From: Candidatus Gastranaerophilales bacterium | GTDB lineage: Bacteria > Cyanobacteriota > Vampirovibrionia > Gastranaerophilales > Gastranaerophilaceae | Length of the DNA: 38,673 nt | Direction: 5' to 3' | NCBI GenBank assembly: GCA_905236055.1 | Contig: CAJOOA010000096.1 | Span: 1 to 38,673 of the forward strand | Shown: piece by piece, positions 1 through 38,673 of the stretch | Layout of the letters: each line of letters starts with the position of its first letter | How positions within the stretch are numbered: the first letter of the stretch is position 1 | Program-made: the position numbers and the translations under genes | Notes under the pieces: model-generated | What the model was told of the DNA's origin: nothing | Seen by the model: only the letters and a program-made list of their open reading frames with translations | The model's database searches: none

Positions 1-36
1 TTCATCGCGAACGAGCAAGACAATCCAGCCACCCCA

Positions 37-62
37 GTTACTTTTTCTGAAGAAAAAGTAAC
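37..62. repeat. Perfect AT-rich hairpin, probably an interspersed repeat
   Basis: Arms gttacttttt (37-46) and aaaaagtaac (53-62) are perfectly complementary around a six-base centre. The flanking context (CCACCCCA before, CAAAAAG after) resembles a short hairpin sequence I associate with intergenic positions in many bacterial genomes, but I cannot count copies here. It is the first of three hairpins that end whatever gene lies left of the window. Confidence 0.5.
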
Positions 63-83
63 CAAAAAGACTTTTCATATTTG

Positions 84-110
84 GCCGGTAGGATTTTCTG
101 CCGGCTTTTA
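84..110 (+). terminator. Probable rho-independent terminator (first of two)
   Basis: GCCGG (84-88) pairs with CCGGC (101-105) around a 12-base loop that can be shortened by one wobble and one A-T pair. The right arm runs into CTTTTA. This is a plus-strand terminator shape for a gene left of the window; the T-tract is short. Confidence 0.5.
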
Positions 111-126
111 TCTGTCGGCTATTAAT

Positions 127-149
127 GCTCGCTTAAAGCGGGCTTTTTT
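127..149 (+). terminator. Strong rho-independent terminator
   Basis: GCTCGCTT (127-134) pairs with AAGCGGGC (136-143) with one G-T wobble, followed by six T (144-149). This is a textbook plus-strand terminator. It lies just beyond the stop of the minus-strand gene at 154, so it ends a convergent transcript from the left of the window. Confidence 0.8.
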
Positions 150-153
150 GCTT

Positions 154-633
154 TTAATCAGTTATATTAACTTTTCCGTGATGAACAAAAGTCATAATCT
201 GTCTTGGATTTCTGACTAAAATCGTATCCATATATTTTTCTGATTTAAATTTTTTGAAGTCATCAACAAGAACATTAAACAAATTTGCAATGTGTTTATA
301 AAAGCCCTCGTTAGTGTAGTTGTCGTGTGCAAGTAATATCTGTTCGTGATAAAACTCTCCTATTCCAAAGTCATAGGGAGGTCTTTCATCAAGAAAATCC
401 ACCGTTAGCATATGCATATTTGAGTCTTTTTTCTTGCTGTGGCATACAAAAATATCTGTTTTTTCCCCCAGTTTTTTTAAAAGCGGAGCATTTTCAATAA
501 CTTTTCTTAATTCTGGGTCCACATTTTTTAACTCCTGCTGTCTTAAAAATTTAAAACTTGGCACAAACGTAGGAAATTGCATATATTTTATTGCTTTGAA
601 CGATTGGGACGTACCTATATTATCAATTTTCAT
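154..633 (-). CDS. Hypothetical protein, 159 aa
   Basis: I do not recognise this protein. It is a soluble-looking 159-residue polypeptide without signal peptide or membrane segment. It starts MKIDNIGTSQSFKAI, has a charged middle, and contains a His-Ser-Lys-Lys-Lys stretch and several aromatic/acidic patches (DERPPYDFG, GEFYHEQ). The ATG at 633 is well supported: AAAGGAG sits a suitable distance upstream and a TATAAT box (650-655, minus) lies just before it, between this gene and the preceding gene's stop at 665. It therefore probably has its own promoter. I infer nothing about its role. Confidence 0.75.
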   Translation of the reverse strand: MKIDNIGTSQSFKAIKYMQFPTFVPSFKFLRQQELKNVDPELRKVIENAPLLKKLGEKTDIFVCHSKKKDSNMHMLTVDFLDERPPYDFGIGEFYHEQILLAHDNYTNEGFYKHIANLFNVLVDDFKKFKSEKYMDTILVRNPRQIMTFVHHGKVNITD

Positions 634-649
634 GATTTAAAACTCCTTT

Positions 650-655
650 ATTATA
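650..655 (-). promoter_or_regulatory. -10 box of the gene at 154-633
   Basis: A perfect TATAAT reads on the minus strand in the 31-base gap between the genes at 665-1132 and 154-633. Transcription would start near 643, at the edge of the AAAGGAG ribosome site, giving a very short leader. No clear -35 box is seen. Confidence 0.4.
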
Positions 656-664
656 TTGTTGTGA

Positions 665-1132
665 TTAGTTTTTACATTCGCACTGGCAATTGCAACCCTT
701 TTTCTCGCAGCCACAATTACATTTCGGCAAATCTTTGTTAAGTTCTTCCGTAGTTTTTTCTACGTATCTGCCCGTTGCTTGATTTATTTTTTCAGCGGAA
801 TTGCCGATTCCTCTTGCTGTGGCTCTTGCTGCTTTTTTAGCACCCCTTGCCGTAGCTTTGCCTGCTTTTTTAGCTTCCTTTGCGGCAGCATTCCCGACTT
901 TTTTAGCCCCTCTTGCAGTAGCTGCACCTGCCTTTTTTGCTTCCTTTGCCGTTACAGCGCCGGCTTTTTTTGCTCCACATTTTACCACATCTGCCGCATC
1001 GTGAGCTTTATCAGACATTATTTCACATACTTGCTCCGTTTTTGTCATTGCAGCATCATCTTCTGCAAATACGCAGTTCACTGTTAAAACAACACCAGCC
1101 AGCAAACCAATTGCTACAAACACTTTTTTCAT
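665..1132 (-). CDS. Secreted Lys/Ala 11-residue-repeat (LEA-like) protein with Cys-rich tail
   Basis: This is a 155-residue exported protein of unknown function. Residues 1-23 form a signal peptide (MKKVFVAIGLLAG... ending VFA). Residues 55-109 are five consecutive 11-residue units of the type KKAGAATARGA, rich in Lys, Ala, Gly, Thr and Arg. Period and composition recall the 11-mers of group-3 LEA proteins and predict a basic amphipathic helix. The last 20 residues hold seven Cys in CxCxC and CxCxCxC spacing, like a metallothionein or a metal- or disulfide-binding tail. I chose the ATG at 1132, not the upstream in-frame one, because GGGAG precedes it and the signal peptide then begins correctly. 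The combination of exported repeat helix and Cys cluster is unusual; the function is not known. Confidence 0.85.
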   Translation of the reverse strand: MKKVFVAIGLLAGVVLTVNCVFAEDDAAMTKTEQVCEIMSDKAHDAADVVKCGAKKAGAVTAKEAKKAGAATARGAKKVGNAAAKEAKKAGKATARGAKKAARATARGIGNSAEKINQATGRYVEKTTEELNKDLPKCNCGCEKKGCNCQCECKN

Positions 1133-1162
1133 AATTAATACTCCCGAAAATCTGATGTGCTC

Positions 1163-1171
1163 ATTATAACA
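1163..1171 (-). promoter_or_regulatory. Extended -10 promoter of the LEA-like gene
   Basis: TGTTATAAT reads on the minus strand, a perfect TATAAT with the TGn extension. It lies about 30 bases upstream of the ATG at 1132, with GGGAG between. It sits back to back with the bioD-like promoter (1188-1216, plus). Confidence 0.65.
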
Positions 1172-1187
1172 CAAATAATAATTTTGT

Positions 1188-1216
1188 TTTACACAAAAAA
1201 ACGGGCATGGTATTAT
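1188..1216 (+). promoter_or_regulatory. Promoter of the BioD-like gene; predicts leaderless mRNA
   Basis: TTTACA (1188-1193), a 17-base spacer and TATTAT (1211-1216) with TGG immediately before it (extended -10). The ATG at 1223 begins seven bases after the -10 box, where transcription itself should start. No Shine-Dalgarno sequence can fit. Confidence 0.65.
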
Positions 1217-1222
1217 TCTGTT

Positions 1223-1939
1223 ATGTTAAATTTGTATATTACTTCAACTGTTCACAAAGAGGGTAAAAGTTTTATAACAGCCGGACTTGCAGCTACCATG
1301 CAAAGCTTGGGATATAAGACCGCTGTTTATAAGCCATTTCAGACTGCAGGAATTGAGATTAACGGATTTATGCAATCGCCGGATTTAACTTATGTCAAGA
1401 CTCTTGACCCATATATAGAAACACATTTTTCGTATCTTTTTAAAGAAAAAGGAGATGTCCTTTCTGCTTCGGAAAACGAAAATAAAGAACTCGACATAGA
1501 TTTTATCTTTAAAGATGCCCAAAAGTTTGCAATGTCATCAGATTGTATATTGCTTGACGGAGAAGACAATATCTTCAGTCCCATAGCTCCGGGGATACAA
1601 AATATTGACCTTATAAATAAGCTTCAGGTTCCAATTTTATTTGTCGTTTCCCCAGGAGAAGATTCAATAAACAACATTTTGTTATCAATATACGGAGCCA
1701 AAGAAAAAGGTGCTGAAGTCAGCGGAGTAGTTGTAAATAATATCAAAGACGAAGACGACAGTAAAAATGTTACAAATTTAGTGCGTGCAATTGAAGAATA
1801 TTCTGATGTTAAAGTTTTGGGAATGGTGCCTGATATGGGTAAAAATATACAACCCGAAGATTTAATAACCGGTATCCTTAACGGTATAGACATAGAAAGC
1901 GTTTTTGACGTTAAGATATCCAAATTGGAGATTAGTTAA
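1223..1939 (+). CDS. BioD-like P-loop ATPase (putative dethiobiotin synthase)
   Basis: This is a 238-residue cytoplasmic P-loop protein. The N-terminus ITSTVHKEGKS matches the BioD/CobQ-type loop (consensus GTDTDxGKT), followed by YKPFQTAG, equivalent to the BioD KPxQTG motif. BioD closes the ureido ring of dethiobiotin with ATP and CO2. The P-loop is degenerate in its first half, and the BioD EGAGG segment is replaced by LLDGEDN, so a related AAA_26-type regulator or a phosphotransacetylase N-terminal-like protein is an alternative. No other biotin gene is nearby. The start at ATG 1223 is set by the promoter immediately upstream and by family length. It overlaps rsmD in a TAATG junction. Confidence 0.6.
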   Translation: MLNLYITSTVHKEGKSFITAGLAATMQSLGYKTAVYKPFQTAGIEINGFMQSPDLTYVKTLDPYIETHFSYLFKEKGDVLSASENENKELDIDFIFKDAQKFAMSSDCILLDGEDNIFSPIAPGIQNIDLINKLQVPILFVVSPGEDSINNILLSIYGAKEKGAEVSGVVVNNIKDEDDSKNVTNLVRAIEEYSDVKVLGMVPDMGKNIQPEDLITGILNGIDIESVFDVKISKLEIS

Positions 1940-2484
1940 TGATTATAACGGGGGGAATATATAAGGGCAGGAAAATGGAAGCCCCCGATGAAAAAATTAC
2001 ACGGCCGACTTTATCGAAAGTTAGGATGGGTGTTTTTAATGTCTTGTACTCGCTAATGGGTGATTTTGAAGGAAAAACTTTCTTGGATGCTTTCGGCGGT
2101 TCGGGGATTATGGGATTGGAAGCATTATCAAGGGGGTTTAATGAGGTTTTTGTAATTGAACAAAATCCCAAATCAGCACAAGTAATCAAAAACAATTATC
2201 AAAAGCTGGGGCTCAACCCAAACTTAAGAATTGGCGACAGCTTAAAATTGATAAACAAAATTGATAAACGATTTGACGTTATATACATAGATCCACCTTA
2301 CGAAAGCGACATCTATAAAAACATTTTTCCTTTGGTTGAAGATAAAGCCGAATATATAATTGCAGAACATTCAGGAGATTTGAAGATTACCAATTTCACT
2401 TTGCTTAAAACAAAAAATTACGGTGGGAAAAAAGTTTCATTTTATATAAAAGGCAAACCGGATAAAATAAAATCTACGCAATAA
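1939..2484 (+). CDS. rsmD: 16S rRNA (guanine-966-N2)-methyltransferase RsmD
   Basis: RsmD methylates G966 of 16S rRNA using S-adenosylmethionine. At 181 residues it has the normal family length. Visible family motifs are the N-terminal IITGGIYKGR, the substrate segment TRPTLSKVR, the SAM-binding loop DAFGGSGIMGLEALSRG and the catalytic DPPY near residue 118. The ATG shares its first base with the last base of the preceding stop (TAATG), so translation is probably coupled to the BioD-like gene; a GGAG is present upstream within that gene. In many genomes rsmD is followed by coaD; here coaBC, another coenzyme A gene, comes next. Confidence 0.93.
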   Translation: MIITGGIYKGRKMEAPDEKITRPTLSKVRMGVFNVLYSLMGDFEGKTFLDAFGGSGIMGLEALSRGFNEVFVIEQNPKSAQVIKNNYQKLGLNPNLRIGDSLKLINKIDKRFDVIYIDPPYESDIYKNIFPLVEDKAEYIIAEHSGDLKITNFTLLKTKNYGGKKVSFYIKGKPDKIKSTQ

Positions 2485-2500
2485 AATTTTTCTTTTGCGA

Positions 2501-2506
2501 TATAAT
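2501..2506 (+). promoter_or_regulatory. -10 box of coaBC; predicts leaderless mRNA
   Basis: A perfect TATAAT lies with exactly six bases between it and the ATG at 2513, in the 28-base gap after rsmD. I see no convincing -35 box at the expected distance. The arrangement matches the other leaderless candidates in this window. Confidence 0.5.
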
Positions 2507-2512
2507 ATCCAT

Positions 2513-3688
2513 ATGCTTAAGGGTAAGAAAATTTTAGTAGGGATAACCGGCGGAATTGCAGCATACAAAATTCCGCAGCTGATTCGTTTGTACAAAAAAT
2601 CCGGTGCGGAAGTAAAAGTCGTTATGACGCCTTCTGCCGAGAATTTTGTTACCAAATTGACACTCCAGTGCGTTTCGAATAATGATGTTTATGTAAACCA
2701 TTTTGAGATTGAAGAATATAAACCTGAACATATTTCACTCTGTGACTGGGCTGATGTTTTTGTTATTGCACCGGCAACAGCAAATACAATTTCTAAAATC
2801 GCAAACGGAATTTGTGATAATCTGCTGACTGCAATTGCCTGTGCATTCAAAAAACAAATTTTATTAACCCCCGCTATGAATTCGGGAATGTGGGAAAATC
2901 CTTTTGTCCAAGAAAACATTTCTAAACTAAAATCCGCAGGATGTTTCATTCTTGAACCCGCTACGGGCTATCTTGCTTGCGGTACAGAGGGCAAAGGCAG
3001 AATGGCAGAACCGGAAGAAATTTTAGAAAAAACTACGGAAATTATCGGGGTTTCTAAATTTCTTAAAGGCAAGAAAATCTTGATTACGGCAGGCGGAACA
3101 AGAGAAAAAATAGACCCTGTTCGTTATATAACAAACAATTCTTCAGGCAAGATGGGGGTCGCACTTGCTGATTGCGCAAATTCTATGGGGGCGGAAGTTA
3201 CGCTTATATCAACATTTGGCATCGATAAACCCTATAAAAATATAGTAACCGAATCCGCAAAAGAAATGGATACTGCGGTTAAAGCGGAATTGGAAAACCA
3301 AGATTGCGTAATAATGGCAGCTGCCGTTGCTGACTACAAAATTAAGAATTATTCCGAACAAAAGATAAAAAAGAACGAAAAAAGTGAAATCAATTTAACA
3401 CTTACTCCGAATCCGGATATTTTGAAAGAAATATGTGCAATGCCGCACAAAGCAATAATTGTGGGGTTCTGTGCAGAAAGCGAAAACTTAATTGAAAATG
3501 CAAAGCTGAAAATTAGAAATAAAAACTGTGATTATTTAGTGGCAAATGATATCTCCCGTAAGGATATCGGATTCTCGAATAATGATAACGAAGTTTACAT
3601 ACTTGATAAAAATTTAAATATAAGTCATATTGAAAAAGACAGCAAAATTAATATTGCAAAAAAGATTTTGGAGAAAATCTTTGAATAA
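2513..3688 (+). CDS. coaBC: Bifunctional phosphopantothenoylcysteine decarboxylase / phosphopantothenate-cysteine ligase
   Basis: This enzyme makes 4'-phosphopantetheine for coenzyme A. CoaB joins cysteine to phosphopantothenate (CTP) and CoaC, an FMN enzyme, decarboxylates the product. Residues 1-180 are the CoaC flavoprotein: KILVGITGGIAAYK, the catalytic His at 73, the PAMNSGMW substrate clamp and the GYLACGTEGKGRM flap with its active-site Cys. Residues 185-391 are CoaB: TAGGTREKIDPVR, the NNSSGKMG dimer segment and the lysine-rich KIKKNEK. The start at ATG 2513 was chosen over an upstream in-frame ATG because it begins exactly at the family N-terminus and six bases after a TATAAT. Its end overlaps the TTG start of the NIF3 gene. 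Confidence 0.93.
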   Translation: MLKGKKILVGITGGIAAYKIPQLIRLYKKSGAEVKVVMTPSAENFVTKLTLQCVSNNDVYVNHFEIEEYKPEHISLCDWADVFVIAPATANTISKIANGICDNLLTAIACAFKKQILLTPAMNSGMWENPFVQENISKLKSAGCFILEPATGYLACGTEGKGRMAEPEEILEKTTEIIGVSKFLKGKKILITAGGTREKIDPVRYITNNSSGKMGVALADCANSMGAEVTLISTFGIDKPYKNIVTESAKEMDTAVKAELENQDCVIMAAAVADYKIKNYSEQKIKKNEKSEINLTLTPNPDILKEICAMPHKAIIVGFCAESENLIENAKLKIRNKNCDYLVANDISRKDIGFSNNDNEVYILDKNLNISHIEKDSKINIAKKILEKIFE

Positions 3689-4355
3689 GTATGAGATAGT
3701 TGAGAGAATAGAAAAATTTGCACCGCTTGATACACAAGAACCGTGGGATTGCAGTGGGTGGATTGTTGATGGGGCAAATGATGAGGTGAGCAAAGTCCTA
3801 TTCGCATTGACCATTACGGACAATGTTTATGAACAGGCAATGGATAAAAACTGCGACATGATAATATCCCACCACCCATTGTTTACAGTGCCCTTAAAAT
3901 ATAGAGATATTAATATGTATTGCGCTCATACGAATTTTGATAAAACATACGGCGGAACAACGGATTTATTGTTAAAAGCCCTGGGATTTGTAGGGGAACC
4001 TTTTGGAGATTTTGTACGGTTAGTCGAATTTGATAAAGAGATGAGTGTCGAATATTTGAAATTAAAATTAATTCACTTGGCTCCAAAATTGCGAACCGTT
4101 AATAACTACAATACAACAATGCTAAAAACAGTTGGCTTTTGCGCAGGTTCCGGTTCGGAATTTATAAACGAAACGCCTTGTGATGCCTTCGTTACCGGAG
4201 ATATAAAATTCCATACTGCAGCAGAAGCGAAAAAAGTATTATTCGACATCGGACATTTTGAAAGTGAAATTTTTACGGTCAAATTCTTAAGAGAATTGAC
4301 CGGATTAAGCGAAAAGGAGGGATTGATTGCCAATGAAAAAAGTCCTTTTGCTTAG
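3681..4355 (+). CDS. NIF3-family dinuclear metal protein (YbgI/YqfO type)
   Basis: This is a NIF3-like protein of 224 residues, a conserved dinuclear-metal hydrolase fold of uncertain physiological role (annotated in databases as a GTP cyclohydrolase 1 type 2 homologue). Metal ligands are visible: ISHHPLF (His 64 and 65), HTNFD (His 83, Asp 87) and the C-terminal DIGHFESE. The N-terminal segment WDCSGW corresponds to the family WDNxGL motif. I chose TTG 3681, which lies inside the end of coaBC: GGAG at 3670-3673 is seven bases upstream and the protein then starts at the usual family position. An ATG at 3630 would add 17 residues with no family support. It overlaps the next gene as well. Confidence 0.85.
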   Translation: MNKYEIVERIEKFAPLDTQEPWDCSGWIVDGANDEVSKVLFALTITDNVYEQAMDKNCDMIISHHPLFTVPLKYRDINMYCAHTNFDKTYGGTTDLLLKALGFVGEPFGDFVRLVEFDKEMSVEYLKLKLIHLAPKLRTVNNYNTTMLKTVGFCAGSGSEFINETPCDAFVTGDIKFHTAAEAKKVLFDIGHFESEIFTVKFLRELTGLSEKEGLIANEKSPFA

Positions 4356-4890
4356 TTTACTGCTATTAATTATAATTCCTGTGGTACTTGCTTATGAAAC
4401 CATTATTATCAAGTACCCTCCCGGTGAGTTGTGGGTAAAGGCCTATTACAAAAAAATCGGAAATGAAGCCATATTGCAATATGTTCCCAATGGTCAATCT
4501 CACCAGGACTGGAAAAGAACAATAATTGTACACGCTTATTTTGAATCTGCTTATCCCATAAATATTTTTATTTCAGGCGAAATTATGCGAATGAAAAAGA
4601 CAAACCCAACGGGAGCATACCGATACTTAAAACTTACAGACAGAGATTCAATTGCGACGAGATGTACGGATGATTACAAAAACGTTAAAGCCCAATGTGA
4701 ATTTTACAGAGTAACTTATGCTCATAAAGGCATCGTGAGTCTACATTACATAAACCGGGACAAAGAAGATTTTATGGATAATTATCGTGAGTGGTACAAC
4801 ATAATCAGGAAAGCAAAATATTACAACAGTTACTATCGTGATGACAGAACACTTGATAAGGCGGAATATTTTGAACTTTGGGATGATTAG
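4333..4890 (+). CDS. Small secreted protein of unknown function
   Basis: I do not recognise this 185-residue protein. It begins with a clear signal peptide (MKKVLLLSLLLLIIIPVVLA), and the mature part is rich in Tyr, Lys and Asp (for example YYNSYYRDD near the C-terminus). Two Cys, in RCTDDYKNVKAQC, could form a disulfide. The gene overlaps the end of the NIF3 gene by 23 bases. A strong AAAAGGAGG ends at 4320. It is 12 bases from the ATG at 4333 but only six from an in-frame TTG at 4327, so the true start may be TTG with an N-terminus two residues longer. It is probably periplasmic; no lipobox is seen. Confidence 0.75.
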   Translation: MKKVLLLSLLLLIIIPVVLAYETIIIKYPPGELWVKAYYKKIGNEAILQYVPNGQSHQDWKRTIIVHAYFESAYPINIFISGEIMRMKKTNPTGAYRYLKLTDRDSIATRCTDDYKNVKAQCEFYRVTYAHKGIVSLHYINRDKEDFMDNYREWYNIIRKAKYYNSYYRDDRTLDKAEYFELWDD

Positions 4891-4903
4891 GATTGTTTAA
4901 AAC

Positions 4904-4928
4904 GGGCGATTATGAAGTACGCTCGCCC
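4904..4928. terminator. Bidirectional hairpin between convergent genes
   Basis: GGGCGA (4904-4909) pairs perfectly with TCGCCC (4923-4928). It overlaps the last codons of the ferritin gene. On the minus strand the stem is followed by GTTTT and on the plus strand by AATTCTTT, so it may end both convergent transcripts, though neither T-tract is long. Confidence 0.5.
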
Positions 4929-5401
4929 AATTCTTTATCCATTAAAAACAGTGCAATTTTGTCTTCACCAAACATCTCGAGACGTTTTATTATATTTTTA
5001 ACGGCCTCTTCCTCTTCGACCTGCTCTTCAATAAACCAATCCACAAAAGCAAGTGTTGTACGGTCGCACTCCTCTTCGGCTTTTTTAGCAACTGACATAA
5101 TTGAATTCGTTATACATTTTTCGTGTTCATATACTATATTAAATACTGATAATATACCTTTAAATTCGTATTCCGGCATTTTGATTTGTTTTAAGGTAAC
5201 AAAACTGTTTCTGTCAATCAGATAATCAAATATCTTAAGCCCGTGTTCGACTTCCTCCTTTGCCTGATGTTTCATCCAAGAAGCAAAACCGTTTAGACCA
5301 AGTTCTTTCATCTGTGCTGACATTGAAAGATACAAATAACCGGAATAAAATTCTTTATTAATTTGTTCATTTAAAATTTCATTAATTTTCTCGCTAATCA
5401 T
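4910..5401 (-). CDS. ftnA: Ferritin (bacterial non-haem, FtnA type)
   Basis: Ferritin stores iron as a mineral in a 24-subunit shell and oxidises Fe(II) at its ferroxidase site. At 163 residues it has the usual bacterial length. Ferroxidase residues can be picked out in the four-helix pattern: Glu 17 (NKEFYSG), Tyr 24, Glu 50 and His 53 (EEVEH), Glu 94 and Gln 127. There is no haem-binding Met and no leader. I chose ATG 5401, which follows GGAGGAG at ideal spacing, over an upstream in-frame start inside the previous gene. It overlaps the desulfoferrodoxin stop by eight bases, so the two are translated together as an anaerobe's oxygen and iron stress unit. Confidence 0.92.
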   Translation of the reverse strand: MISEKINEILNEQINKEFYSGYLYLSMSAQMKELGLNGFASWMKHQAKEEVEHGLKIFDYLIDRNSFVTLKQIKMPEYEFKGILSVFNIVYEHEKCITNSIMSVAKKAEEECDRTTLAFVDWFIEEQVEEEEAVKNIIKRLEMFGEDKIALFLMDKELGERTS

Positions 5402-5807
5402 TTTTGCTCCTCCAAAGTCCGTGAACATTACAGAATTCAAGTGCTGTAAGCTTGTCATTAAAGTCCGTTACGTTGTATACAGCCGTTTCTTCAGGGGCAA
5501 AGAATTTAATTCTGAGTTCGGTTTTATTTTCATTTAAAACCTCAATAAATTGTATATAGTGCTCTTCTACCATAGGATGTTTTCTTACGCTTACATATTT
5601 AGCTTCAGCGCACATACCTGTTTCGCAACCTTCATGCACCGTTTCAAATTCCGGCACATGTTTTTCTCCTAACTCATTTTCCTCATATTTAGTTTCCAAT
5701 AATTCCATTTCTTCCCCGCAACACACGAGTTCCCCCATTCCATCAAGTAATACTTGAACAATATTTCCACAAATTTTGCACTTGTAGATACCCAATTTAA
5801 TACTCAT
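5394..5807 (-). CDS. dfx: Desulfoferrodoxin (superoxide reductase, two-iron class)
   Basis: This protein reduces superoxide to hydrogen peroxide without making oxygen, a typical anaerobe defence. The 137-residue protein has both iron centres. The N-terminal desulforedoxin centre I uses Cys 10, 13, 29 and 30 (CKIC...CC). The catalytic centre II has Glu-Lys-His at 48-50, His 77, His 83 and the C-terminal Cys 126 and His 129 in CNVHGLW. A short extra loop with two Cys (CETGMC, 61-66) lies inside the SOR domain. The ATG at 5807 has GGAG upstream. It is first in an operon with ferritin, and a perfect inverted repeat lies in its promoter region (5833-5852). Confidence 0.93.
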   Translation of the reverse strand: MSIKLGIYKCKICGNIVQVLLDGMGELVCCGEEMELLETKYEENELGEKHVPEFETVHEGCETGMCAEAKYVSVRKHPMVEEHYIQFIEVLNENKTELRIKFFAPEETAVYNVTDFNDKLTALEFCNVHGLWRSKND

Positions 5808-5832
5808 AAAACAACTCCTTTCTTTCATATAT

Positions 5833-5852
5833 TTTAGAAAATACATTCTAAA
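5833..5852. promoter_or_regulatory. Candidate operator in the dfx-ferritin / YkgJ-type divergent region
   Basis: TTTAGAA (5833-5839) and TTCTAAA (5846-5852) form a perfect 7-6-7 inverted repeat where the dfx promoter must lie, and just upstream of the -35 box of the divergent gene. The half-sites are AT-rich like Fur/PerR sites, but the six-base spacing is not the classical PerR 7-1-7. The regulator is unknown. Confidence 0.45.
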
Positions 5853-5857
5853 CTTCA

Positions 5858-5886
5858 TTGTAGGAACGGGTAATTTATGGTATTAT
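5858..5886 (+). promoter_or_regulatory. Extended -10 promoter of the YkgJ-type gene; predicts leaderless mRNA
   Basis: TTGTAG (5858-5863), a 17-base spacer, then TATTAT (5881-5886) preceded by TGG. The ATG at 5894 is eight bases after the -10 box, at the expected transcription start. It has the same TGGTATTAT box and nearly the same geometry as the promoter at 1188-1216. Confidence 0.65.
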
Positions 5887-5893
5887 CTTGATT

Positions 5894-6640
5894 ATGGAAA
5901 ATATTTTTAAAAATGCGACTCAAAATGAACCTAAAGAAGAAAAAACGTTAATATTGGATCAATATAACAGTTTAAAGGATAACTTTGAAGAAATTTTTAT
6001 AGAAGCAGCCGAACAAATAAGGGCCGCAATTGACAAATTCAAACCCGAAAATCCCTGTACGCTTTGCACTATCAAATGCGAATTGGAACAAAAAGATATA
6101 TTTTCTGACTTTCCTGTCGGTTGCACTTACAAAGAATGGCAGGCACAAGCATTATCATTTCTCTCAGGAGAATATCAGAGAAAATTAAAAGCGTCTTACG
6201 ATATGATAATGGATAAGAAAAACGACTACTCCTGTAACAAATGCGGAGATTGCTGTCGTTTTGCCGTAAGCGAATTTTCTTATGAGCAATTAAAACAAAA
6301 GGCCTTCAGAGGGGATAAGTATTCAGCCGAGTTTGTTTCCGTTTTTGTTCCATATGAGACAGAAGAAGCTGCCAAGAAGGCAAATCCTGAATATTTTGAG
6401 GCATTGGGAGATTTGGTCGACGATAAAACGTATTATTACTACTGTCCTAAAGTAGACGGGGACTTGTGTTCTGATTATGAAAACAGACCGAATATATGTA
6501 AAGATTTTCCGCACAATCCGCTAAAATTACTTCCTTCAAGATGCAGCTATAATGCTTGGAGACAGGAAGTTGCACGACAGTCAATGCTTTTGCACGCAAA
6601 AACAAATATAATAAACTTTTATAAACAAAAACTGGGCTAA
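5894..6640 (+). CDS. YkgJ-family Cys-cluster protein, 248 aa
   Basis: This is a zinc- or iron-chelating protein of the YkgJ/CxxCxxCC type; the biochemical role of the family is unclear. The core is CNKCGDCCR (Cys 114, 117, 120, 121), followed downstream by YYYYCPKVDGDLC and the family segment ENRPNICKDFPHNP. The protein also carries an N-terminal half (residues 50-95) with a second Cys group, CTLCTIKC plus GCTYKEW. GCTYKEW looks like an echo of the C-terminal RCSYNAW, as if the fold were extended or partly duplicated. The first codon could be TTG 5888, but ATG 5894 sits right at the predicted transcription start. It precedes rlmN with a three-base gap. Confidence 0.8.
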   Translation: MENIFKNATQNEPKEEKTLILDQYNSLKDNFEEIFIEAAEQIRAAIDKFKPENPCTLCTIKCELEQKDIFSDFPVGCTYKEWQAQALSFLSGEYQRKLKASYDMIMDKKNDYSCNKCGDCCRFAVSEFSYEQLKQKAFRGDKYSAEFVSVFVPYETEEAAKKANPEYFEALGDLVDDKTYYYYCPKVDGDLCSDYENRPNICKDFPHNPLKLLPSRCSYNAWRQEVARQSMLLHAKTNIINFYKQKLG

Positions 6641-6643
6641 TTT

Positions 6644-7666
6644 ATGTGTATTGTATTATCCGGAATGAATCTAAATGAGCTTGAAGACCTTGCAGCAGAA
6701 ATGAAGGCCTCCAAATTTCGTGCAAAACAAATTCATAATTGGATTTACTCTAAGTCAGTCGACTCGATAGACGAGATGACAAATTTGGCAAAAGATTTTA
6801 GAGAGGAGCTTAAAAGTCGGGCAGTTATTACAAAAACAAAAATAAAAACCAAGCAGGTAAGCTCTGACGGAACTATAAAATATTTGATAGAATACCCCGA
6901 TGGAGAATGCGTAGAAACTGTTCTTATGAGGTTTGATAATCGTGCAAATTTGACTGCTTGCGTAAGTTCTCAGGTCGGATGCGCTGTCAACTGTTCTTTT
7001 TGCGCAACTGGAAAACGCGGTTTTATAAGGAATTTGACTTACAAAGAAATAATCGAACAGGTTTTAACCATTCAAAGAGATACCGGACTCAAGGTTACAA
7101 ATATTGTATTTATGGGGCAAGGAGAACCTCTTTTAAATCTGGAGAACGTCTTAAAGGCGCTTAATCTATTCAATACTGATTTTCAAATCGGAGCAAGAAG
7201 AATAACAATTTCCACAAGCGGTATTATTCCTAAAATAAAAGAGTTGGCCAAAACAGAACTTCAATCCACGCTTGCAATATCATTACACGCTTCGAATCAT
7301 AAGCTGAGAGCAGAATTGATGCCGATTGAAAACAAATATAATATTGATGAATTAAAAAAAGCTTTAGTTGAATATATTGAAAAAACAGGAAGAAGAATAA
7401 CCATAGAATATATTATGATTAAAGGGTTTAATGATACTATCGAATGCGCAAAAGAGTTGGCAATTTATCTTAAAGATATTAAATGCAACATAAACCTTAT
7501 ACCGTACAATTCAGTTGACGATACTAAATTTAAAAAATCTTCAAACAACGATATAATGAAGTTTAAATATATACTTGAGCATTCCGGTAAAAAAGTAACC
7601 GTTCGGCTCGAGAGAGGGGCTGATATTGATGCGGCTTGCGGTCAACTCAGAGGACGTATAATTTAG
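6644..7666 (+). CDS. rlmN: 23S rRNA (A2503-C2) / tRNA (A37-C2) methyltransferase RlmN
   Basis: This is a radical-SAM enzyme that methylates C2 of A2503 in 23S rRNA and of A37 in some tRNAs. The 4Fe-4S ligands are Cys 113, 117 and 120 (GCAVNCSFCATG). The two catalytic cysteines are Cys 106 (seven before the cluster) and the C-terminal Cys in DAACGQLRG, which carries the methyl group. The N-terminal FRAKQIHNWIY is the family tRNA/rRNA-binding segment. At 340 residues it has typical length. The ATG at 6644 has no Shine-Dalgarno. An internal ATG at 6665, five bases after a TATTAT, would give a protein seven residues shorter and is a possible alternative start. Confidence 0.93.
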   Translation: MCIVLSGMNLNELEDLAAEMKASKFRAKQIHNWIYSKSVDSIDEMTNLAKDFREELKSRAVITKTKIKTKQVSSDGTIKYLIEYPDGECVETVLMRFDNRANLTACVSSQVGCAVNCSFCATGKRGFIRNLTYKEIIEQVLTIQRDTGLKVTNIVFMGQGEPLLNLENVLKALNLFNTDFQIGARRITISTSGIIPKIKELAKTELQSTLAISLHASNHKLRAELMPIENKYNIDELKKALVEYIEKTGRRITIEYIMIKGFNDTIECAKELAIYLKDIKCNINLIPYNSVDDTKFKKSSNNDIMKFKYILEHSGKKVTVRLERGADIDAACGQLRGRII

Positions 7667-7679
7667 AGGGAGTTTTACT

Positions 7680-9590
7680 TTGAATAATATATTTCAAAAA
7701 AACATATCTGCACTTATTCAAAAAAATCCGGAACTGGCAGCAAGATTGGGCGGATTTGTTCCGACAAAATTGCCGGAATTGGTGCAGGAAAACGGAAGTT
7801 ATAATTTAAAATACAATGGTTTATTTATACACAATAAACAAAATCCGCTGGGAGAAGCACAGGAAATATTCTCTATGGCGACCAACGAACCCGTTGCAAT
7901 TCACGTGATTTACGGAATCGGCTTGGGGTATTTATTCCAAATTGCTTGCCGAAACTCGTTGGGAACAGTTATTCTCTACGAACCGGATTTAAACGTCTTG
8001 TGGACTGCATTTACTTTGGTTGATTTTTCCGATGATATTTTGAAAAATAATGTGTTTCTAACTGATAATTTAGAGGATACGTCTTCTGAAATATACAAAA
8101 AATCAAATACATTAAACACTCCACAGTTATTATCTCTCCCCTCTGTGAGAGAGCTTGATAAAGATGGCTTTGAAGAATTAGTTAGAATTTTACAGGAAAT
8201 AGTCGGTTCATATTCTCTTGATTTAAAATTTACTAAAGAGAAATTTTATCCTTCACTTAAAATGCTTATCCAAAATATTCCGTCACTTATTAAGGAACCG
8301 CCGCTTGCAAGATTTAAAGATATTTATAAAGGCAAAACCGCCGTTATAGTATCTGCAGGCCCTACCCTTGACAGGAATATAGATACTTTGAAAAAAAATC
8401 GCGATAAATACATATTATTTACCGTTGGAACCGCAGTAAAAACTCTGTATCAAAACGGATTAAAACCGGACTTCTTATGCATTATTGAAACATATAATTC
8501 ATCAAAACAGGTAGAAGGACTTGATTTGAGCGATGTTTATTTTATAACCGAACCTTACGCAAGTCCTGAACTCAGGAATTTCAAATACAAAAAAACATTT
8601 TCTCATATTTCCGCTAATTCACCGATTAACAATTTCTGGACTGAAATTTGCGGAGAAAATATTGAAGAATACTGGACAAAAGGAACTGTTTCATATACAG
8701 CAATAAATTCCGCAAGAATTTTGGGCTGTTCTAAAATTGTCCTTGTCGGTCAGGATTTGGCATACGTAGAGGGACAGTGCTACAGCAAAGATTCAGCATA
8801 TAAAGATTTGAGCTGTGAATATAACCATGAAACCAAAAAATGGGAAATTACCGCAAAAGATTTTGATTCATTTGCAATGGCAATATCCCCGTCTTCCGAC
8901 ATTGAAGTCGGCAGAGCAACTGCTAGGCGCAGATTAGAGCGGTTAAACAATTCACTTTATTATGTAAAAGGTATTCAGGGTGATATGATTCCGACAGAAT
9001 CAGTTTATGCCGCTTTTGTAAAACCGCTCAGCGAGTACGCAGAACATTTTAAAGGAATAAAATACATAAATACTTCTCTTGTAGGTGCTCAAATTAACGG
9101 GTATGAAAATATGCCATTGGAAGAAGCCCTAAAAGATTCTCCCGTCATTGAGAATACAGATTTTGATACAACGTTCAAGTATGACATCGATAAAATAGTT
9201 GAAAATCTTGATAAATCGGCAAATAGTCTGAACGAGTCCTTAAAGCTCATTGAAGACGGAAAACAAGTACTCAGGAATTTATTAAATAACCTAAAACGTC
9301 GAAAAACCGTTGACGAAGATGTTTTAAAGCTGCTAAAAAAAGTTTCACTTACCTATCTTAATTTAACCAATGATTTTTCCGACAAAAATAAGTTATACGA
9401 TTTAATAAGTGCCGCAGGGAAAATAGATTTAGATTATGAAATGAAAATGATGCGGAGCTTTGATTATGAGAGTGTTTCCAGAATAGCTGAAAAGATTATG
9501 GAGTATTTTAATAACGCAGAAACTTGTATAAACGAAATAGTTTTAATGATTAAAGGTGTACTGAATGAAAGTATTAATTCAAAGAGTTAA
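7680..9590 (+). CDS. Maf/DUF115-type protein (motility-accessory-factor-like glycosyltransferase)
   Basis: This 636-residue cytoplasmic protein has the Maf/DUF115 (6-hydroxymethylpterin pyrophosphokinase MptE-like) core. VSAGPTLDRN at 224-233 and GQDLAY at 357-362 are the two family signatures. Maf proteins of Campylobacter, Helicobacter, Aeromonas and Clostridium transfer pseudaminic or legionaminic acid to flagellin. Here a pseudaminic-acid-type pathway lies about 20 kb downstream, which fits, but no flagellin or chaperone is present, so the acceptor is unknown. The C-terminal 130 residues are helical and charged. The start is TTG 7680, with GAGGGAG seven bases upstream and no usable ATG. 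It overlaps dtd by 26 bases. Confidence 0.8.
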   Translation: MNNIFQKNISALIQKNPELAARLGGFVPTKLPELVQENGSYNLKYNGLFIHNKQNPLGEAQEIFSMATNEPVAIHVIYGIGLGYLFQIACRNSLGTVILYEPDLNVLWTAFTLVDFSDDILKNNVFLTDNLEDTSSEIYKKSNTLNTPQLLSLPSVRELDKDGFEELVRILQEIVGSYSLDLKFTKEKFYPSLKMLIQNIPSLIKEPPLARFKDIYKGKTAVIVSAGPTLDRNIDTLKKNRDKYILFTVGTAVKTLYQNGLKPDFLCIIETYNSSKQVEGLDLSDVYFITEPYASPELRNFKYKKTFSHISANSPINNFWTEICGENIEEYWTKGTVSYTAINSARILGCSKIVLVGQDLAYVEGQCYSKDSAYKDLSCEYNHETKKWEITAKDFDSFAMAISPSSDIEVGRATARRRLERLNNSLYYVKGIQGDMIPTESVYAAFVKPLSEYAEHFKGIKYINTSLVGAQINGYENMPLEEALKDSPVIENTDFDTTFKYDIDKIVENLDKSANSLNESLKLIEDGKQVLRNLLNNLKRRKTVDEDVLKLLKKVSLTYLNLTNDFSDKNKLYDLISAAGKIDLDYEMKMMRSFDYESVSRIAEKIMEYFNNAETCINEIVLMIKGVLNESINSKS

Positions 9591-9996
9591 AAACGCATCC
9601 GTAAAAATTGGCGGAGAAATGTATTCTTCAATAAACGCAGGAATTCTTGCACTTGTCGGGATAGAAAAAGGAGACACCATCGCCGATATCGAAAAATATT
9701 CTCAAAAAGTTGTTAATCTGAGAATTTTCCCTGATGAAAACGATAAAATGAATCGTTCGCTTATTGATATTAACGGCGAAATGTTGATAGTTTCACAATT
9801 TACACTCTGCGGCAGTTGTAAAAAGGGAACAAGACCAAGCTTTGATAATTCAGCTCCGCCTGATATTGCAAATGAATTATACGAAACCTTTGTAAAAGAA
9901 GTTTCAAAACACGGCATAAGAACTCAAACCGGAAAATTCGGTGCAATGATGGAAGTCATATTAATTAATGACGGACCTGTAACCTTTATGCTTTAA
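9565..9996 (+). CDS. dtd: D-aminoacyl-tRNA deacylase (D-Tyr-tRNA deacylase)
   Basis: This enzyme hydrolyses D-aminoacyl-tRNA (and Gly-tRNA-Ala), recycling tRNA mischarged with D-amino acids. At 143 residues it has the standard length. It shows the N-terminal MKVLIQRVKNASV, the SQFTLC motif (family SQFTL) that builds one side of the active site, and the C-terminal DGPVTFML, equivalent to the Gly-cisPro motif loop. It starts 26 bases inside the preceding gene (ATG behind AAAGGTG), suggesting coupled translation. Its stop overlaps the stop of the convergent TPR gene (shared TTAA at 9993-9996). Confidence 0.93.
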   Translation: MKVLIQRVKNASVKIGGEMYSSINAGILALVGIEKGDTIADIEKYSQKVVNLRIFPDENDKMNRSLIDINGEMLIVSQFTLCGSCKKGTRPSFDNSAPPDIANELYETFVKEVSKHGIRTQTGKFGAMMEVILINDGPVTFML

Positions 9997-11522
9997 CCTT
10001 GCATAACAGTGGTCTCATCATTAGCTGTCATAACTTTTGCCCGATATTTTGCAACTCCGTTCATTAACGAAGCTTTCACCTGTTCGAATACCTGACTCCA
10101 ATCTCCCGGAACAGATTGTCTGAAGAGTTTTATACTGTCATACCATTCGCAATGATTTAACTCATCATGCCATCTCCAATCCGTTTCATAAGGAAGAATT
10201 ACAAGACATGGTATACCGAGTGCACCGGCAAGATGTGCAAGCGAAGTATCATTACATATTACTAAATCTAAATTCTTCAATGCCGCAGCTGTTTGACCGA
10301 AATCAAGTAAATCGGTGCCTATATCCGTAATGTCATACTTATCTGTTAAATTTTTCAAATCTTCGGAACCTTCAAAAGTTTGGAATGAATAGAATTTAGT
10401 TCCGTCTGTTTCAATTAGTGGTGAAAAAGCTTCTGCAGGAATAACTCTATCTTGGTCATAATAAGTATTTCCCTGCCACTTAATTCCAACTTTCAACAAG
10501 TTATTATTAAAATATCTGGATTTATATTCGTTCACCAAATCCGGATTCGCTGATAAATACCCTTCAGAAGATTCAAACATTTTACTTCCTTTTAATCCCA
10601 ACAGATATGGCAAGCTTAAAAGCGGAGTATGAACGTCAAAATCCATATTTTGTTCGGGTATATATCCGTCAATCAAATCGTCTATTCCGAGTCCGCTTTG
10701 TTCAAATAACGGAACCAACGGTCTTTGAGGGCAAAAAACTAATTTTTTGCATTTTTTCTTCAACAAAGGCAAATATCTTGAAAACATTATTACATCACCG
10801 TAACCTGCCTCGTAATATACAAATATAGTTTTATTTTTAATATTTTCACCTTTCCACAATCTGTCTTCAGAAGCAAGATGTGGGTACGATTTTGATTGAG
10901 TCGCAATTGCTACCGATCTGCCATATCTTTGTTCAAAATATTTTAAACCCTTTGCATAATCTTTTGTTCTCATTAATGATATCGAATAAAAATATTCCGT
11001 ATCTTTATCATGCGGTTTTAGCTTGTTGCATATTTTCATCGCAGAAACGGCATTTTTGCCTTGCCCGACTATTTCATACAAATGTGCAAGGTTTGACCAG
11101 CCCTGATATGAGGAAGGATCTATTTTCAACGCTTGTTCATAAGTTTGAATGGCTTTTGGATATTGTTTCAGGTTTTTGTATGCGAGTGCTATATTAAACA
11201 GCAATGAGAAATTTTTAGGGAATTTTTCTTTTATGCTATTTTCATAATAAATAATTTTTTCATACGAACAATTTCTTATGTATGCTTGAAATAAAGTCTC
11301 GAAAAAATATTCACATGGATTTAATTGAATTGCCTTTTCGACCCATTCAATCGCAGAAGCCGTGTCATTTTGCTGTAATTTCAAGACTCCCAGCAAATTG
11401 TAAATCTCCGCATTATCACAATCGAGCTCTAATGCCTCTCTGTATGCGGATTCCGCTTCCGATAATCTTCCGCTTTGGTGAAAATCAAAACCTCTATTAA
11501 TAATTTCGTTTATTTCTGCCAT
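9993..11522 (-). CDS. TPR-repeat glycosyltransferase (GT9/GT41-like)
   Basis: This is a two-part cytoplasmic protein of 509 residues. The first 210 residues are tetratricopeptide repeats (for example AESAYREALELDCDNAEIYN and the unit at AIQTYEQALKIDPSSYQGW). From about residue 225 comes a GT-B-fold glycosyltransferase domain like ADP-heptose transferases: YYEAGYGDVIMFSRYLP, then VGIKWQGN, and the donor-site segment CNDTSLAHLAGALGIPCLVI near the C-terminus. Such TPR-GT proteins modify surface or secreted proteins and flagellins in several phyla; donor and acceptor here are unknown. ATG 11522 has GGAGGG upstream. The stop overlaps the convergent dtd stop, leaving no room for a terminator. Confidence 0.82.
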   Translation of the reverse strand: MAEINEIINRGFDFHQSGRLSEAESAYREALELDCDNAEIYNLLGVLKLQQNDTASAIEWVEKAIQLNPCEYFFETLFQAYIRNCSYEKIIYYENSIKEKFPKNFSLLFNIALAYKNLKQYPKAIQTYEQALKIDPSSYQGWSNLAHLYEIVGQGKNAVSAMKICNKLKPHDKDTEYFYSISLMRTKDYAKGLKYFEQRYGRSVAIATQSKSYPHLASEDRLWKGENIKNKTIFVYYEAGYGDVIMFSRYLPLLKKKCKKLVFCPQRPLVPLFEQSGLGIDDLIDGYIPEQNMDFDVHTPLLSLPYLLGLKGSKMFESSEGYLSANPDLVNEYKSRYFNNNLLKVGIKWQGNTYYDQDRVIPAEAFSPLIETDGTKFYSFQTFEGSEDLKNLTDKYDITDIGTDLLDFGQTAAALKNLDLVICNDTSLAHLAGALGIPCLVILPYETDWRWHDELNHCEWYDSIKLFRQSVPGDWSQVFEQVKASLMNGVAKYRAKVMTANDETTVMQG

Positions 11523-11586
11523 AATATCCCTCCGATTTTATTATAATTCTATATTAGGAATATGATAATAGTTTATATGAAGTATA

Positions 11587-12447
11587 TTATTTAGTTAAAG
11601 ATGCGTTAATAAAACAATTTGAAGCTTTATAGGAACTCCTTACCAAAGGATCTATCTGATAATTTTTAAACCCTATTTTTTTTGCCAAACATCTTAATTC
11701 TTCAAACTCTTCAGGGGTATAGTATTTTGATACCTCCAAATGTTGTTTTGAGGGCTGAATATATTGACCGATTGTAATAATATCCACGTCAACATTTTTT
11801 AAATCGATAAGTGTTTTTTCTATATCACTTACCCCCTCGCCAAGTCCTACCATAAGTCCTGATTTTGTTATTATATTAGAATTGTCTTTTACGTATTTCA
11901 AAACTTCAAGCGAGCATTTATAGTTTCCCTGCGGTCTTGCGGTCTTGAATAGTGATTCGACTGTTTCAATATTATGATTAAAAACTTCCGGATTAGCTTT
12001 TATAATTACATCCAGTGATTCTTTTTTCCCTCTAAAGTCCGGCGTTAAAATTTCTACTTTAATATCTTTACTAATTTTTTTGATTTCCCAAATGCAATTG
12101 GCAAAATGTTCGGCACCGCCATTTGGCAAATCATCTCTTGTAACCGAGGTTATTACAACATGATTTAGCCCTAATTCTTTTACGGCTTCCGCAATATGTT
12201 TCGGCTCATTTTCGTCTAACGGTTCAGGTTTTGCAGATGAAATATTACAATAACGGCAATTTCTTGTGCAAACATTTCCCATAATCAAAAAAGTTGCGGT
12301 GTTTCTTGAATAACACTCGCTTTTATTGGGACATCTAGCCCCTTCACACACTGTATTCAGACACTTATTTTTTAATATATGTCTGACAGTTTTTGTTTTT
12401 TCCGTATCAATAATCGGTCGTTTCAAGTATTCCGGTAATCTTTGCAA
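11587..12447 (-). CDS. lipA: Lipoyl synthase
   Basis: LipA is a radical-SAM enzyme inserting two sulfurs into protein-bound octanoyl groups to make lipoyl cofactors. Both clusters are present: the auxiliary cluster CEGARCPNKSEC (Cys 34, 39, 45) with the C-terminal RSSYKA serine, and the radical-SAM cluster CTRNCRYC (Cys 60, 64, 67). At 286 residues it is of normal length. The start is TTG 12447, behind GAAGGGTG at five bases, with no alternative ATG. It lies 33 bases downstream of the sensor kinase, in the same direction. The LipB octanoyltransferase is not in the window. Confidence 0.94.
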   Translation of the reverse strand: MQRLPEYLKRPIIDTEKTKTVRHILKNKCLNTVCEGARCPNKSECYSRNTATFLIMGNVCTRNCRYCNISSAKPEPLDENEPKHIAEAVKELGLNHVVITSVTRDDLPNGGAEHFANCIWEIKKISKDIKVEILTPDFRGKKESLDVIIKANPEVFNHNIETVESLFKTARPQGNYKCSLEVLKYVKDNSNIITKSGLMVGLGEGVSDIEKTLIDLKNVDVDIITIGQYIQPSKQHLEVSKYYTPEEFEELRCLAKKIGFKNYQIDPLVRSSYKASNCFINASLTK

Positions 12448-12480
12448 AATTCACCCTTCCCTATACTAAACCTATGGTCC

Positions 12481-14172
12481 CTACTCGTACACCTTTTCTT
12501 CTACAGGTAATTGCAAATAAACTTTTACACAAAATCCGCATTCTTCATTGGAATAAAGCCGTATTTCACCATTCATGGCCTCAACCAAACCTTTAACAAT
12601 GTATAATCCGAGCCCTGTTCCCCTTGTTGTACGCGTAGTCGAATCGTCTATTCTCACAAATTTATCAAACAACGTCTTTAATTTTTCTCTCGGGATTATA
12701 TCGTAATCGTTTTTCACACTTAGGACAAGCCGATTTTCTCTGAGTTCGTAATCCAAAATAATTGGAGAATCTCCCTTAGCGTATTTTACGGCATTTTCTA
12801 TTAAATTCACAAACACTTGCTCAAGCCGGTCTTTGTCCGCCATAACATCAATATCGCAAGAAACCACATTGTTAATGATTTCTTTGTTTTGATTGTTTTT
12901 GACTAGTGTTACGGCATTTTCTATTACTGAACATATAGAAACAGGGACCAAGTCAAAATTAAGCTTTGTTCCTTCTATATCAGGTATTACCAGAATATCT
13001 TCAACCATTCTGGACAAACGCTCCGATTGGTTCTTTATAATTTTCAAAGATTTTTGTTTGGTTTCTTCGTCTATTTCAATATCCTGCCTCAAGAGTCGGG
13101 AAGTGTATCCCTGAATGCTTGTTAACGGCGTTCTGAATTCGTGACTTATGGTATCTATCATATTGGAACGGAATTCATTTAATTGTTTTAATTCTTTATT
13201 TTTCTTATTCAATTGAATATAAGATTTATGAATTTGCGAAATCATTCTGTTGAATTCGTTTCCGAGGAATACAATTTCAAACGGAGTGAATATGTTGGTT
13301 AAGAGCCGAATTCTACGTCTGTAATTACCTTTTGATATTGCTATTATTGCCTTAAATAACTGTCTGATGTTTGTATAAAGATAGGATGTATAAAGCCCCA
13401 CGACAAAGAAAACTACCAGAACAGTCAATAGAATTGACAAAATAATTTTATCTCTGCTGTAATCGATTAAACGTTTAGTAATATCTTCGGAAGTATTTAC
13501 AAGAATAATAACGTTTGGCGAAGATTTCTTGTGATAAGCAATCGGCTGATTTTTTATGTTACCGTACAGAACTGTTTCATCAGTTTGTAATTTATCCGGA
13601 AGCTGCTGAACGCTGCTTTTAAAAATATCATCCTCATAATTTATAGATGCAATGAGATGTTTATCATCCCCCGAAAGAACATAGATTTGACGCTGATTCT
13701 GGTTAATTGTTTTGAATATTTTTTCTTTTAAGTCATTAATATCCAAAACCGCTACAAGAATATTTCCATCTGCAAGCTCTTTGGTATAAACTGCATAATT
13801 TACATCCTTTTTGTACTTATCAAACTTAGACATTTCGGTCGGTTTTATAATATCCAAAACAGTATAAAAAGACATGTCATTAATAATTTTATCCAAATAG
13901 TCTTTTGTTTTTTCGGGAGAATTATAGTATTCAATGGTTTCGCTGATTTGGGTCAATTCGTTATTTATTGAACTTTCAAAAATACCGATTTCTTCGGATA
14001 CAATGTTTGTTATGACAACAGCCGCTTCTTTAAGCTGCGATCTGTTTGACTGCTGATTTATATTATTTATAATAAATCCGCTAACCGTCATCGGAATAAT
14101 TACCGCGAAAAATATTACGATAATGATTTGTTCCGCTATTTTTAATCTTCTTTTACTAAAAAATTGTACCAT
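12481..14172 (-). CDS. Membrane sensor histidine kinase with variant N/G1 box
   Basis: This 563-residue inner-membrane sensor kinase is paired with the response regulator just upstream. TM1 is at about 13-35, then a ~205-residue extracytoplasmic sensing domain of dCache-like size, TM2 at about 242-264, HAMP (265-320), a HisKA dimerisation helix with phospho-acceptor His 344 (ISHEFRTPLTSIQGY) and the ATPase domain. The N box NLIENAVKYA (457-466) and G2 box RGTGLGLYIVKG (517-528) are intact. The G1 box is unusual: VKNDYDIIP (486-494) stands where DxGxG or NxGxxIP is expected, so a glycine is replaced by Tyr. The ligand cannot be read from sequence. ATG 14172 has only a distant AGGGG upstream. 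Confidence 0.9.
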   Translation of the reverse strand: MVQFFSKRRLKIAEQIIIVIFFAVIIPMTVSGFIINNINQQSNRSQLKEAAVVITNIVSEEIGIFESSINNELTQISETIEYYNSPEKTKDYLDKIINDMSFYTVLDIIKPTEMSKFDKYKKDVNYAVYTKELADGNILVAVLDINDLKEKIFKTINQNQRQIYVLSGDDKHLIASINYEDDIFKSSVQQLPDKLQTDETVLYGNIKNQPIAYHKKSSPNVIILVNTSEDITKRLIDYSRDKIILSILLTVLVVFFVVGLYTSYLYTNIRQLFKAIIAISKGNYRRRIRLLTNIFTPFEIVFLGNEFNRMISQIHKSYIQLNKKNKELKQLNEFRSNMIDTISHEFRTPLTSIQGYTSRLLRQDIEIDEETKQKSLKIIKNQSERLSRMVEDILVIPDIEGTKLNFDLVPVSICSVIENAVTLVKNNQNKEIINNVVSCDIDVMADKDRLEQVFVNLIENAVKYAKGDSPIILDYELRENRLVLSVKNDYDIIPREKLKTLFDKFVRIDDSTTRTTRGTGLGLYIVKGLVEAMNGEIRLYSNEECGFCVKVYLQLPVEEKVYE

Positions 14173-14193
14173 TTTTAAGTTTTTACCCCTGAT

Positions 14194-14907
14194 TTACCCC
14201 TCGTCGCCGAACGGAGTTAACTTGTATCCGACATTTGTTACCGTATGCAAATACTTGGGATTTTTTGTGTCGGGCTCAATTTTGTTACGAAGCCCACCAA
14301 CATGAACACGAAGCATTCTTACATCTTCATCGCTTGAATATCCCCAAACTTCTTCTAACAAGGTTGCCAAAGTAACGGCTTTATTGAAATGCTGCATAAG
14401 GCAATATAGAATTTCGAACTCAGTCGGAGTTAATTTCACTCTTTTATTCAAAATAATTGCCTCTAAAGTATCGGGTAATATCTCAATTTCACCTACTTCC
14501 AATATCTCAGAAGACGACATTTGTTCAACCTGCGGCTGAGTGCGGCGCAGCAGAACTCTTATTCTCAATAAAACTTCTTGAACATCAAACGGTTTAACCA
14601 AATAATCATCCGCTCCGCTATCAAAACCGCTTGTCTTATCGGCGATTGTGCCCTTTGCTGTCAGCATCAAAATAGGAACATTAATTTTGGCCTGCCTAAT
14701 GTTTTTACAAACATCAAAACCGTTCATTTTGGGCATCATAACATCAAGAATAATCAAATCGTATTTATTGTTTAGCGCTTTATTTAGCCCCTCCATACCA
14801 TCCGAGGCGGTGTCGGTATAATATCCGCTTGATGCAATATCAAAGTCCAATAATTCTCTGATTTCCGCATCATCATCAACAATTAATATTCTTTTCTTTT
14901 CGCCCAT
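14194..14907 (-). CDS. OmpR/PhoB-family response regulator
   Basis: This 237-residue DNA-binding response regulator is the likely partner of the kinase 21 bases downstream. The receiver domain (1-120) has acidic Asp 11-13, phosphorylation site Asp 55 (LDVMMPKMNG), Thr 83 and Lys 105 (VKPFD). The winged-helix effector (about 140-235) has KLTPTEFEILYCLMQ and the recognition-helix region EDVRMLRVHVGGLRNKIE, close in style to PhoB and cyanobacterial RpaA/RpaB regulators. ATG 14907 has AAGGA upstream. It is first in the order regulator-kinase-lipA; its targets are unknown. Confidence 0.92.
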   Translation of the reverse strand: MGEKKRILIVDDDAEIRELLDFDIASSGYYTDTASDGMEGLNKALNNKYDLIILDVMMPKMNGFDVCKNIRQAKINVPILMLTAKGTIADKTSGFDSGADDYLVKPFDVQEVLLRIRVLLRRTQPQVEQMSSSEILEVGEIEILPDTLEAIILNKRVKLTPTEFEILYCLMQHFNKAVTLATLLEEVWGYSSDEDVRMLRVHVGGLRNKIEPDTKNPKYLHTVTNVGYKLTPFGDEG

Positions 14908-14945
14908 TGATAAATCCTTAATTTATAAAACGACTCATTTATATT

Positions 14946-16043
14946 TTATACGGCAAATCTAAAGTGCACAATATCGCCATCTTGCACGATATAGTCCTTT
15001 CCTTCAAGCCGAGTAACACCTTTGTCTTTGCATGCCGCATAAGATTTGCATTCTACAAAATCTTTGTAACTTGTAACTTCCGCTCTTATAAACCCTTTTT
15101 CAAAATCCGTATGAATTACGCCTGCTGCCTGAGGAGCTTTTGTACCTTGAGAACAAGTCCAAGCACGTGTTTCTTTTTCACCTGCTGTTATAAAAGTTAT
15201 CAGGTTCAAAAGTTTATAAACAGTTTTAATCATTTTATCAATACCGCTATCTGAAACACCGAGTTCTGCAAGATATTCCTTAGCACCTTCTTCTCCCAAA
15301 TCGACAAGTTCTTCTTCAATTCTTGCGCATATAATTACAGTTTGTGCACCATGTGATTTTGCGTAATTTTCCACAAGTTTCGTATATTGATTACCTTCTT
15401 TTAAGTCGAATTCGGAAACATTTGCACAATAAATAACCGGTTTAACCGACATCAAACTGAGTGGCTTTATTGCGGCAATTTCATCTTCATTAAAATGGTC
15501 ATTAAGGTTTACAAAGGTTCCGGCACTTAAAAGTTCCGAAAGTTTATTTAACGCATTTTCTTCAAGTTTGGCGTTTTTATCCCCACCCTTTGCCTGTTTT
15601 GTAATTCTTGCAATTCTTCTTTCAATTGACGCTAAATCCGCAAGAGCAAGCTCGGTATTAATTGTTTCTATATCACTAATCGGGTCGACTTTGCCTGATA
15701 CATGGATGGTATTTTCATCATCAAAGCATCTTACGACCTGAATTATTGCATCGACTTCTCTTATATTGTGTAAAAATTGGTTTCCCAAACCCTCACCTTG
15801 GCTTGCACCCTTTACAAGCCCTGCTATGTCGACAAATTCAATGACCGTGGGTATGATTTCTTTCGACTTGCACAAATCCGCCAGAACTTTAAGACGTTCA
15901 TCCGGCACTGTTACAATTCCGACATTCGGTTCTATTGTACAAAACGGATAATTAGCACTCTGCGCATTCTTTGTGGCAGTAAGCGCATTAAATAAAGTTG
16001 ATTTCCCTACATTCGGAAGTCCGACAATACCTGCTCTTAGCAT
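14946..16043 (-). CDS. ychF: Ribosome-associated ATPase YchF (OLA1)
   Basis: YchF is a universally conserved TRAFAC-class ATPase that binds ribosomes and modulates stress responses. At 365 residues it has the expected length. The P-loop is GLPNVGKST (8-16) and the G3 motif is DIAGLVKGAS. In place of the GTPase NKxD there is NVSE, which explains the ATP preference. A coiled-coil insertion and a C-terminal TGS-like domain (FITAGEKETRAWTCSQGTKA) follow. The gene has an extended -10 promoter with an inverted repeat just before it (16059-16091). It lies between the Mla genes and the two-component system, all on the minus strand. Confidence 0.95.
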   Translation of the reverse strand: MLRAGIVGLPNVGKSTLFNALTATKNAQSANYPFCTIEPNVGIVTVPDERLKVLADLCKSKEIIPTVIEFVDIAGLVKGASQGEGLGNQFLHNIREVDAIIQVVRCFDDENTIHVSGKVDPISDIETINTELALADLASIERRIARITKQAKGGDKNAKLEENALNKLSELLSAGTFVNLNDHFNEDEIAAIKPLSLMSVKPVIYCANVSEFDLKEGNQYTKLVENYAKSHGAQTVIICARIEEELVDLGEEGAKEYLAELGVSDSGIDKMIKTVYKLLNLITFITAGEKETRAWTCSQGTKAPQAAGVIHTDFEKGFIRAEVTSYKDFVECKSYAACKDKGVTRLEGKDYIVQDGDIVHFRFAV

Positions 16044-16058
16044 CCTTTATAACCTTTC

Positions 16059-16091
16059 TTGTTCAAATATCTCTTTTGAACAATTTTAGCA
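16059..16091 (-). promoter_or_regulatory. ychF promoter with perfect inverted repeat at the start site
   Basis: TGCTAAAAT (16083-16091, minus) is an extended -10 box. Immediately downstream, TTGTTCAA (16076-16083 read on the minus strand) and its exact complement at 16059-16066 form an 8-bp inverted repeat with a nine-base centre. It would lie at the transcription start or form a stem in the short leader before the AAAGG ribosome site. It lacks a T-tract in the mlaD direction, so an operator or leader stem is likelier than a terminator. Confidence 0.45.
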
Positions 16092-16099
16092 TAAAAGGT

Positions 16100-17452
16100 T
16101 TAGAAAAGCAGTCTGAATAACAAGAATCTCTTATTTAATTTTTCTGAGAATTTTTTAAGGTTTTCAACTGTCTCGGAAGTATCGTTGATAATTTGTTTCA
16201 GGTTATCTTTATCACCTTTTCCGTTAATAGTTTCAAGTGCTTTTGAAACTTCACACATAGTGATATTTAAATTGTCGATAGAATCTGATATTTTTTGCTT
16301 AAGGTTTTCATCCTTCGTCATTACATTGACAGAATCGGAAATTTCCTTTAAATTAGTCATCAGCCCGGTCAAATCTTCTGCAAACGCTTTCGAATCAACA
16401 GCACCGATTATAGGAGCGAGCTGTTTTGACATAGATGATATAGCGTCTGCCGTTTCAAACATTGCCGGCTTAAATCTTTCGTCCGTAACAATACCGTTAA
16501 TATTTACCGCAAGTTTATTAAAGTTATTTGTAGCATCAGTTAACAGCCACAACATAGCGTCTATATCGTTTTTAGACGAATCGATTAGTTTTTCTGCTTT
16601 TTCAAGAGTTGTTGTAGCTTGTGCGGTTAACTCTTTAAAATTGGCAACCGAAGTAGTTAAATCAGAAATCATCTTTTCATTTAATAATTCGTTTACCACA
16701 CGGTTCGTTTCCGTTAAAGATTCAGCCGCTTTATACTGCAAATCCATAAAATCTGCTATCCTCATCGGTTCAACAACCGTATATGGTGAGGTTTGGTGCG
16801 GATACGGAAGCGGAGTATTATCAAGCGGAGATATTCTTAATTTTTTAACTCCGTTCACTGTTACAATCTGACCTTTCATAAAATTAGGCACAATTAACCC
16901 CGGAAGATTTATATAATAATCAATTTTATACGCATAATTCGTCTTGACGTATTCTCTGACTTCTTCCGGAACCATTTGCGAAGTTAAAATCTGAGATTTT
17001 TTGACTTTACCCACATCGTAATACTTTTCATCCAACATAATTTCAACGTCGGAATCAGATATCAAAAGCTGCTGGTTTACAACAGGAATGTATACCGAGC
17101 GGAGTTTAGGCGGAGTAATTTCCAAAAACTGTTCTCCGATTAAACCTGACTGCTGTATTGTAAGCATTGATGCCTTAGGAATTTGTATCCCCGACTCGGT
17201 TATAACAAATTTTAGTTTTACAAAGCTGTTTTCACCTTCAATTACAGGTGTAATTTCTTCCACCTGACCGACCCTGAGCCCCATCATCTGAACTCCGGAC
17301 CCGGGACGCATTCCGTTTACATCTTTGAAGTGAACTTCTATTCTGTCAGCAGAAGAAAAAGAACGTCCTTTTACCCATAAAACAGTAAAAAGAAATATAG
17401 ACAGAGCTACTACCGTTAATATTCCAACTTTAAATGATGATGAAATCTTCAT
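16100..17452 (-). CDS. mlaD: MlaD-type MCE-domain lipid-transport protein
   Basis: This 450-residue MCE protein is the substrate-binding subunit of an Mla-like phospholipid transporter, anchored in the inner membrane and facing the periplasm. TM helix 8-27 is followed by the MCE domain (about 35-115: VHFKDVNGMRPGSGVQMMGLR, VGQVEEI, LIGEQFLEI). The remainder is far longer than E. coli MlaD (about 180 residues) and largely helical, with repeated Asn/Leu/Lys heptad-like segments, as in cyanobacterial and mycobacterial MCE proteins that build long tunnels. It ends with a hydrophobic RFLLFRLLF. ATG 17452 has GAGG upstream. It is the third gene of mlaE-mlaF-mlaD. Confidence 0.88.
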   Translation of the reverse strand: MKISSSFKVGILTVVALSIFLFTVLWVKGRSFSSADRIEVHFKDVNGMRPGSGVQMMGLRVGQVEEITPVIEGENSFVKLKFVITESGIQIPKASMLTIQQSGLIGEQFLEITPPKLRSVYIPVVNQQLLISDSDVEIMLDEKYYDVGKVKKSQILTSQMVPEEVREYVKTNYAYKIDYYINLPGLIVPNFMKGQIVTVNGVKKLRISPLDNTPLPYPHQTSPYTVVEPMRIADFMDLQYKAAESLTETNRVVNELLNEKMISDLTTSVANFKELTAQATTTLEKAEKLIDSSKNDIDAMLWLLTDATNNFNKLAVNINGIVTDERFKPAMFETADAISSMSKQLAPIIGAVDSKAFAEDLTGLMTNLKEISDSVNVMTKDENLKQKISDSIDNLNITMCEVSKALETINGKGDKDNLKQIINDTSETVENLKKFSEKLNKRFLLFRLLF

Positions 17453-17471
17453 TTATAAACCTCTTTTTTAT

Positions 17472-18191
17472 TTAAACATTTATTTTCATAGGACCATCTA
17501 TGGTCGCATTGACGAATTGTCTTGTATATTCGGTTCGTTCGGCACACAAGTCATCAGGCGTACCTTCAAAAACCACTTTTCCATTATACAACATTAATAC
17601 CGAATCTGAGGTCCTCCGAATTGTCGACATTTGATGCGTAACGACAATGGACGCCGCATTGGTTTCATTTTTCAACCTGACTATATAATCTTCTATAAGT
17701 GTTGACGATATTGGGTCTAGCCCGGCAGTCGGTTCATCATAGAGAATAATCTTTGGCTCAGTAACAATAGCTCTCGCAAAACTTACACGTTTCTGCATAC
17801 CGCCTGAAAGTTCAGCCGGAAATTTCTTTTCGATGCCTGACAGACCAACCATTTCAAGCTTTTCCGCCACAACTTTTTCCAATTCTTTTTGCGTGTATTT
17901 GCCTCTTAAATCCCTTCTTTCTTGCAAGGCAAAAGATATATTGTCAAACACATTGAGCGAATCAAAAAGTGCAGAATACTGGAAAACCATAGCAATATCA
18001 CCGCCCGAAGTTATAATTTCACCGGAATCTTTTTCAAGCAAACCGCTTATAAGTTTTAACACCGTACTTTTACCGGAACCGCTAAAGCCGACAATGGAAA
18101 GAATTTTTCCATCATCAACCTGAAACGAGATATTATCAATAACCGTTTTGTCTTCAAAAGATTTTACTAAATTTTTAACTTGTATTCCCAT
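17472..18191 (-). CDS. mlaF: MlaF-type ABC transporter ATPase
   Basis: This is the ATPase of the Mla/MCE phospholipid transporter, 239 residues. Walker A is GFSGSGKST, the Q-loop VFQYSALFDSLNVFDN, the signature LSGGMQKR and Walker B IILYDEPTAGLDP; a switch His follows in IVVTHQ. The QYSALFDSL segment is characteristic of the MlaF/Ttg2A group. I chose ATG 18191, which starts at the family N-terminus (MGIQVKNLVKSF) behind GAGG, rather than an in-frame codon at 18227 that would extend into mlaE. It follows mlaE by 13 bases. Confidence 0.92.
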   Translation of the reverse strand: MGIQVKNLVKSFEDKTVIDNISFQVDDGKILSIVGFSGSGKSTVLKLISGLLEKDSGEIITSGGDIAMVFQYSALFDSLNVFDNISFALQERRDLRGKYTQKELEKVVAEKLEMVGLSGIEKKFPAELSGGMQKRVSFARAIVTEPKIILYDEPTAGLDPISSTLIEDYIVRLKNETNAASIVVTHQMSTIRRTSDSVLMLYNGKVVFEGTPDDLCAERTEYTRQFVNATIDGPMKINV

Positions 18192-18204
18192 TAATGCTTT
18201 ACCT

Positions 18205-19005
18205 CTAATAAAAGAATGCTGCCGCATATATTAAATCTATTATAACTATTGAAACAAAAGACCATACAACCGCCTTTGTTGTAGCAATACCGACTCCTTT
18301 TGCTCCATCCTTTGCACCCATACCACAAGCACAGCTTATCAAAGAAATAGCAAATCCGAAGCTTATGGCTTTTAAGATACAAACATTCAAATCGTGCATA
18401 CTTAACCCAAACCATACCGAATCAAAATACGCTTTGTAGGATAATCCGGAGGTTATATTTGCCGCAACCGCACCGCCTGCAATACCAAACAATGATGCAA
18501 CAATTACGACAAGCGGCATCATAAGTACACCTGCAATAATCCTCGGTGTAAAAAGATAATGAACGGGATTAACCTTCAAAACGCGTATTGCGTCCAACTG
18601 TTCCGTAACTTTCATCGTAGCGATTTCGGACGCAAGAGAAGAGCCAATCATGGAAATTATTGCAAAGCCAGCCATTATGACACCCTCTTCACGTACAATG
18701 AGCATTGCCATGAGCATTCCGACAAAATTGCCTCCACCTTGCTTTACCATCTCTCCCGCAACTTGCATCGCTACAATTATGGAGGTCATTCCCACGATTG
18801 AAAGTGTTATAGGCAAGGAAGATATTCCAAACCTTGCACATTGTTCAATTATTTCTTTATAACTTGTATTAAAAACCTTGAATCCCTTAAAAAACTCAAT
18901 GCAATAAGACATTATTTCCCCTAATGTAGAAACAAAATCCTCGTATTGCTCATAAAACAATTTATAAATTTTGTATGTATAAGTGCCCTTATAAAGAATC
19001 TTCAT
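18205..19005 (-). CDS. mlaE: MlaE-type ABC permease
   Basis: This inner-membrane permease of the MCE transporter has 266 residues, with about five membrane segments and the family core (LPITLSIVGMTSIIVAMQ, EGVIMAGFAIISMIGSSLASE, IATMKVTEQLDAIRVL). The segment GSSLASEIATMKVTEQLDA is typical of MlaE/TGD1. The extra N-terminal 40 residues are amphipathic. The start is ATG 19005 (or TTG 19008 immediately before). The only promoter-like element places transcription start at this codon, and there is no Shine-Dalgarno. Outer-membrane MlaA, periplasmic MlaC and STAS protein MlaB are not in the window, as expected for a cyanobacteria-like three-gene set. Confidence 0.92.
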   Translation of the reverse strand: MKILYKGTYTYKIYKLFYEQYEDFVSTLGEIMSYCIEFFKGFKVFNTSYKEIIEQCARFGISSLPITLSIVGMTSIIVAMQVAGEMVKQGGGNFVGMLMAMLIVREEGVIMAGFAIISMIGSSLASEIATMKVTEQLDAIRVLKVNPVHYLFTPRIIAGVLMMPLVVIVASLFGIAGGAVAANITSGLSYKAYFDSVWFGLSMHDLNVCILKAISFGFAISLISCACGMGAKDGAKGVGIATTKAVVWSFVSIVIIDLIYAAAFFY

Positions 19006-19012
19006 CAAGATA

Positions 19013-19040
19013 ATTATATCAAAATTCCGATATAAGTAAA
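19013..19040 (-). promoter_or_regulatory. Extended -10 promoter of mlaE; predicts leaderless mRNA
   Basis: On the minus strand, TTTACT (19035-19040), a spacer and TGATATAAT (19013-19021), a consensus extended -10 box. The mlaE ATG (19005) is seven bases beyond the box. It lies in the 42-base gap after the gene at 19051-20169, so the Mla operon has its own start. Confidence 0.6.
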
Positions 19041-19050
19041 AGTCCTTTAT

Positions 19051-20169
19051 CTAGATGGCATTTTCAACATCTATATCTACTCGTTTCGTGGTTGCTTCAG
19101 TCGGAATTACATTATCCTCTGCCGGAGAAATATTGTCTTCAACCGGTACAACATCGACTTCAATTTGTATAACTTCATCAATTGGGGTTACGTTATCAGT
19201 ATTTTTGTTTTTTCTTGCTTTCTTATTTTCAAGTTTTTGTTGCTTTAATTGTTTTTTTAATTCTTTACGTTCGATCCGTTTCTGTCTTTTTTCCGCCCTT
19301 CTTGCAAATAGTGCCTGTTGGCATGCAATTTCACGAGCTTCCCTTTCTTCACGAACCTCTTTTTTGTGTTGAATCTTCTGCATCTTCTTTTCAAACTTTT
19401 CGGGGTTCTTTTCTTTCTGCTTTGCGTATTTGGCTTGAAGTTTTTCTTCTTTTAATTCTAATTTCGCCTGTTTTTTTGCTTCCTTGCGTGCTAATTTTTC
19501 ATTTCTCTTTGCGATTTGAGAATTCAACTTGTATGCCTTTTTCTCACTTAAGCTCTGAATTTTTACGGCTTGCGAGTTTTCAAGTTCTATCGGTTTTCCT
19601 TTTAACCAGAACCAGAAAATCGAGTTGTCATAAGCGTCATGCACGCCCGCTTTAAACCAGTTGTGGTGTTTTTCTCTTAAGATTGCCCCTTTTGTAAAGA
19701 AATAAGCTATATCGACCGGTGCGAAAAATATAAAACAAGAGCCCACAATACCTGCAGCTTGAGTAATGATAATTTCTGTAGTCAAAATAGCTGCTTCTTT
19801 GCTGTCTATTGGCTCATGCTTCCTCACCGCCAAATAAATATTCTTATCTGATAAATCTACCGGCTCTTCTTCGTCTTCAACCGTATATGATTTGAGTTTA
19901 CATAAAATGTAGCCGGATTTATGCCATCTGCGTTCTCGTTGCACCTGCATTATTTCACAGGTAACCTTTGAATCTTTTGGAATTACTGAACCATCGGGCA
20001 GCGTATTGTCTTCCGCAACACCTATAACAACCTCTTGAGGTATATTTTGGGTTGAAAATTCTTGGTTAATGTTACCGTACATTTTGAGGGTTTCTTTAGC
20101 AAACGCAGGGGAAAAAACCAAACAGAATATGAAAAATAATACTAATGTCTTTTTTAAGAAAATCCTCAT
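19051..20169 (-). CDS. Secreted or membrane-anchored Lys/Glu-rich coiled-coil protein
   Basis: I do not recognise this 372-residue protein. Residues 1-24 are a signal peptide ending SPAFA. Residues 25-125 form a beta-rich region including VSVIPKDSKV-like turns and two Cys. A hydrophobic stretch (about 128-158) rich in Ile/Ala/Phe may span a membrane. Residues 205-335 are almost entirely Lys, Glu, Ala, Gln and Arg, a very long charged helix or coiled coil (for example KEAKKQAKLELKEEK). The C-terminus is acidic with near repeats PVEDNISPAEDNVIPTEA. It is 10 bases after the membrane protein gene and just before the Mla operon. A cell-envelope structural role is possible but not shown. Confidence 0.75.
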   Translation of the reverse strand: MRIFLKKTLVLFFIFCLVFSPAFAKETLKMYGNINQEFSTQNIPQEVVIGVAEDNTLPDGSVIPKDSKVTCEIMQVQRERRWHKSGYILCKLKSYTVEDEEEPVDLSDKNIYLAVRKHEPIDSKEAAILTTEIIITQAAGIVGSCFIFFAPVDIAYFFTKGAILREKHHNWFKAGVHDAYDNSIFWFWLKGKPIELENSQAVKIQSLSEKKAYKLNSQIAKRNEKLARKEAKKQAKLELKEEKLQAKYAKQKEKNPEKFEKKMQKIQHKKEVREEREAREIACQQALFARRAEKRQKRIERKELKKQLKQQKLENKKARKNKNTDNVTPIDEVIQIEVDVVPVEDNISPAEDNVIPTEATTKRVDIDVENAI

Positions 20170-20179
20170 TTAAACGACC

Positions 20180-20515
20180 TTAAATTGTTAAAATATACCC
20201 ACAGCTCATGATAACACATAAAATTTGAAATATACTAAAAATTTTTAGCTTAGGATAACTTGCGACTTTTCCGATTAAAAACGGAGAAATTGCAAACACA
20301 AGCATTATTAATTTTGAATGTAAACTCGGCAAAAATATAGCAAGTCCGATTGCTGTAACAACGTATATAAACAGTGCCATTGCAACAGCTGAAACATAAG
20401 CCGATGCCTTCATTGGCTCCATCTTTTTTGTAATTCCGAAGAATAAAGTTATTAATTGCGTAGTTAGTACGACCGCAGACAATACAAATAATATTTCCAA
20501 AATCTTTAGACACAT
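20180..20515 (-). CDS. Small membrane protein, about four TM helices
   Basis: This is a 111-residue hydrophobic protein with about four predicted membrane segments (roughly 5-27, 38-62, 66-82 and 90-110) and a short positively charged loop after the first (GITKKMEPMK). I see no family signature. Its ATG (20515) lies within the end of the hydrolase gene (overlap 10 bases), so it is translated with it, and it is followed closely by the coiled-coil protein. The three form one transcription unit. Confidence 0.7.
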   Translation of the reverse strand: MCLKILEILFVLSAVVLTTQLITLFFGITKKMEPMKASAYVSAVAMALFIYVVTAIGLAIFLPSLHSKLIMLVFAISPFLIGKVASYPKLKIFSIFQILCVIMSCGYILTI

Positions 20516-21336
20516 AATAACTCGCTCTCTTCCACCGAAGTTTTGTAATGGGAATCCAAAAATTTCAGCGCTTTATCGAACACAAACTCTTTTTCGTTAT
20601 CATACAGAACCATGTGATAACTGTCATAAAGGATAATATATTCTTTATCTTTAGAAGAGATTTTCCGATTTACAATCTCTGCGGATCGCAAACTCGTCAA
20701 ATCATCTTCTTTTGAGTGGATTAACAAAATAGGCGCTACCACATTTTTTAACCTTTTCCGCACGGATGCAGAAAGTTCTAAAAGCTCTCTAAATCCGGTC
20801 ATAGGGAAGTCATTCATTCCAACATCACCTTTTGCAAGCAGCTTTTTAACAGCATTTCTGGTTTTAATATTTTTAACTCCATGCGGTTCGCATTCCGGAT
20901 AATTGTAATAAAATCTTAAAATTGTACAGAAGGCCAATGGCATAAAACATTTATACCAAGGTAATCTCCAACCGTCCAAATAAAGTGTTGTAGAAAGTGC
21001 AATAATTCCGCTGACTTTGTTTCTATACTTAATTCCGACAGCCAAAGCAAGCACCGCTCCCAAACAAAGCCCCGATACAAAAACATTTTCGTATTCGGAT
21101 TTTAATTTTTCAAATCTCGAATATGCGAAATTAAGCCAATCTTCGTATTTTACGGTATAAATTTCATCAAACTTTTCTCCATGCCCCGGCAAACATTCCG
21201 CAAAAACATCATAACCGCTATTGTACAAAAACTGCCCGTATTTTTTCAATTCAAAAGGGCTGCCCGTAAGCCCATGGAACAAGAGGACAGCTCCTTTTGA
21301 TTTTTCATTATGTTTTAAAATAAAGTCTAATGTCAT
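20506..21336 (-). CDS. Alpha/beta-hydrolase (carboxylesterase / monoglyceride-lipase type)
   Basis: This is a serine hydrolase of 276 residues related to bacterial carboxylesterases and monoacylglycerol lipases. The oxyanion segment LLFHGLTGSPFEL, the nucleophile elbow GLCLGA (Gly-x-Cys-x-Gly) and the catalytic Asp (HSKEDDLTS) and His (DSYHMVLYD) are in order. The expected nucleophile Ser (GxSxG) is Cys here, in SGLCLGAVLAL; some family members have this, but it is notable. I chose ATG 21336. An upstream GTG at 21363 lies inside a repeated GC-rich sequence (21357-21389) and is less likely. The next gene overlaps its stop. Confidence 0.82.
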   Translation of the reverse strand: MTLDFILKHNEKSKGAVLLFHGLTGSPFELKKYGQFLYNSGYDVFAECLPGHGEKFDEIYTVKYEDWLNFAYSRFEKLKSEYENVFVSGLCLGAVLALAVGIKYRNKVSGIIALSTTLYLDGWRLPWYKCFMPLAFCTILRFYYNYPECEPHGVKNIKTRNAVKKLLAKGDVGMNDFPMTGFRELLELSASVRKRLKNVVAPILLIHSKEDDLTSLRSAEIVNRKISSKDKEYIILYDSYHMVLYDNEKEFVFDKALKFLDSHYKTSVEESELLCV

Positions 21337-21356
21337 TTCGGGGAATACCTTTTGCC

Positions 21357-21389
21357 CCCTCACCCTAACCCTCTCCCGTTGGGCGAGGG
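21357..21389. repeat. GC-rich repeat element with hairpin
   Basis: CCCTCACCCTAA (21357-21368) is followed by a hairpin in which CCCTC (21369-21373) and CCC (21375-21377) pair with GGG (21381-21383) and GAGGG (21385-21389). In a genome this AT-rich the block stands out. The same 12-mer occurs in the other orientation at 28668-28679. It resembles a sequence I associate with interspersed intergenic repeats in many bacteria. It separates the aminotransferase stop from the hydrolase start. Confidence 0.6.
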
Positions 21390-21396
21390 AATTTAA

Positions 21397-22884
21397 TTAC
21401 TTAGTTAACCTGCTCAGCAATTGATCCATCAAGTCAATTGACATTTCAATCTCTTCATCAGTAATGTAAAGCTGAGGGACAAGAGTAATAATATTTTTGA
21501 AGAAACCGCCGTTATTAAGAACAAGACCGCATTTCTTTCCGTGGTAACTCAAATCACCCTTCAACCCTTCTTCTTGCATCGCGTCGCAGAGTTCTCTGTT
21601 CGGAGTAATTCCGTCTTTTTGAGTTAATTCCATACGAAGTGCAAAACCGATACCGCCAACATCACCAACTTCAGGATATTTGTCTTTAAGGTAATTTAAG
21701 CCGCGCATAAACAATGCCGATTTTCTTTGAATTTCTTTCTCGAGCATTTTTTCTTGTTCTTCGACAATTGACATAACTTCGTAAGCTGCTCTGACACCAA
21801 CCGGGTTAGAACAATATGTTGAGTGAGCCGAACCCGGAGTAAATACATCCGGCGCAATATATTTTTCCTTAGCCCAGAAACCGGCAAGCGGATTCATACC
21901 GTTTGTAATAGATTTAGCAAATGTCATGACATCAGGAACGATTCCGTAATTTTCAATCGCCCAGAGTTTACCTGTTCTGAACATACCCATCTGAACTTCG
22001 TCTATTACAAGCATAATTCCGTGGTCATCAAGGACTTGTTTCATTTCCTTCCAATACCATTCCGGAGGATTGATATAACCGCCTGTACCGAGAATTGGTT
22101 CGCCGATAAATGCTTTATATTCGCATTCTTTAGTTTTTGGATCATAAATTGCTTTATATTCTGATTCAAAATTTCTTGCAAATTGTTTTACACAGAAATG
22201 GTTACAAGACTCGCACTTCATACCGTAAGGGCATCTGAAGCAGTACGGGAACGGAACAAAGTTTGCTCTGTCGCCGAAGTGTCCGTATTTTTCTCTGTAA
22301 CGGAAACTTGAAGTTATACAAGTTGCAGCAATTGTTCTTCCGTGATAGCCGCCCTGGAATGCGAACATACCGTTTCTTTTTGTATAATTTCTGACAACTT
22401 TTATAGCATCTTCGTTAGCTTGTGCACCGCCTACATTAAAATGCATTCTTCCCTTTTCGTGAAATCTTGCTTCAATCATTTTTTCCATTTTTTCGGAAAG
22501 CAATGATTTGTAAGGTTGTAAAAACTTTGGTGTTAATTGAGGCATTGTATTCATCTGATCAATTACCGCATCAGTAATTCTTTGGTTTCTGTAACCGAAA
22601 TTAGCGGCTGAATACATCATCTGTAAATCAAGATAAGGAATGTCCTTATCGTCATACATATAAGAACCTTCACAGCCCCTGAAAACCTTCGGGTCTTTAG
22701 AATAATGAACTGTATCGCCCCAAGAACTGTATAAAGCATCAAGCTTTTTTACTTCTTCATCAGAAATTGAAATCTGTGATGATGAACTTGATAAGCTTGA
22801 AGTTGTTTCTTTTGAATTGGGCATAGTAACATTTTTGCCTGATGGTGTCTTACTGTCAGAAGTCTTTTCTTTTAAACCAAACAT
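21397..22884 (-). CDS. Class-III PLP aminotransferase (GABA/ornithine type) with Cys-rich insert
   Basis: This 495-residue PLP-dependent transaminase is of the class-III fold. PLP contacts: GGAQAN (152-157), GGYHGR (178-183), DEVQ (295-298) and the Schiff-base Lys 324 in TFAKSITNG. Substrate specificity (4-aminobutyrate, putrescine, lysine or similar) cannot be read. Two additions are visible. The first is a low-complexity Ser/Thr-rich N-terminal tail (about 25-42). The second is an insert with five Cys, CFRCPYGMKCESCNHFC (215-231), that may bind zinc or a cluster; a related Cys segment occurs in some clostridial aminotransferases. It is divergent from a MarR gene and its promoter carries inverted repeats. 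ATG 22884 has AGGAG upstream. Confidence 0.85.
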   Translation of the reverse strand: MFGLKEKTSDSKTPSGKNVTMPNSKETTSSLSSSSSQISISDEEVKKLDALYSSWGDTVHYSKDPKVFRGCEGSYMYDDKDIPYLDLQMMYSAANFGYRNQRITDAVIDQMNTMPQLTPKFLQPYKSLLSEKMEKMIEARFHEKGRMHFNVGGAQANEDAIKVVRNYTKRNGMFAFQGGYHGRTIAATCITSSFRYREKYGHFGDRANFVPFPYCFRCPYGMKCESCNHFCVKQFARNFESEYKAIYDPKTKECEYKAFIGEPILGTGGYINPPEWYWKEMKQVLDDHGIMLVIDEVQMGMFRTGKLWAIENYGIVPDVMTFAKSITNGMNPLAGFWAKEKYIAPDVFTPGSAHSTYCSNPVGVRAAYEVMSIVEEQEKMLEKEIQRKSALFMRGLNYLKDKYPEVGDVGGIGFALRMELTQKDGITPNRELCDAMQEEGLKGDLSYHGKKCGLVLNNGGFFKNIITLVPQLYITDEEIEMSIDLMDQLLSRLTK

Positions 22885-22904
22885 TTAATATCTCCTAAAA
22901 AAGT

Positions 22905-22922
22905 CTTACGTATTTTCGTAAG
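22905..22922. promoter_or_regulatory. Perfect inverted repeat at the aminotransferase start site
   Basis: CTTACG (22905-22910) and CGTAAG (22917-22922) form a 6-6-6 perfect palindrome. It lies at the predicted transcription start (about 22918-22920, minus) of the aminotransferase, between its -10 box and ribosome site: a classical repressor position. Confidence 0.5.
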
Positions 22923-22926
22923 TTTA

Positions 22927-22955
22927 AAACTAGCACACATTTTTTTTAAATGCAA
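22927..22955 (-). promoter_or_regulatory. Aminotransferase promoter
   Basis: On the minus strand, TTGCAT (22950-22955), a 17-base spacer containing an eight-A run, then TAGTTT (22927-22932) preceded by TGC (extended -10). The -35 box is part of the 11-base repeat arm at 22946-22956. Confidence 0.55.
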
Positions 22956-23019
22956 TAGTCTTTAATCGGACCATTAATTTTTGTAACAATTTATTCAATT
23001 GCATTTAACATAAGTGCAA
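22946..23019. promoter_or_regulatory. Paired inverted repeats between the aminotransferase and marR (candidate MarR operators)
   Basis: TTAAATGCAAT (22946-22956) and its exact complement ATTGCATTTAA (22998-23008) form an 11-bp inverted repeat separated by 41 bases. The right arm also begins an imperfect 21-bp palindrome (22999-23019: TTGCATTTAA, centre C, ATAAGTGCAA; eight of ten positions match). The left copy overlaps the aminotransferase -35 box and the right one the marR -35 region. Symmetry and placement suit binding by the adjacent MarR protein. Confidence 0.55.
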
Positions 23020-23034
23020 ATTTTAAAAAGCTCA

Positions 23035-23043
23035 TGATAGTAT
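23035..23043 (+). promoter_or_regulatory. Extended -10 box of marR
   Basis: TGATAGTAT (TGA plus TAGTAT). It is flanked by CTCAT (23031-23035) and ATGAG (23042-23046), a short inverted repeat. The ATG is at 23065, behind AAGGA. Confidence 0.45.
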
Positions 23044-23064
23044 GAGAAAAAAGGAACGTAAATC

Positions 23065-23592
23065 ATGTCTCTTGAAATCAGTGATAAAGTTCAACAACTA
23101 AACGGCATGCTGTGCGAAATGGACAGCATTTATCAGACATTGCTCTCGGCAAAAAATATTTCTGACGGAGAGTTTGTTGTCATGAATGCCATTCTTTCTC
23201 TCGGAGAGGGTTGTTTGCAGAAAGATATCGCTGAAAACAGTTACATGAGCAAGAAAACCATTAATTCAACAATTAAAAAACTTGAAAAAGAGGGTTTTAT
23301 AAAACTTAAAGCGGGAAAATATCCCAATATGCATATTTACCTTACAAAAAAAGGGCTTGATCATATTAAAAATAACGTTCTTCCTATAGTAGATGTAGAA
23401 AATGACGTTTTAAACAGCATGCCTGAGGCGGATTTTTGCAGACTTGTCAGCGGTTATTCAAAGTATATAACCAGTTTCAAAGAACACGTTACCGATTTCA
23501 TTATAAAAGAAAGCGGCGTAAATGAAACAAATAAGGATGCCTTCAAAAACGGATTAAGTAAATTACAGGCAATGTTATCCCTGAAAAAATAG
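23065..23592 (+). CDS. MarR-family transcriptional regulator
   Basis: This 175-residue winged-helix regulator shows the MarR layout. An N-terminal dimer helix is followed by LQKDIAENSYMSKKTINSTIKKLEKEGFIKL (about 50-80), the helix-turn-helix and its recognition helix, then a beta wing (AGKYPNMHIYLTKKG) and a C-terminal dimerisation helix. MarR proteins repress divergent genes and respond to small molecules or oxidants. Its divergent neighbour is the class-III aminotransferase, and the 180-base gap contains several symmetric sites (22905-22922 and 22946-23019), so control of both genes is a reasonable inference. It is slightly long at the C-terminus. Its stop is one base from that of the convergent phosphatase. 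Confidence 0.9.
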   Translation: MSLEISDKVQQLNGMLCEMDSIYQTLLSAKNISDGEFVVMNAILSLGEGCLQKDIAENSYMSKKTINSTIKKLEKEGFIKLKAGKYPNMHIYLTKKGLDHIKNNVLPIVDVENDVLNSMPEADFCRLVSGYSKYITSFKEHVTDFIIKESGVNETNKDAFKNGLSKLQAMLSLKK

Positions 23593-23593
23593 T

Positions 23594-24229
23594 CTATAAT
23601 ATAACTTCAATGTCCTTGAACGAATTATATGGAACGCATTCTATCCCTTTATCCTTGCAATAGTTCAGCAGCTTTGATTTTGCATATAAAACATCCGCTT
23701 TATCTGCGACGCAGAAGTCGGAAGTCCCATCGCCTATATAAATAACCTTTTTATAATCTTTTTTCAAATCTGAAATAATCTTACATTTGCATGTTCCGGC
23801 ATTATTTCTGCATCCCGAATAATCATTCGGAAAAGTTATTTCAAAAAATTCACCCCTAAATACACCGTGGTTGGAAATAATTTTGGCGTCATTAATCCCA
23901 TGTTGCTTAAGGATTTTGTTAATAAAATAATCAATGCCGTCGCTTACAATACAAAAATCTATATTATTTTCGGACAAGTGGTTGTAAAAATTTTTAAAGG
24001 ATTCATCAATTCCTATTGTTCTAATAAATGACGCAATCAGTTCTTCGGATAAATCAGGAACCAGCTTGAATTCTTCAATTAAACACTTTTTTGAGCTAAT
24101 CTTACCATCGACCCAATCTTGTTCAATTTTTTCCCAGCCGGCTTTTGCATATGCTTCTATAAAGCTGTAAAGCCCGTCCTTATTGGTAATTGTTCCGTCA
24201 AAATCACTTACTACAATAATCTCTTTCAT
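23594..24229 (-). CDS. HAD-family phosphatase, MtnX/PSP-like (HAD-IB)
   Basis: This 211-residue haloacid-dehalogenase-type phosphatase has motif I DFDGT (Asp 9 and 11), motif II in CIVSDG, a motif III Lys region and motif IV GDGTSD. The segment CRNNAGTCKCK resembles the Cys-containing loop of MtnX (2-hydroxy-3-keto-5-methylthiopentenyl-1-phosphate phosphatase) and its relatives. No methionine-salvage genes are nearby, so the substrate is uncertain; a phosphoserine or sugar-phosphate role is possible. The ATG at 24229 lacks a Shine-Dalgarno, and a weak TAGTAT lies seven bases upstream, so it may be leaderless too. Confidence 0.8.
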   Translation of the reverse strand: MKEIIVVSDFDGTITNKDGLYSFIEAYAKAGWEKIEQDWVDGKISSKKCLIEEFKLVPDLSEELIASFIRTIGIDESFKNFYNHLSENNIDFCIVSDGIDYFINKILKQHGINDAKIISNHGVFRGEFFEITFPNDYSGCRNNAGTCKCKIISDLKKDYKKVIYIGDGTSDFCVADKADVLYAKSKLLNYCKDKGIECVPYNSFKDIEVIL

Positions 24230-24301
24230 AAAACGTATACTACTACAGAAAAATTAATCTGCAAATAAAAACGGTTACAATTTTCAATGTCAGAAAATTT
24301 A

Positions 24302-24310
24302 TGTTATATT
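24302..24310 (+). promoter_or_regulatory. Extended -10 box at the left end of the surface-sugar island
   Basis: TGTTATATT (TGT plus TATATT) with TTTCAA (24282-24287) 17 bases upstream. The start of transcription would be near 24317, giving a leader of about 30 bases before the ATG at 24347. Confidence 0.45.
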
Positions 24311-24346
24311 TATTAAGGATTCTATAAGATTGGGATATGAGAAACA

Positions 24347-24769
24347 ATGTTTGAATTTTATAAAGAAGATGGGAGAATTAAGATTAAGCTTTGGGGAATG
24401 AAGATTATCTTTAAAAACCCGTTTATAAATCGGCTCGAAGACTGCTGCGCTATTGAAAATCTCAAATATTTAAAAAAACAGGGGACAAATTTTCCACATC
24501 CTGTTGGAATAGTAGTAGGGAAAGGTGTTGAAATAGGAAAGAATTGTACTATTTTTCAAAATGTCACAATAGGAAAATGGAATGGAGCATTACCTAAAAT
24601 TGGTGATAATGTGAAAATTTATGCAAATTCCGTTATTTATGGTGATACTACAATAGGTAATAATGCGGTTATAGGTGCAGGTAGCGTAGTCACAAAATCC
24701 GTTCCGGATAATGCGGTGGTTGTGGGGAATCCGGCAAAGATAGTTAAATACAATACAGATGGTAAATAG
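24347..24769 (+). CDS. Serine-acetyltransferase-like hexapeptide acyltransferase
   Basis: This is a left-handed beta-helix O-acetyltransferase of the CysE/WcaB group, 140 residues. Hexapeptide repeats run from about residue 55 to 125 (GVEIGKNCTIFQNVTIG, GDNVKIYANSVIYGDTTIG, AVIGAGSVV), ending VVVGNPAKIVK. The catalytic-type His is seen in FPHPVGIVVGKG. It is much shorter than true CysE (about 250 residues) because the N-terminal helical domain is missing, and it sits at the start of a polysaccharide or glycan region. It is therefore probably a sugar O-acetyltransferase rather than cysteine synthesis. It is followed 14 bases later by a putative glycosyltransferase. Confidence 0.82.
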   Translation: MFEFYKEDGRIKIKLWGMKIIFKNPFINRLEDCCAIENLKYLKKQGTNFPHPVGIVVGKGVEIGKNCTIFQNVTIGKWNGALPKIGDNVKIYANSVIYGDTTIGNNAVIGAGSVVTKSVPDNAVVVGNPAKIVKYNTDGK

Positions 24770-24783
24770 CGAGGAGACCAATT

Positions 24784-26172
24784 ATGAAAAAGATATTATA
24801 TTCGGCAGGACATTCAAGAATGGCTCGTAAATGGGGTATGGTAGGTGAAGTCGCAAAAAGGTTAATGGAAGATCCTGAAAATGAAGTGTTTTATCTTGAC
24901 TGCAACGGAAATGTAAAAGGCCCTTGCGGGTTAAATCATAAAAAACATTGGGGATATTGCAGAAATTGTCAAATACCTTGTTTAAAAGTATTGAAACATG
25001 CAGGACTCCCTGATGACCATATTTTGAAAATGCAAAAATATAAATCCCCTAAATTTCCTGAATTTAAATCTGTCAGAGAGGCCATCGATTATGATTACGA
25101 TGGATATGATCTTGGATTAGGGCCTGTAAGTTGTATTATGACAATTACAAGAGATTATGATTTTGATATAAAAAAATGGAATAAACATATTCACAGATTC
25201 TTTGAAACGGAATACACAATATTAAAGAATATTGAATATTTTGATAATATTTATCATTTTGACGAAATCCATACGTTCAACGGCAGAATGGCATCGATGT
25301 ATCCATACGTTTCATATGCCAGAAAACACAATAAAGAATTTTGTGTATATGAAGGCGGTGCAAAATTAGAAAGAATTTTAATTCTAAAGAATTCCGTACC
25401 ACATGATTACAAAACACGAATAAACTATATTCCGGAATTATGGAATAATGGTTCGGATGATAAAGAAGAACTAGCTGTAAAATGGTTCAGTGAAAGGCGT
25501 GCAGGAAAACAACAACTGACGTCCTTCACAAAAGAGCAGATTAGAGGATCTCTTCCAAAAGGGTTTGACTGTTCTAAAGAAAACTATGTTTATTTTAATT
25601 CTTCTTCGGATGAATTTGCAGCTTTCCCCGGATGGGAATTGCCTTTTGGCGAAACGGAAAACAATATAATAAAAAATCTTCTTGAACATTATAAAGACGA
25701 TACAAATAAACACTTTTATCTGAGGATACATCCGAATTTAAAAAGAGCAAAAAAGAAAAAAACAACTCAAATGAGAGAAATAGAAGAGTTGAAAAAAAAT
25801 TATAAGAATCTCACTGTTATTGAACCTGAAGAAAAAATTGATTCTTATGCATTAATGGAAGCAGCAAACAAAATCATATCAACACTTTCAACTATTGGCT
25901 GCGAATCAACATTTTGGGGGAAAATATCAATTTCCGTTGGTAAGTCCGAGTATGATAATCTAAATTGCGTACACAAAGCCAGATCGATGGAAGAGTTATA
26001 TAAGTTAATAGACGATAAAGAGTTAGAGCCAAAACCTAAGGAATCAACATACCCATATGGCTACTTTGCTGAAACCTTCGGGGAGTTATTCAAATACACA
26101 AAAGTTAATTCTTACACCGATTGTGAATTCTTAGGAATGAAGCTGGTTAGTAAAAAAAGCATATACAAATAA
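24784..26172 (+). CDS. Putative surface-glycan glycosyltransferase (capsule-synthesis-like), 462 aa
   Basis: I do not recognise this protein with certainty. Its C-terminal third looks like the donor half of a GT-B capsule or polysialyl-type glycosyltransferase: FYLRIHPNLKR, then TVIEPEEKIDSYALMEAANKI, and ISTLSTIGCESTFWGKISISVG, the region that in related enzymes contacts the nucleotide sugar. The N-terminal part has a His/Cys-rich patch (PCGLNHKKHWGYCRNCQIPC, about 47-66) that could bind a metal, and a typical KKILYSAGHSRMARKWG start. ATG 24784 has GAGGAG. The context of acyltransferases and a nonulosonate pathway makes a sialic-acid-like sugar transferase plausible; this is inference. Confidence 0.65.
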   Translation: MKKILYSAGHSRMARKWGMVGEVAKRLMEDPENEVFYLDCNGNVKGPCGLNHKKHWGYCRNCQIPCLKVLKHAGLPDDHILKMQKYKSPKFPEFKSVREAIDYDYDGYDLGLGPVSCIMTITRDYDFDIKKWNKHIHRFFETEYTILKNIEYFDNIYHFDEIHTFNGRMASMYPYVSYARKHNKEFCVYEGGAKLERILILKNSVPHDYKTRINYIPELWNNGSDDKEELAVKWFSERRAGKQQLTSFTKEQIRGSLPKGFDCSKENYVYFNSSSDEFAAFPGWELPFGETENNIIKNLLEHYKDDTNKHFYLRIHPNLKRAKKKKTTQMREIEELKKNYKNLTVIEPEEKIDSYALMEAANKIISTLSTIGCESTFWGKISISVGKSEYDNLNCVHKARSMEELYKLIDDKELEPKPKESTYPYGYFAETFGELFKYTKVNSYTDCEFLGMKLVSKKSIYK

Positions 26173-26180
26173 TAAAGGGA

Positions 26181-26747
26181 CTAACTGAAGAATGTATTTA
26201 CAAAATAAGAGCCATTCTCTTTATTTTTGTAATAGTTTTCCATGTTTCTTTGTTTGAAAACTTTTGCGGGATTTCCGCCCAAAATTGAGCCCGGTTCAAA
26301 TTTCCCATGAACAACAGAACCTGCTTGAACAATGCATCCCTCACCGAGCTCTGTCCCCGGGAGTAAAGTTACGCGTGAACCTATCCAGCAACAATCACCT
26401 ATGACAACGTTGCGCGAAACTTCATTGTTGCCATACGGAATTTTATTACTCTCGTATTCATGCGAACTTGTAAGCGCCAAAAGCTCAATCCCAATTCTGC
26501 AATAACTCCCGATATGTAGCTCCCCGCACCCCTGAACCATTATACCGTTGATAGAAACATTATCACCTATTGTAGTTCTTTTATTTATTAGAATATCTTT
26601 CCCGCACCTGAAATTCTTACCCGTTGACCTCGCGGTTTTTCTGACATAAATTGCGTTGTGTAAATATCTTAACCTATGTCTTAATTCAGCGCGGACTTTT
26701 TTGGGAAAAAACGCCACTATTATTTCAATTATAATTCTTTTAAACAT
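26181..26747 (-). CDS. Hexapeptide acyltransferase (WcaF/maltose O-acetyltransferase type)
   Basis: This 188-residue left-handed beta-helix acetyltransferase has repeats INKRTTIGDNVSING, GELHIGSYCRIGI and CCWIGSRVTLLPGTELGEGC, and ends with GSILGGNPAKVFKQR. SSHEYES places the catalytic-type His as in galactoside/maltose acetyltransferases. The N-terminus is basic and hydrophobic (MFKRIIIEIIVAFFPKK) and may touch the membrane. It points against its neighbours, converging with the glycosyltransferase (eight-base gap, no terminator seen). ATG 26747 has GAGGA. Confidence 0.82.
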   Translation of the reverse strand: MFKRIIIEIIVAFFPKKVRAELRHRLRYLHNAIYVRKTARSTGKNFRCGKDILINKRTTIGDNVSINGIMVQGCGELHIGSYCRIGIELLALTSSHEYESNKIPYGNNEVSRNVVIGDCCWIGSRVTLLPGTELGEGCIVQAGSVVHGKFEPGSILGGNPAKVFKQRNMENYYKNKENGSYFVNTFFS

Positions 26748-26854
26748 TATTTTTCCTCAATAATACACTCAAAGCTCTAATAACCAACACATGCAGTCTA
26801 GCATGAATTTTGCTTATTTTCAATTATTACGAAGGATAACTGTACGTTTTTATA

Positions 26855-26863
26855 TGGTATAAT
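26855..26863 (+). promoter_or_regulatory. Extended -10 promoter in the 218-base gap before the third acyltransferase
   Basis: TGGTATAAT, a consensus extended -10 box. Transcription would begin near 26869, leaving a leader of about 95 bases before the TTG at 26966, unusually long for this window. An ATG directly followed by TAG occurs at 26868-26873, at the predicted RNA 5' end. Apart from this I see nothing gene-like in the gap 26748-26965. Confidence 0.55.
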
Positions 26864-26965
26864 CAAAATGTAGGAATTTGTTAGATCATTTTTTGGTATA
26901 TCAGTTTATATAAATTAAAACGACAAATTTTCAAAGGTAGCACTAAAAAGTAAAGGAATTTAAAA

Positions 26966-27577
26966 TTGTCTTTAAAATTATTTTTCGATTTAATGCTGGA
27001 TAAACTTAAATTAACACCTTATCACAGGAGAAGAAAAAAATATGATATAGGTGACTACAGTTATATATGCCATACGACAAAAATGGGTTCCGTAAAAATC
27101 GGGAAATTCTGCTCCATAGGGAATGAAGTTGTTTTAGGAATTAGTAACCATCCCTATGATACAATTACGACTTCGCCTTTCATATATTCAAGGAATAAGG
27201 TTTGTATGCTTGGCGACATTCTTGTTGATGAGGAAAATCTAACTAAGATTCCCCAAAAATCTCCGGAAAAACGAATGACAGTTATAGAAAATGATGTCTG
27301 GATAGGCGCAAGAGCCATTGTAAAATGCGGAGTAAAATTATCAAACGGTTCAATAGTCGGAGCAGGAGCAGTCGTAACCCATGATGTTCCGCCTTATGCA
27401 ATTGTTGCGGGGGTTCCGGCTAAAGTTATTAAATATCGTTTTTCTGAAGATATAATTGAAAAATTATTGGAACTCAAATGGTGGGATTATCCAAAAGATT
27501 TTATAGTCAAGCTTCCGTTTAACGATATAGAAAAATGTATAAAACTTCTGGAAGAAAATAAACATTTAAGAAAATAA
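26966..27577 (+). CDS. CatB/VatD-like hexapeptide acetyltransferase
   Basis: This 203-residue left-handed beta-helix acyltransferase belongs to the CatB-like/antibiotic-acetyltransferase-related group used for surface sugars. Repeats include MGSVKIGKFCSIGNEVVLG, then the catalytic-His segment ISNHPYDT, DVWIGARAIVKCGVKL and GSIVGAGAVVTHDVPPYAI, ending VAGVPAKVIKYRF. The C-terminus WWDYP is typical of the family. The start is TTG 26966 behind AAAGGA, with no upstream ATG. It is likely the first gene of the pse operon, 47 bases before pseB. Confidence 0.85.
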   Translation: MSLKLFFDLMLDKLKLTPYHRRRKKYDIGDYSYICHTTKMGSVKIGKFCSIGNEVVLGISNHPYDTITTSPFIYSRNKVCMLGDILVDEENLTKIPQKSPEKRMTVIENDVWIGARAIVKCGVKLSNGSIVGAGAVVTHDVPPYAIVAGVPAKVIKYRFSEDIIEKLLELKWWDYPKDFIVKLPFNDIEKCIKLLEENKHLRK

Positions 27578-27624
27578 AAATATCTTTATGATATGATTAT
27601 CACAAGTGAATTAGAGGGAATTAT

Positions 27625-28617
27625 ATGTTAAACGGAAAAACAATATTGATTACGGGCGGAACAGGAAGTTTCGGGAAAAAGTTTACGCAAACAGTTCTTG
27701 CAAAATATCCGAATGTAAAGAAAATAATTATCTATTCAAGAGATGAGTTTAAACAATTCATGATGCAAAACATGCCTGAATTTAAACCTTATCTTGAACA
27801 ACTAAGATTTTTTATCGGTGATGTCAGAGATAAAGAGCGTATGATGAGGGCTTTTGAAGGTGTTGACATTGTTGTACATGCTGCTGCACTCAAACAAGTT
27901 CCGGCATGTGAATACAATCCGTTCGAAGCAATCAAAACCAATATTCATGGGGCACAAAATGTTATAGATTGCGCTATCGATTCCGGCGTCAAAAGAGTCG
28001 TTGCCTTGTCAACCGATAAAGCTTGCGCACCAATTAACCTCTATGGGGCGACAAAACTTTGTTCTGATAAATTGTTTATTGCAGGTAATGCTTATTGCGG
28101 AGATAAAGATACCCGTTTTGCTGTTGTAAGATACGGTAATGTAGCAGGTTCAAGAGGGTCTGTTATTCCGTTCTTCCAAAAGCTTGTAGAAGAAGGCGCA
28201 AAAGAACTTCCGATTACCGATATGAGAATGACAAGATTCTGGTTAAAATTGGAACAAGCCGTAGAGATGGTATTAGAAGCAATCGAACATATGCAAGGCG
28301 GAGAGCTTTACGTTAAGAAAATACCTTCAATGAGAATGCCGGATTTGGCAAAAGCAATTGCTCCGAATTTGAAGGTTACAGAAGTCGGTATCCGTCCGGG
28401 TGAGAAAATTCACGAACAAATGATTACCAAAGAAGATGCGCCAAATACTATCGAATTTAAGGATTTCTATATTATTCTTCCGCAGATTGATTTGGAAAAT
28501 ATTGAGTACAAATATCCAAATGCGAAACGTGTAGCTCCGGACTTTGAGTACCATTCCGGTAACAATGACAGGTGGCTTACTGTCGAAGATATGAAAAAAT
28601 TAATCAGTGAAATATAA
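27625..28617 (+). CDS. pseB: UDP-N-acetylglucosamine 4,6-dehydratase (inverting), PseB
   Basis: PseB carries out the first step of pseudaminic acid synthesis: it dehydrates UDP-GlcNAc and inverts C5. This 330-residue short-chain dehydrogenase has the NADP-binding loop GGTGSFG (11-17), the catalytic group Thr 130-Asp 131-Lys 132 and Tyr 140/Lys 144 (STDKACAPINLYGATK). This is the arrangement of Helicobacter FlaA1 and Campylobacter PseB, as opposed to the retaining PglF/WbpM type. KQVPACEYNPFEAIKTN and GEKIHEQMI are further family segments. The ribosome site AGAGGG precedes ATG 27625. It is followed by pseC. Confidence 0.92.
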   Translation: MLNGKTILITGGTGSFGKKFTQTVLAKYPNVKKIIIYSRDEFKQFMMQNMPEFKPYLEQLRFFIGDVRDKERMMRAFEGVDIVVHAAALKQVPACEYNPFEAIKTNIHGAQNVIDCAIDSGVKRVVALSTDKACAPINLYGATKLCSDKLFIAGNAYCGDKDTRFAVVRYGNVAGSRGSVIPFFQKLVEEGAKELPITDMRMTRFWLKLEQAVEMVLEAIEHMQGGELYVKKIPSMRMPDLAKAIAPNLKVTEVGIRPGEKIHEQMITKEDAPNTIEFKDFYIILPQIDLENIEYKYPNAKRVAPDFEYHSGNNDRWLTVEDMKKLISEI

Positions 28618-28667
28618 AGGTACCCCGGAATAAATTTAAAATTGTTGCCTATTTAGTCGATAGAAGA

Positions 28668-28679
28668 TTAGGGTGAGGG
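28668..28679 (+). repeat. Second copy of the TTAGGGTGAGGG 12-mer, acting as pseC ribosome site
   Basis: This matches 21357-21368 exactly as the reverse complement. Here the GAGGG end is seven bases from the pseC ATG and would serve as Shine-Dalgarno. The hairpin part of the other copy is missing. It lies in the 69-base pseB-pseC gap. Confidence 0.5.
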
Positions 28680-28686
28680 TTTAGGA

Positions 28687-29802
28687 ATGCAGACTACTGA
28701 AATAAAAAAATACGGTTACGGAAAGCAAAATATTACGGAAGACGATATAAATGCTGTCGTTGAGGTGTTAAAATCACCTTATTTGACTTGCGGTCCCAAT
28801 GTGAAAGCTTTTGAACAGGCAATATGTGACTATACTGGCGCAAAATATGCCGTTGCTGTAAACTCTGCGACATCGGGGCTTCATATAGCAATGATGGCAG
28901 CCGGAGTCGGAGCTGGAGACGAAGTTATTACATCTCCTATGACATTCCTCGCAAGTGCAAATTGCGCAAGATTTTGCAGTGCAGATGTAAAATTTGCAGA
29001 TATTGAACCCGATACAGCAAACATTAATCCGGAAGAGATAAAAAAACACATTACGCCGAAAACCAATGCTGTCGTTCCGGTTCATTTTGCGGGACAATCC
29101 TGCGATATGCAAAGAATTTATAAAATTGCAAAAGAACACAATATGTATGTAATAGAAGATGCGGCACACGCAATAGGTTCCGATTATAAGGATACAAAAG
29201 TCGGATGCTGTAAATATTCGGACATGACCGTATTTTCATTCCATCCTGTTAAAACAATAACAACCGCAGAAGGCGGTGCAGTTACTACAAATGATGAAGA
29301 ATTGTACAAAAAGCTTTGTGCATTCAGAGCACACGGCATGCACAAAGACAGCGAAATGGTTAATGATTGGCGTTATGAAATGAGAGAGCTCGGATATAAC
29401 TATAGAATGACAGACGTGCAAGCAGCACTTGGCATTTCGCAGTTAAAAAGATTAGATGCCTTTAAACAACGCCGGAGAGAAATTGTTGATTTTTATAATA
29501 AAAATTTAGGGCTTCCGCATTTAATTGAAAAAGACTTTTCTAATGCGTGCTTCCACCTTTATCCGATTTTGATTGATGACAGGAAGAAATTCTATTTTGA
29601 CTCAAGAGAAGTTGGATTGAATCTTCAAGTCCACTATATTCCGGTTCATACTCAGCCATATTATCAGGAACGGGGCTACAAATGGGGTGATTATCCCGTT
29701 GCGGAAAATTATTATAACCATACAATTTCACTTCCTTTATATCCTGATTTGACCGATGACGATTTAGAGGAAATTGTCAAACGCATTAAAAGTATAATTT
29801 AG
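28687..29802 (+). CDS. pseC: UDP-4-amino-4,6-dideoxy-N-acetyl-beta-L-altrosamine transaminase, PseC
   Basis: PseC is the second enzyme of the pathway, a PLP aminotransferase of the DegT/DnrJ/EryC1 family that aminates the 4-keto product of PseB. At 371 residues it has family length. Key segments are VNSATSGLHIA (PLP phosphate), IEDAAHAIG (Asp 158 with the stacking Ala/His) and SFHPVKTITTAEGGA, with the Schiff-base Lys 189. NYRMTDVQAALG and VHYIPVHTQPYY complete the substrate site. It follows pseB in the same direction. Confidence 0.92.
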   Translation: MQTTEIKKYGYGKQNITEDDINAVVEVLKSPYLTCGPNVKAFEQAICDYTGAKYAVAVNSATSGLHIAMMAAGVGAGDEVITSPMTFLASANCARFCSADVKFADIEPDTANINPEEIKKHITPKTNAVVPVHFAGQSCDMQRIYKIAKEHNMYVIEDAAHAIGSDYKDTKVGCCKYSDMTVFSFHPVKTITTAEGGAVTTNDEELYKKLCAFRAHGMHKDSEMVNDWRYEMRELGYNYRMTDVQAALGISQLKRLDAFKQRRREIVDFYNKNLGLPHLIEKDFSNACFHLYPILIDDRKKFYFDSREVGLNLQVHYIPVHTQPYYQERGYKWGDYPVAENYYNHTISLPLYPDLTDDDLEEIVKRIKSII

Positions 29803-29829
29803 ATACAAATTTTTCGCACAGCACTTTTG

Positions 29830-29838
29830 TGTTATAAT
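29830..29838 (+). promoter_or_regulatory. Extended -10 promoter inside the pse cluster
   Basis: TGTTATAAT, a consensus extended -10 box in the 67-base gap after pseC, with a weak T-rich -35. It would start a second transcript at the aldo/keto reductase, giving a leader of about 25 bases with GGAG. Confidence 0.6.
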
Positions 29839-29869
29839 ACACCCGAAATAATATTTGGAGCTTTATTTT

Positions 29870-30718
29870 ATGAAATTAGGGTTGGGGACTGTTCAGTTCG
29901 GTTGTAATTACGGTATTTCAAATAAAAAAGGACAAGTTACGGAAGATGAAATTGCCAAGATTCTTGATTATGCCCTAAGCGTCGGAATTGATACTCTTGA
30001 TACCGCAAGCTTGTACGGAAATTCCGAAGAAGTTCTCGGACGATTTAATCTTGACAATTTTAAAGTAGTAACAAAAACCGTTAAAGTCGACAAAACTCTG
30101 AGTAGAGATGAAAATTTAACCCGCTTTAGAGATGCGTTTTATCAATCACAAAAAAAGCTCGGCTATATCAAACTTCACGGACTTATGTTTCATGAATCAA
30201 CCGATTTATTGGGACAAATTGGTTCGGAACTCTGGGATTTGGTATGTGATTTCAAAGAAAAAGAATACGTTGATAAAATCGGAGTAAGTGTTTATACTCC
30301 TGAAACTCTTATTGAAATTATTGATAAGTTTGACATTGATATAGTTCAACTTCCGTTGAATATTCTTGATCAGAGATTTGTTTATCTTATGAAAGAATTA
30401 AAACAAAAAGGCATTGAAATAAACACCCGTTCGACATTCTTGCAAGGACTTCTTTTAATGAAAGCCGATGAAATAAATCCGTATTTTGATGAAATAAAAT
30501 CTGTTTTGAACAGTATTCCGGAACCTAAGCTTGCCCATGCTTTACAATTTATAAATAATATTGAAGAAGTTGATAAAATAATTGTCGGAACAACTTGTGT
30601 TAATGATTTGAAAGAAATTGTATTAAATATTTGTAAAGAAATCACAAAGTTGGATTATGGTAGATATATAATAAATGATGAAAAATTTATATTACCGCAA
30701 AATTGGAAATTAAAATGA
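29870..30718 (+). CDS. Aldo/keto reductase
   Basis: This is an NADPH-dependent aldo/keto reductase of 282 residues. The N-terminus LGLGTVQFGCNYGISN, the active-site region GIDTLDTASLYGNSE (Asp and Tyr of the tetrad), the lysine in TKTVKVDK, HGLMFHE (His) and the barrel strand IGVSVYTPETL are visible. In nonulosonate islands such reductases accompany the synthase genes and may reduce a keto intermediate to a modified sugar; the substrate is unknown. The ATG at 29870 has GGAG upstream, and an in-frame TTG five codons earlier overlaps that site and is rejected. Confidence 0.82.
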   Translation: MKLGLGTVQFGCNYGISNKKGQVTEDEIAKILDYALSVGIDTLDTASLYGNSEEVLGRFNLDNFKVVTKTVKVDKTLSRDENLTRFRDAFYQSQKKLGYIKLHGLMFHESTDLLGQIGSELWDLVCDFKEKEYVDKIGVSVYTPETLIEIIDKFDIDIVQLPLNILDQRFVYLMKELKQKGIEINTRSTFLQGLLLMKADEINPYFDEIKSVLNSIPEPKLAHALQFINNIEEVDKIIVGTTCVNDLKEIVLNICKEITKLDYGRYIINDEKFILPQNWKLK

Positions 30719-30742
30719 AATTTTGAGAAAGAAGGGTAAATT

Positions 30743-31876
30743 ATGAAATATTGTACAAGATGCATACTTCCACAGACACATGAAACAGTTCAATTTGACG
30801 AACAAGGAGTTTGTAATGTTTGTCGTCAGGCAGAACAAAAACATAAAAAAGTAGATTGGAAAGCAAGAGGGGAAATGCTTGAAAAGATTCTGGATAAATA
30901 TAGGAACAAAGGCGAATATGACTGTATTATACCATTTTCAGGCGGAAAAGACAGCGCATTTCAGTTGTGGTATGCCGTAAAAAAATTAAATTTGAAACCC
31001 CTTGTCATTAGGTATAATCACTGGGGATTACGTCCGATTGTGTACAAGAACTGCGATAAAGTATTCAAAAAACTCGGCGTTGATGTTTTGGAATTCCAGT
31101 CTAATTGGAAGGTCGTAAAAGCCCTGATGCTCCAATCATTAATTGATACCGGTGATTTTTGCTGGCACTGTCATACCGGTGTATTCGCAAACACAATGAG
31201 AATGGCAGTAAGGTTTAATATCCCGCTTGTAATATGGGGCGAATCACCTGCAGAATACAGAGCTTATACTTCTTTTGAAGAAATTGAAGAACTTAATAAC
31301 AAGAGTTTCTCTGAAATGATTAATCTCGGTATAAGCGCTGACGATATGTATAAAAAGTTCAAGGGTAAGATTCCTAAAAGAGATTTGCTTGCATTTGAAT
31401 TTCCATCAGAAGAAGAACTCAAAAAATTGGATGCAAAATCTATTTGGTTGGGGAATTACATAAAATGGGATACAAAAGAAAATGTAAAAATAATAAAAGA
31501 AGAACTTGGCTGGGAAGGTGCTGAAGTCGAAGGAATTCCTCCCGAATACGATTACGAAAAAATAGAATGTAAATGGCAAGGAGTAAGAGATTGGTGTAAA
31601 TACATAAAAAGAGGACACGGAAGAACAAATCACTTATGTTGCATAGATATTCGTGCCGGAAGAATGGACAGAGACTACGCACTTAAACTTGCTGAAAAAT
31701 ATGACGGGAAACGCCCTGCATCATTAGATTTATTCTTGGAAATGCTTAATTTGACCGAGGACGAATTTATTGATATTCTTCAAAAAAATCAGGTCGAAGA
31801 TTGGGGCTTTGACAGAGATCACATAGTAAAAGGTAAAGAACTTCCGGATATGAAAGAATGGAGCAGAGTTTTTTAA
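30743..31876 (+). CDS. pseA: N-acetyl sugar amidotransferase (PseA/WbpG type)
   Basis: This ATP-dependent amidotransferase of the PP-loop family has 377 residues. A zinc-ribbon-like CTRC (Cys 4, 7) and CNVC (Cys 24, 27) precede the PP-loop FSGGKDSA (65-72). The pair CWHCH and CCIDIRAGRMDRDYA later in the protein are typical. In Campylobacter PseA is required to convert the acetamido group of pseudaminic acid to acetamidino; in Pseudomonas WbpG performs an analogous amidination. This points to an acetamidino-modified nonulosonate. The glutaminase subunits HisH/HisF-like, needed by WbpG, are not seen here. It is followed immediately (no gap) by a GNAT gene. Confidence 0.85.
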   Translation: MKYCTRCILPQTHETVQFDEQGVCNVCRQAEQKHKKVDWKARGEMLEKILDKYRNKGEYDCIIPFSGGKDSAFQLWYAVKKLNLKPLVIRYNHWGLRPIVYKNCDKVFKKLGVDVLEFQSNWKVVKALMLQSLIDTGDFCWHCHTGVFANTMRMAVRFNIPLVIWGESPAEYRAYTSFEEIEELNNKSFSEMINLGISADDMYKKFKGKIPKRDLLAFEFPSEEELKKLDAKSIWLGNYIKWDTKENVKIIKEELGWEGAEVEGIPPEYDYEKIECKWQGVRDWCKYIKRGHGRTNHLCCIDIRAGRMDRDYALKLAEKYDGKRPASLDLFLEMLNLTEDEFIDILQKNQVEDWGFDRDHIVKGKELPDMKEWSRVF

Positions 31877-32431
31877 ATGATTTATGACGAGGTTCTAAAA
31901 GGCAAAAATATTACGTTGAGAATGGTTGAATTGTCGGACTGTAATAAAAATTATTACGATTGGTTGAATGATAAAGAGACCAATCAATATATGGAAACTC
32001 GTTGGAGTGAACAAAGTATAGAAAGCATTAAAGATTTTGTTACTTCTATAAGGAATTCGAATCACAGTTATTTATTTGCAATTATTTATGACGGCCAACA
32101 TGTCGGAAACATAAAGATTGGACCGATTCATCCGATATACAAACATGCTGATGTGAGCTATTTTATCGGTAATAAAAATGTTTGGGGCAGGGGAATCGCA
32201 ACCGAAGCTATTATATTGGCTACAAAGTTTGCATTTGAAGTGCTTAAATTAAACAAGCTTCAGGCCGGTGCTTTTGAACAAAATGTCGGAAGCCAAAAAG
32301 CACTATTAAAAGCCGGTTATAAACAGGAAGGGATTTTCAGAAAAAAAGTTTTTTTAACTTCGCCCGAAAATTATTGTGATATATATGAATATGGGATTTT
32401 ATCATCAGAATACAAAAAGGAGTTGCCATGA
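31877..32431 (+). CDS. GNAT N-acetyltransferase (RimJ/RimL type)
   Basis: This 184-residue acetyltransferase is of the GNAT fold. It opens LKGKNITLRMVELSDC, has DWLNDKETNQYMETR, the acetyl-CoA-binding segment GNKNVWGRGIATEAIILA (R/Q-x-x-G-x-G/A type) and LQAGAFEQNVGSQKALLKAGY. One GNAT is needed as PseH to N-acetylate the 4-amino sugar; this is one of three GNAT domains in the cluster and not obviously the closest to known PseH. It overlaps the next gene by four bases (ATGA) and begins directly at the pseA stop. Confidence 0.82.
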   Translation: MIYDEVLKGKNITLRMVELSDCNKNYYDWLNDKETNQYMETRWSEQSIESIKDFVTSIRNSNHSYLFAIIYDGQHVGNIKIGPIHPIYKHADVSYFIGNKNVWGRGIATEAIILATKFAFEVLKLNKLQAGAFEQNVGSQKALLKAGYKQEGIFRKKVFLTSPENYCDIYEYGILSSEYKKELP

Positions 32432-33750
32432 ACACAACAATACTAAATAATCAAAAATCAAAAGCATTACAAGACAAGGCCGTAAAATTAATACCGGGAA
32501 TGACACAACTTTTATCAAAACGCCCTGACAGATATTGCAGAGGTGTTTGGCCGACTTATTTTAAGAAAGCTTCCGGAGTTGAAATTATTGACTTGGATGA
32601 TAACAAGTATTTAGATTTTAGCATAGGAGGAGTGGGTGCTACAGTTTTGGGATATGCTGACCCGGATGTTAATGCGGCTGTAATCGACGTTATTAATAAC
32701 GGCTCTGCATCGACTCTCAATCCGCCGGAAGAAGTTGCCCTGGCGGAAAAACTTATAGAACTTCACCCCTGGGCAGATATGGCAAGATTTTCAAGAGGCG
32801 GCGGAGAAGCAATGTCCATTGCTGTTCGTATTGCCAGAGTCGCAACGGGGAAAGATAAAGTTGTATTTTGCGGTTATCATGGTTGGTGCGATTGGTATTT
32901 GGCAGCCAACCTCGGCAAAAAAGGTGCACTTGATGACCAATGGATTGCAGGTCTTAACCCAAACGGAGTTCCGAAAGGATTAACAGGTACAGCGATTCCT
33001 TTTTATTATAATGACATTGAAAACTTTAAAAAAGCAATTGCAGAAGCCGGAGATGATTTAGCAGCAATAGTTATGGAACCTATTCGAAACTATGAGCCAA
33101 CTCAGGAATTTATTGATGCAATTCATTCTGTAGCCCACGAAAAGAAAGTTCCGTTGATTATTGACGAGATAACTGCCGCATTTAGAATGTGTAACGGCGG
33201 CGCTCACTTGAAACTTGGGTTTAAACCTGATATGGCTGTATTTTCGAAAGCTCTCGGAAATGGTTTCCCATGTTCTGCAGTAATAGGCAAAAAATGGGTT
33301 ATGGAATACGCCCAGGATGCTTTTATCACATCTACAAACTGGACAGAACGAGTCGGTTCAGCTGCCGCTTTCGCTATGATAGAAAAATTTATAAAAGTAG
33401 ATGCTTCAAAACATATGCTTGCAATATCAGACAAAGTTTGGGAAGTATGGGAAACTCTTGCCCGAAAACATAATTTAAAAATCCATATAGGCGGGTTTAA
33501 ACCGTTGATACATTTTAGTTTTGAGGAAAACCATGCCGTTAATATTTCTTATTTCTCACAAGAAATGTTAAAGAGAGGATTCCTTGCCGGAAGCGGATTC
33601 TATGCGATGTATGCACATACTTTTGAAGATGTTGATAAGTATTCAAAAGCTGTTGATGAAGTGTTTGCAAATATTGCAAAACTCGGAAACAAGGTTGAAG
33701 AACATCTTGAAGGTTTACCGGCTGCAAGCGGCTTTGGGAGGGTAAATTAA
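32428..33750 (+). CDS. Class-III aminotransferase, glutamate-1-semialdehyde aminomutase-like
   Basis: This 440-residue PLP enzyme is of the HemL-like group. LIPGMTQLLSKRPD, FSRGGGEAMSIAVRIAR, GYHGW (149-153), Asp 246 in IIDEITAAFR and the Schiff-base Lys 274 in VFSKALGNGFP are visible. True HemL makes 5-aminolevulinate; here the context is a sugar operon, and HemL-like enzymes of this subgroup occur in nonulosonate and glycan islands, so I infer a sugar substrate (an extra amination of the nonulosonate or a keto-acid). It overlaps its neighbours on both sides (ATGA and TAATG), with AAGGAG before the ATG. Confidence 0.78.
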   Translation: MNTTILNNQKSKALQDKAVKLIPGMTQLLSKRPDRYCRGVWPTYFKKASGVEIIDLDDNKYLDFSIGGVGATVLGYADPDVNAAVIDVINNGSASTLNPPEEVALAEKLIELHPWADMARFSRGGGEAMSIAVRIARVATGKDKVVFCGYHGWCDWYLAANLGKKGALDDQWIAGLNPNGVPKGLTGTAIPFYYNDIENFKKAIAEAGDDLAAIVMEPIRNYEPTQEFIDAIHSVAHEKKVPLIIDEITAAFRMCNGGAHLKLGFKPDMAVFSKALGNGFPCSAVIGKKWVMEYAQDAFITSTNWTERVGSAAAFAMIEKFIKVDASKHMLAISDKVWEVWETLARKHNLKIHIGGFKPLIHFSFEENHAVNISYFSQEMLKRGFLAGSGFYAMYAHTFEDVDKYSKAVDEVFANIAKLGNKVEEHLEGLPAASGFGRVN

Positions 33751-34433
33751 TGTCAACGTTAGCTATTATCCCAGCAAGGGGCGGTTCAAAAAGAATCCCT
33801 AAAAAAAATATTAAAGATTTTTTAGGAAAACCCATGATATCTTATGCGATTGAAGCCGCAAAAAATTCAAAAATATTTGACGAAATAATGGTTTCAACAG
33901 ATGATTATGAAATTGCGGAAATTGCCAAATTACATGGTGCAAGTGTTCCTTTTATGCGTTCCGAGAAAACAGCAAGCGATACAGCAACTACTTTTGATGT
34001 TTTAAATGAAGTGATTTGTGAATACAAAAAACAAGGAAAACAGTTTGATATAACTTGTTGTATTTATCCATGTGTTCCTTTTTTAAAATCTTCAACATTG
34101 AAAGATGCTTTATCGAAAATGGACGGTTTTGACGGTTTAATGCCGGTATGTAAATATCCGGTACCGATTGAATGGGCTATGAGAATAGAAAACGGGCTGC
34201 TTGTCCCAAATGACAGAGCTGCGCAAAATATACGTTCTCAAGATATCGAAACTAAGTATTTTGATGTCGGAATGTTTTATTTTTGCAAAACAGAAAAGCT
34301 TTATGAAAATAATTCCATGTGCCCGAACAGGACCGCCGCCTACATAATTGATGAGTCACAGTGTCAAGATATTGATACAATGGAAGATTGGAATGTCGCA
34401 GAACTAAAATATAAGGCACTATATGGAGTATAA
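33750..34433 (+). CDS. pseF: Pseudaminic acid cytidylyltransferase, PseF
   Basis: PseF activates the nonulosonate to its CMP-sugar for transfer. This 227-residue cytidylyltransferase has the nucleotide loop LAIIPARGGSKRIPKKN (4-20), VSTDDYEI, and the acid-sugar site near ERDxxTAxD-like segments (SDTATTFDV). It matches the PseF subfamily rather than NeuA in length and in DVGMFYF. Neither PseF nor NeuA/LegF specificity can be proven by eye. It overlaps the next gene by 11 bases and the previous one by one. Confidence 0.86.
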   Translation: MSTLAIIPARGGSKRIPKKNIKDFLGKPMISYAIEAAKNSKIFDEIMVSTDDYEIAEIAKLHGASVPFMRSEKTASDTATTFDVLNEVICEYKKQGKQFDITCCIYPCVPFLKSSTLKDALSKMDGFDGLMPVCKYPVPIEWAMRIENGLLVPNDRAAQNIRSQDIETKYFDVGMFYFCKTEKLYENNSMCPNRTAAYIIDESQCQDIDTMEDWNVAELKYKALYGV

Positions 34434-35211
34434 AAGAGGGCTTAAACTTTGGTCAGTAAATACGGATTACTATTATAATGAAGCAATCCGACTTTTTGAT
34501 GCCGGAGTTTACGATTATATAGAGCTTTACATTGTACCCGAAACTCTTGAAACACTGCCAAAATGGAAAAGGTTAAATGTAGGGAATGGAATTCCTTTCA
34601 TTATTCACAATGCGCATTTTGCTCAATGCTTCAATCTGGCGAAACAGGGAAAAGCTGAACGAAACAGAGAAATATATGAGCAGACAAAACAATTTGCGGA
34701 TGAATTGAATGCAAAATACATTATTTTCCATGGCGGAATCGATGGTGATATAAGAGAGACCGCAGTTCAATTATCACTGTTTAATGAACCGAGAGCCCTA
34801 ATTGAAAATAAACCTTATGTAGCACTTCCGAACAAAATGGGAGGAGAATTCTGCAGAGGATATAATATTGATGAAATAAAATTAGTTATGGATACGGCAA
34901 TTTGCGGATTTTGTCTTGATTTTGGGCATGCTATTTGTGCGGCAAACTCACTCGGGGTAAATGTCTATGATTATTGCAAAGACTTTTTGCAATTAAATCC
35001 AATCATGTTTCATCTGACAGATTTGAATGATATAACTTCGCCTTATGACTCACATTTACATTTGGGTTACGGGCAATTGGATTTTACTCAAATTTTACCC
35101 ATGATTCCTGACGGAAGTTATGTAACATTTGAAACAAACAAAAACTCAAAAGAAAATCTAAACGATTTTGCAGATGATATGAACTTTTTATTAAATTATA
35201 AAATATCATAA
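34423..35211 (+). CDS. TIM-barrel sugar isomerase/epimerase-like protein
   Basis: This 262-residue protein is of the AP-endonuclease-2/xylose-isomerase-like TIM barrel superfamily. Metal-ligand positions appear in order: HNAHF, FHGG, IENKP (Glu), DFGHA (Asp, His), HLTD, HLHLGYGQLDF and FETNK (Glu). Proteins of this superfamily isomerise or epimerise sugars or hydrolyse DNA; the sugar island favours the former. I know of no assigned role for it in pseudaminic or legionaminic acid synthesis, so it may be a new step or modification. It starts within pseF. A perfect inverted repeat covers its stop codon. Confidence 0.72.
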   Translation: MEYKRGLKLWSVNTDYYYNEAIRLFDAGVYDYIELYIVPETLETLPKWKRLNVGNGIPFIIHNAHFAQCFNLAKQGKAERNREIYEQTKQFADELNAKYIIFHGGIDGDIRETAVQLSLFNEPRALIENKPYVALPNKMGGEFCRGYNIDEIKLVMDTAICGFCLDFGHAICAANSLGVNVYDYCKDFLQLNPIMFHLTDLNDITSPYDSHLHLGYGQLDFTQILPMIPDGSYVTFETNKNSKENLNDFADDMNFLLNYKIS

Positions 35212-35223
35212 AATGCATGATAT
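35203..35223. promoter_or_regulatory. Perfect 7-7-7 inverted repeat after the TIM-barrel gene
   Basis: ATATCAT (35203-35209) and ATGATAT (35217-35223) flank a seven-base centre, spanning the TIM-barrel stop codon. The left arm with its neighbours (AAATATCATAAA, 35201-35212) recurs as its exact complement at 36111-36122, upstream of the XRE gene. It could be a regulator site or a weak stem; there is no T-tract. Confidence 0.4.
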
Positions 35224-35263
35224 TACCTTATTTTATGTCATTTAGCAAGTGCTGACTAATTTT

Positions 35264-35269
35264 TATAAT
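35264..35269 (+). promoter_or_regulatory. -10 box of the second GNAT gene; predicts leaderless mRNA
   Basis: A perfect TATAAT is followed by six bases and the ATG at 35276. No Shine-Dalgarno sequence is present. The -35 region is weak (TTTAGC, 35241-35246). Confidence 0.5.
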
Positions 35270-35275
35270 GAACAA

Positions 35276-35722
35276 ATGTTCAATATAAGATTGGCAAATG
35301 AGACAGACATAAAACAAGTTTTTGAGCTTTCGAATGATGAATTAGTGAGGGCAAATTCAATCAACAAGGATAAAATTGAATGGGAAGACCACGTAAATTG
35401 GTTTAATCAAAGAATAAAAAATATGGACGAACCTTTTTATATAGCGGAAACTCCTGATAGTGATTTTGTTGCTCAAATCAGGTTTAACAAAGAAGAGGAT
35501 GGCTTTGTAATTTCAGTAAGTATTGATAAGAATTTTCGAGGAAAAGGATTCGGAGGACAAATTATCTCTGCAGCATCAGCAAAACTTGGTAAAAAACCTA
35601 TAATAGCGTACGTAAATACAAACAATATTTCTTCTCAGAAATCATTTATAAAAGCGGAATTTGTCTTGGATGGGGATAAAATAATAAATGACGAAACATA
35701 TTTAAGGTATGTTTTAAGCTAG
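35276..35722 (+). CDS. GNAT acetyltransferase, PseH-like
   Basis: This 148-residue GNAT resembles PseH and the acetyltransferase half of PseG-PseH fusion proteins: IRLANETDIKQVFELSNDELVRANS, then HVNWFNQRI, VAQIRFN, and the acetyl-CoA loop FRGKGFGGQII, ending NISSQKSFIKAEF. PseH acetylates UDP-4-amino-4,6-dideoxy-AltNAc, step three of the pathway. I judge it the best PseH candidate by pattern, but two other GNATs are nearby. The ATG is six bases after TATAAT (no Shine-Dalgarno); an in-frame GTG at 35249 lies upstream of that box and is rejected. It overlaps the convergent XRE gene by nine bases. Confidence 0.75.
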   Translation: MFNIRLANETDIKQVFELSNDELVRANSINKDKIEWEDHVNWFNQRIKNMDEPFYIAETPDSDFVAQIRFNKEEDGFVISVSIDKNFRGKGFGGQIISAASAKLGKKPIIAYVNTNNISSQKSFIKAEFVLDGDKIINDETYLRYVLS

Positions 35723-36037
35723 CTGTTTAGCAACCGTATAAAGTATTTTTACTTTTTCATCTTGAGACTTTTGTATAATATCTTTAAGCTCATTTTCCAA
35801 AACATTTCTGTCCTGCAAATTATCAAATGTGAACAAATCCTGCAGTGAACAATTAAAAATTTCGGTAAATTTGATTAATGTTTTAAACGAAGGAAACGAC
35901 TTGCCTGTTTCAATCAATGTAACCTGGCGTTGGTTAATATCAGCCAACTCTCCTAATGTAAATTGGGTGATATCTATGCTATTCCGAAGTTCTTTTATTC
36001 GTTTTCCGAATAATAATTTTGTTTCTTCTTCGTTCAT
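35714..36037 (-). CDS. XRE-family helix-turn-helix regulator
   Basis: This small DNA-binding regulator of 107 residues has a Cro/C1-type helix-turn-helix, about residues 8-65: GKRIKELRNSIDITQFTLGELADINQRQVTLIE, then KTLIKFTEIFNCSLQDLF. The C-terminal 35 residues are a charged helix, probably for dimerisation. It is encoded against the pse genes in the middle of the cluster, divergent from the GNAT-WbqC gene. AT-rich palindromes flank it (36055-36066, 36111-36122), suggesting control of its own promoter and of the neighbouring gene. ATG 36037 has GGGG upstream. Confidence 0.85.
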   Translation of the reverse strand: MNEEETKLLFGKRIKELRNSIDITQFTLGELADINQRQVTLIETGKSFPSFKTLIKFTEIFNCSLQDLFTFDNLQDRNVLENELKDIIQKSQDEKVKILYTVAKQLA

Positions 36038-36054
36038 TCTATACCCCTTATTTG

Positions 36055-36070
36055 ATTTTATAAAATACCA
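36055..36070 (-). promoter_or_regulatory. XRE gene promoter overlapping a perfect palindrome
   Basis: TGGTATTTT (36062-36070, minus) is an extended -10 box. ATTTTATAAAAT (36055-36066) is a perfect 12-bp palindrome that overlaps it, a plausible autoregulatory operator. Confidence 0.45.
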
Positions 36071-36110
36071 TATAAAATTAAATACTATTAAATATTGCTT
36101 TATAGAATAA

Positions 36111-36192
36111 TTTATGATATTTTATGTTACAAATGTGTTATTAAAAATCATAAATATATTAATAATACAATGTATCTAAACATAAAATACAT
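36111..36192 (+). promoter_or_regulatory. Promoter region of the GNAT-WbqC fusion gene with repeated AT motifs
   Basis: TTTATGATATTT (36111-36122) is the exact complement of 35201-35212. TACAAT (36166-36171) is a likely -10 box. ATGTAT (36170-36175) and ATACAT (36187-36192) form a perfect 6-11-6 inverted repeat straddling the start site, just before the AAGGAGGG ribosome site. Apart from this and the XRE promoter, the 170-base gap holds nothing recognisable. Confidence 0.4.
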
Positions 36193-36207
36193 AAGGAGGG
36201 CTGATTT

Positions 36208-37464
36208 TTGGATAACTATAAAAATATTGAACTGAAAAAAATAGGAAGTACAGAAATAAAAAATACTTTTTCGTGGCTGCTTGATCCTGTATTCAGAAAG
36301 CTTTTTTTAATGCAAGATGAGCCGGTTTGGGAAAAACACATTGCTTACTTTGAAAAAGTTAAAAATGATCTGACACAAAGAGTTTATGCAATATACGCAG
36401 GCGAGAATCATATCGGGAATTGCGGTTTTAAATACATAAAAAATAAAACAGGTGAATTGTGGATATATATTGGTGACGGAAATTATAGAGGCAGGCATCT
36501 TGCAAAGCCCGCATGTAATGAATTGATAACAAAAGGAAAACAGGAACTTGGTATAAATAAAATTTTTCTTCATGTCGCAAAAACAAATTATGTTGCTATC
36601 GGACTTTATGAGTCATTAGGATTTCGGTTATCTGAAATGAATAATGAAGATGTCGAAATTTGGGGCGATATAATTGATACAATTTTTAAATATGAATTAA
36701 GTTTAGAAGAAACAACAAAAGTAGCAATAATGCAGCCGACATTCCTTCCTTGGCAGGGATTTTTTGAACTTATTATAAATAGTGATAAATTTATTTTCCT
36801 TGATGATTTTCAATTTTGTCCGAGGTCGCATCATACCAGAAATAAGTTATTTGTGGCAAAAAATAATGTTGATTTTTACAGCGTAAATATAAAGAAGCAT
36901 AAAAATCAGGATATAAAATTAAATGAAGTTGAGCTGAGTGAGGATAATAAGTGGAAAAAAGACATATTAAAAAGAATAAGTTTTGTTTATTCAAAGGCAG
37001 AATTTTATCAACATTATTATCCCGTAGTTGAAAAATGGTTGTTGGCGGATTATAAATATCTGGCAGATATCAATATTGCGGGAATTAAGATGTTTTGTGA
37101 TATTCTCAGTATAAAAAAAGATTTTATGTACAGTTCTGATTATACAAAAGAAACCGGTTCAACTTCCGTAAGAACAAAAAGAATAATCGATTTAACAAAA
37201 TGGGCAAATGCGGATGAATATCTGTGCGCATTTGGTTCATTTGATTACATGAAAGAGGATGGATATGACTACAAAAAATATCCTGTAGTTTTTCAAAACT
37301 ATATTCCTAAACCATATAAACAAATTCATTCCCAAGAATTCGTCCCATATTTGTCTATTTTAGATGCACTATTTAATATTGGAGGAGAAGAAACATTAAA
37401 ATTAATTCAAAACGGAACAAAAAATTGGCTAACTTGGAATGAAAGAGATAAATTTTCAATTTAA
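36208..37464 (+). CDS. GNAT-WbqC fusion protein
   Basis: This is a two-domain protein of 418 residues. Residues 1-165 form a GNAT acetyltransferase with the acetyl-CoA loop IGDGNYRGRHLAKPAC and KTNYVAIGLYESLGF. Residues 171-418 form a WbqC-family domain: VAIMQPTFLPWQGFFELI, FIFLDDFQF and HHTRNKL, the opening signature of that family, ending with a region rich in Lys/Tyr. WbqC-like proteins occur in O-antigen and glycan gene clusters and their reaction is not firmly known. The fusion joins an acetylation step to this function in one polypeptide. The start is TTG 36208 with a perfect AAGGAGGG seven bases upstream. It lies between the XRE gene and pseI. Confidence 0.8.
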   Translation: MDNYKNIELKKIGSTEIKNTFSWLLDPVFRKLFLMQDEPVWEKHIAYFEKVKNDLTQRVYAIYAGENHIGNCGFKYIKNKTGELWIYIGDGNYRGRHLAKPACNELITKGKQELGINKIFLHVAKTNYVAIGLYESLGFRLSEMNNEDVEIWGDIIDTIFKYELSLEETTKVAIMQPTFLPWQGFFELIINSDKFIFLDDFQFCPRSHHTRNKLFVAKNNVDFYSVNIKKHKNQDIKLNEVELSEDNKWKKDILKRISFVYSKAEFYQHYYPVVEKWLLADYKYLADINIAGIKMFCDILSIKKDFMYSSDYTKETGSTSVRTKRIIDLTKWANADEYLCAFGSFDYMKEDGYDYKKYPVVFQNYIPKPYKQIHSQEFVPYLSILDALFNIGGEETLKLIQNGTKNWLTWNERDKFSI

Positions 37465-37469
37465 TTTTA

Positions 37470-37478
37470 TGTTAAAAT
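37470..37478 (+). promoter_or_regulatory. Extended -10-like box before pseI
   Basis: TGTTAAAAT (TGT plus TAAAAT), 18 bases before the ATG at 37497. AAAGGG lies between, giving a very short leader. It is weaker than the other promoters here; pseI may equally be read from the upstream gene, 32 bases away. Confidence 0.35.
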
Positions 37479-37496
37479 GGTTAAAAAGGGTTTATA

Positions 37497-38507
37497 ATGA
37501 GTACTTATATTATTGCGGAAATGTCTGCTAACCATTGCGGAGATAAAGAGCTAGCAAAAAAGATTATATTGAAAGCCAAAGAGATTGGGGCGGATGCCGT
37601 TAAAATACAAACATACACGGCTGATACAATAACAATTGACTGCAACAACGAAGAATTTCAAATAAAAGATAAAGACAGTCTTTGGAATGGTGAAAATTTG
37701 TACAAACTTTATCAAAAGGCATACACTCCTTGGGAATGGCAGGGAGAATTAAAACAATATGCTGACAGCATTGGAATAGATTTCTTTTCAACGCCGTTTG
37801 ACATTACTGCAGTTGATTTTTTGGAAAGCATAAATGTTCCGATATATAAAATAGCAAGCTTTGAGGCAATAGATTATCCTTTGATAAAATACGCTGCAAA
37901 ATTAGGCAAACCTATGATAATATCGACCGGAATTTCATCTTTTGAGGAGATTCAGGAAGCGGTTGATGCTTGCAAATCGGTCGGGAATAATGACATTACC
38001 CTTTTGAAATGTACATCTGCTTATCCGGCAAAAATTGAGGATATGAACCTTATCACAATAAAAGATATGTACGAAAAATTTGCACCTCAGGGAGTAAAAA
38101 TAGGGTTAAGCGATCACTCTATGAGTATTGTCCCTCCAATAACCGCAGTGGCTCTAGGTGCAACCGTTATTGAAAAACATTTTACGCTTGACAGAGCATT
38201 AGGCGGAGCTGATGCAGAATTTTCTTTAAATCCGGAAGAATTCTCTCAAATGATTCAGGCAGTCAGAGAAACCGAAAAGGCCATGGGAAAAGTTGATTAT
38301 TCAATCAATGAAAAAAACAGAAAATTTGCCCGCTCCTTGTACGTCGCTAAAGATATTAAGAAGGGTGAAAAGTATACTCCCGAAAATATCCGTTCAATTC
38401 GTCCGTCAAACGGCTTGCACCCTAAATATTATGAAGAAATATTGGGCAAAACCGCCAAATGTGATTTAAAATTCGGCACCCCGATGAAAAAAGATTATTA
38501 TATTTAA
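37497..38507 (+). CDS. pseI: Pseudaminic acid synthase, PseI (NeuB family)
   Basis: PseI condenses phosphoenolpyruvate with 2,4-diacetamido-2,4,6-trideoxy-altrose to form the nine-carbon nonulosonate. This 336-residue protein has the NeuB TIM barrel: EMSANHCGDKELAKK, ADAVKIQTYT, FFSTPFD, KIASFEAIDYPLI, LLKCTSAYPA, GLSDHSMS and VIEKHFTLDR. It ends with an antifreeze-like SAF domain (about 275-336, RSLYVAKDIKKGEKYTPENI). The TADTITID segment fits PseI better than sialic or legionaminic synthases, but the call between PseI and LegI is by pattern only. It is the last pse gene before a glycosidase. Confidence 0.9.
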   Translation: MSTYIIAEMSANHCGDKELAKKIILKAKEIGADAVKIQTYTADTITIDCNNEEFQIKDKDSLWNGENLYKLYQKAYTPWEWQGELKQYADSIGIDFFSTPFDITAVDFLESINVPIYKIASFEAIDYPLIKYAAKLGKPMIISTGISSFEEIQEAVDACKSVGNNDITLLKCTSAYPAKIEDMNLITIKDMYEKFAPQGVKIGLSDHSMSIVPPITAVALGATVIEKHFTLDRALGGADAEFSLNPEEFSQMIQAVRETEKAMGKVDYSINEKNRKFARSLYVAKDIKKGEKYTPENIRSIRPSNGLHPKYYEEILGKTAKCDLKFGTPMKKDYYI

Positions 38508-38511
38508 CAAT

Positions 38512-38539
38512 TTGACCGAATTCAAAATATCACTACAAT
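38512..38539 (+). promoter_or_regulatory. Promoter of the GH35 gene; predicts leaderless mRNA
   Basis: TTGACC (38512-38517), a 16-base spacer and TACAAT (38534-38539) make a near-consensus promoter. The ATG at 38546 follows after six bases and there is no ribosome site. It is the clearest -35 box among the leaderless candidates. Confidence 0.65.
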
Positions 38540-38545
38540 AGAAGT

Positions 38546-38673
38546 ATGGAAGTTTGTTTCGACAAATACTCACTTATTATTAACGGAGAAAGAGTTTTTA
38601 TTAAAAGCGGGGCGTTTCACTACTTTAGAACCCCCGGAGAAAATATGGCTCGCGACCGTTTCTTAAAAATGAA
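38546..38673 (+). CDS. GH35 beta-galactosidase-like protein (N-terminal fragment, cut by window edge)
   Basis: Only 42 codons lie inside the window. The residues LIINGERVFIKSGAFHYFRTP and, after a short gap, ARDRFLKM match the opening of glycoside hydrolase family 35 (consensus LxxdGxPfxixSGexHYfRvP, then WrDrLxKmK). GH35 enzymes remove terminal beta-galactose; this could be a cytoplasmic or exported version, but no signal peptide is seen in the fragment. The rest of the gene and its family must be read in the next window. It begins 38 bases after pseI with its own promoter. Confidence 0.75.
   Translation, partial: MEVCFDKYSLIINGERVFIKSGAFHYFRTPGENMARDRFLKM

Follow-up and report, generated by a model that had tools for sequence, protein, structure and literature searches.

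The gene at positions 36208-37464 (forward strand) of the analysed window, a stretch of 38,673 nucleotides belonging to a 1.76 Mb draft genome (96.7% complete) of Candidatus Gastranaerophilales bacterium, encodes a protein of 418 amino acids in which two operon neighbours, a GNAT acetyltransferase and a WbqC protein, are joined in frame, a fusion which we take as genuine and which was found in one draft genome. The gene order GNAT-WbqC-PseI recurs outside the window, the fused GNAT belongs to a clade of WbqC partners, the predicted WbqC fold matches that of BshC, and in one related cluster the WbqC slot is taken by an ATP-grasp ligase. From these results we infer that the WbqC half may form an amide on an amine of a pseudaminic-type nonulosonate, an explanation which, taken as a whole, is given a chance not far short of even.

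The open reading frame is uninterrupted, starts with TTG and is preceded by the ribosome-binding site AAGGAGG (36193-36199, forward strand; 8 nt 5' of the start), as the earlier note had described when it reported a strong ribosome site in front of a complete GNAT domain joined to a complete WbqC domain, and both domains were recovered by Pfam. The GNAT domain (residues 1-165; 36208-36702), placed by tree in the WbqC-partner clade, matches Acetyltransf_1 (PF00583; 1.1e-11, residues 43-139, 45.5 bits against a cut-off of 20.7) and Acetyltransf_3 (3.9e-10, residues 9-140). Its acetyl-CoA loop, of the pattern R/Q-x-x-G-x-G/A, reads NYRGRHLA with a histidine for one glycine, likewise as in the separate GNAT of locus L063 (NYRGKHLS), that of locus L065 reading NYKGKGLS. 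A junction of five residues (36703-36717) leads to the WbqC domain (residues 171-418 plus stop; 36718-37464), which was delimited by Pfam, alignment and model and matches PF08889 at 5.3e-53 over residues 176-396 (180.5 bits, curated cut-off 21.3). The match covers profile positions 1-216 of 218, hence the homology extends well past the first motif, at which the earlier note had considered it might end. Residues Q176, R211 and Q372 (Q7, R42 and Q203 of the domain) occupy invariant columns in an alignment of 116 WbqC sequences, and D199, Y338, Y370 and D386 are conserved as well; in its completeness, its invariant residues and its location in a glycan locus the domain resembles the rest of the family, from which it differs by sitting behind a GNAT.

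The fusion ends 32 bases before the gene of the pseudaminic acid synthase PseI (37497-38507; TIGR03586, 489 bits, cut-off 340). Further upstream, and like PseI on the forward strand, the PseB dehydratase (27625-28617; TIGR03589, 533 bits) and the PseC aminotransferase (28687-29802; TIGR03588, 491 bits) are followed by an aldo/keto reductase (29855-30718), a WbuX/PseA-type N-acetyl sugar amidotransferase (30743-31876; TIGR03573, 365 bits), a first acetyltransferase, GNAT1 (31877-32431), which has its relatives in other clusters holding an aldo/keto reductase and a class III aminotransferase, a class III aminotransferase resembling glutamate-1-semialdehyde aminomutase (32428-33750), the CMP-pseudaminate synthetase PseF (33750-34433; TIGR03584, 256.7 bits), an AP_endonuc_2 TIM barrel (34423-35211) and a second acetyltransferase, GNAT2 (35249-35722). 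Between GNAT2 and the fusion a small HTH_3 regulator, assigned by Pfam, is encoded on the reverse strand (35714-36037). PseB, PseC, PseF and PseI all exceed their curated cut-offs, which identifies the region as a pseudaminate cluster, and PseI and the two further GNATs are the neighbours which had been claimed for the fusion. Since the genome yields nine Flagellin_N matches and the window encodes a homologue of Maf-type flagellin glycosyltransferases (MptE-like plus Maf N-terminal domain; 7680-9590, forward strand), flagellin is likely the acceptor of the sugar. Another genome from this family encodes a GNAT2-type acetyltransferase fused in frame to PseI (L201:9065-10540).

The pairing of GNAT and WbqC is older than the fusion. 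Among the nearest relatives, locus L063 carries the order GNAT, WbqC, PseI with a gap of 4 nt between the first two genes, its GNAT and WbqC being 53% and 60% identical to the respective halves of the fusion, and the same order was found in L065. In a tree of 57 GNAT rows the fused GNAT falls into a clade of 12 loci (support 100/99), 11 of which possess WbqC. In one of these, the window, the two form the fusion; in the other ten WbqC directly follows the GNAT, whereby adjacency in L070 and L075 was settled by hand, over-read GC-rich frames having masked it. Among other GNATs in WbqC-centred loci, 3 of 14 are adjacent to WbqC, a difference of Fisher p 1.5e-4 with counts taken by hand from the tree and relatedness left uncorrected. 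The WbqC loci of the clade, mostly also beside PseI, span Pseudomonadota, Thermodesulfobacteriota and gut MAGs. These 11 loci lend good support to the earlier proposal of a joint action of GNAT and WbqC in a pseudaminic-type pathway; its further part, an intermediate common to both, is plausible.

In a wider sample of 76 loci, almost all of which had been chosen by WbqC sequence, 53 have PseI no more than about 10 kb from WbqC. The phylum holds 39 PseI places over the cut-off, and at 4 of the 38 places inspected (G000, G356, G369, G425) WbqC is near PseI; WbqC is thus optional in the Pse clusters of the phylum. Sampling of loci began either from WbqC similarity or from PseI, the tallies include related genomes, and the comparisons rest on draft genomes and predicted models. 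In some clusters (L074:9193-9990; L069, L071, L072, L095) the gene immediately upstream of WbqC encodes not a GNAT but a formyltransferase or else an acyltransferase of the hexapeptide type, and the GNAT-WbqC Pse cluster of L065 includes a gene for a membrane dipeptidase of peptidase family M19 (L065:6673-7608). In a Campylobacter jejuni isolate a WbqC gene is located between pseF and pseG of a flagellar glycosylation locus (L122:6665-7360), and in a related genome a WbqC of 58-60% identity, situated away from PseI, is split over two frames (L056:9948-10717), possibly by decay or sequencing error.

Structure prediction points to a reaction class for the WbqC domain. A model built from 116 sequences reached a pLDDT of 97.2 and a pTM of 0.93, and its best structural match by VIA-align was BshC (4wbd; Z 14.9, 226 of 249 residues, 3.2 A), which in bacillithiol synthesis is assumed to couple cysteine to an amino-sugar amine. 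Class I lysyl-tRNA synthetase came second (Z 12.4), tyrosyl- and arginyl-tRNA synthetases followed at Z 8.0 and below, and an earlier model of the fusion from 14 sequences had returned the same top two in the same order. The predicted model possesses a Rossmann-type fold like that of BshC and class I aminoacyl-tRNA synthetases, with most of the domain covered and scores well above the lower-ranked rows. The likeness to BshC concerns the fold over nearly the whole domain, whereas sequence similarity is not detectable, the profiles of the two families giving a hhalign probability of 0.8% and the fusion giving no match to PF10079 (BshC) at E <= 0.001; moreover, WbqC comprises about 240 residues as compared to about 530 for BshC. 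A Foldseek search with the WbqC model gave weak matches and none at E <= 0.001, and among PDB sequences no solved WbqC structure was found. The histidines of the HIGH motif are absent from WbqC, the matching stretch being QPTFLPWQGF, which we take to correspond to the HIGH stretch of tyrosyl-tRNA synthetase from the structural alignment ranges and the numbering of that enzyme; as these histidines are absent, classic adenylate chemistry is unproven in WbqC, and the fold suggests the reaction class without proving it.

In 7 of 39 general glycan loci (L004, L008, L014, L025, L034, L048, L054) WbqC has a PIG-L/LmbE deacetylase gene as its immediate neighbour, an arrangement reminiscent of the BshB-BshC pair, BshB being a member of the PIG-L family. 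In the long-flank set PIG-L was found in 1 of 86 loci, and among Pse loci lacking WbqC in 11 of 39, tallies which, like those for PseG and ATP-grasp given below, were obtained with profiles built here from few sequences. A deacetylase and ligase module of the BshB/BshC kind was therefore rejected for Pse clusters, PIG-L being rare in the long-flank set and common in Pse loci without WbqC. The parallel is not specific and, for the family at large, is a weak hint only.

The twelfth member of the GNAT clade, L254, is a close relative of the window cluster and combines a reductase, a methyltransferase, a class III aminotransferase, PseF, the TIM barrel, a GNAT of the same clade, an ATP-grasp_4 ligase and PseI, so that the ligase occupies the slot held elsewhere by WbqC. 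The best PDB relatives of this ATP-grasp_4 protein include L-amino acid ligases. The swap was seen in one locus here; the two PseI loci with an ATP-grasp_4 ligase, a small number, both lack WbqC, and no ATP-grasp relative of the L254 protein was found beside PseI in 69 PseI loci with WbqC. In Shewanella oneidensis MR-1 the ATP-grasp_4 protein SfmE is encoded in the nonulosonate operon and flagellin carries mono-N-acetyl pseudaminic acid with a second moiety (PMC3765264), and Clostridium botulinum flagellin carries, as quoted in PMC5207245, a legionaminate with an N-methyl-glutamyl amide. The comparison with these ligases is one of position, the L254 enzyme sharing the slot between a clade GNAT and PseI and SfmE sharing the nonulosonate operon, whereas in fold and family they are unrelated to WbqC and their function in these clusters is putative. 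Fold, swap and the two flagellin precedents speak for an amide-forming reaction at a nonulosonate amine. The fusion itself, which the earlier note had regarded as a direct functional clue, is a weak one when taken alone, occurring in a single genome; more weight attaches to the pairing of the two genes, to the likeness of the fold to BshC and to the exchange of WbqC for an ATP-grasp ligase.

Based on this, a reaction scheme can be suggested. Both halves would serve one decoration step: the GNAT half would transfer an acetyl group from acetyl-CoA to an amine, and the WbqC half would join an acyl or aminoacyl group, through an amide bond, to an amine within that sugar pathway, probably by way of ATP-dependent activation of the acid, which would yield a decorated pseudaminic-type nonulosonate for flagellin. 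The acylated amine may be N5 or N7 and the step may precede or follow PseI. The GNAT may acetylate the sugar or cap the added group. In its general form the proposal, which is tentative and somewhat less assured, is that WbqC proteins make up a so far unrecognised class of small amide-forming ligases, with a fold like that of BshC and class I synthetases, whose targets are amines on the surface sugars of bacteria; the GNAT-WbqC pair would then provide flagellar pseudaminic-type acids with an acyl or aminoacyl group and cap or complement it.

Among the competing explanations the one that survives best, although we judge it rather unlikely, assumes the fused GNAT to be a PseH-type acetyltransferase of the C4 amine, with WbqC tailoring the nonulosonate in another way and the fusion securing co-expression or channelling only. 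PseH (TIGR03585) is the closest NCBIfam model of the fused GNAT, but the score of 42.2 bits stays far below the equivalog cut-off of 93.1, and by the curated model the fused GNAT is not PseH. Its clade includes a fusion to PseG, with WbqC beside it, in Shewanella sp. ANA-3 (PseG, 301 bits), and clade GNATs hold the same position in Arsukibacterium and Rheinheimera; PseH and the PseG-PseH fusions thus share with the window protein a GNAT of the same fold family within a pseudaminate cluster. The differences are the score, the partner, which is WbqC rather than PseG, and the presence of a separate PseH-like protein, as the window contains GNAT2, which groups with GNATs that in its phylum are fused to PseG or adjacent to PseI. 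The L063 cluster and Shewanella-type clusters with PseG-GNAT fusions showed no further GNAT, hence the GNAT may there carry out the PseH step and WbqC something unrelated. In the window, GNAT2 is the better candidate for this step.

Next, the fusion was considered as the product of neutral read-through between two genes of an operon, or of an assembly error, in which case gene order alone would be meaningful. The two genes are merely 4 bases apart in L063 and 17 in L065, and the survey for further genomes with the fusion beside pseI, as had been called for, found none in the genome samples: WbqC stands alone in 144 relatives and 386 phylum genomes, and no second fusion turned up among 65 genomes of the genus, 382 from the family to which the L063 genome belongs and 395 from the phylum of the L084 genome, samples which overlap in part. 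A genome scan with the whole fusion as query returned no relatives, and GNAT was absent from every other WbqC protein examined; long WbqC frames in GC-rich genomes were rejected as fusions, their apparent extensions resembling over-read frames. Against this stands the junction itself. In L063 it reads GAA TGA TTGT ATG ACT AAA GTA, the GNAT gene ending with GAA TGA and the WbqC gene opening with ATG ACT, whereas the window reads GAA GAA ACA ACA AAA GTA, 9 nt instead of 13 lying between the conserved codons. Because stop and start are thus both lost with the frame kept, a single-base error, the frameshift which the earlier note had wanted checked, is unlikely as the origin of the fusion, with the reservation that one genome is concerned. 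Inspection of the sequence identified no usable start codon between residues 144 and 175, and the family-invariant WbqC residues are intact. In addition, the functional pairing is based on the split pairs and not on the fusion. Read-through or error was judged improbable.

The genome, a 96.7% complete draft, yields no PseG over the cut-off (best 24.6 bits as compared to 153.55). That WbqC substitutes for this UDP-sugar hydrolase, an idea to which the missing PseG and the common fusions of PseH-like GNATs to PseG lend themselves, is very improbable and was rejected, as 28 of 52 WbqC-bearing Pse loci also have PseG (19 of 30 without WbqC), so that neither excludes the other, and the TIM barrel is the better candidate. 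PseG is present in none of the 6 Pse clusters with the AP_endonuc_2 barrel and in 47 of 76 without it (p 0.005, the loci being related). The barrel, also found in L063, L065, L074, L196, L200, L201, L055 and L254, matches endonuclease IV structures by profile (1.6e-11), and nine residues are invariant in eight barrel sequences (H65, H103, E128, D166, H169, H197, D209, H211 and E237), which we take to match the metal-ligand set of endonuclease IV. Since it sits where PseG-GNAT sits elsewhere, the barrel appears, judged by sequence, to be a candidate UDP-sugar hydrolase replacing PseG.

WbqC proteins are widespread in glycan loci, and to our knowledge, within a narrow literature search, no paper describes their reaction. 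If the barrel does act as a PseG substitute, this would close a gap in the pseudaminate pathways of gut bacteria. If amide formation by WbqC holds true, it would be the first reaction assigned to the family and would connect the decoration of amino sugars with the chemistry by which bacillithiol is made, and a testable WbqC reaction would help to read O-antigen, capsule and flagellar gene clusters.
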